Assembly: GCA_020859945.1 (NCBI GenBank) | Contig: JAJBVG010000073.1 | Coordinates: 23,770 to 87,769, forward strand | Source: Clostridiales bacterium | GTDB taxonomy: Bacteria > Bacillota > Clostridia > Oscillospirales > Oscillospiraceae | Reading direction: 5' to 3' | Length of the DNA stretch: 64,000 nucleotides | Shown: positions 1 through 64,000 of the stretch, piece by piece | Position numbering within the stretch: the first letter of the stretch is position 1 | How the letters are laid out: each line of letters begins with the position of its first letter | The notes under the pieces: model-generated | The model's database searches: none | What the model saw: only the letters and a program-made list of their open reading frames with translations | What the model was told of the DNA's origin: nothing | Made by a program: the position numbers and the translations under genes

Positions 1-391
1 CCTCCAGCACCGCCATAGCCAGCGCCACGCCGATGCCGTCATCCGCTCCCAGGGTGGTCCTGCCGCCGGTGGAAAGCTCGTCCCCTTGGATGACCCACTG
101 AATGGGGTCTTGGGTGAAGTCGTGGACCACGCCCTCCGCCTTTTCACAGACCATGTCCAGGTGGGCCTGGAGCAGCACCGGCAGCGCGGCCTCATAGCCG
201 GGGGAGGCGGGTTTGCGAATCAGCACGTTGCAGACCTCGTCCTGCTCTGCCTCCAGCCCGATGCCCAGCGCCCAGCGGATGATAAAATCGCTCAGCGCCC
301 GTTCATTGCGGCTGCCGTGGGGGATCTGGCAGATTTGGTAGAAGCGGGCGAACACCCGGTCTTGGCACAGGGCCTCTATTTCCCCGTTCAT
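1..391 (-). CDS. Aminoacyl-histidine dipeptidase / PepD-like M20 peptidase, N-terminal part (runs off window start)
   Basis: Reverse-strand translation MNGEIEALCQDRVFARFYQICQIPHGSRNERALSDFI...LPVLLQAHLDMVCEK...DGIGVALAMA matches PepD-family N-terminus. Confidence 0.8.
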   Translation of the reverse strand, partial: MNGEIEALCQDRVFARFYQICQIPHGSRNERALSDFIIRWALGIGLEAEQDEVCNVLIRKPASPGYEAALPVLLQAHLDMVCEKAEGVVHDFTQDPIQWVIQGDELSTGGRTTLGADDGIGVALAMAVLE

Positions 392-559
392 AGGGCACCC
401 TCTCCTCTCTCACGCCGCCGCGTTAATACTTTAGCGCGTTAATATGTCTCAGTATACCCAGTTCACCGCTGTTTGTCAACAAACGATTCCGGTTTTCGAC
501 ATGAAAGCGCAAAGCGGCTTGTGAACCGGCGCAAACTGTGTTAAAATAGATAAAATAAA

Positions 560-696
560 TTGGTTATCCCGTTGAATCATCTGTGTACCAGAAACCCCTC
601 CGCCACTGCCTAAAGGCGGCGGCCCTCCTCCGCCGTCAAGCGGCACTTTCGGGGCCTTGCCCCTCCTTGCCCTTTCAGGGGAGGCAAGAGAGGCAG
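560..696 (+). repeat. Dispersed intergenic repeat family A, copy 1 (GGTTATCCC-TTGAATCA ... AAACCCCTCC ... CCCTTTCAGGGGAGGCAAG)
   Basis: Near-identical blocks at 44334-44480 and, inverted, 17676-17776. Confidence 0.75.
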
Positions 697-771
697 TCGG
701 TTGAGAAATGGTGGTTTTTTGTGAGAAACTTATGCTATGATGGATAAAATTTCTACTAGGAGGCTCTTTCC

Positions 772-1329
772 ATGTCCAACAGCCCTGAAATCACCGTCCC
801 CGTCCAGCTGGACGCCGGACTTTTCCGTTCCTTTTTCCTGTTTGACGCCCTGCGCCGCCAGCGGCGATGGGTGGGGCTGGCCGTGTTCAGCGTTGTGCTG
901 CTGGTCTGCGCCGGGGTGTGCCTGAGCCAGATGGGAGCGCGGCAGGGTGCGCTGCTTATGGCGATTTTGCTGGCTGCGGTGGCAGTGGCGGTCCCCGCTG
1001 TCTACGCCGTCCTGCTCCGGCGCAGCATCAACCAGCAGAGCAAGGCCCTGGGGCTGGAGCGGCCCCACCTGGTCTATCGCATCACGGTGAGCGAAAAGGG
1101 CGTCGCCGCCGCCTTTCCCGTGCCGGGGAAAAAGGACGCAGTCACCAGCCGTCCCTGGGCGAAGCTCTATGGCGCTTGGCGGGTGAAGGGGGCTGTTTAC
1201 CTCTATCCGGAGGCGGAAAAGGTCTACATCCTCCCCGACGGGCAGGTCCCCGGCGAGGCGGACGACCTGTGGGCGCTGTGCGCAGAAAAACTGGGGGACA
1301 AGGCCCACGATCTGCGGCGGGGGAAGTGA
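772..1329 (+). CDS. Hypothetical membrane protein, possibly YcxB-like (two TM segments)
   Basis: 185-aa ORF with ribosome-binding site AGGAGG-like upstream; two hydrophobic stretches then soluble domain. Confidence 0.55.
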   Translation: MSNSPEITVPVQLDAGLFRSFFLFDALRRQRRWVGLAVFSVVLLVCAGVCLSQMGARQGALLMAILLAAVAVAVPAVYAVLLRRSINQQSKALGLERPHLVYRITVSEKGVAAAFPVPGKKDAVTSRPWAKLYGAWRVKGAVYLYPEAEKVYILPDGQVPGEADDLWALCAEKLGDKAHDLRRGK

Positions 1330-1382
1330 CAGGTGTTTTACTCATCGTTGGCGCGGAAATTTGCAATAACAAGAAAATACAC

Positions 1383-1411
1383 TTGATTTTTCATAGCCGA
1401 TTGTGTATAAT
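1383..1411 (+). promoter_or_regulatory. Sigma-A type promoter TTGATT-17-TATAAT driving a small RNA
   Basis: TTGATT 1383-1388, 17-nt spacer, TATAAT 1406-1411. Confidence 0.7.
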
Positions 1412-1417
1412 AAAAAC

Positions 1418-1521
1418 GTGGAAACCCGGACGGTTGCCACAACTGATACTAGCTTAGCATTTTAGGAAATCCTAAAACTGTGAGCCGTCTGGTTGCAGCA
1501 GACGGCTCACTTGCTTTTTTT
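1418..1521 (+). ncRNA. Putative antisense small RNA (type I antitoxin candidate)
   Basis: Promoter at 1383-1411, no ORF, ends in 12-bp hairpin (1480-1491/1499-1510) plus TTGCTTTTTTT; overlaps the 3' end of the toxin ORF on the other strand. Confidence 0.65.
1480..1521 (+). terminator. Intrinsic terminator GTGAGCCGTCTG-loop-CAGACGGCTCAC + T tract; stem also lies at the toxin mRNA 3' end
   Basis: Perfect 12-bp stem, 7-nt loop, T-rich tail. Confidence 0.85.
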
Positions 1522-1599
1522 CGCAGCCAAATAGCTTATCAGTTCGATCACGAAGCTCGCAATCGCCAATAAGGTTTGGATGATCTCTAAAGCAAACAA
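1507..1599 (-). CDS. Putative holin-like toxin small ORF, 30 aa: (M/L)FALEIIQTLLAIASFVIELISYLAAKKSK
   Basis: TTG start at 1599 preceded by AAGGGG with 8-nt spacing; single hydrophobic helix with basic KKSK tail; not in the ORF track because of length and TTG start. Confidence 0.65.
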   Translation of the reverse strand: MFALEIIQTLLAIASFVIELISYLAAKKSK

Positions 1600-1749
1600 C
1601 GTATCAACCCCTTGAGAAAAATTTCCCGCAGAGCTATGATACTCACCTCTATTCCGCTCACGCGGGATACAGGCAACCGTCTTTTACCGCCACGCTACCA
1701 TAAGAACCTGAAGAACTCATGAGCAGCGGTGGGTTTCCACGCAAAAATG

Positions 1750-1778
1750 ATTATAACATGACCGTCGAAAATTGTCAA
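1750..1778 (-). promoter_or_regulatory. Consensus sigma-A promoter TTGACA-17-TATAAT for the toxin mRNA
   Basis: Reverse strand TTGACA (1778-1773), 17-nt spacer, TATAAT (1755-1750). Confidence 0.8.
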
Positions 1779-1802
1779 AAAGAATAACGCACGCGAAATT
1801 TT

Positions 1803-1826
1803 GGGGCTGGCCACATGGCCAGCCCC
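1803..1826 (-). terminator. Hairpin GGGGCTGGCC-ACAT-GGCCAGCCCC downstream of rubredoxin
   Basis: Perfect 10-bp stem immediately 3' of the minus-strand ORF. Confidence 0.7.
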
Positions 1827-1846
1827 TTCGCTTATGCTTGATTCAA

Positions 1847-1999
1847 TTACTGAGCCTCGAAATTGTCCTTGGTCAAGCCGCAGATGGGGCAGACCCAATC
1901 CTCAGGCAGGTCCTCCCAGGCGGTGCCGGGAGCGACGCCGTTATCGGGATCGCCAACGGCGGGATCGTACTCGTAACCACAGAGACAAACGTACTTCAT
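1847..1999 (-). CDS. Rubredoxin (50 aa)
   Basis: [50 protein letters not shown]; two CxCG/CxxCG iron motifs; GGAGGAGG upstream. Confidence 0.9.
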
Positions 2000-2048
2000 A
2001 ATGGGTTCCTCCTCCATTTTTTAAGTTACTGATAAATCAATTGGCAGC

Positions 2049-2597
2049 TTAGCCGAAATACCGCTCCAGCAGACCGGCGAACGCCTTGCCGTGGCGGGCC
2101 TCGTCGCGGGCCATCTCGTGGACAGTGTCGTGGATGGCGTCCAGACCCAGCTCCTTGGCCTTCTTCGCCAGCTCGGCCTTGCCGGCGGTGGCACCGTTCT
2201 CGGCCTCCACACGGACGGTCAGGTTCTCCTTGGTGGACGGAGAGACGACCTCGCCCAGCAGCTCAGCGAACTTGGCGGCGTGCTCGGCCTCTTCATAGGC
2301 GGCCTTCTCCCAGTACAGGCCGATCTCAGGATAGCCCTCGCGATGAGCGGCGCGGGCCATGGCCAGATACATACCGACCTCGGTGCACTCGCCGTTGAAG
2401 TTCTCCCGCAGACCTTCCTTGATCTCTTCGGGAGCGTCAGAGGCCACGCCGATGACATGCTCGGCAGCCCAGTTCATCTCGCCCTCCATCTTGGTGAACT
2501 TGGACGCGGGAGCCTTGCACAGGGGGCAGCGGAACCCTTCGGGGAGAGCCTCGCCCTCGTAGACGTAACCACAGACCTGACATACAAACTTTGCCAT
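2049..2597 (-). CDS. rbr: Rubrerythrin with N-terminal rubredoxin-like domain
   Basis: [30 protein letters not shown] followed by diiron ferritin-like domain with ExxH repeats. Confidence 0.9.
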
Positions 2598-2705
2598 AGT
2601 AATATCCTCCATTGTTAATTGATGTCGCGCATCAGGCGGCGCAATTAAGAATTATTCCTGATAAGCGCATTATAGCAGACCTTCGCCTGTTTGTAAAGCA
2701 AAATT

Positions 2706-4613
2706 TCAGGGAATTTTTTTGGTGATTTTGCCGATTTTTTCGCCCTCCGGGGCGCTCTCCAGCAAAATCCCCCCTCTGGGCGGCAGGGTCAGCCGCAGTT
2801 TGCCGTTCATGGCCAGGTAACGCTCGCCGGTGAACACATCCACCGCCTGAACGTGGCCCCAGGGCAGCTCCACGATGGTCCGGGTCCGGGCGTTGCTCAC
2901 CGCCACGGCCACGCTCTCCCCCGCCGCCCGGCGGACGAAGGACACCAGGCACTCCCCGCAGGTGCCCCAGCGGATGTCCCCCTCCCGGAGGGGGCGGCTG
3001 GTCTTGCGGTAGTTGCCCAGCCTGGCGCAGTAGGCCACCAGGTCCTGGTCCTCCCGGCCCCAGGGGTATGGCCGCCGGTTGAAGGGGTCCTCGAAGCCGG
3101 TCATGCCTGCCTCGTCCCCATAGAACACCGTGGGCGCGCCGGGGAAAGCGAACAGCACCAGCAGTCCCAGCTTGAGCAGCTCCATGCCGCCCGCCCGCTC
3201 TCTGGGGGACATCTCATAGCCTGCTCGCCAGTCCTTGCTCTGGTCCTGGCGCTCGTTGCCCACTCCAAGGTAGGTCAGGATGCGCAGGGTGTCGTGGGTG
3301 CCGAGGGCGTTCATGGCGGAGTAGAAGGCGGAGGGAGGATAGTTTTCCCGCAGGTCCTCCATGCTATACTTGAACCCCGCCCCGTCGCCGTGGAGCAGGA
3401 AGTTTAAGAGCGCGGTGCGGAAGGGGTAGTTCATCAGGCCGTCCAGATGGTAGCCCAGCAGGTGGCGGCGGCGAACGCCGTAGGCGATTTTTGTGGAGCC
3501 GTCCTCCCAGACCTCACCAATGACGATGGCGTTGGGGTTTTCCTCCCGCGCCGCCTGGTGGATGCCGTTGACGAAGTCGTCGGGCAGCTCATCCGCCACG
3601 TCCAGCCGCCAGCCGTCGGCTCCCGCCCGGAGCCAACGCCGCACCACGGAGTCTTCCCCGGCGAAGATGAAATCCCGGTAGCCCTGGCAGTCCTCCCGAA
3701 CGGCGGGCAGGGAGTAAATGCCCCACCAGCTCTCGTACTTGTCGGGCCACTCCTTCCAGTCGAACCAGTCATAGTAAGGGGAGTCCTTGGACTGCACCGC
3801 CCCCGGCTCTTTGTAGAAGCCGTCCCCGTTGAAGTACCGGGAGACATAGCCGGTGTGGTTGAATACGCCGTCCAGGATGATTTTGATGCCCCGCTTGTGG
3901 GCCTCATCGCACAGGTGGGTGAAATCCTCGTTGGTGCCCAGCATGGGGTCTACCCGGCTGTAGTCGGCGGTGCCGTAGCGGTGGTTCTCCGACGCCTCGA
4001 AGATGGGGCAGAAGTAGATGGTCTCCACCCCCAGCCCGGCGAGATAGTCCAGTTTGGCCTCCACGCCTTTGAGATTCCCGCCGAAGAAATCCCGGTTGCA
4101 GATGTCCATGCCCCGCTCGGTCTTGCCGATGGGCTTGTAGAGGGGTTCCGCGTCCCAGTTCTGGTGGACGCTGCGGCCCCCCACCAGGCCGGTGGGGTCG
4201 GGGATCTCCGTGCGGAAGAACCGGTCGGGGAAGATTTGATAGCACATCCCCTTGCCGAACCAGTCCGGTACCTGGTCGTTTCCGTCGTAGACGGTGAGCT
4301 GGTAGGTGCGCAGCTGCTTCTTGCGCCCGTCCAGCCCCTCCAGCTGGAAGGTGTACCACACCAGGCCCACATAGTCCCCGGTGTCCAGAGTGCAGGTGAA
4401 CTCGTCCCGGCCCAGGTCGGTCCCCACCCAGGGCATGGGCAGCGTCACCATTCGGTTGTTGTCGAACTCAAAATAAGCGGTCAGGGACGCACGGGAAAAG
4501 CCCTCTGCCCGTGCCGGGCGGAGGGTAAAGCGCACCTGGGTCCCCGCGGGGACCGCGCCGTAAGGCTCCTTACAGCGCAGGTTGCGGGAATCGTAAATGG
4601 TCAGGTCGGGCAT
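2706..4613 (-). CDS. Glycoside hydrolase family 13 (alpha-amylase/neopullulanase-like)
   Basis: GH13 motifs DGVFNHTG, GWRLDVADE, IGEVWED, LGTHDT; no signal peptide visible. Confidence 0.9.
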   Translation of the reverse strand: MPDLTIYDSRNLRCKEPYGAVPAGTQVRFTLRPARAEGFSRASLTAYFEFDNNRMVTLPMPWVGTDLGRDEFTCTLDTGDYVGLVWYTFQLEGLDGRKKQLRTYQLTVYDGNDQVPDWFGKGMCYQIFPDRFFRTEIPDPTGLVGGRSVHQNWDAEPLYKPIGKTERGMDICNRDFFGGNLKGVEAKLDYLAGLGVETIYFCPIFEASENHRYGTADYSRVDPMLGTNEDFTHLCDEAHKRGIKIILDGVFNHTGYVSRYFNGDGFYKEPGAVQSKDSPYYDWFDWKEWPDKYESWWGIYSLPAVREDCQGYRDFIFAGEDSVVRRWLRAGADGWRLDVADELPDDFVNGIHQAAREENPNAIVIGEVWEDGSTKIAYGVRRRHLLGYHLDGLMNYPFRTALLNFLLHGDGAGFKYSMEDLRENYPPSAFYSAMNALGTHDTLRILTYLGVGNERQDQSKDWRAGYEMSPRERAGGMELLKLGLLVLFAFPGAPTVFYGDEAGMTGFEDPFNRRPYPWGREDQDLVAYCARLGNYRKTSRPLREGDIRWGTCGECLVSFVRRAAGESVAVAVSNARTRTIVELPWGHVQAVDVFTGERYLAMNGKLRLTLPPRGGILLESAPEGEKIGKITKKIP

Positions 4614-4644
4614 AAAATCAGTCCGTTTCGTTTTAGTTTTTATA

Positions 4645-4858
4645 AGCTCTTAGCTGTTAGCTTTTAGCTATTAGCCAGGCAGTTCTTGGCATTACGTGCT
4701 GCGCCTACTGGTTGCATGACTTTACAAACAGGTGGTTTCGCTCTCAGCTTTCTTTTTAGCTTTTCGCTTTAGACAGGCAGCACCTGACTACAGGGAGAAG
4801 CGCAGCTTCGGAAGTGCCGCTTGACGGCAACAGCTAATAGCTAATGGCTAACAGCTCA
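4645..4858. repeat. Intergenic element with inverted multimeric TTAGCTNTTAGC termini (family B, copy 1)
   Basis: Left TTAGCTGTTAGCTTTTAGCTATTAGC and right GCTAATAGCTAATGGCTAACAGCT are inverted; related element at 34460-34617. Confidence 0.7.
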
Positions 4859-4860
4859 AT

Positions 4861-6942
4861 TCATTGCAGCAGCTGGTTCTCCGCCTCCACCCGCTCCAGG
4901 GTGGCCTCATCGCTGAAATAGTAGTTCATAATGGCGGCGGTGATGGCGGCGGTATCGGCGCCGGCGCTGGCCTTTTCCACCACGGAGCAGACCACGATCT
5001 CCGGGTCGTCGATGGGGGCAAAGGCCACGAACAGGCCGTTGGTCTGGCTGTTGTTGTTGATCTGGGCAGTACCGGTCTTACAGCCCACCTTGATGCCGCT
5101 GGCCTCCAGCTCCTCGAAGTCGGTGATGTCGTCGGCCTCGATGACTTCGCCCATGCCCTCGATGATGGCCTCCCGCGCCGCGTCGTCCAGCTCCACGGTG
5201 CTGAGGATTTCCGTCTCATGCTCGTAGAGGACCTCGGTGTTGTCGCTGGACTTGACGCTGCTCAGCAGGTGGGCGTCGTAGCGGTCCCCGCCCCGGACGA
5301 AGGTGGCGATGTAGTTGGCGATTTGCAGCAGGGTGAACTGGTTGTCCGACTGGCCGATGGCGGCGGAGGTGACGTTGCCCTGATACCAAATGGCCCCCAC
5401 CGACTCGGAGTACTCCGGCCCGGCGTTGACGCCGGTGCTTTCGGTCAGCTCGATGCCGCTGGCCACCCCCAAGCCGTAAGCCTGAGCCGTCTCCGTCAGG
5501 TAGGAGATGCCCACCTCAGCGCCCATCGTGTAGAAGTAGACGTTGCAGGAGTCCCGGATGGCGGCGGAGAGGTTCTCCAGCCCGTGACCGGATCTCTTCC
5601 AACAGTTCTGAGGGGTGCCGCTGTTGTTGTAGGTACCGGTGCAGTTGACGGTGCGGCTGGTGTCGGTGACGCCTGCGTTCACCGCAGCTGTTGCGGTGCA
5701 GATTTTATAGGTGGAACCGGGGGCGTAGGTGCCCAGCAGCGCCCGGTTGTACAAGGGCAGCAGGTCGTCGTCCGCCAACTCCTCATAGTCCTCGTTGTAG
5801 GTGGCCGGGTCGTAGGTGGGGTAGGAACCCATGGCCAGCACGCTGCTGTCCTCCACGCTGATGACCACTACGGCGCTGCCGCCGTTCATGCTGTTGATCT
5901 GCTCGGTGTACTCGGCCAGAGCGTCCTCCGCCACTTTCTGGAGGCCGCTGTCCAGGGTCAGAGCCAGGGTATTACCCGACTGCGGCTCCACGGTATACGT
6001 TTCGTCTACCAAAACGCCGTCGTTGTCGTAGGTCAGCTGCAAGGTGCCGTCCACGCCCTTCAAATACTCCTCAAAGGCGGATTCCACACCGGAGAGGCCG
6101 ATGGTGTTGTTCATATTATAGGTGTTGTCCTCGTCGGCGCTCAGCTCCGCCCACTTTTCGGCGGTGATGGCTCCCACCTGGCCCAGCAGGTGGGCGGCGT
6201 AAGAGGTTTTGTACTCCCGGACGGACAGGGCCTCGATGTTGACCCCGGCCAGGCTCTCCTCCTCCACCATGGTGATAAAGTCGATGTCCACGTCCTCTGC
6301 GAAGTAATAGGTGGAGTAGGTGACTTCCTCAGAACGGAGGTAGGCGGAGTACAGCACGCCCAGAATCTCCCGCTGCTCCGAAGAGGAAAGGTCCCCGTCC
6401 AGCTGGAAGTAATCAGCCATGTTGCTCATCAGCTCATCGGCGGAGGTGGTGTTGTCCCCCCAGAAAATCGAATCGGAGGTGCCCCGCACCGCCAGGCACA
6501 GCTGATAGAGCCGGGTCTGTGTCAGGTTGCCGTCGTCGTCCCGGGTCAGGTAGGCGTTGCCGTCGGTGGTGTAGGAGTAGGGGGAGCTGTCGGAGACGGG
6601 CAGTTCCTCGTCGTTCCACTCCACGTCCAACTCCTTGCAGATTTCAATGAGCCGCTGCACCACCGCCGCCTGGTTTTCCTCGCTGCCCATAGCGTCCACG
6701 TCCAGCGTGACCACATACTCCGCCCGGTTGGTGACCAGCACGTTGCCGTACCGGTCGGTGATGTCGCCCCGGGCGGCCTGAACGGTCTTGGAGGTGGTGT
6801 AGGTGTTGATCTCGTTGGACTCCTGGGGGTCGATGGCCTGGTTGACGATGGCGTCGTAGGCCGCCCAGCCGTAGTAGCCGCTCATGGCCAGCAGCAGCAG
6901 CGCTACAATGGCGGTGCGGAAATAAAGTGATCTTTTGCCCAT
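4861..6942 (-). CDS. mrdA: Penicillin-binding protein 2 / peptidoglycan transpeptidase (MrdA-like)
   Basis: N-terminal TM (LYFRTAIVALLLLAMSGYYGW), catalytic GTYAPGSTYK, and KTGTAQ motif; starts at MGKRS, not at the longer in-frame ORF start. Confidence 0.9.
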   Translation of the reverse strand: MGKRSLYFRTAIVALLLLAMSGYYGWAAYDAIVNQAIDPQESNEINTYTTSKTVQAARGDITDRYGNVLVTNRAEYVVTLDVDAMGSEENQAAVVQRLIEICKELDVEWNDEELPVSDSSPYSYTTDGNAYLTRDDDGNLTQTRLYQLCLAVRGTSDSIFWGDNTTSADELMSNMADYFQLDGDLSSSEQREILGVLYSAYLRSEEVTYSTYYFAEDVDIDFITMVEEESLAGVNIEALSVREYKTSYAAHLLGQVGAITAEKWAELSADEDNTYNMNNTIGLSGVESAFEEYLKGVDGTLQLTYDNDGVLVDETYTVEPQSGNTLALTLDSGLQKVAEDALAEYTEQINSMNGGSAVVVISVEDSSVLAMGSYPTYDPATYNEDYEELADDDLLPLYNRALLGTYAPGSTYKICTATAAVNAGVTDTSRTVNCTGTYNNSGTPQNCWKRSGHGLENLSAAIRDSCNVYFYTMGAEVGISYLTETAQAYGLGVASGIELTESTGVNAGPEYSESVGAIWYQGNVTSAAIGQSDNQFTLLQIANYIATFVRGGDRYDAHLLSSVKSSDNTEVLYEHETEILSTVELDDAAREAIIEGMGEVIEADDITDFEELEASGIKVGCKTGTAQINNNSQTNGLFVAFAPIDDPEIVVCSVVEKASAGADTAAITAAIMNYYFSDEATLERVEAENQLLQ

Positions 6943-7034
6943 GAATGCTCCTTCCGGGGTCGGGATTCGTGCGTGAAAGTGTAGGGCTTCGTTTTCGTCA
7001 GCCTCAAAACCCGAACTCCTACACATACGGTGTG

Positions 7035-7550
7035 CTACAGCTCTGTATCCGTGCGATACCGCTGGTAAATGGCGGCGTAGACGAAGTAAATGGGGATGAC
7101 GAACACCAGGGAATACAGCCCCTCCGGTACGGCGATGCGCAGCAGGGTGTCCATGGCGTTGCCGCCGAAGGTGTAGTAGTAAAACACCCGCGCTCCCTCC
7201 AGCACCAAAACCCCCATGGCCCCGCAGAGGACGACGCCCAGGAAGTTCTTGCCGATTTGCCGCCGGGTGGTCAGTCCCGCCAGCACTCCGGTGACGGTGC
7301 AGATGGGGATCATCATCGTGCCGCCCCGGAAGTACACCGCGCTGCAAAAAAAGCCCACGCCCAGCCCGTAGAGCGCGCCGCCCAGCGAGCCTTCATAGCA
7401 GCCCACCGCCGCCACCACCAGCGGGGCCAGCTCCGGCAGCGCGCCATAGATGGGGATGCGGTTCAGGATACAGATTTTGATGAAATACATCACCAGGTAG
7501 CTCAGGGCATAGATGCCCCACTTGACCTGGCTGCCGTTGTTTCGTCCCAT
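7035..7550 (-). CDS. mreD: Rod shape-determining protein MreD
   Basis: ~171-aa polytopic membrane protein MGRNNGSQVKWGIYALSYLVMY...; located between mreC and mrdA. Confidence 0.8.
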   Translation of the reverse strand: MGRNNGSQVKWGIYALSYLVMYFIKICILNRIPIYGALPELAPLVVAAVGCYEGSLGGALYGLGVGFFCSAVYFRGGTMMIPICTVTGVLAGLTTRRQIGKNFLGVVLCGAMGVLVLEGARVFYYYTFGGNAMDTLLRIAVPEGLYSLVFVIPIYFVYAAIYQRYRTDTEL

Positions 7551-7561
7551 ACCCGGCCCCC

Positions 7562-8401
7562 TCAGTCGTTGTTGAAGTCCGTGACTACGAACAGGGTGCT
7601 CAGGTTGTCGAAATCGGCGGCAGGGGTGACGACGGCGTACCGCTCCAAACCGGAGGGTTCTGTCTCCACCGACTCGATGTAGCCCACCACCAGGCCGGAG
7701 GGATAGGTCCCGTTCGCGCCGGAGGTCAGCACCTCGTCGCCGGAGATGAACACCGCGTCGGCGCTGAGGTAGGTCAGCTTGCACTTGCCCTCGGTCATCA
7801 GGCTCAGGTCGCTTTCCAGCATCAGGGTGTCGCCTGTGCGGTAGACTGTGGCGCTGACGGAAATGCTGGGGTCAAGGATGGTGATGAGGGTGGCCCAGTT
7901 GGTGCCCACCTCCTGCACCACGCCCACCAGATAGCCGGTGCCGGTGATGACCACGTCGTTGACGGCGATGCCCGCGTTGGAGCCTTTGCTGATGGTCAGG
8001 GTGGACTCCCAGCTGCTGGCCTTGCCCTCGGTGACGGTCACGTCCATCAGCGTCAGGTCGGTCTTTTCCTCCACCAGCCCCAGGGCGTTGCGGAGGTCCT
8101 CGTTCTCAGACTGGGCGTCCTGGGCCTCCCGCAGCTCACTGCGGACCTCGGACAGCTCCTGCTGCAAGGCTTCGTTTTCCTCCACCAGCTGCTCATAACG
8201 GAAGGCGTAGTCATACACCCCTTCCACCCAGCCGGTAAAGGAGGAGGCCACCCGCTGGAAGGGGGAGGAAACCACTCCAATGACATTGGAGAGGGGGGAG
8301 GTCATGTTGGGGAACAGCGCCGAGGTCATGGTCACCACCGCCGTCAGCAGCAGCGCGGCGATGAGCACCCAAAGGCCGTTGTCGTGGAAAAACTTTTTCA
8401 A
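7562..8401 (-). CDS. mreC: Rod shape-determining protein MreC
   Basis: N-terminal TM, coiled coil, then MreC beta domain (VTGTGYLVGVVQEVGTNWATLITILDPSISVSA). Confidence 0.9.
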   Translation of the reverse strand: MKKFFHDNGLWVLIAALLLTAVVTMTSALFPNMTSPLSNVIGVVSSPFQRVASSFTGWVEGVYDYAFRYEQLVEENEALQQELSEVRSELREAQDAQSENEDLRNALGLVEEKTDLTLMDVTVTEGKASSWESTLTISKGSNAGIAVNDVVITGTGYLVGVVQEVGTNWATLITILDPSISVSATVYRTGDTLMLESDLSLMTEGKCKLTYLSADAVFISGDEVLTSGANGTYPSGLVVGYIESVETEPSGLERYAVVTPAADFDNLSTLFVVTDFNND

Positions 8402-8446
8402 TCTAAGGACCCTTTCTCCTTCTGGTACGCGGTACGGCCTGAGAAA

Positions 8447-9019
8447 TCAGAGACAGTACACGCCGAAGCCCGCCAACATTCGGCCCAGCCGACAGATGGG
8501 AAGCCCCACCACATTATAAAAGTCTCCCTGGATGCTGTCAACCAAAAGCGCGCCCCGGCCCTGGATGCCGTAAGCCCCGGCCTTGTCCATGGGTTCCCCG
8601 GTGGCGATGTAGTCCAGGATCTCCCGCTCTGTCAGGTTGCAGAACCGGACGCTGGTGGCTTCGCAGGCGGTCAGCTCCCGCTCCCCCTGGCGGACAACCA
8701 CGCCGGTGTAAACCGTGTGCCGCCGACTGGAGAGCGAGGACAGCATCCGAAAGGCGCTGGCCTGGTTCTCCGGCTTGCCCAGCACCTTGCCGTCCAGCAC
8801 CACGATGGTGTCCGCGCCGATGACGATGTCCTCCGGCCCCACCTGGGCCGCCACCTGCGCGGCCTTTTGCCGGGCCAGCTCCTGAGCAAGCTGTTCCTTG
8901 GGCAGAGAATGGTCCATCTTCTCCTCTCCCTGGGCGGGGATGACCTGAAAATCGGTGATCCCCATCTGCTCCAGCAACGCTTTGCGCCGGGGAGATTGAG
9001 AAGCCAGAATAATACTCAT
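8447..9019 (-). CDS. maf: Maf family nucleotide pyrophosphatase
   Basis: MSIILASQSPRRKALLEQMG; IGADTIVVLDG; DKAGAYGIQG. Confidence 0.95.
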   Translation of the reverse strand: MSIILASQSPRRKALLEQMGITDFQVIPAQGEEKMDHSLPKEQLAQELARQKAAQVAAQVGPEDIVIGADTIVVLDGKVLGKPENQASAFRMLSSLSSRRHTVYTGVVVRQGERELTACEATSVRFCNLTEREILDYIATGEPMDKAGAYGIQGRGALLVDSIQGDFYNVVGLPICRLGRMLAGFGVYCL

Positions 9020-9076
9020 AGGGTACGCCTCCTTGCTGAAATCAAGCTGAAAAATCGTTCTAAGAGAAACCTTTCG

Positions 9077-9526
9077 TCACTTTCCGGTGGAGCCGAAGCC
9101 CCCCGCGCCCCGCGCCGTCTCGTCCAGCTCGTCCACCTGCTCCAGCTGGGCCTGGACCACCGGCACCACCGCCAGCTGCGCCACCCGCGCTCCGGGCTGG
9201 ATGGTGTAATCCTCCCGGCTGCTGTTGAACAGGCCCACGCGAATTTCGCCCCGGTAGTCGCTGTCGATGACCCCCACGCCGTTGGAGAGGTTGACCCCCT
9301 CCTTCACCGCAAGGCCCGAACGGGCGAACACCAGCGCCACATACTCCGGCCCCGGCAGGGCGATGGCGATGCCGGTGGGAATCATGGTTCGCTCTCCCGC
9401 CCCCAGCACCAGCGGCTGGTCGATGCAGGCGTGGAGGTCCATGGCGGCGGCGCCGCCGCTGGCGTAGTAGGGGAAGGGGATCTCTGTCCCGATCTTGGGG
9501 GACAGGGCTTTGATCTTCAACTTCAT
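9077..9526 (-). CDS. dut: dUTP diphosphatase
   Basis: ALPGPEYVALVFARSGLAVKEGVNLSNGVGVIDSDYRGEI; C-terminal RGAGGFGSTG. Confidence 0.95.
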   Translation of the reverse strand: MKLKIKALSPKIGTEIPFPYYASGGAAAMDLHACIDQPLVLGAGERTMIPTGIAIALPGPEYVALVFARSGLAVKEGVNLSNGVGVIDSDYRGEIRVGLFNSSREDYTIQPGARVAQLAVVPVVQAQLEQVDELDETARGAGGFGSTGK

Positions 9527-9556
9527 TGTAATCGGTTCCTTTGTCGTTTTTGGTCG

Positions 9557-11653
9557 TTATTCCACATCCCGGAAATACAGCCCCCGTGTGAACTGCTCCG
9601 GCAAACGAGCCTCGCCGGTCTGGTACTGGCGCAAAATCTCAGCGCAGTCCGCACCCGTCTCAGTGGTGAACAGCAGACGCGCCCGCCAGAGGCCGCATCT
9701 CTGCCAAAAGTCCTGTTTATCCGCCAGATAGACCGGGGCGGAGTTCAAAATCTCGTTCCGGCAGCCATAGGCATGGACCACCGGGAACCTGGCCCGCCGC
9801 CGGTCAGTCAGCACCGGGTCGCCGCCGGTTTTCCAGTTGCAGGCGCATTTGCCGTTTTTGCCTCGAATAATACAATTTTCCATAATCATCAGGGGCAAGC
9901 GCCCGTAGACGATTAACTCCGTATCCAATGGCTTGGACAGATCCCGCACCCGCTGGCTTTTCAGCTCGAAGGACAGCACCGCCGAGGCAAGGCCCAGCTC
10001 CTGCATCCCGGTCAGGCTCTCGCTGTTGGTGACTCCCAGGCCGAAGTCCCCCCGGGGGGTGAAGCCCAGTTCCTGGGCCAGCATGACCCCCGACCAAGTG
10101 GAGGCATAGGCGGCGGTCACGCCCCGCCGCCGCAGGTCGGCCAACAGAGTTATGGCCCCTTCCCGCTCCCAGTCCCACAGGATACGGGGCAGAGTGACGG
10201 CGCACTCCGCGCCGCTGCGAGTGATTTTTTCTATCAGCTCCGGGTGGGCGGCGTATTCCTCCAGCGGCAGCGCCACGGAGCCGGGCCGCAGGGCTAGCAG
10301 TTCGTCCGTCAGCTGCTCTGCCCGGAGCAGCGAGACGGAGAACCCAGGCTGTTCCTGCCGATTGGGGACGCTCTGAGGCGGGGCAAATTTCCCCGTCCGC
10401 CGGGCGGGCGGTTCCGTCCGCGCCCGGTTCAGGCCCTCCAGCGCCTCCCGGCGCAGGCCGTTCAGGGCGGAAACGGGCAGAGAAAGCCCCTCTCCCACCT
10501 GAATTTCGCAGGTTTCGCAAAAATAGGGAGTGCCGCCGGTTTTGGTCAGCTGCCTATGCAGCTGCTCCCCCGTCAGGGGGCGGTTTCGCGCCGGTTCGGG
10601 GACCGGACCAGTGACGGCGACGGAGTGTCCCATCTCGTCGGAGGCGGTGACGACGGCGGGCCGTCCCTGTTCCACCTCCGCCCGGATGTCGATGGGGACC
10701 CGCGGCTGTTCCTTGCCATAGCGCCGCCGGGCCTCTGCAAACAAGTCCTCCGGGGGCGGCGCGTCGTTGTCGTGGACGCCGAACATTTTGGGGCCGGTGC
10801 GGTCCATAAAATAGCCGTCGGTGAAGCCCTGACGGGAGAAGGCCCGCTCCAGAGCGGTCAGTTCCTCCGGCGTGGGGTCCCGGCCCTCCCGGAGGCAGGC
10901 GGAATAGATGCCTGTCACCACGGCCACGTACTCCGGGCGCTTCATGCGGCCCTCGATTTTGGCGCAGGCCACCCCCATCTCCTCCAGCTCCCGGAGGTGG
11001 GCGGCGAGGCTCATGTCTTTCAAAGAGAGTAAGGGCTTGTCGGCTCTGCCGTTCCAGCCGTAGTTCAGGCGGCAGGGCTGGGCGCACATGCCCCGGTTGC
11101 CGCTGCGTCCCCCCACCACGGAGGAAAAAAAGCACTGGCCGGAGTAGCACATACACAGCGCCCCGTGGACGAACACCTCCACTTCCACCGGGGAGTGGGC
11201 GCAGATGTAGGCGATCTGGTCCCGGCTCAGCTCCCTGGCCAGCACCACCCGGCTGATGCCCAGCCCGGCGGCGAACTTTGCCCCCTCCAGGTCGTGGATG
11301 GACATCTGGGTGGAAGCGTGGATGGGCAGGTCTGGCGCGGCCTGGCGCACCGCCCGCAGTACCCCCAGGTCCTGCACCAGCACCGCGTCCACGCCGATGG
11401 CGCTGGCGTAGGCAGCCAGCTCTGCCGCCTGGGGCAGCTCCCGGTCATAGACCAGGGTGTTCAGCGTCAGATAGACCTTCGCCCCCCGCAGGTGGCAATA
11501 GTCCACCGCCTCCCGCAGGGTCTCCCGGTCAAAGTTGGCGGCGTTTCGCCGGGCGTTGAAGTCCCCCACGCCCAGATAGACCGCGTCCGCGCCGGACTGC
11601 ACCGCCGCCCGGACCGCCTCCGGCGACCCCGCCGGGGCCAGCAGCTCCATCAT
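9557..11653 (-). CDS. U32 family peptidase (large form, RlhA/YdcP-like)
   Basis: MELLAPAGSPEAVRAAVQSGADAVYLG; EVEVFVHGALCMCYSGQCFFSS; KIEGRMKRPEY. Confidence 0.9.
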   Translation of the reverse strand: MMELLAPAGSPEAVRAAVQSGADAVYLGVGDFNARRNAANFDRETLREAVDYCHLRGAKVYLTLNTLVYDRELPQAAELAAYASAIGVDAVLVQDLGVLRAVRQAAPDLPIHASTQMSIHDLEGAKFAAGLGISRVVLARELSRDQIAYICAHSPVEVEVFVHGALCMCYSGQCFFSSVVGGRSGNRGMCAQPCRLNYGWNGRADKPLLSLKDMSLAAHLRELEEMGVACAKIEGRMKRPEYVAVVTGIYSACLREGRDPTPEELTALERAFSRQGFTDGYFMDRTGPKMFGVHDNDAPPPEDLFAEARRRYGKEQPRVPIDIRAEVEQGRPAVVTASDEMGHSVAVTGPVPEPARNRPLTGEQLHRQLTKTGGTPYFCETCEIQVGEGLSLPVSALNGLRREALEGLNRARTEPPARRTGKFAPPQSVPNRQEQPGFSVSLLRAEQLTDELLALRPGSVALPLEEYAAHPELIEKITRSGAECAVTLPRILWDWEREGAITLLADLRRRGVTAAYASTWSGVMLAQELGFTPRGDFGLGVTNSESLTGMQELGLASAVLSFELKSQRVRDLSKPLDTELIVYGRLPLMIMENCIIRGKNGKCACNWKTGGDPVLTDRRRARFPVVHAYGCRNEILNSAPVYLADKQDFWQRCGLWRARLLFTTETGADCAEILRQYQTGEARLPEQFTRGLYFRDVE

Positions 11654-11657
11654 ACGG

Positions 11658-11972
11658 TCACTTGCCCTGGCTCAGCCGGAAGTTCTCCCGCTTCAGCTCG
11701 GAAATTTCCCGCTTCAGATTGCCGCTCTCGTCCAGGGCCTCTTTCAGTTGGCGGCGCAGGTTCTCCCCGGCCTCCCGCTCCCGGAAATAGCTGTCGGCGA
11801 TGTTCATGGCCGCCATGGTCGCCGCGTCCACGGCGGAGGAACGGGCCATCCCCTCCGCCTGGGCGATCTGCTGGCCTACATACTCCGCGATCTGCTCGAT
11901 ATACCCGCTGTTTTCGTCGGCGGTCAGGAGGTAATTCCGCCCGGCGATGGTCACTCTGATTTTCTCTTTCAT
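11658..11972 (-). CDS. zapA: Cell division protein ZapA
   Basis: MKEKIRVTIAGRNYLLTADENSGYIEQIAEYVGQQI; position and length fit ZapA. Confidence 0.85.
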   Translation of the reverse strand: MKEKIRVTIAGRNYLLTADENSGYIEQIAEYVGQQIAQAEGMARSSAVDAATMAAMNIADSYFREREAGENLRRQLKEALDESGNLKREISELKRENFRLSQGK

Positions 11973-12149
11973 TGCAGCTCCCTTCCGCACAGTGCCATAC
12001 AAGGATAGATAAGAAAAGTATAACACAAATTCCCGGCGCTGGGAACGAAAATCTTTTGCCCAGGCCAGAAAACTTCGCCGGTTGCAAATCGCCGCCGGGT
12101 CGGGTATACTGTTGGGGAACCATCTGACCGCGTTTTCGGAGGGAAGAAC

Positions 12150-12539
12150 ATGACAGAGGAAGAGGCCCGCCTCATTCAACAGAACCAGTTTATCCAGCTC
12201 TGCGGCATCCAGCTTTTGGAGGACCCGGAGGGCAGCTATTATGCTCAGGCCCAGGTCACGCCCCAGGTCCACAACCCCTACGGCATCGTCCACGGGGGAA
12301 TGCTGTACACCATGGCGGATATGGTCTCCGGCGCGACTGCCCGGCAGTACGGCAAACACCCCGTCACCCTGGACAGCGATCTGCACTTTTTGCGCAACGT
12401 GGCCTCCGGCACTCTCACCGCCAGGGCGGAGCCTGTGCGCATAGGCGGCAGCGTGGCCGTCCTCCGGGCCAGGGTCTGCTGCGGGGACGAGCTGCTGGCG
12501 GAGGGAACGTTCACCTTTTTCTACCGCCGGGAGAAATAA
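12150..12539 (+). CDS. PaaI-family hotdog thioesterase
   Basis: NPYGIVHGGMLYTMADMVSGATARQYG hotdog signature. Confidence 0.85.
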   Translation: MTEEEARLIQQNQFIQLCGIQLLEDPEGSYYAQAQVTPQVHNPYGIVHGGMLYTMADMVSGATARQYGKHPVTLDSDLHFLRNVASGTLTARAEPVRIGGSVAVLRARVCCGDELLAEGTFTFFYRREK

Positions 12540-12542
12540 CAG

Positions 12543-12697
12543 AATTAGCAATTAGCAATGTGCAGTGTGCAATTATGGGAAAAACGAACGCTGACGCTCT
12601 CCTGCGAAAGCCATTGTACTCCACAGACGCTCCCCCAAGACAGCTATGGCTGCAAACCCATTCATTGCTAATTGCTAATTGCACATTGCACATTATG
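12543..12697. repeat. Intergenic element with 18-bp perfect inverted ends AATTAGCAATTAGCAATG (family C)
   Basis: 12543-12560 is inverted at 12663-12680; related fragments near 16166, 36930 and 44239. Confidence 0.75.
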
Positions 12698-12710
12698 AGG
12701 AGGAATCCCC

Positions 12711-13319
12711 ATGGGAAAAGCCCAGGAAAACAAACAGAATAAGCTGCAACGCCTGATGGACGCCACCTTTGTGCTGTTTTCCAACCGGGGGATGGCACGG
12801 ACCTCCATTTCGGACATCACCGCCGCCGCAGGCATCGCCAAGGGGACCTTTTACCTCTACTTTAAGGACAAGGACGACATTCGGGACGCGCTGGTGTCCC
12901 AGATGACCCAGCGGCTCTTTCGGGAGGCCGTGCAGGGCCAGGAGGAATCGGACCGGCCCTTTGCGGATAAGCTCATCCACATTTTGGACAGTATGCTGAA
13001 CCAGCTGCAAAACAGCCCCCTGCTGCTGCGGTTCCTCCGCAAAAACCTGAGCTGGAGCACCCTGCGCAGCGCCCTGCGGCACGCCGCCACCCAGCGGGGA
13101 CAGAGCTATATGGACGAGTTTTACCGGCTGACCGCCAACGATCCCAGCCAGTGGGAGGCTCCCCAGGTGATGATCTTCACCATCATCGAGCTGGTGGGCA
13201 GCACCTGTTACAGCGTTGTGGCGGAGCACGACCCGGTGGACCTGGCCACCTACAAGCCCTATCTCTACCGGACTATCCGCGGTATCGTTCAGAGCCACCA
13301 GCAGCAGCCGGAGGGTTAG
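12711..13319 (+). CDS. TetR/AcrR family transcriptional regulator
   Basis: MARTSISDITAAAGIAKGTFYLYFKDKDDIRDAL HTH. Confidence 0.9.
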   Translation: MGKAQENKQNKLQRLMDATFVLFSNRGMARTSISDITAAAGIAKGTFYLYFKDKDDIRDALVSQMTQRLFREAVQGQEESDRPFADKLIHILDSMLNQLQNSPLLLRFLRKNLSWSTLRSALRHAATQRGQSYMDEFYRLTANDPSQWEAPQVMIFTIIELVGSTCYSVVAEHDPVDLATYKPYLYRTIRGIVQSHQQQPEG

Positions 13320-13457
13320 GGAATATATCACTACAGTTCAGCGCGGCATATTTTGTATTCTATTCATCCACCTGTAGGGGCGGCCCTCGGCCGCCCGAAA
13401 AACTGCATTTTTCTTTGTCTCCCCGCCCAACGCAGGCGGCGGAAAGGAGCTGTTTTT

Positions 13458-14222
13458 ATGTCGGAAAAACAAGACTTGCTGACCCTGCTGCGCCGGGTGG
13501 AGTCCGGCGCGTGCAGCCCGGAGGACGCCCTTCTGCGGCTGAAACAGGCCCCCTTTGAGGATTTGGGATACGCCAAGGTGGACCACCACCGGGCCTTGCG
13601 CCAGGGGGCCGCGGAGGTCATCTACGGCAAGTCCAAGACCCCGGAGCAGATTTTGGGCATCGCGTCCTCTATGGCCGCCAGCGGCACCCACAACATCCTC
13701 ATCACCCGGATGAGCGAAGAGGCCGCCCGACTGGTGGAGCAGCAGCTGCCCCTGGATTATCACCCCATCCCCCAGCTGGGGGTCGCCAACCCCGGCCCCC
13801 ATCCCTCGGTGGGCAACATCGTGGTGGCCGCCGCCGGCACCAGCGACCTCTATGTGGCGGAGGAAGCCGCCCTGACCGCCGAGACCCTGGGCAACCGGGT
13901 GGTCCGGCTGTACGACGTGGGGGTCTCCGGCCTCCACCGGACGCTGGCCCACCTGGACGAGCTGATGGAGGCCCGCGTGGTCATCGCCGTGGCCGGGATG
14001 GAGGGGGCGCTGGCCTCGGTGCTGGGCGGTCTGGTGGACTGCCCGGTTCTCGCCGTCCCCACCAGCGTGGGCTACGGGGCCAGCTTCGGCGGCTTGTCCG
14101 CTCTGCTAAGTATGCTCAACTCCTGCGCCTCCGGCGTCAGCGTGGTCAACATCGACAACGGCTTCGGCGCGGGATATCAGGCCAGCCTCATCAACCAGAT
14201 GGAAAGCCCCAAAGAGCCGTGA
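13458..14222 (+). CDS. larB: Nickel pincer cofactor biosynthesis protein LarB
   Basis: GYAKVDHHRALRQGAAEVIYGKSKTPEQ; AAGTSDLYVAEEAALTAE; VGYGASFGGLSALLSMLNSCASGVSVVNIDNGFGAGY. Confidence 0.9.
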   Translation: MSEKQDLLTLLRRVESGACSPEDALLRLKQAPFEDLGYAKVDHHRALRQGAAEVIYGKSKTPEQILGIASSMAASGTHNILITRMSEEAARLVEQQLPLDYHPIPQLGVANPGPHPSVGNIVVAAAGTSDLYVAEEAALTAETLGNRVVRLYDVGVSGLHRTLAHLDELMEARVVIAVAGMEGALASVLGGLVDCPVLAVPTSVGYGASFGGLSALLSMLNSCASGVSVVNIDNGFGAGYQASLINQMESPKEP

Positions 14223-16063
14223 ACCGGCAGCAGGAACAAAAACCGCTGGAACTGCTGCGGGACTACTTCGGCCACGACGCCTTTCGCCCCAGCCAGAAGG
14301 AGGCCATTGACTGTCTGCTTTCTGGGCGGGACCTGTTGGCGGTCATGCCCACCGGGGCGGGGAAAAGCGTCTGCTACCAGATCCCCGCGCTGATGGCGGA
14401 GGGGGTCACGCTGGTCATCTCCCCGCTTGTCTCGTTGATGAAGGATCAGGTCACCGCCCTGGTGCAAAACGGCGTTCCCGCCGCCTATTTCAACAGCCTT
14501 TTGACCTCCGCACAGCAGGCCGAGGCCCTGCGCCGGGGTGCGGAAGGGCGTTACAAGCTCATCTATGTGGCCCCGGAGCGGCTGACCTCCCCGGCCTTCC
14601 TCCGCTTCTGCCAGACCGTCCCCATTGCCATGGTCACGGTGGACGAGGCCCATTGCGTCTCCCAGTGGGGCCAGGACTTCCGCCCCAGCTACCTGGAGAT
14701 CGCCGGATTCATCGACCAGCTGCCCCGCCGCCCGGTGGTCTCAGCCTTCACCGCCACCGCCACCCAGCGGGTCCGCCGGGACATCATCGAGCTGTTGAAG
14801 CTGCAAAAACCCCACCAGATCGTCACCAGCTTTGACCGGAAAAACCTCTACTTTGAAGTGCGTAAGCCCAAGGACAAGAACGCAGCTCTGCTGGAGCTGG
14901 TGCGCAAACGCGCCGGGGACTGCGGCATCATCTACTGCCAGACCCGCAAGGCGGTGGAGGCGGTCTGCGAACTGCTCCAACAGCACGATATCCCCGCCAC
15001 CCGCTACCACGCGGGGCTGACCAAGGAGGAGCGGCTGCAAAATCAGGAGGATTTTCTCTTTGACCGCAAGTCGGTGATGGTGGCCACCAACGCCTTCGGC
15101 ATGGGCATCGACAAATCCAACGTCAGCTATATCATCCACTACAATATGCCCACCAGCCTGGAAAACTACTATCAGGAGGCCGGGCGTGCCGGGCGGGACG
15201 GCAGCGCCGCCGACTGCATCCTGCTCTACAGCCCCCGCGACGTGGACACCGCCCGGTTCCTCATCCAGCAGAGCGAGCCTGCGGAGCAGTCCCCAGAGCA
15301 GGCGGAGGTCCTACGCCAGCGGCAATTCCACCGGCTGGGCCAGATGAAGGATTACTGCACCCAGGCAGGGTGTCTGCGCCGTTTTCTGTTGGATTACTTC
15401 GGGGAGAAAATCCCCGCTCCCTGTGGAAACTGCTCCGGCTGCCTGGCCGGGTGGGAGGACGTGGACGTCACTAAGGAGGCCCAAAAGCTGCTCTCCTGCG
15501 TCCGCCGGGTGGAACGGGCGGGCTATCAGCCCACAAAAGACCTGGTGTTTCAAATTCTGCGGGGGGAGAAAAGCGAAGCCCTTACCCTGCTCCAACTGGA
15601 CCGGCTCTCCACCTTCGGCATTTTGGACAAGGGGGAATCCAACCGGCTGGAGGCCGTGACCCGGCGGCTGCTGGACCGGGGATTGCTCCAGCAGAGCGGC
15701 GATGCCAGCCCCGTTCTTTCCCTGACCGACCGGGCCAAGCCCCTGCTGGCCGGGCGGCAGACCCTGACCATCAAGCAAAAGCGGCCCAAGCCCCGGAAAA
15801 CCATCCGCCCCGTCTCCAACGCCGGGGTGGACGCCGCCCTGTTCGACCAGCTCCGCGAGGTTCGGAAACGGCTGGCGAACCGGGCCGGGGTCCCGGCCTA
15901 TGTGGTGTTTTCCGACGCAACGCTGCGGGATATGTGCCAGGCGCTGCCCACCACCCGGAAGGAATTTCTGTCCATCTCTGGCGTCAGCAACATCAAGTGT
16001 CAGCGGTACGCAGGGGATTTTCTGCCGGTCATCCGGCAGTACCGGCAGGGAAAGGGCCACTGA
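14219..16063 (+). CDS. recQ: ATP-dependent DNA helicase RecQ
   Basis: GTG start overlapping larB stop; MPTGAGKSVCYQIPAL, DEAHC, QEAGRAGRDG, zinc-binding and HRDC regions. Confidence 0.95.
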   Translation: MNRQQEQKPLELLRDYFGHDAFRPSQKEAIDCLLSGRDLLAVMPTGAGKSVCYQIPALMAEGVTLVISPLVSLMKDQVTALVQNGVPAAYFNSLLTSAQQAEALRRGAEGRYKLIYVAPERLTSPAFLRFCQTVPIAMVTVDEAHCVSQWGQDFRPSYLEIAGFIDQLPRRPVVSAFTATATQRVRRDIIELLKLQKPHQIVTSFDRKNLYFEVRKPKDKNAALLELVRKRAGDCGIIYCQTRKAVEAVCELLQQHDIPATRYHAGLTKEERLQNQEDFLFDRKSVMVATNAFGMGIDKSNVSYIIHYNMPTSLENYYQEAGRAGRDGSAADCILLYSPRDVDTARFLIQQSEPAEQSPEQAEVLRQRQFHRLGQMKDYCTQAGCLRRFLLDYFGEKIPAPCGNCSGCLAGWEDVDVTKEAQKLLSCVRRVERAGYQPTKDLVFQILRGEKSEALTLLQLDRLSTFGILDKGESNRLEAVTRRLLDRGLLQQSGDASPVLSLTDRAKPLLAGRQTLTIKQKRPKPRKTIRPVSNAGVDAALFDQLREVRKRLANRAGVPAYVVFSDATLRDMCQALPTTRKEFLSISGVSNIKCQRYAGDFLPVIRQYRQGKGH

Positions 16064-16270
16064 GCAGAAAATGGGCAATTTGTTCACGTTCCGCTCTTGC
16101 ACAGAGGCGGGGTTTGTGGTATTTTAATATATGTGTGTCCCCTTTGTGCGGCTTTGCCGCGGAATGAGCAATTAGCAATGTGCAATTACGGTAAAAAGGG
16201 GACAAGAGCAGCATAAAACATGACACCGCTCCGGGCGTGACCCCTTCGGAGCGCCCGTGGAGGAAACCAA

Positions 16271-17668
16271 ATGAACGAAACCACCCGTTACGACGTTATC
16301 ATCATCGGCTGCGGCGAGGCCGGAGCCTTCGCCGGTTACGAGCTGAAAAAACTCCGCCCGGAGCTGCGCGTCCTGGTGCTGGACCAGGGCGAGGACATCT
16401 ACAGCCGCCGCTGCCCCATTGTGGCCGGGAAGGTGGACCGGTGCATCAACTGCCCCGTCTGCGCGACCATGTGCGGCTTCGGCGGCGCGGGCGCCTTCTC
16501 CGACGGCAAGTTCAACTTCACCACCGCCTTTGGCGGCTGGCTGACGGACTATATGCCCGCCGGGGAGGTCATGGACCTGATCCGCTACGTGGACAAGGTC
16601 AACGTGCAGTTCGGCGCGACGACGGAGTGCTTTTCCACCGACAGCCCGGCGGCCCGCGCCCTGGAAAAGCGGGCGCTAGAGCATGACCTGCACCTGCTCC
16701 AGGCCCAGTGCAAACATCTGGGGACGGAAAACAACCTGAAAATTCTGGAGCGGCTGTACGAGTACCTGCGGGAGCAGCATATCGACTTCCGGTTCCGCAC
16801 CGCCGTGAAACATATCGACCCGGCAGGGGATGGCTACCGCCTGACCCTGGCAAACGGCGAGACGCTGGACTGCGCCGTCCTCATCGCCGCGCCGGGGCGC
16901 TCCGGGGCGGAGTGGTTCGCCGGGGAGTGCAAGCGGCTGGGCATCCACCTCATCAACAACCAGGTGGACATCGGTGTGCGGGTGGAACTGCCCGCCAAGG
17001 TGTTTGAGCACATCACCGACGTGGTCTACGAATCCAAGCTGGTCTACCGGACCAAGCAGTACGGGGACAGCGTGCGCACCTTCTGCATGAACCCTTACGG
17101 CCATGTGGTGGCGGAGAATGTGGAGGGCATCAACACCGTCAACGGCCACAGCTACTCTGACCCAGCCCTCCGCAGCGAAAACACCAACTTCGCCCTGCTG
17201 GTCAGCAACAAGTTCACTGAACCCTTCAACGAACCCTATCGCTACGGCAAACACATCGCCTCTCTGAGCAACATGCTGGCGGGCGGCGTGCTGGTGCAGC
17301 GGTTCGGCGACCTGGTCAAGGGCATCCGCACAAATGCCCACCGGCTGAGCCAGTCCTACACCCGGCCCACCCTGACCGCCGCCGTCCCCGGCGACCTGTC
17401 CCTGGCCCTGCCCAAGCGACAACTGGACGACATCATCGAGATGATCTACGCGCTGGACAAGCTGGCCCCCGGCACCGCCAACTACGACACCCTGCTCTAC
17501 GGCGCGGAGGTCAAATTCTACTCCAGCCGTATTGAGCTTTCCAACGAGCTGGAGACCCCCATGCGGAACTTCTTCGCCATTGGCGACGGCGCAGGCACCA
17601 CCAGAGGACTGGCCCAGGCCGGGGCCTCCGGCATCAAGGTGGCGCGGGTGGTCGCGGAAAGACTTTAA
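16271..17668 (+). CDS. FAD-dependent dehydrogenase/oxidoreductase
   Basis: YDVIIIGCGEAGAFAGYEL Rossmann; CINCPVCATMCGFGGAGAFSDGKFN; C-terminal FFAIGDGAGTTRGLAQAGASG. Confidence 0.85.
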   Translation: MNETTRYDVIIIGCGEAGAFAGYELKKLRPELRVLVLDQGEDIYSRRCPIVAGKVDRCINCPVCATMCGFGGAGAFSDGKFNFTTAFGGWLTDYMPAGEVMDLIRYVDKVNVQFGATTECFSTDSPAARALEKRALEHDLHLLQAQCKHLGTENNLKILERLYEYLREQHIDFRFRTAVKHIDPAGDGYRLTLANGETLDCAVLIAAPGRSGAEWFAGECKRLGIHLINNQVDIGVRVELPAKVFEHITDVVYESKLVYRTKQYGDSVRTFCMNPYGHVVAENVEGINTVNGHSYSDPALRSENTNFALLVSNKFTEPFNEPYRYGKHIASLSNMLAGGVLVQRFGDLVKGIRTNAHRLSQSYTRPTLTAAVPGDLSLALPKRQLDDIIEMIYALDKLAPGTANYDTLLYGAEVKFYSSRIELSNELETPMRNFFAIGDGAGTTRGLAQAGASGIKVARVVAERL

Positions 17669-17675
17669 CCAGCTC

Positions 17676-17776
17676 TCCCTCTTGCCTCCCCTGAAAGGGG
17701 AGGGGGACCATGCAAAGCATGGTGGAGGGGTTTTCCGCCGGAATTACAGATAAGGCTGATTTAAAAGGACAACCAA
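17676..17776 (-). repeat. Dispersed intergenic repeat family A, copy 2 (inverted)
   Basis: CTTGCCTCCCCTGAAAGGGG ... GGTGGAGGGGTTTT ... CTGATTTAAAAGGACAACCAA is the reverse of family A. Confidence 0.7.
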
Positions 17777-17810
17777 AGGCTTTAGAGAGAGGCTTTAAGG
17801 AGGATTTTAC

Positions 17811-18395
17811 TTGGCAAAGCTGTATTTCAAATACGGGGCCATGGGCAGCTCCAAAACCGCCACGGCCCTCATCACCAAGTACAACTATGAAGAGCGGGGG
17901 ATGCGCGTCCTGTTGCTGAAACCGGCGGCGGACGTGCGGGACGGCGTCACCGCCGTTCAGTCCCGGGTGGGCCTCAGCGCCCAGGCGGAGACCGTCTCCC
18001 CGGAGGACGACATTTTGGCCCTGCACCGGGACCACGCTCCGGTGGACGTCATCATTGTGGACGAGTGCCAGTTCCTGACGGAGCAGCAAATCGACCAGCT
18101 CCGGGAGCTGGTGGACTTGGAGGACCTGCCAGTGCTGTGCTTCGGCCTGCGGACCGACTTCCAGACCCGGCTGTTCCCCGGCAGCCGCCGCCTGTTCGAG
18201 TTGGCGGACTCCATCACGGAGATCAAGACCATCTGCCACTGCGGGGCCAAGGCCACGGTGAACGCCCGGCTGGACGATCAGGGCTATATCATCACCGAGG
18301 GCGAACAGGTGGAGCTGGGCGGCAACGAGCGGTACATCGCCATGTGTCATAAATGCTGGAAAATTTTCATCAGCGAACACAAAAAGGCCCGCTGA
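17811..18395 (+). CDS. tdk: Thymidine kinase
   Basis: TTG start with AAGGAGG; YGAMGSSKTATAL; VIIVDECQFLTEQQID; zinc site CHCGAKA...CHKC. Confidence 0.95.
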   Translation: MAKLYFKYGAMGSSKTATALITKYNYEERGMRVLLLKPAADVRDGVTAVQSRVGLSAQAETVSPEDDILALHRDHAPVDVIIVDECQFLTEQQIDQLRELVDLEDLPVLCFGLRTDFQTRLFPGSRRLFELADSITEIKTICHCGAKATVNARLDDQGYIITEGEQVELGGNERYIAMCHKCWKIFISEHKKAR

Positions 18396-18563
18396 CAGTT
18401 GCATTTCTGCAAATATTTTTTCCGACAAAAGGCAAACAGGAAAAAATCTGAAATCGACCAAACTTTTTGTTGCTTTTCCGTGAAAAGCGTGTAAAATGAG
18501 AGGTGGAACCGGCTGTGAAGGGCGGTTCCGCCAAATCAAAAATACTACTTAGGAGGAAAAAAC

Positions 18564-19727
18564 ATGAAAAAGCTCATCGCGCTGTTTATGGCCATGGCTA
18601 TGGTGTTCTCCCTGGCCGCCTGCGGCAGCAGCTCCAGCAGCTCTGACGCCGACACCACCAGCGACACCAGCGCCGCCGCGGACGCCACCGCCACCAACAC
18701 CGACTACCGTGTGGCCATGATCACCGACTACGGCGACATCACCGACCAGTCCTTCAACCAGACCACCTACGAGGCCTGCAAGGAGTACTGCGCCGACAAC
18801 GGCCTGGACTTCATCTACTACAAGCCCGACTCCGACTCCGACGCTGACCGTGTCGCCATGGTCGAGAAGGCCGTCGACGAGGGTTACAACGTGGTCGTGA
18901 TGCCCGGCTACGCCTTCGCCCCCACCATCGAAGCCACCGCTGAGGACTATTCCGACATCACCTTCATCGCCCTGGACGTCAGCTCCAGCGACTTCAGCGA
19001 AGGCTATGAGCTGCCCTCCAACGTCTACTGCGCTGTTTACCAGGAAGAGCTGGCCGGTTACATGGCCGGTGTCGCCGCTGTCAAGCTGGGCTACACCCAT
19101 CTGGGCTTCCTGGGCGGCATGGCTGTCCCCGCTGTTATCCGCTATGGCTATGGCTTCGTGCTGGGCGCTGACGCCGCCGCTGCCGAGCTGGGCACCGACG
19201 TGACCGTCGAGTATGTCTACGGCAACCAGTTCTCCGGCGACTCCGACATCACCGCTTACATGGACAGCTGGTATCAGAACCTGGGCGTCGAAGTGGTCTT
19301 TGCCTGCGGCGGCTCCATCTACACCTCCGCCTGTGAATCCGCCGCCAAGGTGGACGGCAAGGTCATCGGCGTGGACACCGACCAGGCTGAGCTGATCGAC
19401 GGCACCTACGGCGAGGGCATGACCGTTACCTCCGCCATGAAGGGCCTGGCCACCACCGTTAAGGATATGCTGGACGAGGTCGTGGCCGGCAACTTCGCTG
19501 AGTACGGCGGCCAGATCGCCACTCTGGGCCTGGTCTCCGGCGACGACGTGGAAGCCAACTATGTCCAGCTCCCCACCGCCTCCACTCAGTGGGCCGACGG
19601 CTTCACCGAGGACGACTATGCGGCCCTGGTCAGCGATATGTATGACGGCACCATCACCGTCTCCAACGACACCACCACCGAGCCTGAGGTCTCCATCACC
19701 GTCAACTACTACGGCAACGTCAAGTAA
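18564..19727 (+). CDS. BMP-family ABC transporter substrate-binding lipoprotein (nucleoside type)
   Basis: Lipobox SLAAC; VAMITDYGDITDQSFNQTTYEACKEYC; GFLGGMAVPAVIRYGYGF. Confidence 0.9.
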   Translation: MKKLIALFMAMAMVFSLAACGSSSSSSDADTTSDTSAAADATATNTDYRVAMITDYGDITDQSFNQTTYEACKEYCADNGLDFIYYKPDSDSDADRVAMVEKAVDEGYNVVVMPGYAFAPTIEATAEDYSDITFIALDVSSSDFSEGYELPSNVYCAVYQEELAGYMAGVAAVKLGYTHLGFLGGMAVPAVIRYGYGFVLGADAAAAELGTDVTVEYVYGNQFSGDSDITAYMDSWYQNLGVEVVFACGGSIYTSACESAAKVDGKVIGVDTDQAELIDGTYGEGMTVTSAMKGLATTVKDMLDEVVAGNFAEYGGQIATLGLVSGDDVEANYVQLPTASTQWADGFTEDDYAALVSDMYDGTITVSNDTTTEPEVSITVNYYGNVK

Positions 19728-19739
19728 TCACAATTTACC

Positions 19740-19772
19740 CGAGGCAGGGGCGTTTTCGCCCCTGTCTCTTTT
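19740..19772 (+). terminator. Intercistronic terminator GGCAGGGGCG-TTTT-CGCCCCTGTC + T tract
   Basis: Hairpin followed by TCTTTTTT directly after the BMP lipoprotein gene. Confidence 0.75.
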
Positions 19773-19865
19773 TTCTGTTTTGCGCGGCAGGGCGCATTTC
19801 TTAGCCTTGTAAATTGGATGGCCCAATAACAGCAATATTTCTTTCGGCAAATTTGTCAAATTTGT

Positions 19866-19894
19866 TTGAAAAAGCGCGTAAGTTATAGTATACT
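19866..19894 (+). promoter_or_regulatory. Promoter TTGAAA-17-TATACT upstream of ABC ATPase
   Basis: TTGAAA 19866-19871, 17-nt spacer, TATACT 19889-19894. Confidence 0.6.
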
Positions 19895-19959
19895 GAAAGA
19901 CAACAACCGGGTTAAGGCCCGAAGAATCATGAGGAAGCTCTGCTTCAATGGCCTTGGAT

Positions 19960-20085
19960 GGCTGGGCGAGCAGATTTTGTGCAAATCGAGGCGCAGAATC
20001 GCAGGAATACTTTGTGTATTTCAAGATTCTGCAACGAAGAGTTGCGCGAAATATGCCGTCCAGACGCCGAGAGTTATTGAATCAG
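19960..20085 (+). repeat. Structured repeat copy 1 (conserved hairpin 19993-20032) in the ABC transporter leader
   Basis: Homologous to reverse strand of 63183-63344; hairpin GCAGAATC-GCAGG-AATAC-TTTGT-GTATT-TCAA-GATTCTGC. Confidence 0.7.
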
Positions 20086-20119
20086 AGGTTCCTACTAAAA
20101 AAGAGGGAGGTCGAAAGCT

Positions 20120-21661
20120 TTGGAACAGCCATATGCCATTGAAATGCTCCACATCACCAAGCGTTTTCCGGGCATCATCGCCAACGATGACATCACGCTC
20201 CAGCTGAGAAAGGGCGAGATCCACGCGCTGCTTGGCGAAAACGGCGCGGGGAAATCCACCCTGATGAGCGTCCTGTTCGGCTTGTACCAGGCGGAGGAAG
20301 GCATTATCAAAAAGGACGGCAAGGAGGTCCAAATCAAGGACCCCAACGACGCCAACGATTTGGGCATCGGCATGGTGCATCAGCACTTTAAGCTGGTGGA
20401 ATGTTTCTCCGTACTGGACAACATCATTTTGGGCGTGGAGCCAACCACCAAGGGCGGCGTGCTGCAAAAGGCCGAGGCGCGAAAGAAAATCATCGCCCTG
20501 TCCGACAAATACGGCCTGAAAGTGGACCCCGACGCCATGGTCGAGGACATCACCGTGGGTATGCAGCAGCGCACCGAGATCATGAAAATGCTCTACCGGG
20601 ACAACGAGATCCTCATCTTCGACGAGCCGACGGCGGTGCTGACGCCCCAGGAGATCGAAGAGCTGATGCAGATCATGCGCAACCTGGCCGCCGAGGGCAA
20701 GAGCATCCTGTTCATCTCTCACAAGCTCAACGAAATCATGGAGGTGGCCGACCGCTGCACCGTCCTGCGCAAGGGCAAGTACATCGGCACCATCGACATC
20801 GCCAACACCACCCGGGAGGAGCTGTCCCGCATGATGGTGGGCCGTGACGTGGAGTTCGTGGTGCAGAAGGACGAGGCCAAGCCCGGCGACGTGATTTTGG
20901 ACGTGCAGGGCCTGACCGTTGCCTCCAAAGCCCACAGCAACAACGCCGTCAAGAACGTCTCCTTCCAGGTCCATGCGGGCGAAATCGTCTGCATCGCCGG
21001 TATCGACGGCAACGGCCAGACCGAGCTGGTCTACGGCCTGACCGGTCTGGAGCCGGTCAGCTCCGGCACCGTCAAGCTGGAGGGGCAGGACATCACCCAC
21101 GCCCCCATCCGCAAACGCTCCACCATGGGCATGAGCCACATCCCCGAGGACCGGCACAAGCACGGTTTGGTGCTGGACTACTCTCTGGAGTACAACATGG
21201 TCCTCCAGCGGTACTTCGAGCCGGAGTTCGTCAGCAAGGCGGGCTTCCTGAAACAGGGGGCCATCCGCAGCTACGCCGAGCGGCTCATTGGCGAATATGA
21301 CGTGCGCAGCGGCCAGGGCCCCATCACCATCGCCCGCAGCATGTCCGGCGGCAACCAGCAGAAGGCCATCATCGCCCGGGAGATCGACAAGGACCCCGAG
21401 CTGTTGATCGCCGTCCAGCCCACCCGCGGCCTGGACGTGGGCGCCATCGAGTACATCCACAAGCAGATCGTCGCCACCCGGGACGCCGGAAAGGGCGTGC
21501 TGCTGGTCAGCCTGGAGCTGGACGAGGTCATGTCCCTGTCGGACCGCATCCTGGTCATGTACGAGGGCGAAATCGTCGGCGAGCTGAACCCCAAGACCAC
21601 CACCGTGGAAGAGATGGGCCTGTACATGGCCGGCGCAAAGAGGGGGGCGACAAGCGCATGA
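20120..21661 (+). CDS. Nucleoside/simple-sugar type ABC transporter ATP-binding protein (two ABC domains)
   Basis: GENGAGKSTLMSVLFGLYQ; second domain GIDGNGQTELVYGLTG; SGGNQQKAIIAREI. Confidence 0.9.
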   Translation: MEQPYAIEMLHITKRFPGIIANDDITLQLRKGEIHALLGENGAGKSTLMSVLFGLYQAEEGIIKKDGKEVQIKDPNDANDLGIGMVHQHFKLVECFSVLDNIILGVEPTTKGGVLQKAEARKKIIALSDKYGLKVDPDAMVEDITVGMQQRTEIMKMLYRDNEILIFDEPTAVLTPQEIEELMQIMRNLAAEGKSILFISHKLNEIMEVADRCTVLRKGKYIGTIDIANTTREELSRMMVGRDVEFVVQKDEAKPGDVILDVQGLTVASKAHSNNAVKNVSFQVHAGEIVCIAGIDGNGQTELVYGLTGLEPVSSGTVKLEGQDITHAPIRKRSTMGMSHIPEDRHKHGLVLDYSLEYNMVLQRYFEPEFVSKAGFLKQGAIRSYAERLIGEYDVRSGQGPITIARSMSGGNQQKAIIAREIDKDPELLIAVQPTRGLDVGAIEYIHKQIVATRDAGKGVLLVSLELDEVMSLSDRILVMYEGEIVGELNPKTTTVEEMGLYMAGAKRGATSA

Positions 21662-22803
21662 AAAAAGAAAAGACATCTTTGCTGCGCAACGCCGGGGTAC
21701 AGTCCCTGCTGGCCTCGCTGCTGTGCATCCTCATCGGCCTGATCGTGGGTTACATCGTGCTGCTCATCATCGAACCCAGCGGCGCGAATGAGGCCATCAC
21801 CACCATCATCAAGAACTTTTTGACCTACTCCCGCACGGACACCCAGCTCAAGTATCTGGGCAACACCCTGGCTAAGACCGCGCCCCTGCTGCTGTGCAGC
21901 CTGTCGGTGCTGTTCGCCTACAAAGCGGGCCTGTTTAACATCGGCGCCGCCGGTCAGTACGTCATCGGCGCAGGCGCCAGCCTGTACTTCGCCCTGGCCC
22001 TGAACATGCCCTGGTATGTGTGCCTCATCGCGGCCATCATCGCCGGTGCGGTGCTGGGCGCTATCTCCGGCCTGCTCTACGCTTATCGCAACGTGAACGT
22101 GGTCATCTCCTGCATCATGCTCAACTGGATTAGCCTCTACTCCGTCAACACGCTGCTCACCAGCGTGAAGGACTCCACCAGCCCCTACACCCTTCCTCTG
22201 GCCAGCACCAACCCCAGCGCAGTGCTGCCCACCCTGGGTCTGGACAAGCTGTTCAACGGCAACGAGTACGTCACCATCGCCGTCCCGCTGTCCATCATCA
22301 TCGCCATCGTCATCTGGGTCGTTCTGGAAAAGACCAAGATGGGCTACGAGCTGAAGGCCACCGGCTATAACAAAAACGCCGCCAAGTACTGCGGTATGCA
22401 GGAGAAGAAGAACCTGGTCATGACCATGGCCATCTCCGGCGCCCTGGCCAGCATGGGCGCGGCCCTGTACTTCCTGACCGGCTTCGAGCAGTGGTCCTGT
22501 AGCCAGGCGTCCGTGCCTGACATGGGCTTCAACGGCATCGCGGCGGCCTTCCTGGGCGGCCTCAGCCCCCTGGGTTCCATCCTGTCCTCCTTCTTCATCC
22601 AGCACATTTCCAGCGGCGGCGCGTATGTGGATAAGACCATGTACTGCGCTCAGATCTCCGACCTGATTTCCTCCATCATCATCTATGCCTGCGGCTTCGT
22701 GATGTTCTTTAAGTACGTCATGAACAAGCGGATGGACCACTCGGCGGAAAAGAAGGCCGAAAAAGAAGCGTCCAAGGACGAGAAAGGAGGGGCTGAGCAA
22801 TGA
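21658..22803 (+). CDS. ABC transporter permease (nucleoside type)
   Basis: AYKAGLFNIGAAGQYVIGA permease signature; overlaps neighbours by 4 nt. Confidence 0.9.
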   Translation: MKKEKTSLLRNAGVQSLLASLLCILIGLIVGYIVLLIIEPSGANEAITTIIKNFLTYSRTDTQLKYLGNTLAKTAPLLLCSLSVLFAYKAGLFNIGAAGQYVIGAGASLYFALALNMPWYVCLIAAIIAGAVLGAISGLLYAYRNVNVVISCIMLNWISLYSVNTLLTSVKDSTSPYTLPLASTNPSAVLPTLGLDKLFNGNEYVTIAVPLSIIIAIVIWVVLEKTKMGYELKATGYNKNAAKYCGMQEKKNLVMTMAISGALASMGAALYFLTGFEQWSCSQASVPDMGFNGIAAAFLGGLSPLGSILSSFFIQHISSGGAYVDKTMYCAQISDLISSIIIYACGFVMFFKYVMNKRMDHSAEKKAEKEASKDEKGGAEQ

Positions 22804-23738
22804 TCCTGCTGCTGCAATATACGCTGATTTTCGCGTCGGTCCTGATGCTGGTGGCCCTGGGCGGCTGCTTCTCCGAACACTCCGGCATCGTCAACATCGG
22901 TCTGGAGGGCATCATGGTCATGGGCGCCCTGGGCGGCGCTCTGGTAATGAAATTCCTGCCCAACCTGCCCGCTCCCCTGATGATTCTGTTGGTAGTGGTC
23001 TGCTCCATGGCCTTGGGCACGGTGTACTCCCTGTTGCTGGCCGTGGCCGCCATCAACTTCCAGGCGGACCAGACCCTGGTGGGCACCGCCATGAACCTGT
23101 TGGGCACTGCCGCCGCCACGGTCTTTGTCAAGGCCATGAACACGGCGGAGAGCGTGGACAACGTCTCCTCCATCATCCAGTACGTCAACCAGAAGAAGGC
23201 CCTCGTGGTCTACATCGGCAAGTTCGAGTTCAACTGGTTCATGCTCATCGCGGTGGTGCTGCTGATCCTCTCCTACTTCATCCTCTACAAGACCCAGTTC
23301 GGCCTGCGGCTGATGGCCTGCGGCGAACACCCCCAGGCGGCGGACTCTGTGGGCATCAACGTCTACAAAATGCGCTATGCCGGTGTGCTCATCTCCGGTA
23401 TGCTGGGCGGCCTGGGCGGTATCGTCTACATCACCGCCGGCGTCAGCGAGTGGAAGTTTGAAAACGGCGTGGCGGGCTTCGGTTTCCTGGCTTTGGCCGT
23501 TATGATCTTCGGCCAGTGGAAACCCCACAACATCGCTCTGGCGGCGCTGCTGTTTGGTATGCTCCGCGCCCTGTCCAACGTGTACACCGCGTTTGACTTC
23601 CTGGCAGCCCTGAACCTGCCCGGCAACCTCTACAACATGCTGCCCTACATCATCTGCCTGGTGGTGCTGGCGTTCACCTCCAAGAACTCCAGAGCGCCCA
23701 AGGCCGAAGGTATCCCCTACGACAAGGGACAACGGTAA
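22800..23738 (+). CDS. ABC transporter permease (nucleoside type)
   Basis: GIVNIGLEGIMVMGALGGALV; GVNPQAADSVGIN-like EHPQAADSVGINVYKMRYAGV. Confidence 0.9.
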   Translation: MILLLQYTLIFASVLMLVALGGCFSEHSGIVNIGLEGIMVMGALGGALVMKFLPNLPAPLMILLVVVCSMALGTVYSLLLAVAAINFQADQTLVGTAMNLLGTAAATVFVKAMNTAESVDNVSSIIQYVNQKKALVVYIGKFEFNWFMLIAVVLLILSYFILYKTQFGLRLMACGEHPQAADSVGINVYKMRYAGVLISGMLGGLGGIVYITAGVSEWKFENGVAGFGFLALAVMIFGQWKPHNIALAALLFGMLRALSNVYTAFDFLAALNLPGNLYNMLPYIICLVVLAFTSKNSRAPKAEGIPYDKGQR

Positions 23739-23889
23739 TTTTCGCACCATTTTACAAAAAACAACACATAACTCCATCGCGCCCCGCGTCCCCTTCGGAC
23801 GCGGGGTTGCCCAAAATCCGCGCCTGCCGCTGGGCGCAGGGTTCACACCAAATTTCGCATCAACAGCGGCAAAAGGGGGATGAACTGCC

Positions 23890-25191
23890 ATGCGCATGAC
23901 AGACCTGATCGAATCCAAAAAAGCGGGCCAGGCCCTGACCGAAGCGGAAATTCGCTGGATGATCCGCGGCTACACCGACGGAGACATCCCGGACTACCAG
24001 ATGGCGGCCATGGCAATGGCCATCTGCTGGCAGGGGATGGACGACGACGAGACCGCCGTCCTCACCGACGCCATGCTCCACAGCGGCGACACGGTGGACC
24101 TCTCCGCCTTCGGTCCCCTGACCGTGGACAAGCACTCCACCGGCGGCGTGGGCGACAAGACCACCCTCATCGTGGCCCCGGTGGTGGCGTCCCTGGGCGG
24201 ACGGCTGGCCAAAATGTCCGGCCGGGGACTGGGACACACCGGCGGCACCATCGACAAGTTGGAATCCATCCCCGGCTTCCGCACCGAACTGTCCGCGGAG
24301 GAATTTCTCCGGGTGGTGGAAGAGGTAGGTGTGGCCGTCATCGGTCAGACCGGCAACCTCTGCCCCGCCGACAAAAAGCTCTACGCCCTGCGGGACGTCA
24401 CCGGAACGGTGGGCAGTCTGCCCCTTATCGCCTCCTCTATCATGTCCAAAAAGCTGGCGGCAGGGGCAAAATCCATCGTTTTGGACGTGAAAATCGGCTC
24501 CGGCGCGTTCATGAAAACCGAGGCCGAGGGGCGGCAGCTGGCCGAAACGATGGTGGCCCTGGGCCGGGGACATGGCCGCAACACGGCGGCGCTGCTGACC
24601 AACATGGATGTCCCCCTGGGCCATGCCGTGGGTAACGCCCTGGAGGTTCGGGAGGCAGCGGAGCTGCTGCAAGGGAAGGGCGACAGCGACCTGAAAACGC
24701 TGTGCGTGGCCCTGTCCGCCACGCTGCTCTCCCTGTGCCACGGCTGGAGCCGGGAGGAGGCAGAGGCGCGGGTGCTGGACTGCATCGCCAGCGGCGCGGC
24801 CTTCGAGACCCTCTGCCGCTGGGCGGAGGCCCAGGGCGGCGATTCCTCGGTGCTGCGGGACCTGTCCCTGCTGCCCCAGGCGGCTCACGTCCGCCCGGTT
24901 TACGCTGACCGCTCCGGCTGGATCACCCATATGGACGCCAAACAAATCGGTGAGGCGTCGGTGGTGCTGGGAGCCGGACGGGTGAAAAAGGGCGACCCCA
25001 TCGACCACGCGGCGGGCATCGTGCTGGCGAAAAAGACCGGCGACGCGGTCTCTGCCGGGGACGTGCTGGCCTGGCTGCACACCAGCCAGCCGGACACGCT
25101 GGACGCCGCCCAGCAGCAGGTGCTCTCCGCTCTGACCATCGGGGAGGAGCAGCCCGCACCCCAAACGTTGATTTACGGCATCGTTCGATAG
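23890..25191 (+). CDS. pdp: Pyrimidine-nucleoside / thymidine phosphorylase
   Basis: DKHSTGGVGDKTTLIVAPVVASLGGRLAKMSGRGLGHTGGTIDKLESIPG. Confidence 0.95.
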   Translation: MRMTDLIESKKAGQALTEAEIRWMIRGYTDGDIPDYQMAAMAMAICWQGMDDDETAVLTDAMLHSGDTVDLSAFGPLTVDKHSTGGVGDKTTLIVAPVVASLGGRLAKMSGRGLGHTGGTIDKLESIPGFRTELSAEEFLRVVEEVGVAVIGQTGNLCPADKKLYALRDVTGTVGSLPLIASSIMSKKLAAGAKSIVLDVKIGSGAFMKTEAEGRQLAETMVALGRGHGRNTAALLTNMDVPLGHAVGNALEVREAAELLQGKGDSDLKTLCVALSATLLSLCHGWSREEAEARVLDCIASGAAFETLCRWAEAQGGDSSVLRDLSLLPQAAHVRPVYADRSGWITHMDAKQIGEASVVLGAGRVKKGDPIDHAAGIVLAKKTGDAVSAGDVLAWLHTSQPDTLDAAQQQVLSALTIGEEQPAPQTLIYGIVR

Positions 25192-25205
25192 GAGGGACGG
25201 CAAAC

Positions 25206-25850
25206 ATGGAACGCCCAATGGTGATCGGCATTGCCGGCGGCAGCGGCAAAACCACCCTGGTGGAGGCGTTGATGGCCTACTTCGGGGAGGACATCACCCT
25301 GCTGAGCCACGACAACTATTACCGCGCCCATGACGACATGACCTATGAGGAGCGCTGTGCGCTGAACTACGACCACCCCGACGCTTTCGAGACGGCGCTG
25401 ATGGTCCAGCACCTCCAGGAGCTAAAGCAGGGGAGGGGCATCCGCTGCCCGGTTTACGACTACTCCGTCCACAACCGCAGCGGCAAGACGCTGCGGGTCC
25501 AGCCCAGGCCGGTCATTCTGGTGGAGGGCATCCTGATTTTTGCCGACCCGGACCTTTGCCGGGAGATGGACATCAAAATCTTTGTGGACACCGACGCCGA
25601 CGTGCGGCTCTGCCGCCGCATCCGGCGGGACGTCCGGGACCGGGCGCGCTCCGTGGACTCGGTCATCGACCAGTATCTGACCACCGTAAAGCCCATGCAC
25701 GAGCAATTCGTGGAGCCCAGCCGGAAAAATGCCGACCTGGTGGTACCGGAGGGCGGCAAAAACGCGGTGGCGCTGGAGATGATCGTGGAGCGTATCCGCA
25801 AGCATCTGAAAAGTGCGGCGGCGTTTCATGAACCCACCGCCTTAGAATAA
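25206..25850 (+). CDS. udk: Uridine kinase
   Basis: [41 protein letters not shown]. Confidence 0.95.
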
Positions 25851-25894
25851 CAAAAGCGGCATTTCTGCGCCGCACAAGGAAAGGACAAACCACT

Positions 25895-26554
25895 ATGGAT
25901 TACAATGAGATTCTCCGCCACGTAGACCACACCCTGCTGCGGCAGGACGCCTCCTGGGAGGAAATTCAGACGATTTGCGACGACGCGGTACGCTATCAAA
26001 CCGCCAGCATCTGTATCCCGCCCTCTTACGTCCGCCGCTGCGCGGAGTATCTGGCGGGCCGGGTGCGGGTCTGCACCGTCATCGGCTTCCCCAACGGCTA
26101 CAACACCACCGCCGTCAAAGCCTTTGAAGCGGCGGATGCTGCCGACGGCGGCGCGGACGAAATCGACATGGTCATCAACCTGGGCTGGGTCAAGGACGGC
26201 CTGTGGAACCTGGTGCTGAACGAAATTCAGTCCGTCAAGGCGGCCTGCCGGGGCAAGACCCTGAAAGTCATCATCGAGACCTGCCTGCTCACCGAAGAGG
26301 AAAAGGTGCGCATGTGCGCCATCGTCACCGAGGCCGGGGCGGATTACATCAAGACCTCCACCGGCTTCTCCACCGGCGGGGCCACCCGCGAGGACGTGGC
26401 GCTGTTCGCCGCCAACGTGGGACCTGACGTGAAGATCAAGGCCGCAGGCGGCATCTCCAGCCTCCAGGACGCGGAGGACTTCATGGCCCTGGGCGCGGAC
26501 CGATTGGGCACCAGCCGCATCGTCAAGCTGGTCAAGGCGGAAGAGGGGAAATAA
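25895..26554 (+). CDS. deoC: Deoxyribose-phosphate aldolase
   Basis: [56 protein letters not shown]. Confidence 0.95.
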
Positions 26555-26578
26555 GGCCCCAATTTCATCCATCCGCCT

Positions 26579-26687
26579 GTAGGGGCGGCCCTTACCGTCA
26601 AGCGGTACTTCCGGGGCTTTGCCCCTCCCTGTGGCCGCCCTGGGCAGCGAAGTTCGATTTTTCGGGCGGCCACGGGCCGCCCCTACA
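26579..26687. repeat. MITE-like element with 14-bp perfect terminal inverted repeats TGTAGGGGCGGCCC (family D)
   Basis: 26579-26592 and inverted 26674-26687; second copy 36975-37077, partial near 13373. Confidence 0.8.
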
Positions 26688-26767
26688 AAAAAACGGAGTT
26701 TTTCATCATGTTTTTCTAATCTCTGCGAAACGAACCTGCCCTCTCAAACCTACTCACAAAAACAACA

Positions 26768-26795
26768 AGTCCCGGCCTGGGTGCAGGCCGGGACT
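26768..26795. terminator. Bidirectional terminator AGTCCCGGCCTG-ggtg-CAGGCCGGGACT between convergent genes
   Basis: Perfect 12-bp stem between deoC (+) and ECF gene (-). Confidence 0.8.
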
Positions 26796-26827
26796 GTTCG
26801 TTTCCGGAAAATCAAATGGTAACACGC

Positions 26828-27427
26828 TCACGCGGTAAACTTGTCGCCCCAAATCTGCCGCATGACCCCGGCCTTGGTCAGAGCGGGCCGGAGCAGGGTG
26901 TACACCAGCACGGAGACCACGGTGGAAATGACGGCGTTGATGGAGGTCGCGCCAATGTTCCAGGCCAGGGTCAGGTCGGCGGCGGGCTTGCCCAGAATCA
27001 GCAGCTTGTAGTAGTAGCCCAGCAGCGGGTCAAACACCACATTGAAGGCCAGCCCCGCAATGGCGGCAGCCAGCGCCCAGCCGAAAATCTTCTTCTGGTC
27101 GGTCTGCCGATTGATTTTGCCCAGGCCGTGGGCCACGCCCCCGGAAATCAGGCCGATGCACAGCTTCAAAATGAAGGTCTTGGGGACGTATACAATATAA
27201 ATGGGGTCCAGCAGGTCGCCGATGCTCATGCCGATGGCCCCGGCCAGGCCCCCCAGAGGGCCGCCCAGCAGCAGCGCGCCCAGCACCACCACGGCGTTGC
27301 CCAGGTGGATGGAGGTGGCGTCGCCGCCGGGCAGGGAAATTTTCACCTGCAAAAAGGTAAAGACCACATAGCTCAGGGCCGCGAACAGGCCCACCAGCGC
27401 CAGCCGGTATACTTTGTTTTGTCTCAT
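26828..27427 (-). CDS. ECF transporter S component
   Basis: MRQNKVYRLALVGLFAALSYVVFTFLQVKISLPGGDATSIHLGNAVVVLGALLLGGPLGGLAGAIGMSIGDLLDP; polytopic; downstream of pdxST. Confidence 0.8.
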   Translation of the reverse strand: MRQNKVYRLALVGLFAALSYVVFTFLQVKISLPGGDATSIHLGNAVVVLGALLLGGPLGGLAGAIGMSIGDLLDPIYIVYVPKTFILKLCIGLISGGVAHGLGKINRQTDQKKIFGWALAAAIAGLAFNVVFDPLLGYYYKLLILGKPAADLTLAWNIGATSINAVISTVVSVLVYTLLRPALTKAGVMRQIWGDKFTA

Positions 27428-27529
27428 CGTTGGTTCCTCTTTTCTCAATAAATCGTGGTTCCGTGTAAAAAAGTTGTATTACACTGGGCAAAAGTGCTGA
27501 CAAAACGGCAACCACTCGCTCACTAAAAG

Positions 27530-28099
27530 CTAACAGCTCACACGCGCCAGCGCAAGTAGCCGCCGATGTACCGTCAAATCATCGGTCAGCTCCGGGTGGA
27601 ACGCCGTGGCGATTTGATTGCCCTGCTGGGCGGCGACGATGCGCCCGTCCACCTGGGCCAGCGGCTCCGCCTCCGGCCCCACCGCCGCGATGTACGGGGC
27701 GCGGATGAACACCAGCGGAATGCTCTCGCCCCCGGCGAAGGGGGCCTCTCCGGAAAAGCTGCCCAGTTGCCGCCCGTAAGCGTTGCGCACCGCCCGGATG
27801 TCCATGGTGCCGAAGCAGGGCTGACCGCCCTCCACGGATTGGGCCAGCAAAATCAGCCCGGCGCAGGTGCCCAGCACCGGCAGACCCTCCTGAATCATCG
27901 CTTTCAGCGGCTGATACAGGTCCAGCTCCCGGAGCAGCTTGTTCATAACGGTGCTTTCCCCGCCGGGGAGAATAAGGCCGTTCATGGGGCGTTCCAGGTC
28001 CCGCCGCTGGCGGATTTCAAAGTGTTCCGCCCCCAGCCGGTCCAGCATAGCCCCGTGTTCCGCGAAAGCGCCCTGGAGCGCCAAAATGCCGATTGCCAT
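27530..28099 (-). CDS. pdxT: Pyridoxal 5'-phosphate synthase glutaminase subunit PdxT
   Basis: MAIGILALQGAFAEHGAML; GLILPGGESTVM; GTCAGLILLA; TAFHPEL. Confidence 0.97.
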   Translation of the reverse strand: MAIGILALQGAFAEHGAMLDRLGAEHFEIRQRRDLERPMNGLILPGGESTVMNKLLRELDLYQPLKAMIQEGLPVLGTCAGLILLAQSVEGGQPCFGTMDIRAVRNAYGRQLGSFSGEAPFAGGESIPLVFIRAPYIAAVGPEAEPLAQVDGRIVAAQQGNQIATAFHPELTDDLTVHRRLLALARVSC

Positions 28100-28101
28100 G
28101 C

Positions 28102-28977
28102 TTATTTTCCCCGTTCGGCCATCAGCAGAGCGATTTCGTCCTCGTTGATGCCCACCATGGCCTCGCCCAGCCCGGCGGACAGCTCTGCAATGCGCTTGGC
28201 GTCGGTGTAGTTGGTCACGGCCTGAACGATGGCCGCCGCACGCTTGGCGGGGTTGCCGGACTTGAAGATGCCGGAGCCGACAAACACGCCCTCGGCCCCC
28301 AGCTGCATCATCAGCGCCGCGTCCGCCGGGGTCGCCACGCCGCCAGCGGCGAAGTTGACCACCGGCAGCTTGCCGTTCTCGTGGACGTACCGCAGCAGCT
28401 CCACAGAGACTTGCAGATTTTTGGCGGCTTCGTACAGCTCATCCTCCCGCAGGTTCTGCACCCGGCGGATCTCCGCATTCATAGCCCGCATATGCCGCAC
28501 CGCCTGCACCACATCGCCGGTGCCCGGCTCGCCCTTGGTGCGAATCATGGACGCGCCCTCTGCAATGCGCCGCAGGGCTTCGCCCAAATCTCTGGCTCCG
28601 CAGACGAAGGGGACTTTGAACTGGGTCTTGTCGATGTGATACACGTCGTCGGCAGGGGAGAGGACCTCACTCTCATCGATGTAATCAATCTCAATGGCCT
28701 CCAGAATTTGGGCCTCTACGAAGTGTCCGATGCGGCACTTTGCCATAACAGGGATGGTCACCGCCTCCTGGATGCCCCTTATCATGGCCGGGTCGCTCAT
28801 CCGGGAGACGCCGCCCGCGGCGCGGATGTCCGCCGGGATGCGCTCCAGCGCCATCACCGCGCAGGCTCCCGCGTCCTCCGCAATTTTGGCCTGCTCCGGG
28901 GTGGTCACGTCCATGATGACGCCGCCCTTGAGCATCTGGGCCAGCTCCTTGTTCAGCTCATATCTGCTTTTTTCCAC
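28102..28977 (-). CDS. pdxS: Pyridoxal 5'-phosphate synthase subunit PdxS
   Basis: [52 protein letters not shown]. Confidence 0.98.
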
Positions 28978-29037
28978 AACCTATCACTCCTATGAGGTAT
29001 GTTGGTATATGTAAGACACCATTTGGATGGGTTTCCT

Positions 29038-29057
29038 CCCACAGGGGCCCCTGTGGG
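29038..29057. promoter_or_regulatory. 20-bp perfect palindrome CCCACAGGGGCCCCTGTGGG upstream of pdxS (candidate operator/hairpin)
   Basis: Exact palindrome in the pdxS leader/promoter region. Confidence 0.5.
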
Positions 29058-29138
29058 ATGGTGTAAGCATAGCAGAGAATTGGCCTGATTTACAGTGCCA
29101 GTTTTGGACTTTTTATTAAGGTCAGTTTAGAGCGAAAA

Positions 29139-29160
29139 GGGAACCGCCGAAGCGGTCCCC
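29139..29160 (-). terminator. metK terminator
   Basis: Reverse strand GGGGACCGC-ttcg-GCGGTTCCC-TTTT. Confidence 0.8.
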
Positions 29161-29202
29161 CTCTGTCGTTGTTTGCCTGTTGTGTTTGCCAGTCTGTCTG
29201 AA

Positions 29203-30384
29203 TCACACCCGGTCCTTCAATTCCTCTACCCGGTTCAGCCGCTCCCAGGGCAGGTCCAAATCCCGGCGGCCAAAGTGACCGTAAGAGGCAGTCTGCTCGT
29301 AGATGGGGCGGCGCAGGTCCAGGTAGGAGATGATGGAGGCGGGGCGCAGGTCAAAGACCTCGCTGACGATCTGGGCCAGCTTCTCGTCAGACACCACGCC
29401 GGTGCCCATGCTGTCCACCAGCACGGAGACGGGACGGGCCACGCCGATGGCGTAGGCCAGCTCGATTTGGCACCGCTTGCACAGCCCGGCGGCCACCAGG
29501 TTTTTTGCCACATGGCGGGCCATGTACGCTGCGCTGCGGTCCACCTTGGTGGGGTCCTTGCCGGAGAAGGCCCCGCCGCCGTGAGCGGCGGCTCCTCCGT
29601 AGGTGTCCACGATGATTTTCCGCCCGGTCAGGCCGGAGTCACCCACAGGGCCACCCACCACAAAGCGTCCGGTGGGGTTCACGTAGATTTTCGTCTCCGG
29701 GCGCAGGAAACGCCTGGGCAGGTTGGGCCGGATGACCTCTTCGATGACGGCCTCCCGCAGGTCCTTGATGGAGATGTCCGGGTCGTGCTGGGTGGAGACC
29801 ACCACGGCGGGGCACCACTCCACGTCCCCGTTTTCATCGTAAGCCACCGTGACCTGGCTCTTGCCGTCGGGCCGCAGCCAGGGCAGCGCGCCGCTCTTGC
29901 GGCGTTCCGCCAGAGCGCGGGTCAGATTGTGGGCCAAGGCGATGGGGGCGGGCATCAGCTCCTCGGTCTCCCGGCAGGCGTAGCCGAACATCATGCCCTG
30001 GTCACCCGCGCCGATGAGGTCGGCGGCGTCCGCGGCGTCGGCCTTGTACTCATAGGAGTTGTTCACGCCCATAGCGATGTCCGGGGACTGCTTGTCCAGG
30101 GTGGTGAACACCGCGCAGGTGTTGGCGTCGAAGCCGTAGGCAGGGTTATCGTACCCAATGCGGGCCACCGTCCCCCGGACGATGGAGGGAATGTCGATTT
30201 TGGCGGTGGTGGTGATTTCGCCCATCACCAGCACCATGCCGGTGGTGGTGCAGCTTTCGCAGGCCACCCGCGCCATGGGGTCCTGAGCCAGAATGTTGTC
30301 CAACACCGCGTCGGAGATCTGGTCGCAGACCTTGTCAGGATGGCCTTCGGTGACGGATTCAGAGGTAAAAATGCGGTTTGTCAT
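29203..30384 (-). CDS. metK: S-adenosylmethionine synthetase
   Basis: [55 protein letters not shown]. Confidence 0.98.
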
Positions 30385-30477
30385 GGTTGTCCTTCTTTCT
30401 ATGTTTAATGTGCGCGATGTGCGCTCGTGGAGGTAGATTTTCCTGCCTCCGGGACAGAACAAAACAGCCGCAGGTTG

Positions 30478-30620
30478 CAAAAAAACTGTTCCATCAGGCG
30501 GAACAGTTCAGGAAAGAAGCTATCCTCATCTTTCGATCATTAACCGCCGGAATTGGCACCTTGCCGCAAGGCAGGTTGCCGGGCTTCACAGGGCCGTACC
30601 CTCCACCACTCTTGATAAGG
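30478..30620 (-). promoter_or_regulatory. SAM-I (S-box) riboswitch with terminator, upstream of metK
   Basis: Reverse strand CTTATCAAGAGTGGTGGAGGGTACGGCCCTGTGAAGCCCGGCAACC...GGTGCCAATTCC...GAAAGATGAGGA then GGAACAG terminator hairpin + T7. Confidence 0.95.
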
Positions 30621-30638
30621 CTGTTTGGTTGTGTTCTT

Positions 30639-30666
30639 ATTATATCAGCGCGCAACAGTATGTCAA
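30639..30666 (-). promoter_or_regulatory. Promoter TTGACA-16-TATAAT for metK riboswitch transcript
   Basis: Reverse strand hexamers just upstream of the S-box. Confidence 0.75.
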
Positions 30667-30845
30667 GTTACATTTCCCTCTCTTTGTCCGAAGAATGGTC
30701 CCCCACAGGCGCCCCGCCCTACCCGGCTCCGCCCGGGGCGAGCAAAGCGGCCCAAGTCGGCCCGGTTCGGGGAAATTCCACCATCTCATCGTTACAAAAA
30801 CTAGAAAATCGCCGCTTTTTTGTTCAGAATTCCTCACTTCCATGC

Positions 30846-30874
30846 TTGACAAATACAGGGATGTCCGCTATGAT
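30846..30874 (+). promoter_or_regulatory. Promoter TTGACA-17-TATGAT for the fab operon
   Basis: Hexamers ~80 nt upstream of acpP. Confidence 0.7.
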
Positions 30875-30955
30875 TATTTTTGATGGATTCTTTTCTTTCT
30901 CAAAAAACGTCCGTCACCATTTTTTAACAAATCTATTTTTCTGGAGGACAAAACA

Positions 30956-31180
30956 ATGGATATTTTTGCTAAGGTTGCCGCTGTTCTGGCTGACCACACT
31001 GGCCGCGATGCCTCTGAGCTGACCCCTGAAACCACCTTCGAGTCCCTGGGCATCGACTCCCTGGAGACCGTCGAGATGGTCATGGAGCTGGAGGAAGAGC
31101 TGGATGCTGAGCTGGAGCTGGACCAGAAGGTCACCACCATCGGCGAGCTGGTCTCCTTCATCGAGTCCAAGCTGGGCTGA
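30956..31180 (+). CDS. acpP: Acyl carrier protein
   Basis: ESLGIDSLETVEMVMELEEEL with DSL phosphopantetheine site; GGAGG upstream. Confidence 0.97.
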   Translation: MDIFAKVAAVLADHTGRDASELTPETTFESLGIDSLETVEMVMELEEELDAELELDQKVTTIGELVSFIESKLG

Positions 31181-31334
31181 GCTTTTCCGCCCCTCCCGGC
31201 CTGCGGGCGGAAAAGCTGTCCGTGGGCCGGGGGCGACCGCATCCCCCACCGATCTCTGCGGCGGGCGGGCATGACCGCCCTTCCGCAGCACAAAGAAAAC
31301 TGATTCCATTCTGTTGTTTGGAGCGTTGTAATTT

Positions 31335-32252
31335 ATGAGTAAAATCGCGTTTGTTTTTTCCGGCCAGGGCGCTCAGTACCCCGGCATGGGGCAGGAGCTG
31401 GCCCAGGTCAGCCCCGCCGCCAAAGCCGTGTTCGACATGGCCGACGCCATCCGCCCCGGCACCTCCGACCAGTGCTTCAACGGCACCAAAGAGGACCTGA
31501 CCATTACCTCCAACACCCAGCCCGACATGTTCGTAGTGGAGCTGGCCGCCGCCAACGCCCTGCTGGAGGCCGGCGTAGAGCCGGACATGCTGGCGGGCTT
31601 CTCCGTGGGCGAAATTTCCGCCCTGGGCTTTTCCGGCGCGGTGTCGCCGGAGGACGCCTTCCGGCTGGTCTGCCGCCGGGGTGAGCTGATGCAGGAGGCT
31701 TCCAACGAGGTCAGCACCGGCATGTGCGCCGTGGTCAAGCTGCCCCCGGAGAAGGTGGAAGAGCTGGCGGCCCAGGCCGACCAGGTCTATCCCGTCAACT
31801 ACAACTCCGCCGCTCAGACCGCGTGCGCCGGGCTGTCCACCTCCATGGCGGACTTCCGGGCCTCCGTCAAGGCTGCCGGTGGCCGGGCCATTCCTTTGAA
31901 GGTTGCCGGAGCCTTCCACTCTCCCTTTATGCACTCCGCCGCCGTGGGCCTGGTGGACGTGCTGGCCCCGCTGGAGTTCGGCACCCCCAAGTACACCCTC
32001 TACTCCAACGTCACCGCCCAACCCTATGAGGACGGGATGTACAAGGAGCTGCTGAGCAAGCAGGTGGAGAACCCCGTCCGCTGGCAGACCATCGTGGAGA
32101 ACATGGTGGCCGCAGGCGTGGACACCTTCATCGAGGTGGGACCCGGCGACACCCTCACCGGCCTCATCAAACGCATCGACCCCACCGTCACCGCCCTGCA
32201 CGTGGAGAACGCCGCCACGCTCCAGGCCGCTGTCGCCGCCGTTAAGGGCTGA
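31335..32252 (+). CDS. fabD: Malonyl-CoA:ACP transacylase
   Basis: KIAFVFSGQGAQYPGMGQEL; GFSVGEISAL; GAFHSPFM. Confidence 0.97.
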   Translation: MSKIAFVFSGQGAQYPGMGQELAQVSPAAKAVFDMADAIRPGTSDQCFNGTKEDLTITSNTQPDMFVVELAAANALLEAGVEPDMLAGFSVGEISALGFSGAVSPEDAFRLVCRRGELMQEASNEVSTGMCAVVKLPPEKVEELAAQADQVYPVNYNSAAQTACAGLSTSMADFRASVKAAGGRAIPLKVAGAFHSPFMHSAAVGLVDVLAPLEFGTPKYTLYSNVTAQPYEDGMYKELLSKQVENPVRWQTIVENMVAAGVDTFIEVGPGDTLTGLIKRIDPTVTALHVENAATLQAAVAAVKG

Positions 32253-32267
32253 GAAAGGACAATATCT

Positions 32268-33017
32268 ATGGCTAAATTAGAAGGTAAAGTCGCGCTGGTC
32301 ACCGGCGCTGCCCGTGGCATTGGCTTCGCCATTGCCGACAAGCTGGCCCAGGAAGGGGCCTCCGTGGTTCTCTTTGACCTGTGCGCTGAGGAGGACGGCG
32401 TCGCCGCCGCCGCCAAGATCGCTGAGGAGCGGGGCGTCACCGCCAGCTTCAAGCGCTGCGACGTGTCCAACTACGAGGCGGTCCAGACCAACGTCAAGGC
32501 CGTCATCAAGGAGATGGGCGGCGTGGACATCCTGGTGAACAACGCCGGTATCTGCCGGGACAAGGTGCTGCTGGCTATGAGCGAGCAGGATTGGGACCTG
32601 GTGCTGAACATCAACCTGAAATCCATGTTCAACACCATCAAAGCCTGCTATCGCAACTTTATGAAGAAAAAGGCCGGCAAGATCATCAACATCTCCTCCG
32701 TCTCCGGTCTGATGGGCAACGCGGCTCAGGCCAACTACACCGCCGCCAAGGGCGGCGTCATCGCCCTGACCAAGACTGTGGCCCGTGAGCTGGCCACCCG
32801 GGGCGTGAACTGCAACGCTGTGGCCCCCGGCGCCATTGAGACCCCCATGACCGCTTCCATGGACCAGGAGGCCCTGAAAGCCCTGCTGGCCACCGTCCCC
32901 ATGGGTCACATGGGCAAGGCCGAGGACATCGCCAACTGCGTGGCGTTCCTGGCCTCCGACGACGCCAAGTATATCACTGGCGAGGTCATCCGCGTGGACG
33001 GCGGCATCGCCATGTAA
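32268..33017 (+). CDS. fabG: 3-oxoacyl-ACP reductase
   Basis: GKVALVTGAARGIGFAIAD; NNAGICRD; YTAAKGGVIALTK. Confidence 0.95.
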   Translation: MAKLEGKVALVTGAARGIGFAIADKLAQEGASVVLFDLCAEEDGVAAAAKIAEERGVTASFKRCDVSNYEAVQTNVKAVIKEMGGVDILVNNAGICRDKVLLAMSEQDWDLVLNINLKSMFNTIKACYRNFMKKKAGKIINISSVSGLMGNAAQANYTAAKGGVIALTKTVARELATRGVNCNAVAPGAIETPMTASMDQEALKALLATVPMGHMGKAEDIANCVAFLASDDAKYITGEVIRVDGGIAM

Positions 33018-33195
33018 TTTTCCTGTGGGCAGGGGCGCGGTCCATCCACCCCCTGCCCCGCCGGACAGATGGTGTGTACCCACGGCTCCGCCGTGGGCAG
33101 ACACTGTTTGCCCGACTGATTTTCGCAGTTTTTTACTTCTCTTTCGCACTTTTCACGATTCCGCACTTTTTACTATTTTGAAAGGATGTTTCACT

Positions 33196-34428
33196 ATGAG
33201 ACGAGTTGTGGTCACCGGCCTTGGCGCCGTCAACGCCATTGGCAACGATGTCCCCACCATGTGGGAGAACCTGATCGCCGGAAAGCACGGCATCGGCAAA
33301 ATCACCCGCTTTGACCTGACCGACTTCCGGGCTACCATGGCCGCCGAAGTCAAGGATTTCAACCCCCTGCTGTATATGGGGCGCAGCGAAGTCCGCCGCA
33401 ATGACCTGAACATTCAGTATGCGGTGGCCGCCGCTGCCCAGGCCGCCCAGGATTCCGGCATTGAGGGCACCATCGACCCCAAGCGGATGGGCTGTTACTT
33501 CTCCTCCGGCATTGGCGGACTGAACACCATGGTGGAGGAACAGAACAAGTTTATGGAAAAAGGCCCCCGGCGGGTCTCCCCCTACACCATCACCAACATG
33601 ATGGGCAACGCTGCCGCCGGCACCGTGGCCATCAAGCACGGCTGCAAAGGCCCCTGCATGAGCATCGCCACCGCCTGCGCCTCCTCCACCAACGCCGTGG
33701 GCGAGGCTTACCGGGCCATCAAGCACGGTTACGCTGACGCCATGTTCGCGGGCGGCACCGAGGCCACTATCGTCCCCGTGGGCGTGGCGGGCTTCATCAA
33801 CTGCCAGGCCCTGTCCCTCTCCGAGGACCCCGACCGGGCCTCCATCCCCTTCGACAAGGAGCGCAACGGCTTCGTTATGGGCGAGGGCGCAGCCTCCCTG
33901 ATTCTGGAGGAATATGAACACGCCAAGGCCCGCGGCGCGAAGATTTACTGCGAGATCTGCGGCTACGGCTCCACCTGCGACGCCCACCACATCACCGCTC
34001 CCGACCCGGAAGGCGAGGGCGGCGGCGACGCCATCGCCCAGGCTCTGGAGGAAGCGGGCGGCTGCCAGGACCCCACCAAGACCTATGTGAACGCCCACGG
34101 CACCTCCACCCCCTTGAACGACAAGACCGAGACTCTGGCCATCAAGCGGGCCTTCGGCGACGAGGCCGCCCATCAGCTGATGGTCTCCTCCACCAAGGGC
34201 GCGACTGGCCATATGCTGGGCGCGGCGGGCGCGACTGAGGCGGTCATCTCCGTCCTGGCCATGACTGAGGGCATCGTACCCCCTACCGTGGGCTATCAGG
34301 TGCCCGACCCCGAGTGCGATCTGGACGTGGTACCCAACCAGGCGCGTAAGGCCGAGGTAGAGCTGGCACTGTCCTGCTCCCTGGGCTTCGGCGGTCACAA
34401 CGGCTGCCTGGCCTTCCGGAAAATTTAA
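33196..34428 (+). CDS. fabF: Beta-ketoacyl-ACP synthase II
   Basis: MRRVVVTGLGAVNAIGNDV; IATACASSTNAVGEAYRAI; NAHGTSTPLND; STKGATGHMLGAAG. Confidence 0.97.
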   Translation: MRRVVVTGLGAVNAIGNDVPTMWENLIAGKHGIGKITRFDLTDFRATMAAEVKDFNPLLYMGRSEVRRNDLNIQYAVAAAAQAAQDSGIEGTIDPKRMGCYFSSGIGGLNTMVEEQNKFMEKGPRRVSPYTITNMMGNAAAGTVAIKHGCKGPCMSIATACASSTNAVGEAYRAIKHGYADAMFAGGTEATIVPVGVAGFINCQALSLSEDPDRASIPFDKERNGFVMGEGAASLILEEYEHAKARGAKIYCEICGYGSTCDAHHITAPDPEGEGGGDAIAQALEEAGGCQDPTKTYVNAHGTSTPLNDKTETLAIKRAFGDEAAHQLMVSSTKGATGHMLGAAGATEAVISVLAMTEGIVPPTVGYQVPDPECDLDVVPNQARKAEVELALSCSLGFGGHNGCLAFRKI

Positions 34429-34459
34429 TTTTCTGGCTATCCCTTTCACACAGTATGGA

Positions 34460-34617
34460 GTATTTTAGCTCTTAGCTTTGTAGTGCTTAACGATTCGCTC
34501 TGCGCTTTGGGTTCGCCATGCACAAAACAAGTCGCTAATAACGAACCGATGTTTAGCGCTGTTCGCTTTAGATTGATAGAACCTGACTAACAGCTAACAG
34601 CTAACGGCTAATAGCTT
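34460..34617. repeat. Family B intergenic element, copy 2 (TTAGCTCTTAGC ... GCTAACAGCTAACGGCTAATAGC)
   Basis: Inverted multimeric ends and shared TTCGCTTTAGA...ACCTGACTA segment with 4645-4858. Confidence 0.6.
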
Positions 34618-34801
34618 ATCCCAACGCGGCTGATTCAAAGGGATAACCAATATTTGATTTTCAGCGCTTTTTCATCGGAATTTCATCTTCCGTTCACACG
34701 CCGTTACTTTCCGGTGTGCGATAATGAATCATCCCGTCTCAACGGCGGCACACACAACACCGCTGTCTATATTTACACACACAAGGAAAGGAATGTACAC
34801 T

Positions 34802-35506
34802 ATGAAACTGGATGAACTGAAGGAACTGGTTGATTTTATGAAGGAAAACGGCGTAGCCGAGCTGGAGTACGCCGAAAAGAACAACTCCGTCCACCTGCGT
34901 CTGGCCCCTCCCGCTCCTCCCATGCCTCCCTGCCCCGAAGGGGAAAGCGCACCCACCGTTACCTCTGAGGACATCAAGAGCGCCGCTTCCAAGGCCGCCG
35001 CTGCGTTCAGCGACAGCATCAAGGCCAGCGCCGCCGCTGCCGCCGAGTTCATCAAGACCAAGCGGGACGAGCGCGCCGCCGCCGGTGAAGAGCCTGTGGA
35101 CGCTGAGGTAGAAGAAGAAGCTGCTGAGGCCGAGGAACCTGTGGAAGCCGCTGAAGAGGCCGCTCCCGCCGAGGAGGAAGATGCTCCTGCGGAGGAAGAA
35201 CCCCCCGCAGAGGAAGAGGACGACGAGCCTGCGGAAGAGCCGGAGGAGGAAGAAGCGGACGACGAGGAAGAGGTCAAACTGAACACCGGCGCGGTCCGTC
35301 AGGCCGCACAAAAAACCGGCGAGGCCGTCGTCAACACCGCCAAGGCCGGGGTCTCCCTGGGCAAAATGGGCCTGTTGAAGGGCAGAAACGCCCTGTCCGC
35401 CCTGTTCCCCAAGAAGGACGAGGTCGAAGCGGAGGCAGAGGCAGAGGAACCCGCTCCTGAGGAGGCTCCCGCAGACGACGAAGAAGAAAACAAAACCGAG
35501 GAATAA
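34802..35506 (+). CDS. AccB (biotin carboxyl carrier)-like N-terminal domain protein with acidic low-complexity region, no biotinyl domain
   Basis: MKLDELKELVDFMKENGVAELEYAEKNNSVHLRL resembles BCCP N-terminus; remainder is Ala/Glu-rich and has no AMKM-type motif. Confidence 0.65.
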   Translation: MKLDELKELVDFMKENGVAELEYAEKNNSVHLRLAPPAPPMPPCPEGESAPTVTSEDIKSAASKAAAAFSDSIKASAAAAAEFIKTKRDERAAAGEEPVDAEVEEEAAEAEEPVEAAEEAAPAEEEDAPAEEEPPAEEEDDEPAEEPEEEEADDEEEVKLNTGAVRQAAQKTGEAVVNTAKAGVSLGKMGLLKGRNALSALFPKKDEVEAEAEAEEPAPEEAPADDEEENKTEE

Positions 35507-35511
35507 AATCG

Positions 35512-35934
35512 ATGAATCAGGAAGAAATTAAGAAAATCATCCCCCATCGGGACAATATGCTGCTGGTGCAGGAGGCCGAGGTGGTGGACGGCGTGGCTCA
35601 CGCCAAATACCACGTCTCCGGCGAGGAGTGGTTCCTCAAGGGCCACTTCCCCGGCAACCCCGTGGTCCCCGGCGTGATCCTGTGCGAGATGATGGCCCAG
35701 GGCGCGTGCGTGCTGCTGGCCGGTCTCGCCACCCCCGACGTGACCCCCATGTTCACCAGCCTGGACAAGGTGCGCTTCAAAAGCCCCGTGAAGCCCGGCG
35801 ACACTCTGGAGAGCGAAAGCACCGTCACCAAGCACAAAGGCCCCTTCTACTGGTGCGCCGCCAAGGGCTATGTGAACGGCAAGCTGTCCGTCACCGCCGA
35901 GTTCTCCTTCGCCCTGGTGAAGGACGAAAAGTAA
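35512..35934 (+). CDS. fabZ: 3-hydroxyacyl-ACP dehydratase FabZ
   Basis: IIPHRDNMLLVQEAEVV; GHFPGNPVVPGVILCEMMAQ. Confidence 0.97.
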   Translation: MNQEEIKKIIPHRDNMLLVQEAEVVDGVAHAKYHVSGEEWFLKGHFPGNPVVPGVILCEMMAQGACVLLAGLATPDVTPMFTSLDKVRFKSPVKPGDTLESESTVTKHKGPFYWCAAKGYVNGKLSVTAEFSFALVKDEK

Positions 35935-35961
35935 GCAATTCTAACCCACTATTACTGTTCC

Positions 35962-35991
35962 AAACAGCCCCGTCTTTCGGCGGGGCTGTTT
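35962..35991 (+). terminator. Terminator of the fab operon
   Basis: AAACAGCCCCG-tctttcgg-CGGGGCTGTTT. Confidence 0.8.
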
Positions 35992-36015
35992 GTGCGAGAA
36001 AAGAGACGAACCGCC

Positions 36016-36930
36016 ATGTTACTGCTCATCACCGTATTTTTCCAAATGCTGTCACTCGTTATTATGATGGGGACGGGCTTCATCGCCGCCAAACAGGGGA
36101 TGCTGGACGGCCACACCTGCACCAAGCTCTCCTCCATGATCGTCAGCATTTTCAACCCCCTGCTGGCCCTGTCCAGCGCCATCAGCTCCGTGGGTAAAAT
36201 CCCCCTGGACCGAATGGGCGTCATCGCTCTGGTAGCCGTGGGGATGTTCGCGGTGTTTATCCTCATCGGGATGGTGCTCTCGCCGTTTTTCGACAAAGAC
36301 CCCTTCCAGCGGAAAATGTATCAGCTGATGTTCGTCTTTTCCAACCTGGGGTTCATCGGCATCCCGGTGGTCAGCTGCGTGTTGGGCGCGGAGTACGTGG
36401 TCTACGTCACCGAGTTCACCCTGGTGTACAACCTGATCTTCTACACCTACGGCGTGGCGCTGATGGAGGGGCAGTTCTCCCTGGCCTCCCTGAAAGCCAT
36501 GATTTCCCCCGCCAACCTGCTGTGCATCTGCGCCATGCTGGTGATGGTGTTCAGCATCACCGTCCCCGATTTCATCGCCACCGCCGTCACCTATCTGGGC
36601 AATGTGGCCTCTCCCATGGCGCTGGTCACCATCGGCTACACGGTGGCCCAGTCCAGCCTGAAGCAGATTTTTGGCAACGCCAAGCTTTACCTGTTCTCGT
36701 TCCTGAAACTGCTGGTCATCCCTCTGGCGCTGCTGCCGGTGCTGCGGCTGCTGCCCGTCCCCAGCGATTTGATCCCGGTTTGCATGGTCATGTTTGGGAT
36801 GCCAGTGGGCAACATGCCGCTGATTTTGGGCACCCAGAAGGGGCTGGACTGCACCACCTGCTCTGCGGGCATCATCATGACCACCATTTTGTGTATCTTT
36901 ACGGTGCCGATTTTGATGGCATTGGTTTGA
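36016..36930 (+). CDS. AEC (auxin efflux carrier) family transporter
   Basis: Polytopic; MFVFSNLGFIGIPVVSCVLG and MFGMPVGNMPLILGTQ are typical AEC motifs. Confidence 0.85.
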   Translation: MLLLITVFFQMLSLVIMMGTGFIAAKQGMLDGHTCTKLSSMIVSIFNPLLALSSAISSVGKIPLDRMGVIALVAVGMFAVFILIGMVLSPFFDKDPFQRKMYQLMFVFSNLGFIGIPVVSCVLGAEYVVYVTEFTLVYNLIFYTYGVALMEGQFSLASLKAMISPANLLCICAMLVMVFSITVPDFIATAVTYLGNVASPMALVTIGYTVAQSSLKQIFGNAKLYLFSFLKLLVIPLALLPVLRLLPVPSDLIPVCMVMFGMPVGNMPLILGTQKGLDCTTCSAGIIMTTILCIFTVPILMALV

Positions 36931-36974
36931 CAATTTGCAATTTGCAATTCTGACTGTCCTTTCCGCTATCGTAG

Positions 36975-37077
36975 TGTAGGGGCGGCCCTTACCGTCAAGC
37001 GGTACTTCCGCTTCGCTCCCTGTGGCCGCCCGGGGTAAGCAGGCGGTTCCTGCGGGCGGCGGAGCGCCGCCCCTACA
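36975..37077. repeat. MITE-like family D element, copy 2
   Basis: TGTAGGGGCGGCCC ... GCGCCGCCCCTACA ends. Confidence 0.8.
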
Positions 37078-37194
37078 GGCGCGTGGATAGTATGCCGTGT
37101 AAAATGATTGGTTCTGTAGCCAATTTAACAAACGTGCAATGCGGCGGGAAACCCGTTCATTGCGCATGAACCATAAAAAACCCTTCTCCCGCAC

Positions 37195-37223
37195 TTGACA
37201 AATAAAAAATCCTTTGTTATACT
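37195..37223 (+). promoter_or_regulatory. Promoter TTGACA-17-TATACT for the trp operon
   Basis: Hexamers immediately upstream of the T-box leader. Confidence 0.8.
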
Positions 37224-37279
37224 AACACCGTTCAATTTCATACCGTCCATAGATGTGTTCCTTTTTTGCCGCGCCAGCG

Positions 37280-37555
37280 GCAGAACCGGGAGCATAAAAC
37301 CGTTGAGGTGGAAGTAAAGACGCGAGAGGTACTCACAGAGAGTCGGCGGCGCTGGGATGTCGGCAGCAACCGCGTGTCACAATGGTCCACTGAGGGCGCA
37401 GCGAACGGGAGCTTTCCTCAGTATACTGCGACGTATGGTCTGCGTCAAAGGCCGGGAGTATGGTAGTACTCCACGAGTGTGCAGGATTTCTGCAAAACAA
37501 GGTGGCACCGCGGGTTTTCCGTCCTTGAGATTTACCTCTCATGGACGGTTTTTTT
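37280..37555 (+). promoter_or_regulatory. T-box leader of the trp operon (candidate UGG specifier) with terminator
   Basis: AAGGTGGCACCGCGGG T-box at ~37498-37514; terminator CCGTCC...GGACGG-TTTTTTT at 37519-37555; ACAATGGTCCACTGA on 3' side of stem I. Confidence 0.9.
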
Positions 37556-37612
37556 GTTGCTATCCACACATATGATTTTGGACAGCACCCCAATAAGGAG
37601 GTCCATCCGACT

Positions 37613-39085
37613 ATGAAAACCTATTTCCCCTCCCTGGAGGAGGCCGAGGCCCTGGCCCCGGATTACCGGGCCATTCCTGTGGCCCGCACTATCCTCTCTG
37701 ACATCCGCACCCCCGTGGAGATGCTCCGCATCCTGAAATCGGTCAGCCGCCACTGTTTCCTGCTGGAATCCGCCGAGCAGACCAAGCACTGGGGCCGCTA
37801 TACCTTCCTGGGCTACGACCCCAAGCTGGAGTTCACCTGCACCAACGGCGTGGTCACCATCAAATCGGGCATGACCATGACCGTCCCCACCGACGACCCG
37901 GCCCAGTTCATCCGCCAAATCATCGACGAGAACCGCGCCCCTAAAATCGAGGGGATGCCCCCCTTCACCGGCGGGCTGATGGGCTACTTTTCCTATGACT
38001 ACATCAAGTACGCTGAGCCGTCCCTGAACCTGGACAGCGACGACCCCGGCAACTTTAAGGACGTAGACCTGATGCTGTTCGACAAACTGGTGTGCTTCGA
38101 CAACTACAAGCAGACCATCACCGTCATCGTCAACGCCAAAACCGACTCCATCGAGGAGAACTACCGCCGGGCGCTGCTGGAGCTGGATGAGATGGTAACG
38201 CTCATCAAGTACGGCACCCCCAAGCAGAACAAACCTTTGAAGCTCAAGGGCGAGTTCCAGCCCCTGTTCAACAAGGAACAGTATTGCGCCATGGTGGAAA
38301 AGGCCCGGCACTACATCTACGAAGGCGACATCTTCCAGGTGGTCCTCTCCAACCGGCTCCAGGTGGAGGCGGAGGGGTCTCTCTTCGACACCTACCGGCT
38401 GCTGCGGGCCACCAACCCTTCTCCCTATATGTTCTACATCGTCAGCGACGACGTGGAGATCGCCGGGGCCTCCCCGGAGACGCTGGTGCAGCTCCAGGAC
38501 GGCGTGCTGCACACCTTCCCCCTGGCGGGGACCCGTCCCCGTGGCAAGACCGACGCGGAGGACCTGGCCCTGGAGCGGAGCCTGCTGGCCGACCCCAAGG
38601 AGTGCAGCGAGCACAATATGCTGGTGGACCTGGGCCGCAACGACATTGGCCGCCTGTCCAAGTTCGGCACCGTCCAGGTGGAACAGTACATGGGCATCGA
38701 GCGCTACTCTCACGTTATGCACATCGGCTCCACCGTCCGGGGAGAGCTGCGGGACGACTGCGACGCCTTGGATGCGGTGGGCTGCGTCCTCCCCGCCGGC
38801 ACCCTCTCCGGTGCGCCCAAAATCCGCGCCTGCGAAATTATCAACGAGCTGGAGAACAACAAGCGGGGCATTTACGGCGGAGCCATCGGCTACATCGACT
38901 TCACCGGCAATTTGGACACCTGCATCGCCATCCGCCTGGCCTTCAAGAAGAACGGCACCGTCTTTGTCCGCTCCGGCGCGGGCATCGTGGCCGACTCCGT
39001 GCCGGAAAACGAGTACCAGGAGTGCATCAACAAGGCGGCAGCGGTGGTCAACGCCGTGAAACAGAGTGAGGGAGGCATTGACTGA
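37613..39085 (+). CDS. trpE: Anthranilate synthase component I
   Basis: Conserved [46 protein letters not shown]. Confidence 0.97.
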
Positions 39086-40686
39086 TGATTTTGCTGATTG
39101 ACAACTACGACAGCTTTTCCTACAACCTGTATCAGCTGATCGGCTCCATCAACCCGGACATCCGGGTGGTGCGCAACGATAAAATCACGTTGGAGGAAAT
39201 CGAAGCCCTAAAACCCAGCCACATCATCCTCTCTCCCGGCCCCGGACGGCCCAGTCAGGCGGGCATCTGCGAGGACGTGGTGCGACACTTCGCCGGGAAA
39301 ATCCCCATCCTGGGGGTGTGCCTGGGCCATCAGGCCATCTGCGAGGCGTTTGGGGCCACCGTTTCCTATGCCAAGGAGCTGATGCACGGCAAAAAGTCCG
39401 ACATCATCCTGGACCTAAGCACCCCCATCTTCTTCGGCCTGCCCCACGTCATCGAGGGGGCGCGCTACCACTCCCTGGCCGCCGTGCCGGAGACCATTCC
39501 CCCCTGCCTCAAGGTCATCGCCACCACCGAGGACGGCGAAATCATGGCCGTCCGGCACCGGGAGTATGAGGTCTACGGCCTGCAATTTCACCCTGAGTCC
39601 ATCCTGACCCCCAAGGGCCATCATATATTAAAGCAATTTCTTACCGGGAGGAACACCACTATGATTAAAGAAGCCATCACCAAAATCGTTGACAAACAGG
39701 ACCTGACCTATGAAGAAGCCTACGCCGTTATGAGCGAGATCATGAGCGGGGAAACCACTCCCACCCAGAACGCCGCGTTCCTGGCCGCCCTGTCCACCAA
39801 GAGCACCAAGGCCGAGACCATCGAGGAGATCTCCGGCTGCGCCGCCGCCATGCGGGACAAGGCCATTCCCGTGGACACCGGCGACATGAAGACCCTCGAA
39901 ATCGTCGGCACCGGCGGCGACGGCGCACACAGCTTCAACATCTCCACCACCACCATGTTTGTGCTGGCCGCGGGCGGCGTCAAGGTGGCCAAGCACGGCA
40001 ACCGGGCCGCCTCCTCCAGCTGCGGCGCGGCTGACTGCCTGGAGGCTCTGGGAGCCAACATCCAGCAGGACCCGGAGACCTGCGTCCGCCTGCTGAAAGA
40101 CGTGGGAGCCTGCTTTATGTTCGCCCAGAAGTATCACACCTCCATGAAGTACGTGGGGGCCATCCGCAAGGAGCTGGGCTTCCGCACCGTGTTCAACATC
40201 CTCGGCCCCATCACCAACCCCGCTCACCCGGAGATGGAGCTGCTGGGCGTGTACGACGAGTACCTGGTGGAGCCTCTGGCCCACGTGCTGACCAGCCTGG
40301 GCACCACCCGCGGTTTGGTGGTCCACGGCCTGGATAAGCTGGACGAAGTCTCCATCTGCGGCCCCACCAAAATCTGCGAGTTCGACAACGGCAAGTACCA
40401 AACCTACACCATCCAGCCGGAGGACTTCGGCCTGACCCGTGGCACCAAGGCCGACCTGCTGGGCGGCACCCCGGCGGAGAACGCCCAGATCACCACCGAC
40501 ATCCTCTCCGGCAAGCTCACCGGCCCCAAGCGGGACGCAGTGCTGATGAACGCCGCCGCCGGTCTTTACATCGACCACAAGGTGGAGACCCTGGCCGAGG
40601 GCGTAGAGCGAGCCAAGGAGCTGATCGACTCCGGCGCGGCTCTCGCCACCATGAAAGCCTTCATCGCCCAGTCCCCCAACGCCTGA
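39085..40686 (+). CDS. trpGD: Bifunctional anthranilate synthase component II / anthranilate phosphoribosyltransferase (TrpG-TrpD fusion)
   Basis: N-terminal GATase ([26 protein letters not shown]) then TrpD ([28 protein letters not shown]). Confidence 0.95.
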
Positions 40687-41471
40687 TGGCCACTATACTC
40701 GACACCATCGCCGCCCACAACCGGCAGCTTGTGGCGGAAAAGAAGCGTCTGCGCCCCCTCCAGCAGGTCCGGGCGGAGGCCGAGGCCCTGGACGCCAGCA
40801 CCGGCTACCCCTTCCGCCGGGCGCTGGCCGCCCCCGGCGTCTCCTTCATCTGCGAGGTGAAGAAGGCCAGCCCCTCCAAAGGTCTCATTGCCCCGGACTT
40901 CCCCTATCTGGACATCGCCAGAGAGTACGAGGCCGCCGGAGCCGACGCCATCTCCTGCCTGACGGAGCCGAAATGGTTCCTGGGCCGGGACGAGTACGTC
41001 CGGGAAATTGCCAGCACTGTCTCCCTCCCGGTGCTGCGCAAGGACTTCACCATCGACGAATACATGATTTACGAGGCCAAGACCCTGGGCGCGTCGGCGG
41101 TGCTGCTCATCTGCTCCCTGCTGGACGGGGACACCCTGCGCCGCTGGCGGCTGTTGGCCGAGTCCCTGGGTATGGACGCGCTGGTGGAGGCCCACGACGA
41201 GGCCGAGGTGGAGACCGCCCTGGCCTCCGGCGCGCGCATCGTCGGCGTCAACAACCGCAACCTGAAAGACTTCACCGTGGATGTCCACAACTCCACCCGT
41301 TACCGCAGGATGGTCCCCCCCTCCGTCCTGTTCGTCTCGGAAAGCGGCATCCAGACCCGGTCTGACGTGCAGGTCCTGGAAGAAAACGGGACTAATGCCG
41401 TCCTCATCGGCGAAGCTTTTATGAAATCTATGAATAAAAAGGCCATGATGAATGAATTGAAGGGAATTTGA
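40686..41471 (+). CDS. trpC: Indole-3-glycerol phosphate synthase
   Basis: FICEVKKASPSKGLI; VLRKDFTIDEYMIYEAK; GVNNRNLKDF. Confidence 0.97.
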   Translation: MATILDTIAAHNRQLVAEKKRLRPLQQVRAEAEALDASTGYPFRRALAAPGVSFICEVKKASPSKGLIAPDFPYLDIAREYEAAGADAISCLTEPKWFLGRDEYVREIASTVSLPVLRKDFTIDEYMIYEAKTLGASAVLLICSLLDGDTLRRWRLLAESLGMDALVEAHDEAEVETALASGARIVGVNNRNLKDFTVDVHNSTRYRRMVPPSVLFVSESGIQTRSDVQVLEENGTNAVLIGEAFMKSMNKKAMMNELKGI

Positions 41472-41497
41472 CCGGTTGTTTTTAGTACATTTGTTGT

Positions 41498-41526
41498 TTG
41501 CAATCCCCGCCGGGCCTGTGTATAAT
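41498..41526 (+). promoter_or_regulatory. Internal promoter TTGCAA-17-TATAAT between trpC and trpF
   Basis: Hexamers in the 107-nt trpC-trpF gap. Confidence 0.55.
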
Positions 41527-41578
41527 ATAGAAGTACGTTTTTAAGCTGTCACAGTAACCTGTGTATCGAGGGATCTCT

Positions 41579-42184
41579 ATGTCAACAAAAATTAAGATTT
41601 GTGGTCTGCGCCGCGTGGAGGACGTGGACTTTGTCAACGAAGCCAAGCCCGATTACGCCGGTGTGATTTTGTGCCGCCGGTTTTGGAGAGGCATCGACTT
41701 CGACCAGGCCAAGCTGCTGCGCAAGCGCCTGGACCCCAACATTCCTCTGGTGGGCGTGTTCGTCAACGACCGGTTTTCCGACGTGGTAGTGGCCCTGCGG
41801 CAGGGCGTCGTGGACATGGTCCAGCTCCACGGCACCGAGTCCGAGGAGTACATCACCAGCGTCCAGATGATGGCCCGCAAGCCCGTCATCAAAGCCTGTC
41901 AGGTCCATGACCCGTCCGTCATTCCCTACGCCGTCAACTCCGCCGCCGACCACATCCTGCTGGACTCCGGCGCCGGTTCCGGCGAGACCTTCGACTGGTC
42001 CATCATCCAGAACGTGGAGCGGCCCTTCATCCTGGCCGGCGGGCTGACCCCGGAGAACATTCCGCAGGCAATCGAGGCGGTCCACCCCTGGGGCATCGAC
42101 ATCTCCAGCGGCGTGGAGACCGACAAGGTCAAGGACCGGGACAAAATTCTGGCGGCGGTGGAGGCCGTGCGGCGCTTCGGCTGA
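41579..42184 (+). CDS. trpF: Phosphoribosylanthranilate isomerase
   Basis: KIKICGLRRVEDVDFVNEAKPDYAGVIL; VQLHGTESEEYI; LAGGLTPENI. Confidence 0.95.
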   Translation: MSTKIKICGLRRVEDVDFVNEAKPDYAGVILCRRFWRGIDFDQAKLLRKRLDPNIPLVGVFVNDRFSDVVVALRQGVVDMVQLHGTESEEYITSVQMMARKPVIKACQVHDPSVIPYAVNSAADHILLDSGAGSGETFDWSIIQNVERPFILAGGLTPENIPQAIEAVHPWGIDISSGVETDKVKDRDKILAAVEAVRRFG

Positions 42185-42276
42185 GTTTTTCCACAACATC
42201 GACACAAAAGGGGAGGGAACAGTTTCCTTCCCCTTTTTTCTTACCCTAAAACCTCTCACAAAGGAGTGACCCCCCT

Positions 42277-43464
42277 ATGTCAAACGGACGCTTCGGCATC
42301 CACGGCGGACAGTACATCCCGGAGACGCTGATGAACGCTGTCATCGAGCTGGAGGACGCCTACAACCACTTTAAGGACGACCCGCAGTTCCAGGCGGAGC
42401 TGCACGAGCTGTTCACCAACTACGCCAACCGCCCCTCCAACCTCTACTATGCGGAGAAAATGACCAAAGACCTGGGCGGCGCGAAAATCTACCTGAAACG
42501 GGAAGACCTGAACCACACCGGCGCGCACAAGATCAACAACGCCCTGGGTCAGGCCCTGCTGGCCAAGAAGATGGGCAAGACCCGCCTCATCGCGGAGACC
42601 GGCGCGGGGCAGCACGGGGTTGCCACCGCCACCGTCGCGGCTTATATGGGCATGGAGTGCGACGTGTACATGGGCAAGCTGGACATGGAGCGCCAGGCCC
42701 TGAACGTGTTCCGGATGCGGCTGATGGGCGCGCGGGTCCACGGCGTGGAGACCGGCACCGCCACCCTGAAAGACGCCGTCTCCGAGTGTATGCGGGAGTG
42801 GACCAACCGAATCGCCGACACCCACTATCTCCTCGGCTCCTGCATGGGCCCCCATCCCTTCCCCACCATCGTCCGGGACTTCCAGGCCGTCATCTCCCAG
42901 GAGATGAAGCAGCAGATTTTGGAGGCGGAGGGCCGTCTGCCCGACGTGGTCATGGCCTGCGTGGGCGGCGGTTCCAACGCCATCGGCTCCTTCTACCATT
43001 TCATCGACGACAAGGACGTGAAGCTCATCGGTTGCGAGGCCGCCGGGCGGGGCATCGACACCTGGGAGACCGCCGCCACCATTAACACCGGCAGCCTGGG
43101 CATCTTCCACGGCATGAAGAGCTACTTCTGCCAGGACAAATACGGCCAAATCGCCCCGGTGTACTCCATCTCCGCCGGGCTGGACTACCCTGGCATTGGG
43201 CCGGAACACGCCTGGCTCCACGACATTGGCCGGGCCGAGTATGTGGGCGTCACCGACGAGGAAGCCGTCGGCGCCTTCGAGTACCTGAGCCGCACCGAGG
43301 GTATCATCCCCGCCATTGAGTCGGCCCACGCCGTGGCCCACGCCATCAAAATCGCCCCGACCATGCGCAAAGACCAAATCATCGTCATCACCCTCTCTGG
43401 CCGTGGTGACAAGGACTGTGCGGCTATGGCCCGCTACCGGGGGGAGGAACTGTACGATGATTAA
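42277..43464 (+). CDS. trpB: Tryptophan synthase beta subunit
   Basis: [42 protein letters not shown]. Confidence 0.98.
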
Positions 43465-44239
43465 AATTGCTGACGCCTTCCGCAACGGCAAGGCTTTTAT
43501 CCCCTTCATCACCTGCGGGGACCCCGACCTGGAAACCACCCGCAAACTGGTCTGCGCTATGGTGGAAAACGGCGCGGATTTAATTGAACTGGGCATCCCC
43601 TTCTCCGACCCCACCGCCGAAGGCCCCGTCATTCAGGGGGCCAACCTCCGCGCCCTCTCCAACGGCTGCACCACCGACGATGTGTTCGCCCTGGCGGAGG
43701 CTCTGCGGAAGGAGGACGGTCTCACCGTCCCCATGGTGTTCATGACCTACGCCAACGTGGTCTACCACTACGGCACCGAGAAATTCTGCGCCCGGGCCGC
43801 AGAAGCGGGGATGCAGGGGCTGATTTTGCCCGATGTTCCCTTCGAGGAAAAGGGCGACTTCGCCCCCGCCTGCCGGAAGTACGGCCTGGAGCTGGTGAGC
43901 CTCATCGCCCCCACCTCCCACCAGCGCATCAAGACCATCGCCGCCGACGCGGAGGGCTTCGTCTACTGCGTGTCCTCCCTGGGCGTCACCGGCGTGCGCA
44001 GTCAAATCACCACCGATGTGGCCTCTATGGTCCGGCTGGTGAAGGAGGGGAAGGACATCCCCGCCTGCATTGGCTTCGGCATCTCCAACCCGGAGACTGC
44101 CCGGAAAATGGCCCAGTCCGCCGACGGCGTCATTGTGGGTTCCGCCATCGTCCGGCTCATCGGGCAGTATGGCCGGGACGCGGTGGAGCCGGTGTCCCGG
44201 TTCGTGAAGGAAATGAAGGACGCCATTCGGGACCTGTGA
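43457..44239 (+). CDS. trpA: Tryptophan synthase alpha subunit
   Basis: [46 protein letters not shown]. Confidence 0.97.
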
Positions 44240-44286
44240 ACAATTTGCAATTTGCAATGAGCAATTAGTAATAAAATCCTGAACGT

Positions 44287-44322
44287 AAAAAACACGCAGG
44301 TTTGTTGCCTGCGTGTTTTTTT
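44287..44322 (+). terminator. Terminator of the trp operon
   Basis: AAAAACACGCAGG-tttgttg-CCTGCGTGTTTTTTT. Confidence 0.9.
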
Positions 44323-44333
44323 CAATCATTTTT

Positions 44334-44480
44334 AGTTATCCCTTTGAATCATCCTTATCAATCATTCCAATGAGAAACCCCTCCACCACCGTCCAAGGGC
44401 GGCGGCCCTCCTCCGCCGTCAAGCGGCACTTCCGGGGCTTTGCCCCTCCCTGCCCTTTCAGGGGAGGCAAGGGAGGTAGT
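44334..44480 (+). repeat. Dispersed intergenic repeat family A, copy 3
   Basis: Close match to 560-696. Confidence 0.75.
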
Positions 44481-44569
44481 GCTTATTTTTTAGTGTTGGT
44501 TTAATCCGATAAAGGTTAAATTTTTAGTAAAAAACTTCTCTCTAACCACTCGTCACTAACCACTAGCCG

Positions 44570-45691
44570 TTAAACTTTCCCATACATAAACAGGTCGCAT
44601 TTGATCATACCATTATAGAGCTTCCGTTTCTTCTTGGCCCGCTGGCCGAAGGCGTCCTCAAACTCCGTGTGGCTGGAGAGAATGGCCGTGCGCCACCCCT
44701 CCGGCAGCAGCCGAACCGTATGACCAAAGGCCCGGTACAGCTCCGTGACCTCGTCCTTCTCCATCAGCCGCTCACCGTAGGGCGGGTTGGTGACCAGACG
44801 GCCATAGGGAGCGGTGCTGTAAAACCGCCGGGCGTCGTAAACCTCGAAGCGAACCGTGTCCTCCACGTCGGCTTTGACTGCGTTGGCCTGAGCGATCTCC
44901 ACGCTGCGGGGGTCGATGTCCCCGCCCCAGATGTCATAGACCCGGTCGTATTCCTTGCTGATGGCCTCGTCCGCCGCGTCCATCCAGCTCCGCTGGGGCA
45001 GCCCGGCCCACTTCTGGGCGGCAAAGGTGCGGTTCAGCCCCGGCGCGCGGTTTTTGGCGATGAGCGCCGCCTCGATGGGGATGGTGCCCGACCCACAGAA
45101 GGGGTCACAGAAGGGGTCCAGCCCCCGGTAGCCGGTCAGCAGCACCATGGCCGCCGCCAGGGTCTCCCGCAGAGGCGCGCCGTTGTTCACCGCCCGATAG
45201 CCCCGCTTGTATAGGCCCTCGCCGCTGGTGTCCAGGCAGACATGCACCTGGTCCTTCATGATGGAGAACCGGATTTGGTATCGCGGCCCGTCCTCCGGCA
45301 GCCACTCCGTCCCGTAGACCTCCCCCAGCTTGGCGGAGGCGGCTTTTTTCACGATGGACTGGCAGGCGGGGACCGAGTGAAGCTGGGAATTGATGGAGTA
45401 CCCCTTCACGGGGAACTCGCCGTTTTTGGGGATCCAGTCCTGCCAGGGGACGGCCTTCACCCCCTGGAACAGCTCCTCAAAGGAGGTGGCGGGGAACTCC
45501 GCCAGCACCGCCAGCACCCTGGCCCCGCAGCGCAAGTTGATGTTCAGCCGGGGGATGTCCGCCAGGGTCCCTCGGCAGGTGATCCGGCCGTTTTCCGCCC
45601 GGACCTCCGCCAGCCCCAGCCGCTTCATCTCGTCGGCCACCAGCTTTTCCAGCCCCAGCAGGCAGGGGACCTCCAGTTTTATGTGATTCAT
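44570..45691 (-). CDS. THUMP-domain class I SAM-dependent RNA methyltransferase
   Basis: DPFCGSGTIPIEAALIA; VTNPPYGERL; N-terminal THUMP-like region. Confidence 0.9.
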   Translation of the reverse strand: MNHIKLEVPCLLGLEKLVADEMKRLGLAEVRAENGRITCRGTLADIPRLNINLRCGARVLAVLAEFPATSFEELFQGVKAVPWQDWIPKNGEFPVKGYSINSQLHSVPACQSIVKKAASAKLGEVYGTEWLPEDGPRYQIRFSIMKDQVHVCLDTSGEGLYKRGYRAVNNGAPLRETLAAAMVLLTGYRGLDPFCDPFCGSGTIPIEAALIAKNRAPGLNRTFAAQKWAGLPQRSWMDAADEAISKEYDRVYDIWGGDIDPRSVEIAQANAVKADVEDTVRFEVYDARRFYSTAPYGRLVTNPPYGERLMEKDEVTELYRAFGHTVRLLPEGWRTAILSSHTEFEDAFGQRAKKKRKLYNGMIKCDLFMYGKV

Positions 45692-45886
45692 GTTGATTTC
45701 TCCTTGTATCCGCCGACTTGCGGGCAGACGCTGTTTTTCTGTCAAATTTAGAATCAGTATACCCAAATTTTAACCGAATTGCAATCTTCTTTTCTGGACT
45801 TTATCACTGACTTGTGTTATCCTATTCCATACAGGGAGGAATCCGCCTCTCTATTGGTCTATCTCCACGAAAGGAGGTTCCCCTTC

Positions 45887-46360
45887 ATGCAGCTATTCTC
45901 CCTCTCCGCCCCTGTGGTCTGGCTGATCCTGCTGGTGTTCTTCGCCGTGCTGGAGGGCGTCACCGTCAGCCTCAGCTCGGTGTGGTTCGCCCTGGGCGCG
46001 CTGGCGGCCCTGCTGGTGTCGCTGTTCATCGACAACCTGTGGATACAGCTGTTTGTGTTCGCGGTAGTGTCGTTGGTGACGCTGCTACTGATGCGCCCCC
46101 TGGCCACTCGCATGTTCCAGAAGAAGGGCTTTACCCCCACCAACGCCGACCGTATCCTGGGCAAAACCGGCATCGTCACCGAGGCCATCGACAACTTCGC
46201 CGCCAAAGGTCAGGTCAAGGTGTCCGGTCAGATGTGGTCCGCCCGGTCCGACAGCGGCGCCCCCATCTCCGCAGGTGTCCACGTCACCATCCTCCGCATT
46301 GAGGGCGTGCGGGTCATCGTCCGCCCGGAGACGGAAACCGCGCCTTCCGATTCACAATAA
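45887..46360 (+). CDS. NfeD family membrane protein
   Basis: TM segments then OB-like domain (ILGKTGIVTEAIDNFAAKGQVKVSGQMWSARSD); upstream of SPFH gene. Confidence 0.85.
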   Translation: MQLFSLSAPVVWLILLVFFAVLEGVTVSLSSVWFALGALAALLVSLFIDNLWIQLFVFAVVSLVTLLLMRPLATRMFQKKGFTPTNADRILGKTGIVTEAIDNFAAKGQVKVSGQMWSARSDSGAPISAGVHVTILRIEGVRVIVRPETETAPSDSQ

Positions 46361-46390
46361 CCCTTTTCCACATCAGAAAGGAGCTTTGCC

Positions 46391-47290
46391 ATGTTCTTTG
46401 TCGTTCTCGTCGTCATTTTAATTCTGCTGGCCGTTCTGGTGGCCCGGAACCTGGTCATCGTCCGCCAGGCCGAAGCCCGCGTGGTGGAGCGGCTGGGCGC
46501 GTTCTACGCCGTCTGGGGCGTGGGCATCCACATCAAGATCCCCTTCCTGGAGCGGGTCAGCCGTCCCATCTCCCTGAAGGAGCAGGTGGCCGACTTCGAG
46601 CCCCAGCCCGTCATCACCAAGGACAACGTCACCATTGAGGTGGACTCCGTCCTGTTCTATCAAATCACCGACCCTAAGCTCTACACCTACGGTGTGCAGT
46701 CCCCTATGCGGGCCATTGAGAACCTGTCCGCCACCACCCTGCGGAACATCATCGGCGACCTGGAACTGGACCAGTCCCTGACCAGCCGCGACCTCATCAA
46801 CACCCAAATGCGGGCCATCCTGGACGAGGCCACCGACCCCTGGGGCATCAAGGTCAACCGGGTGGAGATCAAGAACATCACCCCGCCTCAAGGCATCCGG
46901 GACGCCATGGAGCGCCAGATGAAGGCAGAGCGGGAGCGCCGTGAAGCCATCCTCCGGGCCGATGGCCAGAAGGAAAGCCAAATCCGCGAGGCCGAGGGCG
47001 AAAAGCGCGCCCAGGTCCTCCGGGCGGAGGCCGCGAAGGAAGCCCGGTTGCTGGAGGCCCAGGCCCAGGCCGAAGCCATTATCAAGGTGCAGACCGCTCA
47101 GGCCGAGGCCCTGCGCCTGCTGAACGAGTCCGCCCCCAACGATCAGGTCGTCAAGCTCAAGTCCCTGGAGGCGTTCCAGGCCGCTGCCAACGGCAAGGCC
47201 ACCAAGATCATCATCCCCTCCGAAATTCAGGGGCTGGCAGGACTGGCCGCCGGATTGAAGGGCGTGGTGGAAGAGGACCCCAAGGCGTAA
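46391..47290 (+). CDS. SPFH/Band 7 (stomatin/paraslipin-like) protein
   Basis: VRQAEARVVERLGAFYAVWGVGIHIKIPFLERV; IKNITPPQGIRDAMERQMKAERERREAIL. Confidence 0.95.
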   Translation: MFFVVLVVILILLAVLVARNLVIVRQAEARVVERLGAFYAVWGVGIHIKIPFLERVSRPISLKEQVADFEPQPVITKDNVTIEVDSVLFYQITDPKLYTYGVQSPMRAIENLSATTLRNIIGDLELDQSLTSRDLINTQMRAILDEATDPWGIKVNRVEIKNITPPQGIRDAMERQMKAERERREAILRADGQKESQIREAEGEKRAQVLRAEAAKEARLLEAQAQAEAIIKVQTAQAEALRLLNESAPNDQVVKLKSLEAFQAAANGKATKIIIPSEIQGLAGLAAGLKGVVEEDPKA

Positions 47291-47301
47291 CCAAACCACC
47301 T

Positions 47302-47333
47302 CAGCACCCCTCCCAACACCGGGAGGGGTGCTT
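47302..47333 (+). terminator. Terminator-like hairpin, first of two identical 32-bp copies
   Basis: CAGCACCCCTCCCAACACCGGGAGGGGTGCTT; identical at 47577-47608. Confidence 0.85.
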
Positions 47334-47576
47334 GAGCCTGTCGAAAAACGACAGGCTCTCGACCAAAATCACGGATTTTGGTCGAATGTGCGGCCCCGGC
47401 AGCGCACGCGCAAGCGCGCACGTTTGGGGCCTCCCTGTGTGCTTTTGCCGGTACACGCCCGGCTAAAAGCACGGATTTCATTTTATTTTGTTGCTTGCGC
47501 AACAAAACTCCTGCGGAGGGCTTTCATAACATTTTACGCCACTTCATTTTGGGAAATTGGCTTTTTTGACAATCTG

Positions 47577-47608
47577 CAGCACCCCTCCCAACACCGGGAG
47601 GGGTGCTT
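47577..47608 (+). terminator. Terminator-like hairpin, second identical 32-bp copy
   Basis: CAGCACCCCTCCCAACACCGGGAGGGGTGCTT followed by TT. Confidence 0.85.
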
Positions 47609-47633
47609 TTCGCATAAAAACACAAAAAATTGA

Positions 47634-47662
47634 TTGACAAAAACAAAAAAGCCATATATAAT
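47634..47662 (+). promoter_or_regulatory. Promoter TTGACA-17-TATAAT for rpsF-ssb-rpsR
   Basis: Hexamers ~90 nt upstream of rpsF. Confidence 0.85.
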
Positions 47663-47750
47663 GGAAAAGCTGCAATTCAAGAACAATGCGGCAGAATCCT
47701 TGCCTTTGCAAGAGGCAGAGGCCATATGTCCATAAGGAGGTGCAAATCAC

Positions 47751-48047
47751 ATGGCTAAGGTTACTGGCAATTACGAGACGATTTTCATCGCGGATACTTC
47801 CCTGGGGGACGACGGCATCGCCGCCCTGGTGGAGAAGTTCAAGGGTCTGGTAGAGCAGAACGGTACCCTGGGCGAAGTGGTTGAGTGGGGCAAGCGTCGG
47901 CTGGCCTATCCCATCAACCACAAGGTCGAGGGCTACTACACTCTGATGACCTTCACTTCCGCCCCTGATTTCCCCGCTGAGCTGACCCGGAACTACAACA
48001 TCACCGACGGCGTGATCCGTTCCATCGTGGTCGAGCAGGCGGAGTAA
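47751..48047 (+). CDS. rpsF: 30S ribosomal protein S6
   Basis: NYETIFIADTSLGDDGIAALVEKFK; WGKRRLAYPINHKVEGYY. Confidence 0.97.
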   Translation: MAKVTGNYETIFIADTSLGDDGIAALVEKFKGLVEQNGTLGEVVEWGKRRLAYPINHKVEGYYTLMTFTSAPDFPAELTRNYNITDGVIRSIVVEQAE

Positions 48048-48058
48048 GGGAGCGCATC

Positions 48059-48559
48059 ATGTTAAATCGAGTGATTTTACAGGGCCGCCTGGTGGCGGAC
48101 CCGGAGCTGCGCCATACCCAAAACGGTACGCCGGTGGCTACTTTCCGTATCGCCTGCGACCGGGGTTACCGGAGCAAAGACCCCAACGCCCAGAACGCGG
48201 ACTTTATCAACATCGTTGCCTGGCAAAAAACGGCTGAATTTATCAGCCGGTATTTCACCAAGGGCAGCATGATTTTGATTGACGGCCGCCTCCAGGTGCG
48301 GGAGTACAACGATAACACTGGCAATCGCCGTTATGTCACCGAGGTCGTGGCGGAGAACGTCAATTTCGCCGCTTCCAAGCGGGAGACCGGCGGCGGCTAT
48401 GGTCAGCAGAACAACAACTACAACGCCGGCGGGTATTCTGCCCAGCAGCCGGCCCAGTCCACTTATTCCGCCCCTTCCGCCTATACGCCCAACAATGCGG
48501 CGCCTGTGGCCAACGAGTTCGCGGAACTGAACGATGATGACGGCGAACTGCCGTTCTAA
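48059..48559 (+). CDS. ssb: Single-stranded DNA-binding protein
   Basis: MLNRVILQGRLVADPELRHTQNGTPVATFRIA; C-terminal DDDGELPF. Confidence 0.97.
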   Translation: MLNRVILQGRLVADPELRHTQNGTPVATFRIACDRGYRSKDPNAQNADFINIVAWQKTAEFISRYFTKGSMILIDGRLQVREYNDNTGNRRYVTEVVAENVNFAASKRETGGGYGQQNNNYNAGGYSAQQPAQSTYSAPSAYTPNNAAPVANEFAELNDDDGELPF

Positions 48560-48608
48560 ACGAGCCTGATAAAAGGGTTCTATTCCTACGATTGAGGAGG
48601 TTTTCGAT

Positions 48609-48845
48609 ATGGCTTACGATAGAGGCAACCGCAGCCGTAAGCGCCGGAAGGTCTGTAACTTCTGCGTGGACAAGGTTCAGCAGATCGACTACAAGGACGC
48701 CGCCAAGCTGCGCCGCTATGTTTCTGAGCGCGGCAAGATCCTGCCCCGCCGCACCACTGGCACCTGTGCCATGCACCAGCGTCAGCTGACCGTCGCCATC
48801 AAGCGCGCCCGTCAGATCGCGCTGCTGCCCTATGTGGCGGACTGA
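48609..48845 (+). CDS. rpsR: 30S ribosomal protein S18
   Basis: [60 protein letters not shown]. Confidence 0.98.
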
Positions 48846-48868
48846 GCAATCAGCGTAAACACACAAAA

Positions 48869-48907
48869 CAAAGGCTGCATCGAATTTGGTTCGGTGCAGC
48901 CTTTTTG
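48869..48907 (+). terminator. rpsR terminator
   Basis: AAAGGCTGCA...TGCAGCCTTTTTG. Confidence 0.85.
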
Positions 48908-48917
48908 TTTTGCTCTT

Positions 48918-49793
48918 TTAATTGTCCACCTTCACCGGCTTCTCCTCCACCCTCAGGTCCTGGGGCCGGATGGTGTCGTAAAAATGCACCAGGGCGATCT
49001 CCCGGTAGGGCAGCACAAAGGTATAGACCACCGTGTAGCAGAGCAGGCTCAGGATCGTCCCCAGCCTGTCGCTGCTGAAGAACACCCATCCCACATTATA
49101 GCCCACGTTGGTGGCCAGCAGGCCCAGGATGTCCCACCCGATGAAGGAGAGCTCCAGGGTGAACAACTGGACCCGGTGGCCCTTGGACATCCGCCAACCG
49201 GCGGATATCGCCTTGAAGATGGACATCTCCGGGTGGTCTAGCAGCACATAGGGGACCAGCAGGGTGCTGAAATAAATGAAAACGCCGGGGAAGATGAAGA
49301 AGCCCATGCCTACCCCCACCAGCACGGTGAGCAACAGACTCAGCAAAATGATTTTTCCCGCCATCCACAGCGTGTCAAACAGGGAACCGACTCCCAGCCG
49401 CTCCCCTCTGGCGGTGCGCATGGCGTAAAAGCTGAACCCGTACCCCATCACCACGGTGTAGAGGTAAATCAGCAAAAACACAAACAGCAAAACCTCCTGC
49501 TGAGGCTGGGCCAACAGCTGCCGGGCGTAGGCCATGGCGGAGCTGAGCGCCATGTTGACGCTTGCGTCGGAGATGCTTCCCTGGGCGGCGACCTGATCCA
49601 GCAGCGTATCCATGCTCTCGCTGAACCGGTCGCTGATGGCGGTCAGCGGGTTGGTCCAAATCAGGCTGACGATGGAGGAGATCCATTCCGTCAGCACCAG
49701 ATAGGCAATGCTGACCATCAGGATGCCAAAGGACTGATCCAACACCTGCTTTTTGGCGCGGGATTTGATCAAAACGCGGTCAGGATAATTCAT
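48918..49793 (-). CDS. DUF975-like integral membrane protein
   Basis: Multi-TM; VPYVLLDHPEMSIFKAISAGWRMSKGHRVQLFTLELSFIGWDIL typical of DUF975. Confidence 0.75.
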   Translation of the reverse strand: MNYPDRVLIKSRAKKQVLDQSFGILMVSIAYLVLTEWISSIVSLIWTNPLTAISDRFSESMDTLLDQVAAQGSISDASVNMALSSAMAYARQLLAQPQQEVLLFVFLLIYLYTVVMGYGFSFYAMRTARGERLGVGSLFDTLWMAGKIILLSLLLTVLVGVGMGFFIFPGVFIYFSTLLVPYVLLDHPEMSIFKAISAGWRMSKGHRVQLFTLELSFIGWDILGLLATNVGYNVGWVFFSSDRLGTILSLLCYTVVYTFVLPYREIALVHFYDTIRPQDLRVEEKPVKVDN

Positions 49794-50217
49794 AACAGGA
49801 TACCTTCTTACACACAGACGGCGGCAGGACCGCCGGAAACGCAAATCTCCTTTTGCGCCACACAGTATAACACATCAGGCGGCACAAAAAAAGAGGATTT
49901 CTCAAAAAAGCAGCGGAAATAGCAAAAATTGCGGAAAGTTCTTTCGCTCCTGGAACGGAATCAAAAACCGCCGCGGGAAACGCTTCCGGCGGCGGCCTTT
50001 GAAAAGAGAGAGAAAGAAAGAAAAGAAAGGAGGTTGAAGAAGAGAAAGAAAAGGAGAGAAATCTATGTAAAGCGGGGGAGCCTTGCCCTGTTTGCTCCCT
50101 GCGAGTATAGAATAACAGAAGGCAGGGGAGAGATGGTAGACAAATCAAGAACAAATTTTGAAGGATTTGTAACAGGCGGCCTGCCGCGCCGGGATTTTCC
50201 GGCGCGGCGCAGACGCT

Positions 50218-51366
50218 TCATTCCGCCTGCATGGTCATCTTTTCCAGTATGCGGGCGAAGATGCCGCCGTAGGTCAGCCGGGCCACGTCCTCCCCGGCCA
50301 CCAGATCCACCGTCTGGCGGGCCTCGCCGTCCACGGTGATGTTCAGCGTCCCCAGCTTGTCCCCGGCAGACACGGGCGCAACGACGCTCTCCACCGTCTC
50401 CAGCTCGACCCCTACCTTGTCCCCGTCGCCCTTGGCTACGAGGATTTTACAACTGCCGTCCAGCCGGGTGGAGACGGTCTCCTGCTCGCCCAGAGAGACA
50501 GGCACCTGGGGCAGCTGGCCCTCCGGGGTGACGTCTACCAGGGTATAGCCTCCAAAGCCGTAATTCAGCAGCGCCTTGGCGCTGGCGAAGCGCAGGGCGG
50601 AGGTCTTGCTGCCCAGCACCACGGCGATCAGCTCCATGCCGTCCCGCTGGGCAGACGCGGAGATACAATACCCCGCGCTGTCGGTGGAACCGGTTTTCAG
50701 GCCGGTGGCCCCCTCGTAGTAGTAGATCAGCTTGTTGGTGTTGGCCAGCTCAAACGCGCCGTCCCGGATAGAATCCATCCAGATGCCCACATAGCTGCGG
50801 ATGATGTCGTGGCTCAACAGCTCCCGGCTCATCAGGGCGATGTCGTAGGCGGAGGTCACATGGCCCTCTGCGGGCAGACCGTTGCAGTTGCAGAAATGGG
50901 TGTCCTCCATGCCCAGCTCCGCCGCCCGCTGGTTCATCTGGTCCACAAAGGCGCTCTCTGACCCGGCCAGATGCTCCGCCAGGGCCACGGCAGCGTCATT
51001 GCCGGAGGCCACCGCCACCGCTTTGAGCATATCCCGGACGGTCATCTGCTCGCCCTTTTTTAGATAGACCTGGCTGCCGCCCATCCCGGCGGCGTACTCT
51101 GAAGTCGTCACCAACTCGTCCTCCTGGAGCGTGCCGCTCTCCAGCGCCTCTGTCACCAGCAGCATGGTCATAATTTTCGTCACCGACGCCGGTTCTAACT
51201 TCTTATGCTCGTTTTCGGCATAGAGGACCGCGCCGGTCTCCCGCTCCATCAGCAGTGACGCCTTGGCAGAGACCTCCACCGGTTCGGCGGCGTTCTCCGC
51301 CTGTGCCGCAGGACAGGCCGCCCACAAAATCAGCGCTGCCAGCAGCGCGGATGCTTTTCGTTTCAT
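50218..51366 (-). CDS. D-alanyl-D-alanine carboxypeptidase (DacF/PBP5-6 type)
   Basis: Signal peptide; LEPASVTKIMTMLLV (SxxK), SGNDAAVALAEH, KTGSTDSAGYC. Confidence 0.93.
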   Translation of the reverse strand: MKRKASALLAALILWAACPAAQAENAAEPVEVSAKASLLMERETGAVLYAENEHKKLEPASVTKIMTMLLVTEALESGTLQEDELVTTSEYAAGMGGSQVYLKKGEQMTVRDMLKAVAVASGNDAAVALAEHLAGSESAFVDQMNQRAAELGMEDTHFCNCNGLPAEGHVTSAYDIALMSRELLSHDIIRSYVGIWMDSIRDGAFELANTNKLIYYYEGATGLKTGSTDSAGYCISASAQRDGMELIAVVLGSKTSALRFASAKALLNYGFGGYTLVDVTPEGQLPQVPVSLGEQETVSTRLDGSCKILVAKGDGDKVGVELETVESVVAPVSAGDKLGTLNITVDGEARQTVDLVAGEDVARLTYGGIFARILEKMTMQAE

Positions 51367-51802
51367 CCTGTGTTCCCTCCCTTTTACCGTCAGTCTGTGG
51401 AAAGCCGTGAAAATAATACGAGGAAAATTTTCTCTTTTTGCCGCTCAGACGTGTATTTTTTGCCCTCTAACGGCCCAGGTGTGTATTTTTCCCGTCAAAA
51501 AAAGATTTGCACCTTTTCCACAAGGTTTTCCACAAGAACGCCTGTGCAATGCCAGAGAGAAAAAGCGGTTTTCCCTCTCTTTGCCCTTTCTTTTCCCACG
51601 TTTGACCAAAAACCAACTTATTTCGAGTTGAAACAAACTCTTTTCCACGGTTTTTGGCGTATCATGGGACCCCCGTCCTCTCAGCGGCGCAAAAAGTTCC
51701 CGACGGATTTTTGCTTTGTTTGCCCATCATCTCTTGACGAATCCCTTTCCATCCGCTATGATGGGGCAGAAACGGAGCCGAAACCAACAGGAGGCGCATC
51801 CC

Positions 51803-52651
51803 ATGCCGAGAGAACTGACCCGCTGCCAGCGTATTGAGCGCAGCATCATCAAAACCTACCGCAAGACCCTGTGGAACCCCTTCATCGCCGCCGTGAAGCG
51901 CTACGAGCTGGTGTCGGAGGGGGACAAGATCGCCGTGTGCATTTCCGGCGGCAAGGACTCTATGCTGCTGGCCAAGCTGATGCAGCAGCTCCAGCGGATC
52001 AGCGACTTTCCCTTTGAACTGGTCTACCTGGTGATGGACCCCGGCTATGCCCCCGCCAACCGGCAGCAGATTTTAGACAACGCCGCTCTGTTGGAGCTGC
52101 CCATCACCGTGTTTGAGACCAACATCTTCCGGGTGGCCAACCGCACCGACCACTCTCCCTGTTACCTCTGCGCCCGGATGCGCCGGGGCCACCTCTACAG
52201 CAAGGCCCGGGAGCTGGGCTGCAACAAAATCGCCCTGGGCCACCACTTCTCCGACGTGGTGGAGACCACCGTCATGGGGATGTTCTACGGCGGCCAGCTC
52301 CAGGCCATGATGCCCAAGCTCCACTCCACCAACTTCCCCGGCATGGAGTTAATCCGGCCCATGTACTGCATCCACGAGGACGACATCATCCGCTGGAAGA
52401 ACTACAACGACCTGCACTTTCTCCAGTGCGCCTGCCGCTTCACCGAGGCGACAGGAGAGGGGACCGTTCCGGGCAAGCGCCAGGAGGTCAAGGAGCTGCT
52501 GCGGCAGCTGCGGCAAGACTTCCCCCAGGTGGAGCAGAACGTGTTCAAGTCCATCCACAGCGTCCAGCTGGACACCTTCCCCGGCTATAAGACAAAGGGG
52601 GAAGAACACAGCTTTTTGGAGCAGTATGGGGAAACAAAGCAGGAAATGTGA
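51803..52651 (+). CDS. TtcA-like PP-loop tRNA 2-thiolation family protein
   Basis: CISGGKDSMLLAKLM; CYLCARMRRG; LGHHFSDVVETTVMGMFYGG. Confidence 0.85.
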   Translation: MPRELTRCQRIERSIIKTYRKTLWNPFIAAVKRYELVSEGDKIAVCISGGKDSMLLAKLMQQLQRISDFPFELVYLVMDPGYAPANRQQILDNAALLELPITVFETNIFRVANRTDHSPCYLCARMRRGHLYSKARELGCNKIALGHHFSDVVETTVMGMFYGGQLQAMMPKLHSTNFPGMELIRPMYCIHEDDIIRWKNYNDLHFLQCACRFTEATGEGTVPGKRQEVKELLRQLRQDFPQVEQNVFKSIHSVQLDTFPGYKTKGEEHSFLEQYGETKQEM

Positions 52652-52724
52652 AATACTTTTCACTTCAATATGCTGGAATTTACAAAAAAGCGATTCTTTT
52701 TTCTTTTTTTGCGACCAAAAAGTA

Positions 52725-52753
52725 TTGAATAACCACAAACTCTCTGGTATACT
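52725..52753 (+). promoter_or_regulatory. Promoter TTGAAT-17-TATACT
   Basis: Upstream of the secreted lysin gene. Confidence 0.6.
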
Positions 52754-52836
52754 ACAAAAGGTCCGGGTAAAAAAACACCCCTTTCGTGAAAAAAAGAACG
52801 CGCCATGCCAACCTGATAAAAAATTGGAGGTTTTCA

Positions 52837-54591
52837 ATGAAAGCTGCACATCGTTTGCTGTCCTTTGTCCTGGCCCTGTCCATGACAGTCACCCTGCTCC
52901 CCGTCTCCCCGGTCCTGGCCGCGGAGACAAGCTCTGTCGCCGCGGCGGAATCCACCGCTGCCGGCACCGTCACCGGCTTTGGCGAGCTGGAGACCCAGGA
53001 GATCGCCCTGGCGGAAAAAATCGACCTGGACGCCCTGCTGGAGTCCATGCCGTCCACTCTGCCGGTCTATCTGGACAACAGCAGTGAGGTGACGGAGATC
53101 CCCGTCACCTGGTACTGTCTGGACGACTACGAGACCTCCAACGACTACTACTTCCAGTTCAGCCCCAGCTGGGACACCGACGCCTATCCGCTGCTGGACG
53201 GCCTTGACGTAGAGGTGGACGCGCCCTATATCGCCGTCTATTTGGCAGGTGTCACCGCGATGTCCAGTAGCTCCTCCACTGTCTCCGGCAACAGCAACGA
53301 GACCACCATCTTCACCTATCTGACCGGGACGATGGGGCTGAACACCGCCGCCGCCTGCGGCATCCTGGCCAATATGTACGCTGAGTCCGCCTTCAAGCCC
53401 ACCTCCAGCTGCACCGACAGCAACGGCCTGACCAGCTACGGCCTGTGCCAGTGGAACGGCTCCCGGTACACTAAGCTGAAAAGCTGGTGCAACAGCAACG
53501 GGTACAACTACAAAACCGTCACCGGTCAGCTCCACTTTCTGTCCTACGAGCTGAGCACCAGCACCTATAACTACATCCTGAAATACTTACAGGGAGTCAG
53601 CAACTCCGCCTCCGGCGCTTACAACGCGGGGTACTACTGGTGCTACTACTTCGAGCAGCCCGCAAACACGACCACCCAGAGCAAGACCCGGGGCAATCTG
53701 GCCAAGAACTCCTACTGGCCGTTCTACAGCGCCCTCGTCTCCGCCTCCAACAGCAGCGCTTCCTCGGCCTCCGCCCCCGTCCTCTCGGACTACACCACCC
53801 CCGGCACCTCCATGACCTACGGCACCCTCTTCACCCTCAAGGGGACCATCACCGCCTCCTCTGCCATCACCAGCGTCACCGCCGGGGTCTACAACAGCAG
53901 CGGGAAGGCCGTCACCAGCGCCTCCGCCACCCCCAACAGCACCGCCTTTGACGTGTACGAGCTGGATGAGGACGTGCTGTTCAGCCAGGTGCCGGTGGGG
54001 TCCTACACCTACGTCATCAAGGCCACAGTGGGCGGGACCACTTACACTGTTTTGGACTACAGCTTCAAGGTCACCGCCCGGAAGCTCTCCAACGCCACCA
54101 TCTCCTCCATCGACGCCCGCTACACCTACACCGGCAGCAGCATCAAGCCCACCCCCAAGGTAAAATACAGCGGCACCACCCTGACCAAAGGCACCGATTA
54201 CACCCTCAGCTACTCCAGCAACAAGTCGGTGGGCACCGCCACCATTACCATCAAGGGCACTGGCAACTACACCGGCACGGTGAAAAAGACCTTTAAAATC
54301 GTTCCCAAAAAGGTGTCCAACCTCAAGGTCAAGTCCAGCTCCTCCAAGAAGATCACCGTCACCTGGACGGCGCTGAAATCCGTCCGGGGCTACCAAATCC
54401 AGTACAGCACCAGCTCCGATTTCTCCAACGCCAAGACCGTCACCGTGGTGGGGACCACCAACAAGAAAAAGGTGATCTCCAGCCTGAAAAGCGGCAAGAC
54501 CTACTATGTCCGCATCCGGTCCTACTGCAAGGTCAGCGGCACGAATTATTACTCCTTCTACAGCTCCAAGGTGAAAATCAAGGTGAAATAA
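52837..54591 (+). CDS. Secreted protein with phage-tail-lysozyme-like domain, MBG/bacterial Ig-like repeat and fibronectin type III domain
   Basis: Signal peptide; IFTYLTGTMGLNTAAACGILANMYAESAFKPTSSCTDSNGLTSYGLCQWNGSRYTKLKSWC; YTGSSIKPTPKVKYSGTTLTKGTDYTLSYSSNKSVGTATITIKGTGNYTGT; C-terminal FN3. Confidence 0.8.
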   Translation: MKAAHRLLSFVLALSMTVTLLPVSPVLAAETSSVAAAESTAAGTVTGFGELETQEIALAEKIDLDALLESMPSTLPVYLDNSSEVTEIPVTWYCLDDYETSNDYYFQFSPSWDTDAYPLLDGLDVEVDAPYIAVYLAGVTAMSSSSSTVSGNSNETTIFTYLTGTMGLNTAAACGILANMYAESAFKPTSSCTDSNGLTSYGLCQWNGSRYTKLKSWCNSNGYNYKTVTGQLHFLSYELSTSTYNYILKYLQGVSNSASGAYNAGYYWCYYFEQPANTTTQSKTRGNLAKNSYWPFYSALVSASNSSASSASAPVLSDYTTPGTSMTYGTLFTLKGTITASSAITSVTAGVYNSSGKAVTSASATPNSTAFDVYELDEDVLFSQVPVGSYTYVIKATVGGTTYTVLDYSFKVTARKLSNATISSIDARYTYTGSSIKPTPKVKYSGTTLTKGTDYTLSYSSNKSVGTATITIKGTGNYTGTVKKTFKIVPKKVSNLKVKSSSSKKITVTWTALKSVRGYQIQYSTSSDFSNAKTVTVVGTTNKKKVISSLKSGKTYYVRIRSYCKVSGTNYYSFYSSKVKIKVK

Positions 54592-54609
54592 ATCATCACA
54601 CCACAGCAA

Positions 54610-54646
54610 ATCCCCTCGAACAGCATCGTTCGAGGGGATACTTTTT
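54610..54646. terminator. Bidirectional terminator between lysin gene and mfd
   Basis: ATCCCCTCGAAC-agcatc-GTTCGAGGGGAT. Confidence 0.85.
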
Positions 54647-57600
54647 TAGCACTCGGTATAAATGTCCACCAGCCGCCTGGCCCATTTCAGCGGCTTTTCG
54701 CCGGGTTTCAGCCGCAGGGCCACGTTGGGCCGGTCCCCCGGGGAGACCAGCACCCGCCCCTTCAGCTCCGGCACGGTACACAGCCGGGAGACCCGTTTCA
54801 GGTCGAACTCCCGCAGGCCAAAGTTGATGTTGCTGCCCTTTTGGGCGATGTCGGTGACGCCGCAGTTGGAGGCGGCGCTACGCAGCAGCGCCACGTTCAC
54901 CAGGTTCTCCACCGGTTCGGGCACGTCACCGTAGCGGTCCACCAACTCGTCGATCATGTCGGTGGCGTCCCGGTCCTCCCGGATGCGGGCAATGCGGCGG
55001 TACAGGTCCATCCGCTGCTCGGCGGCGGGCACGTACCAGTCGGGGATGTTGGCGGGGAGGGACAGGTCGGCGGTGACCTCCTCGGTGCGGACGGGCTTTT
55101 CGCCCCGCTCCTCCAGTACCGCCTCCTCCAGCAGCTTGAGATACAGGTCATAGCCCACGCTCATCAGGTTTCCCGACTGCTGGGCGCCCAACAGGTTGCC
55201 CGCGCCGCGAATTTCCAGGTCCCGCATGGCGATTTTATACCCTGCGCCGAACTCCGCGAACTCCCGCACGGCGGCCAGCCGCTTGGCGGCCACGTCAGAG
55301 AGAATTTTCCCATGACGATAGGTCAGGTAGGCGTAAGCCCGGCGGCTGGAGCGCCCCACCCGGCCCCGAATTTGGTGGAGCTGAGCCAAACCCATTTTAT
55401 CCGCGTCCTCGATGATGAGGGTGTTCACGTTGGGGATGTCGATGCCGGTCTCGATGATGGTGGTGCAGACCAGCACCTGCACCTCTCCGCGGACCACCTG
55501 GTCCATCACGTCGGAAATTTCCTCCTGGGACATCCTGCCGTGGGCCACCCCCATGCGGATGTTTTCGTCGTCCAGCATCTCCCGGAGGCGGACGGCGGTC
55601 TGGTTGATGGTCTCCACCCGGTTGTGGAGGTAGTAGACCTGCCCGCCACGGCCCACCTCCCGGCGGATGGCGTCCAGCACCACCCCCCAGTCGTGCTCCA
55701 GCACATAGGTCTGCACCGGCTGGCGGTCCTGGGGCGGCTCCTCCAGGGTGGACATGTCCCGGATACCGGAGAGGGCCATGTTCAGCGTCCGGGGGATAGG
55801 CGTGGCGGAGAGGGTCAGCACGTCCACCTGCGGGAACCGCTCCTTGAGCTTCTCCTTCTGTCCCACACCGAAGCGCTGTTCCTCGTCCACCACCAGCAGG
55901 CCCAGGTTTTTGAACTGCAAGCCCTTGGCCAGCAGCCGATGGGTGCCAATGAGGATGTCGATAAGGCCGTTTTCCGCGTCCCGGAGGATGTTTTTGGCAG
56001 CCTTGCCGGTCTGAAACCGAGTGATGAGGGCGATGCGCACCGGGAAGCCCTCAAACCGCCGCAGGGCGGTCTGATAGTGCTGGTTGGCCAGCACCGTGGT
56101 GGGCACCAAAATGGCCGCCTGCTTGCCCTCCAGCACGCATTTCATCACCGCCCGAAGCGCCACCTCGGTTTTGCCATACCCCACGTCGCCGCAGAGCAGC
56201 CGGTCCATGGGAATGGGCTTTTCCATGTCCGCCTTGACCTCGGCCACGCAGCGCAGCTGGTCCTCGGTCTCCTGGTACTCAAACTTGTCCTCAAACTCCT
56301 GCTGCCAGGGGTCGTCCGGGTGGAAGGCGTACCCCGGCTGCCGCTGACGGGCAGCGTAGAGCTGAATCAAATCCTTCGCCAGGTCCTGGGTGGCCTTTTT
56401 CGCCTTGGACTTGGCACGGGTCCAGTCGGTCCCGCCCAGCTTGGAGAGGCGCACCGTGGGCTTGCCGTCCTCTTCCTCGCCGCCGCCGATATACTTGCTG
56501 ACCATGTCCAACTGAGTAGCGGGGACATAGAGGCTGTCGCCTCCTGCGTAGGAGAGCTTGACGTAGTCTTTCTCCACCCCGTCCACCTTCATCTTGGTCA
56601 TCTCCACAAAACGGGCGATGCCGTGCTTTTCGTGGACCACCAGGTCGCCGGGGACCAGGTCGGTGAAGGATTGCAGCTTCTGCCGGTTGGTGGCGGTTTG
56701 AGCGGACTTTCCCCGCCGCTTCTGGGCGGGGGCAGCGGTCCCCTCGGTGATGAGGGCGAAGCCGGGGTATTCAAACCCGGAGGACACCCCGCCCACCGAC
56801 AGCACCGTCTGGCCCGGCTGGGGCAGCTGTTTTAAGTCAAGGTCCAACTGCACCTTGATATCCCGCTCCCGCAGCAGGTCAGACAGATTTTTCGCCTGGC
56901 CCTGGCTCTGGCACAGCACCACACAGGCGTAATTGCGATGCTGGTAGTGCTCCAGGTCGGAGGCGGCAGTCTCCAGGCTGGAGCCGAAGCTGGGCAACTG
57001 CTTGCAGTTCAGCGTCAGCAGCACACGGGCGTCGTAGGGCCGCACAGAGGTCTGGAAGGAATCCAAATACACGCAGGGGTACTCCCGGCCCAGGCGTCGC
57101 CCCATCTCCTCCACCGTGGCCGTGTAGCGCGCCTGAGACGCCCACAGCACGCCGGAGGAGGACAGCGCGTCCATATCCTCGGTGAGCCGCCAGAGGTAGT
57201 GATTGGCCGTCTCCACGCACCGGCTGCTCTCTGCCCAGAGCACACAGGCGTCGGCGGGGAGGTAGTCGCCGCCGCAGGCGAAGTCTGGGTAAATCAGGTC
57301 CATGTATCGGTCAGACGCCGGGAACGCGGTGCCATCCGCCAGGCGGCGGCTGTCCTCCTCCAACGTGTTCAGCAGGGTGGCGTAGTCAGTGGCGTCGCTG
57401 CGCTTTTTGGACTTGGACGCCTTCTCCACCTGGAGCTTCCGGCGCTCGATGTCCTCCACCAGCCCCAGCACCCCGCCGGGAGCCAGCTGGGGCAGCGTCT
57501 CCGCCGCGGGCAGCAGCTCCGCCCGTTCCAGGCGCTCAGTGCGCCGCTGGGTCAGTGGGTCGAAGGAATAGACGGTGTCCACCTCGTTGTCCCAGAACTC

Positions 57601-58176
57601 CACCCGGACGGGGGCCTCCGCCGCCGGGGAGAACACGTCCAGGATGTCCCCCCGGAGGGCGAACTGTCCCGGCCCCTCCACCTGCATACAACGGGTGTAG
57701 CCTCCAGCGGCCAGCCGTCGGGTCAGGTCGTCCGTCTCGTACAGCTCGCCGGGCCGCAGGGTCAGCGCTGCCTTTTCCAGCACGGCAGGGGGCATGGTCC
57801 GTTGGAACAGGCCCTCCACCGTGGCCACCAACAGTGGGATACGCCCGGTTTGCAGGCCCCGCAGCAGCCGCAGCCGCTGGTGTTCCCACTGGCGGGAGAC
57901 GGTGACGTTGTGGAACACGAACTCCCGCCCCATCAGCAGCTCCACCGGCTCCCCGGTAAAAAACGCCAGGTCACTTTGCAGCCGTTTGCCCTCCTGCTCG
58001 TCCGGGCAGAGCAGCACAATGGGCCGCCCCGTGGCCTCCCGCAGGGCGGCGGCCAGATGCGCCCGGTGTACCGTGGTCAGACCGGCCACAGCCACAGGGC
58101 TGCGGCCCGCGTCCAGCTGGGCGGTCAGTTCCCGGAACTCCGGGAGAGATTGCAATACTGTTGTCAGTGGTTTCAT
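54646..58176 (-). CDS. mfd: Transcription-repair coupling factor
   Basis: VHEKHGIARFVEMTKMKVDGVEKDYVKLSYAGGDSLYVPATQLD; GDVGYGKTEVALRA; DEEQRFGV; TATPIPRTLNM. Confidence 0.98.
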   Translation of the reverse strand: MKPLTTVLQSLPEFRELTAQLDAGRSPVAVAGLTTVHRAHLAAALREATGRPIVLLCPDEQEGKRLQSDLAFFTGEPVELLMGREFVFHNVTVSRQWEHQRLRLLRGLQTGRIPLLVATVEGLFQRTMPPAVLEKAALTLRPGELYETDDLTRRLAAGGYTRCMQVEGPGQFALRGDILDVFSPAAEAPVRVEFWDNEVDTVYSFDPLTQRRTERLERAELLPAAETLPQLAPGGVLGLVEDIERRKLQVEKASKSKKRSDATDYATLLNTLEEDSRRLADGTAFPASDRYMDLIYPDFACGGDYLPADACVLWAESSRCVETANHYLWRLTEDMDALSSSGVLWASQARYTATVEEMGRRLGREYPCVYLDSFQTSVRPYDARVLLTLNCKQLPSFGSSLETAASDLEHYQHRNYACVVLCQSQGQAKNLSDLLRERDIKVQLDLDLKQLPQPGQTVLSVGGVSSGFEYPGFALITEGTAAPAQKRRGKSAQTATNRQKLQSFTDLVPGDLVVHEKHGIARFVEMTKMKVDGVEKDYVKLSYAGGDSLYVPATQLDMVSKYIGGGEEEDGKPTVRLSKLGGTDWTRAKSKAKKATQDLAKDLIQLYAARQRQPGYAFHPDDPWQQEFEDKFEYQETEDQLRCVAEVKADMEKPIPMDRLLCGDVGYGKTEVALRAVMKCVLEGKQAAILVPTTVLANQHYQTALRRFEGFPVRIALITRFQTGKAAKNILRDAENGLIDILIGTHRLLAKGLQFKNLGLLVVDEEQRFGVGQKEKLKERFPQVDVLTLSATPIPRTLNMALSGIRDMSTLEEPPQDRQPVQTYVLEHDWGVVLDAIRREVGRGGQVYYLHNRVETINQTAVRLREMLDDENIRMGVAHGRMSQEEISDVMDQVVRGEVQVLVCTTIIETGIDIPNVNTLIIEDADKMGLAQLHQIRGRVGRSSRRAYAYLTYRHGKILSDVAAKRLAAVREFAEFGAGYKIAMRDLEIRGAGNLLGAQQSGNLMSVGYDLYLKLLEEAVLEERGEKPVRTEEVTADLSLPANIPDWYVPAAEQRMDLYRRIARIREDRDATDMIDELVDRYGDVPEPVENLVNVALLRSAASNCGVTDIAQKGSNINFGLREFDLKRVSRLCTVPELKGRVLVSPGDRPNVALRLKPGEKPLKWARRLVDIYTEC

Positions 58177-58273
58177 GGCGGAACCTCGAAATCATAAAAA
58201 AGTTGTGGTTTTTTGTCGGTTGGGGGACAGCGCGGCCCCTCATAAGGGGCCGCATGTGGGGCATGGCGCTGCG

Positions 58274-58870
58274 TCACTTGCTGTATCGGTTCTGGGCTTT
58301 CTCAAACCCCTGCTCCAGCACCATCTCCACCGCCTCCGCCGCGCGCTGGGCGGCGTCGTCTATCAGCTTGGCGTCCTCCGGGGAGAACTTTCCCAGCACC
58401 CAGGCGGCCAGGTCGTAGTCCGGGTGGGGCTTCTGGCCCACGCCCATCTTGATGCGGGGGAACTGGTCTGTCCCCAATTCCTCTATGATGGATTTCAGGC
58501 CATTATGCCCCCCGGCGCTGCCTTTTTTCCGCAGGCGGAGGGTTCCCGTGGGCAGAGACACGTCGTCGCAGACCACCAGAATGTGGTCCGGCTCAATTTT
58601 ATAAAAGTGGGCGGCCTCCTCCACGGCCTCGCCGGAGAGGTTCATATAGGTCTGGGGCTTCATGGCCAGGATGCGCACCCCGCCGCAGGAAAAGTCCCCT
58701 ACCAGGGCGCGGAACTTAGAGCGGTTGATGCGCTGGCCGGTCTTTTGCTCCAGGGCGGACGCCGCCCGGAATCCGGCGTTGTGTCGGGTGTTATCGTACT
58801 TGGGGCCGGGGTTGCCCAGAAACACCACCAGCCACTCCACCGGCCCCTGCCGGTTTTTGAAAAGAAACAT
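58274..58870 (-). CDS. pth: Peptidyl-tRNA hydrolase
   Basis: VVFLGNPGPKYDNTRHNAGF; KPQTYMNLSGEAV; GGHNGLKSII. Confidence 0.97.
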   Translation of the reverse strand: MFLFKNRQGPVEWLVVFLGNPGPKYDNTRHNAGFRAASALEQKTGQRINRSKFRALVGDFSCGGVRILAMKPQTYMNLSGEAVEEAAHFYKIEPDHILVVCDDVSLPTGTLRLRKKGSAGGHNGLKSIIEELGTDQFPRIKMGVGQKPHPDYDLAAWVLGKFSPEDAKLIDDAAQRAAEAVEMVLEQGFEKAQNRYSK

Positions 58871-58950
58871 CGTCTGCCTCCTGCCCGAAATGGGCGGTCA
58901 AAGGGATGAAAAACAACTCAGGAAAGGAAGGAACGCGCAAACGCCCCAAA

Positions 58951-58975
58951 GGGGTCATCGGCGGGCGATGACCCC
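58951..58975 (-). terminator. Hairpin downstream of prs
   Basis: GGGGTCATCG-gcggg-CGATGACCCC. Confidence 0.6.
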
Positions 58976-59021
58976 TGAAGGGCTATAAAAGCATAAAATA
59001 GTTCGTGATAGCGGCAAAATC

Positions 59022-59996
59022 TCAGCTGTAGATGGCGTTCATGGAGGCGTCGTTGAACATCCGGGAGATGGCCTCCGCGAACATGGGCGCCACGGTCAGA
59101 TAGTGGATCTTGCTGCTCAGCTCCTTGGGAGCAGGGATGGTGTCCAGCAGCACCAGCTCGTCCAGGAAGGAGTTGTCGATGCGCTCCATGGCCGGACCGG
59201 AGAGAACGCCGTGGCTGGCGCAGGCGGTGACGCTCTTGGCCCCGCCGATGGTCATCAGCGCCTTGGCCGCGCCGCAGAGGGAACCGGCCGTATCCACCAT
59301 GTCGTCCAGCAGGATAACGTTCTTGTCCTTCACGTCACCGATGATGTTCATGACCTCGGAGGAGTTGGCCTTCTGGCGGCGCTTGTCCACGATGGCCATG
59401 GGCATGTTCATCTGCTGGGCGAAGTTCCGCACCCGGGCCACGGAGCCAACGTCAGGGGAGACCACCATGGTGTTGTCATAGCTGTCCGCGAACTTCTTTT
59501 TAAAGTACTCCACAAACAGGGTGCCGCCCTGGAGGTTGTCCATGGGGATGTCGAAGAAACCCTGGATCTGGAGACAGTGGATGTCCATGGTCAGCACATG
59601 GTCCGCTCCCGCCTTAGTCAGCAGGTCGGACACCAGCCGTGCGGAGATGGGATCTCTGGGCTTGGTCTTGCGGTCTTGCCGGGCATAGCCAAAGTAGGGG
59701 AGGACCGCGGTGATGCGCCCGGCGGAGGCCCGCTTCAGCGCGTCCAGCATGATGAGCATTTCCATCAGGTAGTCGTTGACGCTGCGGTACTCTTTCTGTC
59801 CCGGCTTGCCGGTGGCGCAGGTGGACTGGACGACGTACACATCGCTGCCCCGGACGGTCTCGTAGATGGAGGCGAAGCTCTCCCCGTCGGAGAACGCGCC
59901 GCACTCGGAGTTGCCCATGGGGACGCCGATTTGCTTGCAGATGGCCCTGGTCAGGGCGGGGTTGGAGCTGCCGCTGAAAATCTTGAGGTCTTTCAT
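59022..59996 (-). CDS. prs: Ribose-phosphate pyrophosphokinase
   Basis: LKIFSGSSNPALTRAICKQIG; YFGYARQDRKTKPRDPISARL; NVILLDDMVDTAGSLCGAA. Confidence 0.96.
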   Translation of the reverse strand: MKDLKIFSGSSNPALTRAICKQIGVPMGNSECGAFSDGESFASIYETVRGSDVYVVQSTCATGKPGQKEYRSVNDYLMEMLIMLDALKRASAGRITAVLPYFGYARQDRKTKPRDPISARLVSDLLTKAGADHVLTMDIHCLQIQGFFDIPMDNLQGGTLFVEYFKKKFADSYDNTMVVSPDVGSVARVRNFAQQMNMPMAIVDKRRQKANSSEVMNIIGDVKDKNVILLDDMVDTAGSLCGAAKALMTIGGAKSVTACASHGVLSGPAMERIDNSFLDELVLLDTIPAPKELSSKIHYLTVAPMFAEAISRMFNDASMNAIYS

Positions 59997-60137
59997 AACA
60001 AAATCATTCCTCTCCTGGATTCAGTCTCTTTTTTCAGGAATTTGCGAATGAATGAGAGACATAAGGGCGGGTATTGCCCGCGATGCGGATGGGTGACAGA
60101 TACAGCGCGTTTTTATGGACGGCCTTTGAGCCGTATT

Positions 60138-60941
60138 TTATTCTTTTATGACCTGGAACGGTCCGACCCGCGTCCCATCGGGCAGGCGGACACCGGACAC
60201 CTGGGAGGCGTTGACCACGCAGCCGCTGCCCAGCTCGCAGTCGGTGAGCATACTGTTGGGACCGAGGACGCAGCCCTCTCCGGTTTTCACCCGTCCCATC
60301 AAGATGGTGTTGGGCATGATGACGCTGCCGAGCGCGACCTGGGCGCCCGCCTCCACATAGGTGGTGTTGGGGTCGATGAGGTCCACACCCTCGTTCATTA
60401 GGCGATACAGGTTGTCCGCCAGCCCCAGCTCTCTGGCCTGGAACAGCTCCTTCGGGCTGGTCAGGGACAGCAGCTGAATTTCCGGGTCGCTAAGGGGGGA
60501 GTAGAAGTCGCCATAATTCAGGGCGTCCACGCCGCCCTCGGCCAGGTCAGCGGCTTCCACCCGGTAAACGCCCATCACGTCTCCGGCGGGGGTGAGAAAT
60601 TCTTCCTCCACCAGTTCCTGACAGGCGGAGCAGGACAACCACACCGGCTCGGTGATGGTGATGACCTTGCCCTCGCATTCGGCGGCGAAGTCCATCAACC
60701 GCTGGTTCAGGGACGGGTCGGCGCAGGAGACCACCTCCGTCCCAGCGGGGAAACACCCGGCGGTCAGGTCGGTCAAATCGTCCTCTGCAACGACAAAAAA
60801 CCGTTCCACGCCCTGCCGCTCCAGGCCCATGGCGAGCCAACTGGCGGCGGGAGAAAACAGAATCTTCTGTAGGAGGAACGGTTCACAAGAGGACTGGGCC
60901 GCCTCTCTCAGCACAAAAATCACCGCACTGGAAGCTGTCAT
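60138..60941 (-). CDS. GlmU-like protein with left-handed beta-helix tail but no recognisable nucleotidyltransferase signature
   Basis: C-terminal IDPNTTYVEAGAQVALGSVIMPNTILMGRVKTGEGCVLGPNSMLTDCELGSGCVV; N-terminus lacks LAAGxGTRM; adjacent to prs. Confidence 0.65.
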   Translation of the reverse strand: MTASSAVIFVLREAAQSSCEPFLLQKILFSPAASWLAMGLERQGVERFFVVAEDDLTDLTAGCFPAGTEVVSCADPSLNQRLMDFAAECEGKVITITEPVWLSCSACQELVEEEFLTPAGDVMGVYRVEAADLAEGGVDALNYGDFYSPLSDPEIQLLSLTSPKELFQARELGLADNLYRLMNEGVDLIDPNTTYVEAGAQVALGSVIMPNTILMGRVKTGEGCVLGPNSMLTDCELGSGCVVNASQVSGVRLPDGTRVGPFQVIKE

Positions 60942-61340
60942 AGCCCATTCTCCCCTTTCATCTTCGTATGGGTTTTCGGTTGCGCCGCCTCGCTGCGGCT
61001 CCGCCGGGGGTGTGCGCAAGCGGTTTCCCCCAGCGTCCCCTATTATAGCAAATGAAATTGAATTTTGCACACGAAAATACACATTTTTTTAATAAAATGA
61101 AAGGATTTGTTGTTTGTACAATTTTATCCCCCTTTTTCCCCGCTGTTTTCGGTATTTTTGCCAGTTTCCGCGAAAGGAAACCGGAGTAAAGTTTACGAAA
61201 AATGGTCCCGGAGCATTGCCTGTGTTTGACCAAGTATGATATACTGCTTAACGGCCTTTTCCCACCTGAATGATTTGGAATTGGACTTGAGGCGCACCAC
61301 AGACAAACTGCGGCAGCGTCTGAACAGAAACGAGGATAGT

Positions 61341-62258
61341 ATGATAGATTTCAAACGTCCGCAATTGGCGGACAAAACGTGGATCGACCCCATCTTCCGC
61401 GCCTCCGGCTTCCGCAGCTGCGAATACACCTTCCCTAACCTGATGGCCTGGGCGGAGGCATTCAGCGAGACAGTGGCCCTGGTGGACGGCTTTGTGGTGG
61501 TTCATGTGGGCACAGACGAGGGAGGCTACGGCTGGGCCGCCGGTTCCGGCGACCGCAAAGCCCTGCTCCGCACCCTGGCCCAAGACGCGGCGGAACGGGG
61601 CCGCTCGCTCCGGCTGCTGGGTCTGACCGAAGAACAAACCCAGGAACTGGAAGCCCTGTTTCTCGGGAAATTCACCTTTACCAACTACCGAAACGCAGCG
61701 GACTACTGTTACACCGTGGACAAGCTGGCTGACCTGGCGGGGAAAAAGCTCCACGCCAAGCGCAACCACATTCACCGGTTCGTGGAGAACTACCCGGACT
61801 GGCGGGTGGCGGAGATCACCCCGGAGAATCTGGACCAGTGCGTGGCCCTGGCCCGGGACTGGGAACAGGCCCAGGCAGAGGCCGGACTGGACGACTGGAA
61901 CGAGCAGGAGGGCGAAGCTGCCCTTCACCTCTGCATCCAGCACTATGAGGCGCTGGAGCTGGAGGGCCTGCTTCTTTACGGGGAGGGCAAACCCCTGGCC
62001 TTCACCATGGGGCGGAGCATCGGCGGGGACACCTACGACGTGATTTTTGAGAAGTCCTACGCCGACATCCAGGGGGCCTACGCCATGATCAACCGGGAGT
62101 TCGCCCGTTGGATTCGGGACCACCACCCGGAAATCGTCTACCTGAACCGGGAGGACGACATGGGAGAGCCGGGACTGCGGAAGGCCAAGCTCTCCTACCG
62201 CCCGGACCTGATGGTGGAAAAGCATCTGGCCTGTCTGAAACCGGGGGAGACCCTGTGA
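61341..62258 (+). CDS. DUF2156 domain-containing protein (phosphatidylglycerol lysyltransferase C-terminal-like GNAT fold)
   Basis: WIDPIFRASGFRSCEYTFPNLMAW; LHAKRNHIHRFVENYPDW; NREDDMGEPGLRKAKLSYRP. Confidence 0.9.
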   Translation: MIDFKRPQLADKTWIDPIFRASGFRSCEYTFPNLMAWAEAFSETVALVDGFVVVHVGTDEGGYGWAAGSGDRKALLRTLAQDAAERGRSLRLLGLTEEQTQELEALFLGKFTFTNYRNAADYCYTVDKLADLAGKKLHAKRNHIHRFVENYPDWRVAEITPENLDQCVALARDWEQAQAEAGLDDWNEQEGEAALHLCIQHYEALELEGLLLYGEGKPLAFTMGRSIGGDTYDVIFEKSYADIQGAYAMINREFARWIRDHHPEIVYLNREDDMGEPGLRKAKLSYRPDLMVEKHLACLKPGETL

Positions 62259-63085
62259 CCGGCCTGTGCCGCCCCTCCCGCCGGGAGGAGGTCTCCCAAC
62301 TGGCCCGTCTGTGGAAGATTTGCTTTGGGGACACCGACGACTATATCGCCCACTACTTTTCCACTTACTACCGCCCGGACCGTGCGCTGGTGCTGGAGGA
62401 CGGGGGCAAACTCCGCTCCATGCTGCTGACCTTCCCCAACGTCCTGGTGACGGGGGAGGGGAAGGAAGTCCCAGCTTGTTATATTTACGCCTTTTGCACC
62501 GCGCCGGAGGCCCAGAGCCAGGGCTATGGCCGCCGCCTGCTGGCCTGGGCGGAGGAACAGGCCGCCCGTCAGGGTATCCAGCTGGCGGTGATGGTCCCCG
62601 GCGAGGCCAGTTTGTTCGATTTTTACGAGACGTTGGGCTACCGGACCGTATTTTTCCACCGGGAGCAGATTTTTACCCAAACCGGACCGGCAGACTGCAT
62701 CCCGGTCCCCTGCGATGGGGCGGCCTACGCCGCCCGGCGGGAGGCGCTGTTGGAGGGGACATTCCACATGGCCTATCCCTCGGAGGTGCTGGAGTATCAG
62801 CGCTCCCTGTGCCGCCGGACGGGGGGCGACCTCTTCCTGTGGGAGGACGGCCTCGCAGCCGTGGAGACCGACGGGGCGACCCTGTACTGCAAGGAGTTGC
62901 TGACGGCTCATCCCCAGGAGGCGGTCAACGCCCTGCTGTCCTGTTTCGGCATGAACCGCGCCGTGGTCCGCACCCCGGCGGAGTCCAAGGACGGCGCAAA
63001 GGGCTTCGCCGTGGCAAAATCCCTCGTCCCCGGTGGAGACGGGCAGGCGACATCAACCGGATATCTGGCCTTTGCCTTTGACTGA
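62255..63085 (+). CDS. GNAT family N-acetyltransferase
   Basis: GTG start overlapping previous stop; CYIYAFCTAPEAQSQGYGRRLLAWAEEQAARQG. Confidence 0.85.
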   Translation: MTGLCRPSRREEVSQLARLWKICFGDTDDYIAHYFSTYYRPDRALVLEDGGKLRSMLLTFPNVLVTGEGKEVPACYIYAFCTAPEAQSQGYGRRLLAWAEEQAARQGIQLAVMVPGEASLFDFYETLGYRTVFFHREQIFTQTGPADCIPVPCDGAAYAARREALLEGTFHMAYPSEVLEYQRSLCRRTGGDLFLWEDGLAAVETDGATLYCKELLTAHPQEAVNALLSCFGMNRAVVRTPAESKDGAKGFAVAKSLVPGGDGQATSTGYLAFAFD

Positions 63086-63182
63086 GCCGCCCTCTATCAC
63101 GAAAAATTCACAAAAGAATCGGTTGAAACCTGTGCGGTTTTATGGTAGAGTATACACATAGCAAAGCCCCCCTTTTCCTTTA

Positions 63183-63344
63183 GGGCAACACCGCATAATT
63201 AGTGCTTCGGCGTCTTGCGGTAAATTTCCGCCATAACTGCGTTGCAAAAACTTGAAATCCACAAAGGATTCCTGCGTTTTTGCGCCTTGTTCTGACGAAA
63301 ATTTTCTACGCAATCCACTCTTGCCGAATTATACGGTGCCGCCC
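63183..63344. mobile_element. MITE-like element with imperfect 20-bp terminal inverted repeats, carrying structured repeat copy 2 (minus orientation)
   Basis: Left GGGCAACACCGCATAATTAG vs right revcomp GGGCGGCACCGTATAATTCG; internal hairpin 63244-63283. Confidence 0.7.
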
Positions 63345-63387
63345 CGAACATGAAAAGGAAAAAAGCAATGTTAAGGAGTGATTCTCT

Positions 63388-63798
63388 ATGGTAAGAGTGA
63401 TTATGGGCAGCGCAGGTGCGGGAAAGACCAAGCAGTTGATCGACCTGCTCAACGCCGCTGTCACCACAGAGCATGGCAACATCATCTGCATCGAGCCAAA
63501 CCTCGACCTGACCTATAATATCCACCACGACATCCGTCTGGTGGCTGCCAACGAATACCCCATCCGTTCCTTCGAGAAGTTACAGGGCTTCCTGTGCGGG
63601 CTGTATGCCGGCAACTACGACATCACCCACATCTTCGTGGACAACCTGTGCAAGATCGCAGGCACCAAGGACCCCGTTCAGGTCGAGCAGTTCCTGGACT
63701 GGCTGGATAACTTTGGCGACAAGAACAACATCAAGTTCACCATCACCATGTCCTCCACCCCGGAGCTGGCCACCGAAGGCATCAAGAAGTATTGCTAA
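63388..63798 (+). CDS. Small P-loop ATP-binding protein of unknown function (136 aa)
   Basis: Walker A GSAGAGKT; HIFVDNL Walker B-like; AAGGAGTG upstream. Confidence 0.7.
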   Translation: MVRVIMGSAGAGKTKQLIDLLNAAVTTEHGNIICIEPNLDLTYNIHHDIRLVAANEYPIRSFEKLQGFLCGLYAGNYDITHIFVDNLCKIAGTKDPVQVEQFLDWLDNFGDKNNIKFTITMSSTPELATEGIKKYC

Positions 63799-63832
63799 GC
63801 ACTTCTGTATCATCCCAAATCGCTGCAAAAAA

Positions 63833-63859
63833 GCCCTCCGAACGCCGGAGGGCTTTTTA
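63833..63859 (+). terminator. Terminator AAAGCCCTCCG-aacg-CCGGAGGGCTTTTT
   Basis: Perfect stem followed by T run. Confidence 0.9.
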
Positions 63860-63868
63860 TTTCTCTTT

Positions 63869-64000
63869 TTACTGGTTCGTCCCGCTGCTCTCCCCGCTCC
63901 GGCGGTGATGAGGCCGGTGACGGCGGCGGGAGGCCCCGCCGGAGGGACGTTTTTCCTCCTCGCCCTGCTTGGCGGGGGCGGGACGGCTGTTTTTCCGGGG
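63869..64000 (-). CDS. C-terminal basic tail of an unidentified protein (runs off window end)
   Basis: Open frame ...PRKNSRPAPAKQGEEEKRPSGGASRRRHRPHHRRSGESSGTNQ*; too short to identify. Confidence 0.4.
   Translation of the reverse strand, partial: PRKNSRPAPAKQGEEEKRPSGGASRRRHRPHHRRSGESSGTNQ

Follow-up and report, generated by a model that had tools for sequence, protein, structure and literature searches.

Each of the two similar hairpins in the window analysed here, a stretch of 64,000 nt from a Clostridiales bacterium, is the apex of a non-autonomous transposon that resembles MITEs and has ends of the IS5 type (Table 1). Taken together, our results make it probable that this element represents a superfamily of structured, MITE-like transposons of the Clostridia, whose single-strand folding is under selection as they propagate. 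A first-pass annotation had described both hairpins, letter for letter as they stand in the DNA, and had read them as a new structural motif under selection for its fold. Compensatory changes over about 100 divergent copies, together with a strand-specific bias, strongly support the view that the folded element is under selection. The hairpin is, however, no stand-alone RNA motif but lies within a MITE-like mobile element that has terminal inverted repeats (TIRs) and target duplications. The evidence consequently points between the two alternatives considered in that annotation, a selected RNA or a DNA-level hairpin of a mobile element, namely to a mobile element for which the fold of a single strand is important.

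Table 1. Positions of the two element copies, their parts and the adjacent genes in the window.
Feature	Position	Strand	Remarks
Bmp/PnrA-like ABC substrate-binding protein gene, before copy 1	18564..19727	+	Pfam PF02608, E 3.7e-32
Copy 1, whole element, type A ends	19932..20093	+	One long imperfect hairpin; model R1 138.5 bits, E 9.9e-35
Copy 1, ends	19932..20093	+	Fixed by alignment of 27 genomic copies
Copy 1, left TIR: GGAAGCTCTGCTTCAAT	19933..19949	+	Pairs with 20076-20092; identical ends in sister copies
Copy 1, hairpin of the first-pass annotation	19993..20032	+	Upper part of the element
Copy 1, 3x2 loop below apical stem	GCA 20001-20003 / AA 20023-20024	+	
Copy 1, apical stem-loop GGAATAC-TTTGT-GTATTTC	20004..20022	+	RNAfold: in 48-50/50 aligned members; co-varies in distant members too
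Copy 1, right TIR: ATTGAATCAGAGGTTCC	20076..20092	+	Pairs with 19933-19949
ABC transporter ATPase gene, after copy 1	20120..21661	+	Pfam PF00005, E 2.8e-44
GNAT acetyltransferase gene, beside copy 2	62108..63085	+	Pfam PF13527, E 7.2e-20
Copy 2, whole element, type B ends	63183..63344	-	Model R1 152.6 bits, E 1.2e-38
Copy 2, hairpin of the first-pass annotation	63244..63283	-	

All three base pairs that differ between the two window copies are compensatory, as had been claimed: G-C/A-U and U-A/A-U in the outer helix and A-U/C-G in the apical stem. The hairpin is also beyond chance, since a loose apex pattern matches twice in the window compared to 0 matches expected from shuffles. In the whole genome, the apex pattern occurs 27 times (0 with a reversed control), and alignment of these 27 copies with their flanks yielded two repeat types, type A (GGAAGCTCTGATTAAAT...ATTTAATCAGAGGTTCC), which includes window copy 1, and type B (GGGCGGCACCGCATAATTCGG...TAATTGTGCGGTGTTGCCC), which includes copy 2. 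Each type is about 160 bp long and palindromic along its full length, and the TIRs measure 17-26 bp. The element is short, dispersed in multiple copies and devoid of a gene or a conserved reading frame. RNAfold predictions for 20 diverse relatives gave a common architecture in nearly all of them, i.e., one long hairpin in which the TIRs form the basal stem, followed towards the tip by a middle stem, the small and asymmetric loop AAGG/AACG, a stem of about 8 bp, the 3x2 loop GCA/AA and an apical stem of 7 bp that is closed by a loop of 5 nt; exceptions are the truncated copy L150, which differs, and L157, which folds otherwise above the middle stem. The apical hairpin drawn in the first-pass annotation is real, but its stem is better described as 7 bp (GGAATAC/GTATTTC) with one G.U on top of the 3x2 loop, and the flanks reported as conserved are the lower parts of one and the same hairpin.

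Fold z-scores of window copies 1 and 2 are -9.3 and -9.2, respectively, and an intact target duplication was found neither at copy 1 (flanks ATGA / TACT) nor at copy 2. The ABC transporter ATPase gene starts 27 nt past the end of copy 1, and the GNAT acetyltransferase gene is oriented opposite to copy 2. Elsewhere in the window, at 30523-30621 (-), lies a SAM riboswitch (RF00162, 82.9 bits).

Several copies carry additional sequence. An insert of about 38 nt with two hairpins (GGAGCGC..., then a CCC-CTTGA-GGG hairpin) occupies one constant apical-stem position in elements of types A and B (L034, L102, L115, L122, L390-L393 and L016), with a relative at a second position in L016 and L102, and could represent a smaller mobile unit residing within the element. 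Longer structured inserts (TCGTCGCCGCAAGCTCC...GGTTGGGTACCC or GCTGCGACTCGCATGGCC...) in place of part of the left arm were seen in L005, L233, L392 and L393 (left arm) and in L099, L117 and L391 (type B), and in L173 the apical stem-loop is tandemly duplicated around 1400-1532 (-) (CAGGAATACTTTGTGTATTT twice).

In GTDB genomes, the apex pattern was present in at least 118 stretches, those listed belonging to Oscillospiraceae, Ruminococcaceae and other Clostridia, with carriers including Faecalibacterium sp. I4-1-79 and Pseudoflavonifractor sp. 524-17. The covariance-model search proposed in the first-pass annotation was run with model R1 (match threshold E <= 0.001) and gave matches in 77 of 199 genomes and 46 of 111 genera of the order, in 62 of 292 genomes of the class and in 7 of 300 of a phylum sample, four of the latter outside the own order. 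In about 50 of the 77 genomes of the order, the match attains 1e-10. At the same loci, the antisense of strong members scored 30-43 bits compared to 113-142 bits in sense, and the weakest R1 matches are consequently to be taken with caution. In some genera the match is limited to a 109-nt core (model 26-135), which indicates that elements can have a different or a shorter basal stem. Many copies comprising solely this core, with other or shorter ends, were observed in G038, G089 and G107 (family f4).

Target duplications were scored with the ends anchored, the expectation being derived from mismatched pairing. Exact 4-bp direct repeats with the consensus YTAR flank 19 of 39 type A copies (2.6 expected), and direct repeats were found for 6 of 16 type B copies (1.8 expected). 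The YTAR duplications go with GG.. ends, and GAG-type ends show 3-bp TNA repeats in a few copies (four of type F, two of them exact). Among the subgroups of the IS5 family, YTAR is the target of the IS5 group and TNA that of IS1031-like groups. The end types held in common with IS5-family-like insertion sequences are GGCCTTGTTTGA and AGAACCTGTATTCACAA. A search for PF13340 transposases in the 199 genomes of the order and a further search in 19 selected genomes revealed IS5-family-like elements of about 850 bp (DUF4096 plus DDE), whose TIRs equal MITE ends at 15-17 of 18 positions, the best of 100 shuffled controls reaching 13-14 of 18. The TIRs of L266, L256, L252 and L250 match the MITE ends of L160, L169 and L197, and those of L261 match the ends of L045, L123 and L188; L266 and L250 display a two-ORF layout, and the L261 copy has decayed.

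For types A and B, the two types present in the window, we found no autonomous partner and, among the fetched loci, no full-length IS with such ends. The own genome yielded no PF01609, PF05598 or PF13340 transposase in a 99.5%-complete MAG, a kind of assembly that may lose multicopy IS. Across the 199 genomes, presence of the element did not track that of PF13340 (p 0.78), and the covariance model did not match an element core inside the DUF4096 IS loci. The only transposase locus matching the model is L246 (G031:C182), where the element adjoins a truncated DUF772 (IS5/IS1182-type) transposase fragment.

More than ten unrelated end sequences carry one common interior, and the hairpin with its fixed internal loops is kept over about 100 divergent copies. 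In an alignment of 50 members (A1), standard pairs account for 79.3% of cells, compared to 60.0% after shuffling and 37-48% with slid partners. Both sides change in 64 of 71 pairs, and the covariation test that had been suggested gave 675 double-change cells versus 255 (sd 12) in shuffled data. The apical stem is nearly invariant near home, yet co-varies in distant members, e.g., as GCAATAC/GTATTGC (L285), GCCATAC/GTATGGC (L287) or GGAATAG/CTATTTC (L302), and one apical G.U is kept in 48 of the 50 aligned members.

Moreover, the mismatches are distributed unequally between the strands. G.U exceeds A.C by 181 to 23 in a structure-blind alignment of the arms, by 124 to 34 in the fixed columns of A1 and by 301 to 72 in 102 model-aligned members, the counts not being phylogenetically independent. 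Per pair, 39 lean to G.U and 3 to A.C (sign test 6e-9, on the same non-independent members); G.A likewise outnumbers C.T (181:42), and G.G is favoured over C.C. In a DNA palindrome, each of the mismatches G.T and A.C is the other on the opposite strand, and their inequality therefore argues against a DNA palindrome alone. In all 62 full-length elements, the more stable fold is that of the top strand, with RNA as well as DNA parameters, the median difference from the bottom strand being 23 and 9.7 kcal/mol, respectively; since both energy sets favour the top strand, the excess of G.U over A.C is compatible with RNA and with single-stranded DNA. Among close copies, singletons amount to 14 G.U and 11 A.C (p 0.008 versus the deep ratio, in a small recent sample). 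Individual copies hence appear to drift while lineages that are still spreading keep the fold, and the missing deep G.U bias in recent singletons argues for selection acting on the propagation of the element itself rather than on any use that the host makes of each copy.

The orientation relative to tandem flanking genes is unbiased (29 co-oriented, 37 opposite; p 0.39), which leaves host cis-regulation in one orientation unsupported. Random orientation had been proposed as a sign of a mobile-element hairpin at the DNA level; this part holds, and the fold is nonetheless selected on one strand. Apart from ABC ATPases, no recurrent neighbour protein family was apparent once the element's own translations were set aside.

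For a superfamily selected during its own propagation, we consider the following scenario the most probable. IS5-family transposases, supplied in trans, would cut at the element ends, and the spreading copies would be those whose single-stranded top strand folds into the full hairpin with the loops GCA/AA and AAGG/AACG. The fold would act in cis, most likely in DNA that becomes single-stranded during replication, where it could join both ends in one duplex or bind a host or transposase factor. That the folded top strand is single-stranded DNA rather than a host regulatory RNA is our preference and not a result; it is based on the lineage-level selection, the random orientation and the lack of a conserved transcription unit. 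A further-reaching version, which we put forward tentatively, is a class-wide transposon family in which a single-strand hairpin of about 160 nt, with variable stems, fixed loops and one strand used, is essential for mobility and is kept while the ends are exchanged between IS5-type transposases.

Alternatively, the top strand could be transcribed, with an RNA hairpin of about 160 nt doing the work, for example in RNase III processing, in shielding of host transcripts or as a trans-acting RNA aiding the element. Such a structured RNA would agree with G.U as the commonest mismatch, the apical G.U kept in 48 of 50 members and the very stable predicted RNA fold (z about -9), and passages of a MITE review describe stable hairpin transcripts and the cutting of Correia MITEs by RNase III (PMC10969869). 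However, the unbiased orientation to genes (29:37) and the missing strand bias of recent copies speak against this reading, and the preference for G.A and G.G over C.T and C.C fits single-stranded DNA as well, so that we regard it as possible but rather doubtful. No Rfam family scored above the gathering threshold for the element, the window copies or distant members.

A strand-specific hairpin lacking orientation bias and featuring compensatory changes would also be expected of a REPIN-like element (PMC3116915), whose folded top strand would be the substrate on which a Y1 transposase (IS200/IS605 or RAYT) acts to move it. Across the 199 genomes, co-occurrence with Y1 transposases is weak and not informative (36 observed, about 29 expected; p 0.05), and neither the own genome nor the element carriers G113, G195, G217, G038 and G041 yielded a Y1 transposase (PF01797) match. 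As the target duplications and the TIRs common to IS5-type elements point to a DDE enzyme, we consider such a mechanism improbable. Even less credible is neutral decay, in which pairing would be inherited from a perfect palindrome: MITE ends are palindromic by nature, but both sides change in 64 of 71 pairs, the internal loops are fixed across the class and the 4:1 ratio of G.U to A.C is confined to the deep comparison. A small conserved protein, suggested by an apex reading QEYFVYFK in one frame and by similar residues in the loop variants EYWMYFK and EYLPYFK, can practically be dismissed, given that all frames contain stops (2.4-3.5 per 100 codons) and that any one frame is open in at most 18 of 62 elements.

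MITEs usually count as passive remnants that are recognised by their ends. In the present case, the ends are exchangeable, and what persists in dozens of families of gut and rumen Clostridia is the interior fold. Should movement require the fold, this would constitute DDE-type mobility dependent on a folded single strand, which is not usually described; should the fold work as RNA, a structured RNA that is very common in gut bacteria would have been overlooked. Under either reading, the covariance model is usable for annotating hundreds of loci. We found no description of the element in the literature covered, a scope that excluded subscription journals, preprints and ISfinder, and the searched passages of the MITE review mention neither a conserved core nor such a family (PMC10969869).

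Like bacterial IS-derived MITEs with IS5-type ends, the element is short, gene-free, dispersed and presumably mobilised in trans, with TIRs and target duplications. Known MITEs, however, have ends in common with one IS, whereas here it is the interior fold that is conserved over more than ten end types and many families, the ends being exchanged. REPINs and their RAYTs offer a further parallel as mobile hairpins with compensatory changes and suspected selection on the folded strand (PMC3116915), but the element differs from them in its size of about 160 nt, its TIRs and target duplications and in that its host yielded no Y1/RAYT transposase. Correia elements (NEMIS) and ERIC are likewise repeated, imperfectly palindromic, intergenic sequences of 100-160 bp with a stable RNA hairpin. 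These are lineage-restricted families, whereas the element described here spans the Oscillospirales and other Clostridia and displays strand-specific covariation. Integron attC sites, finally, share the variable sequence, the conserved single-strand fold and the use of one strand; attC sites conserve the base of the stem, whereas our element conserves the apex and internal loops and varies at its base.
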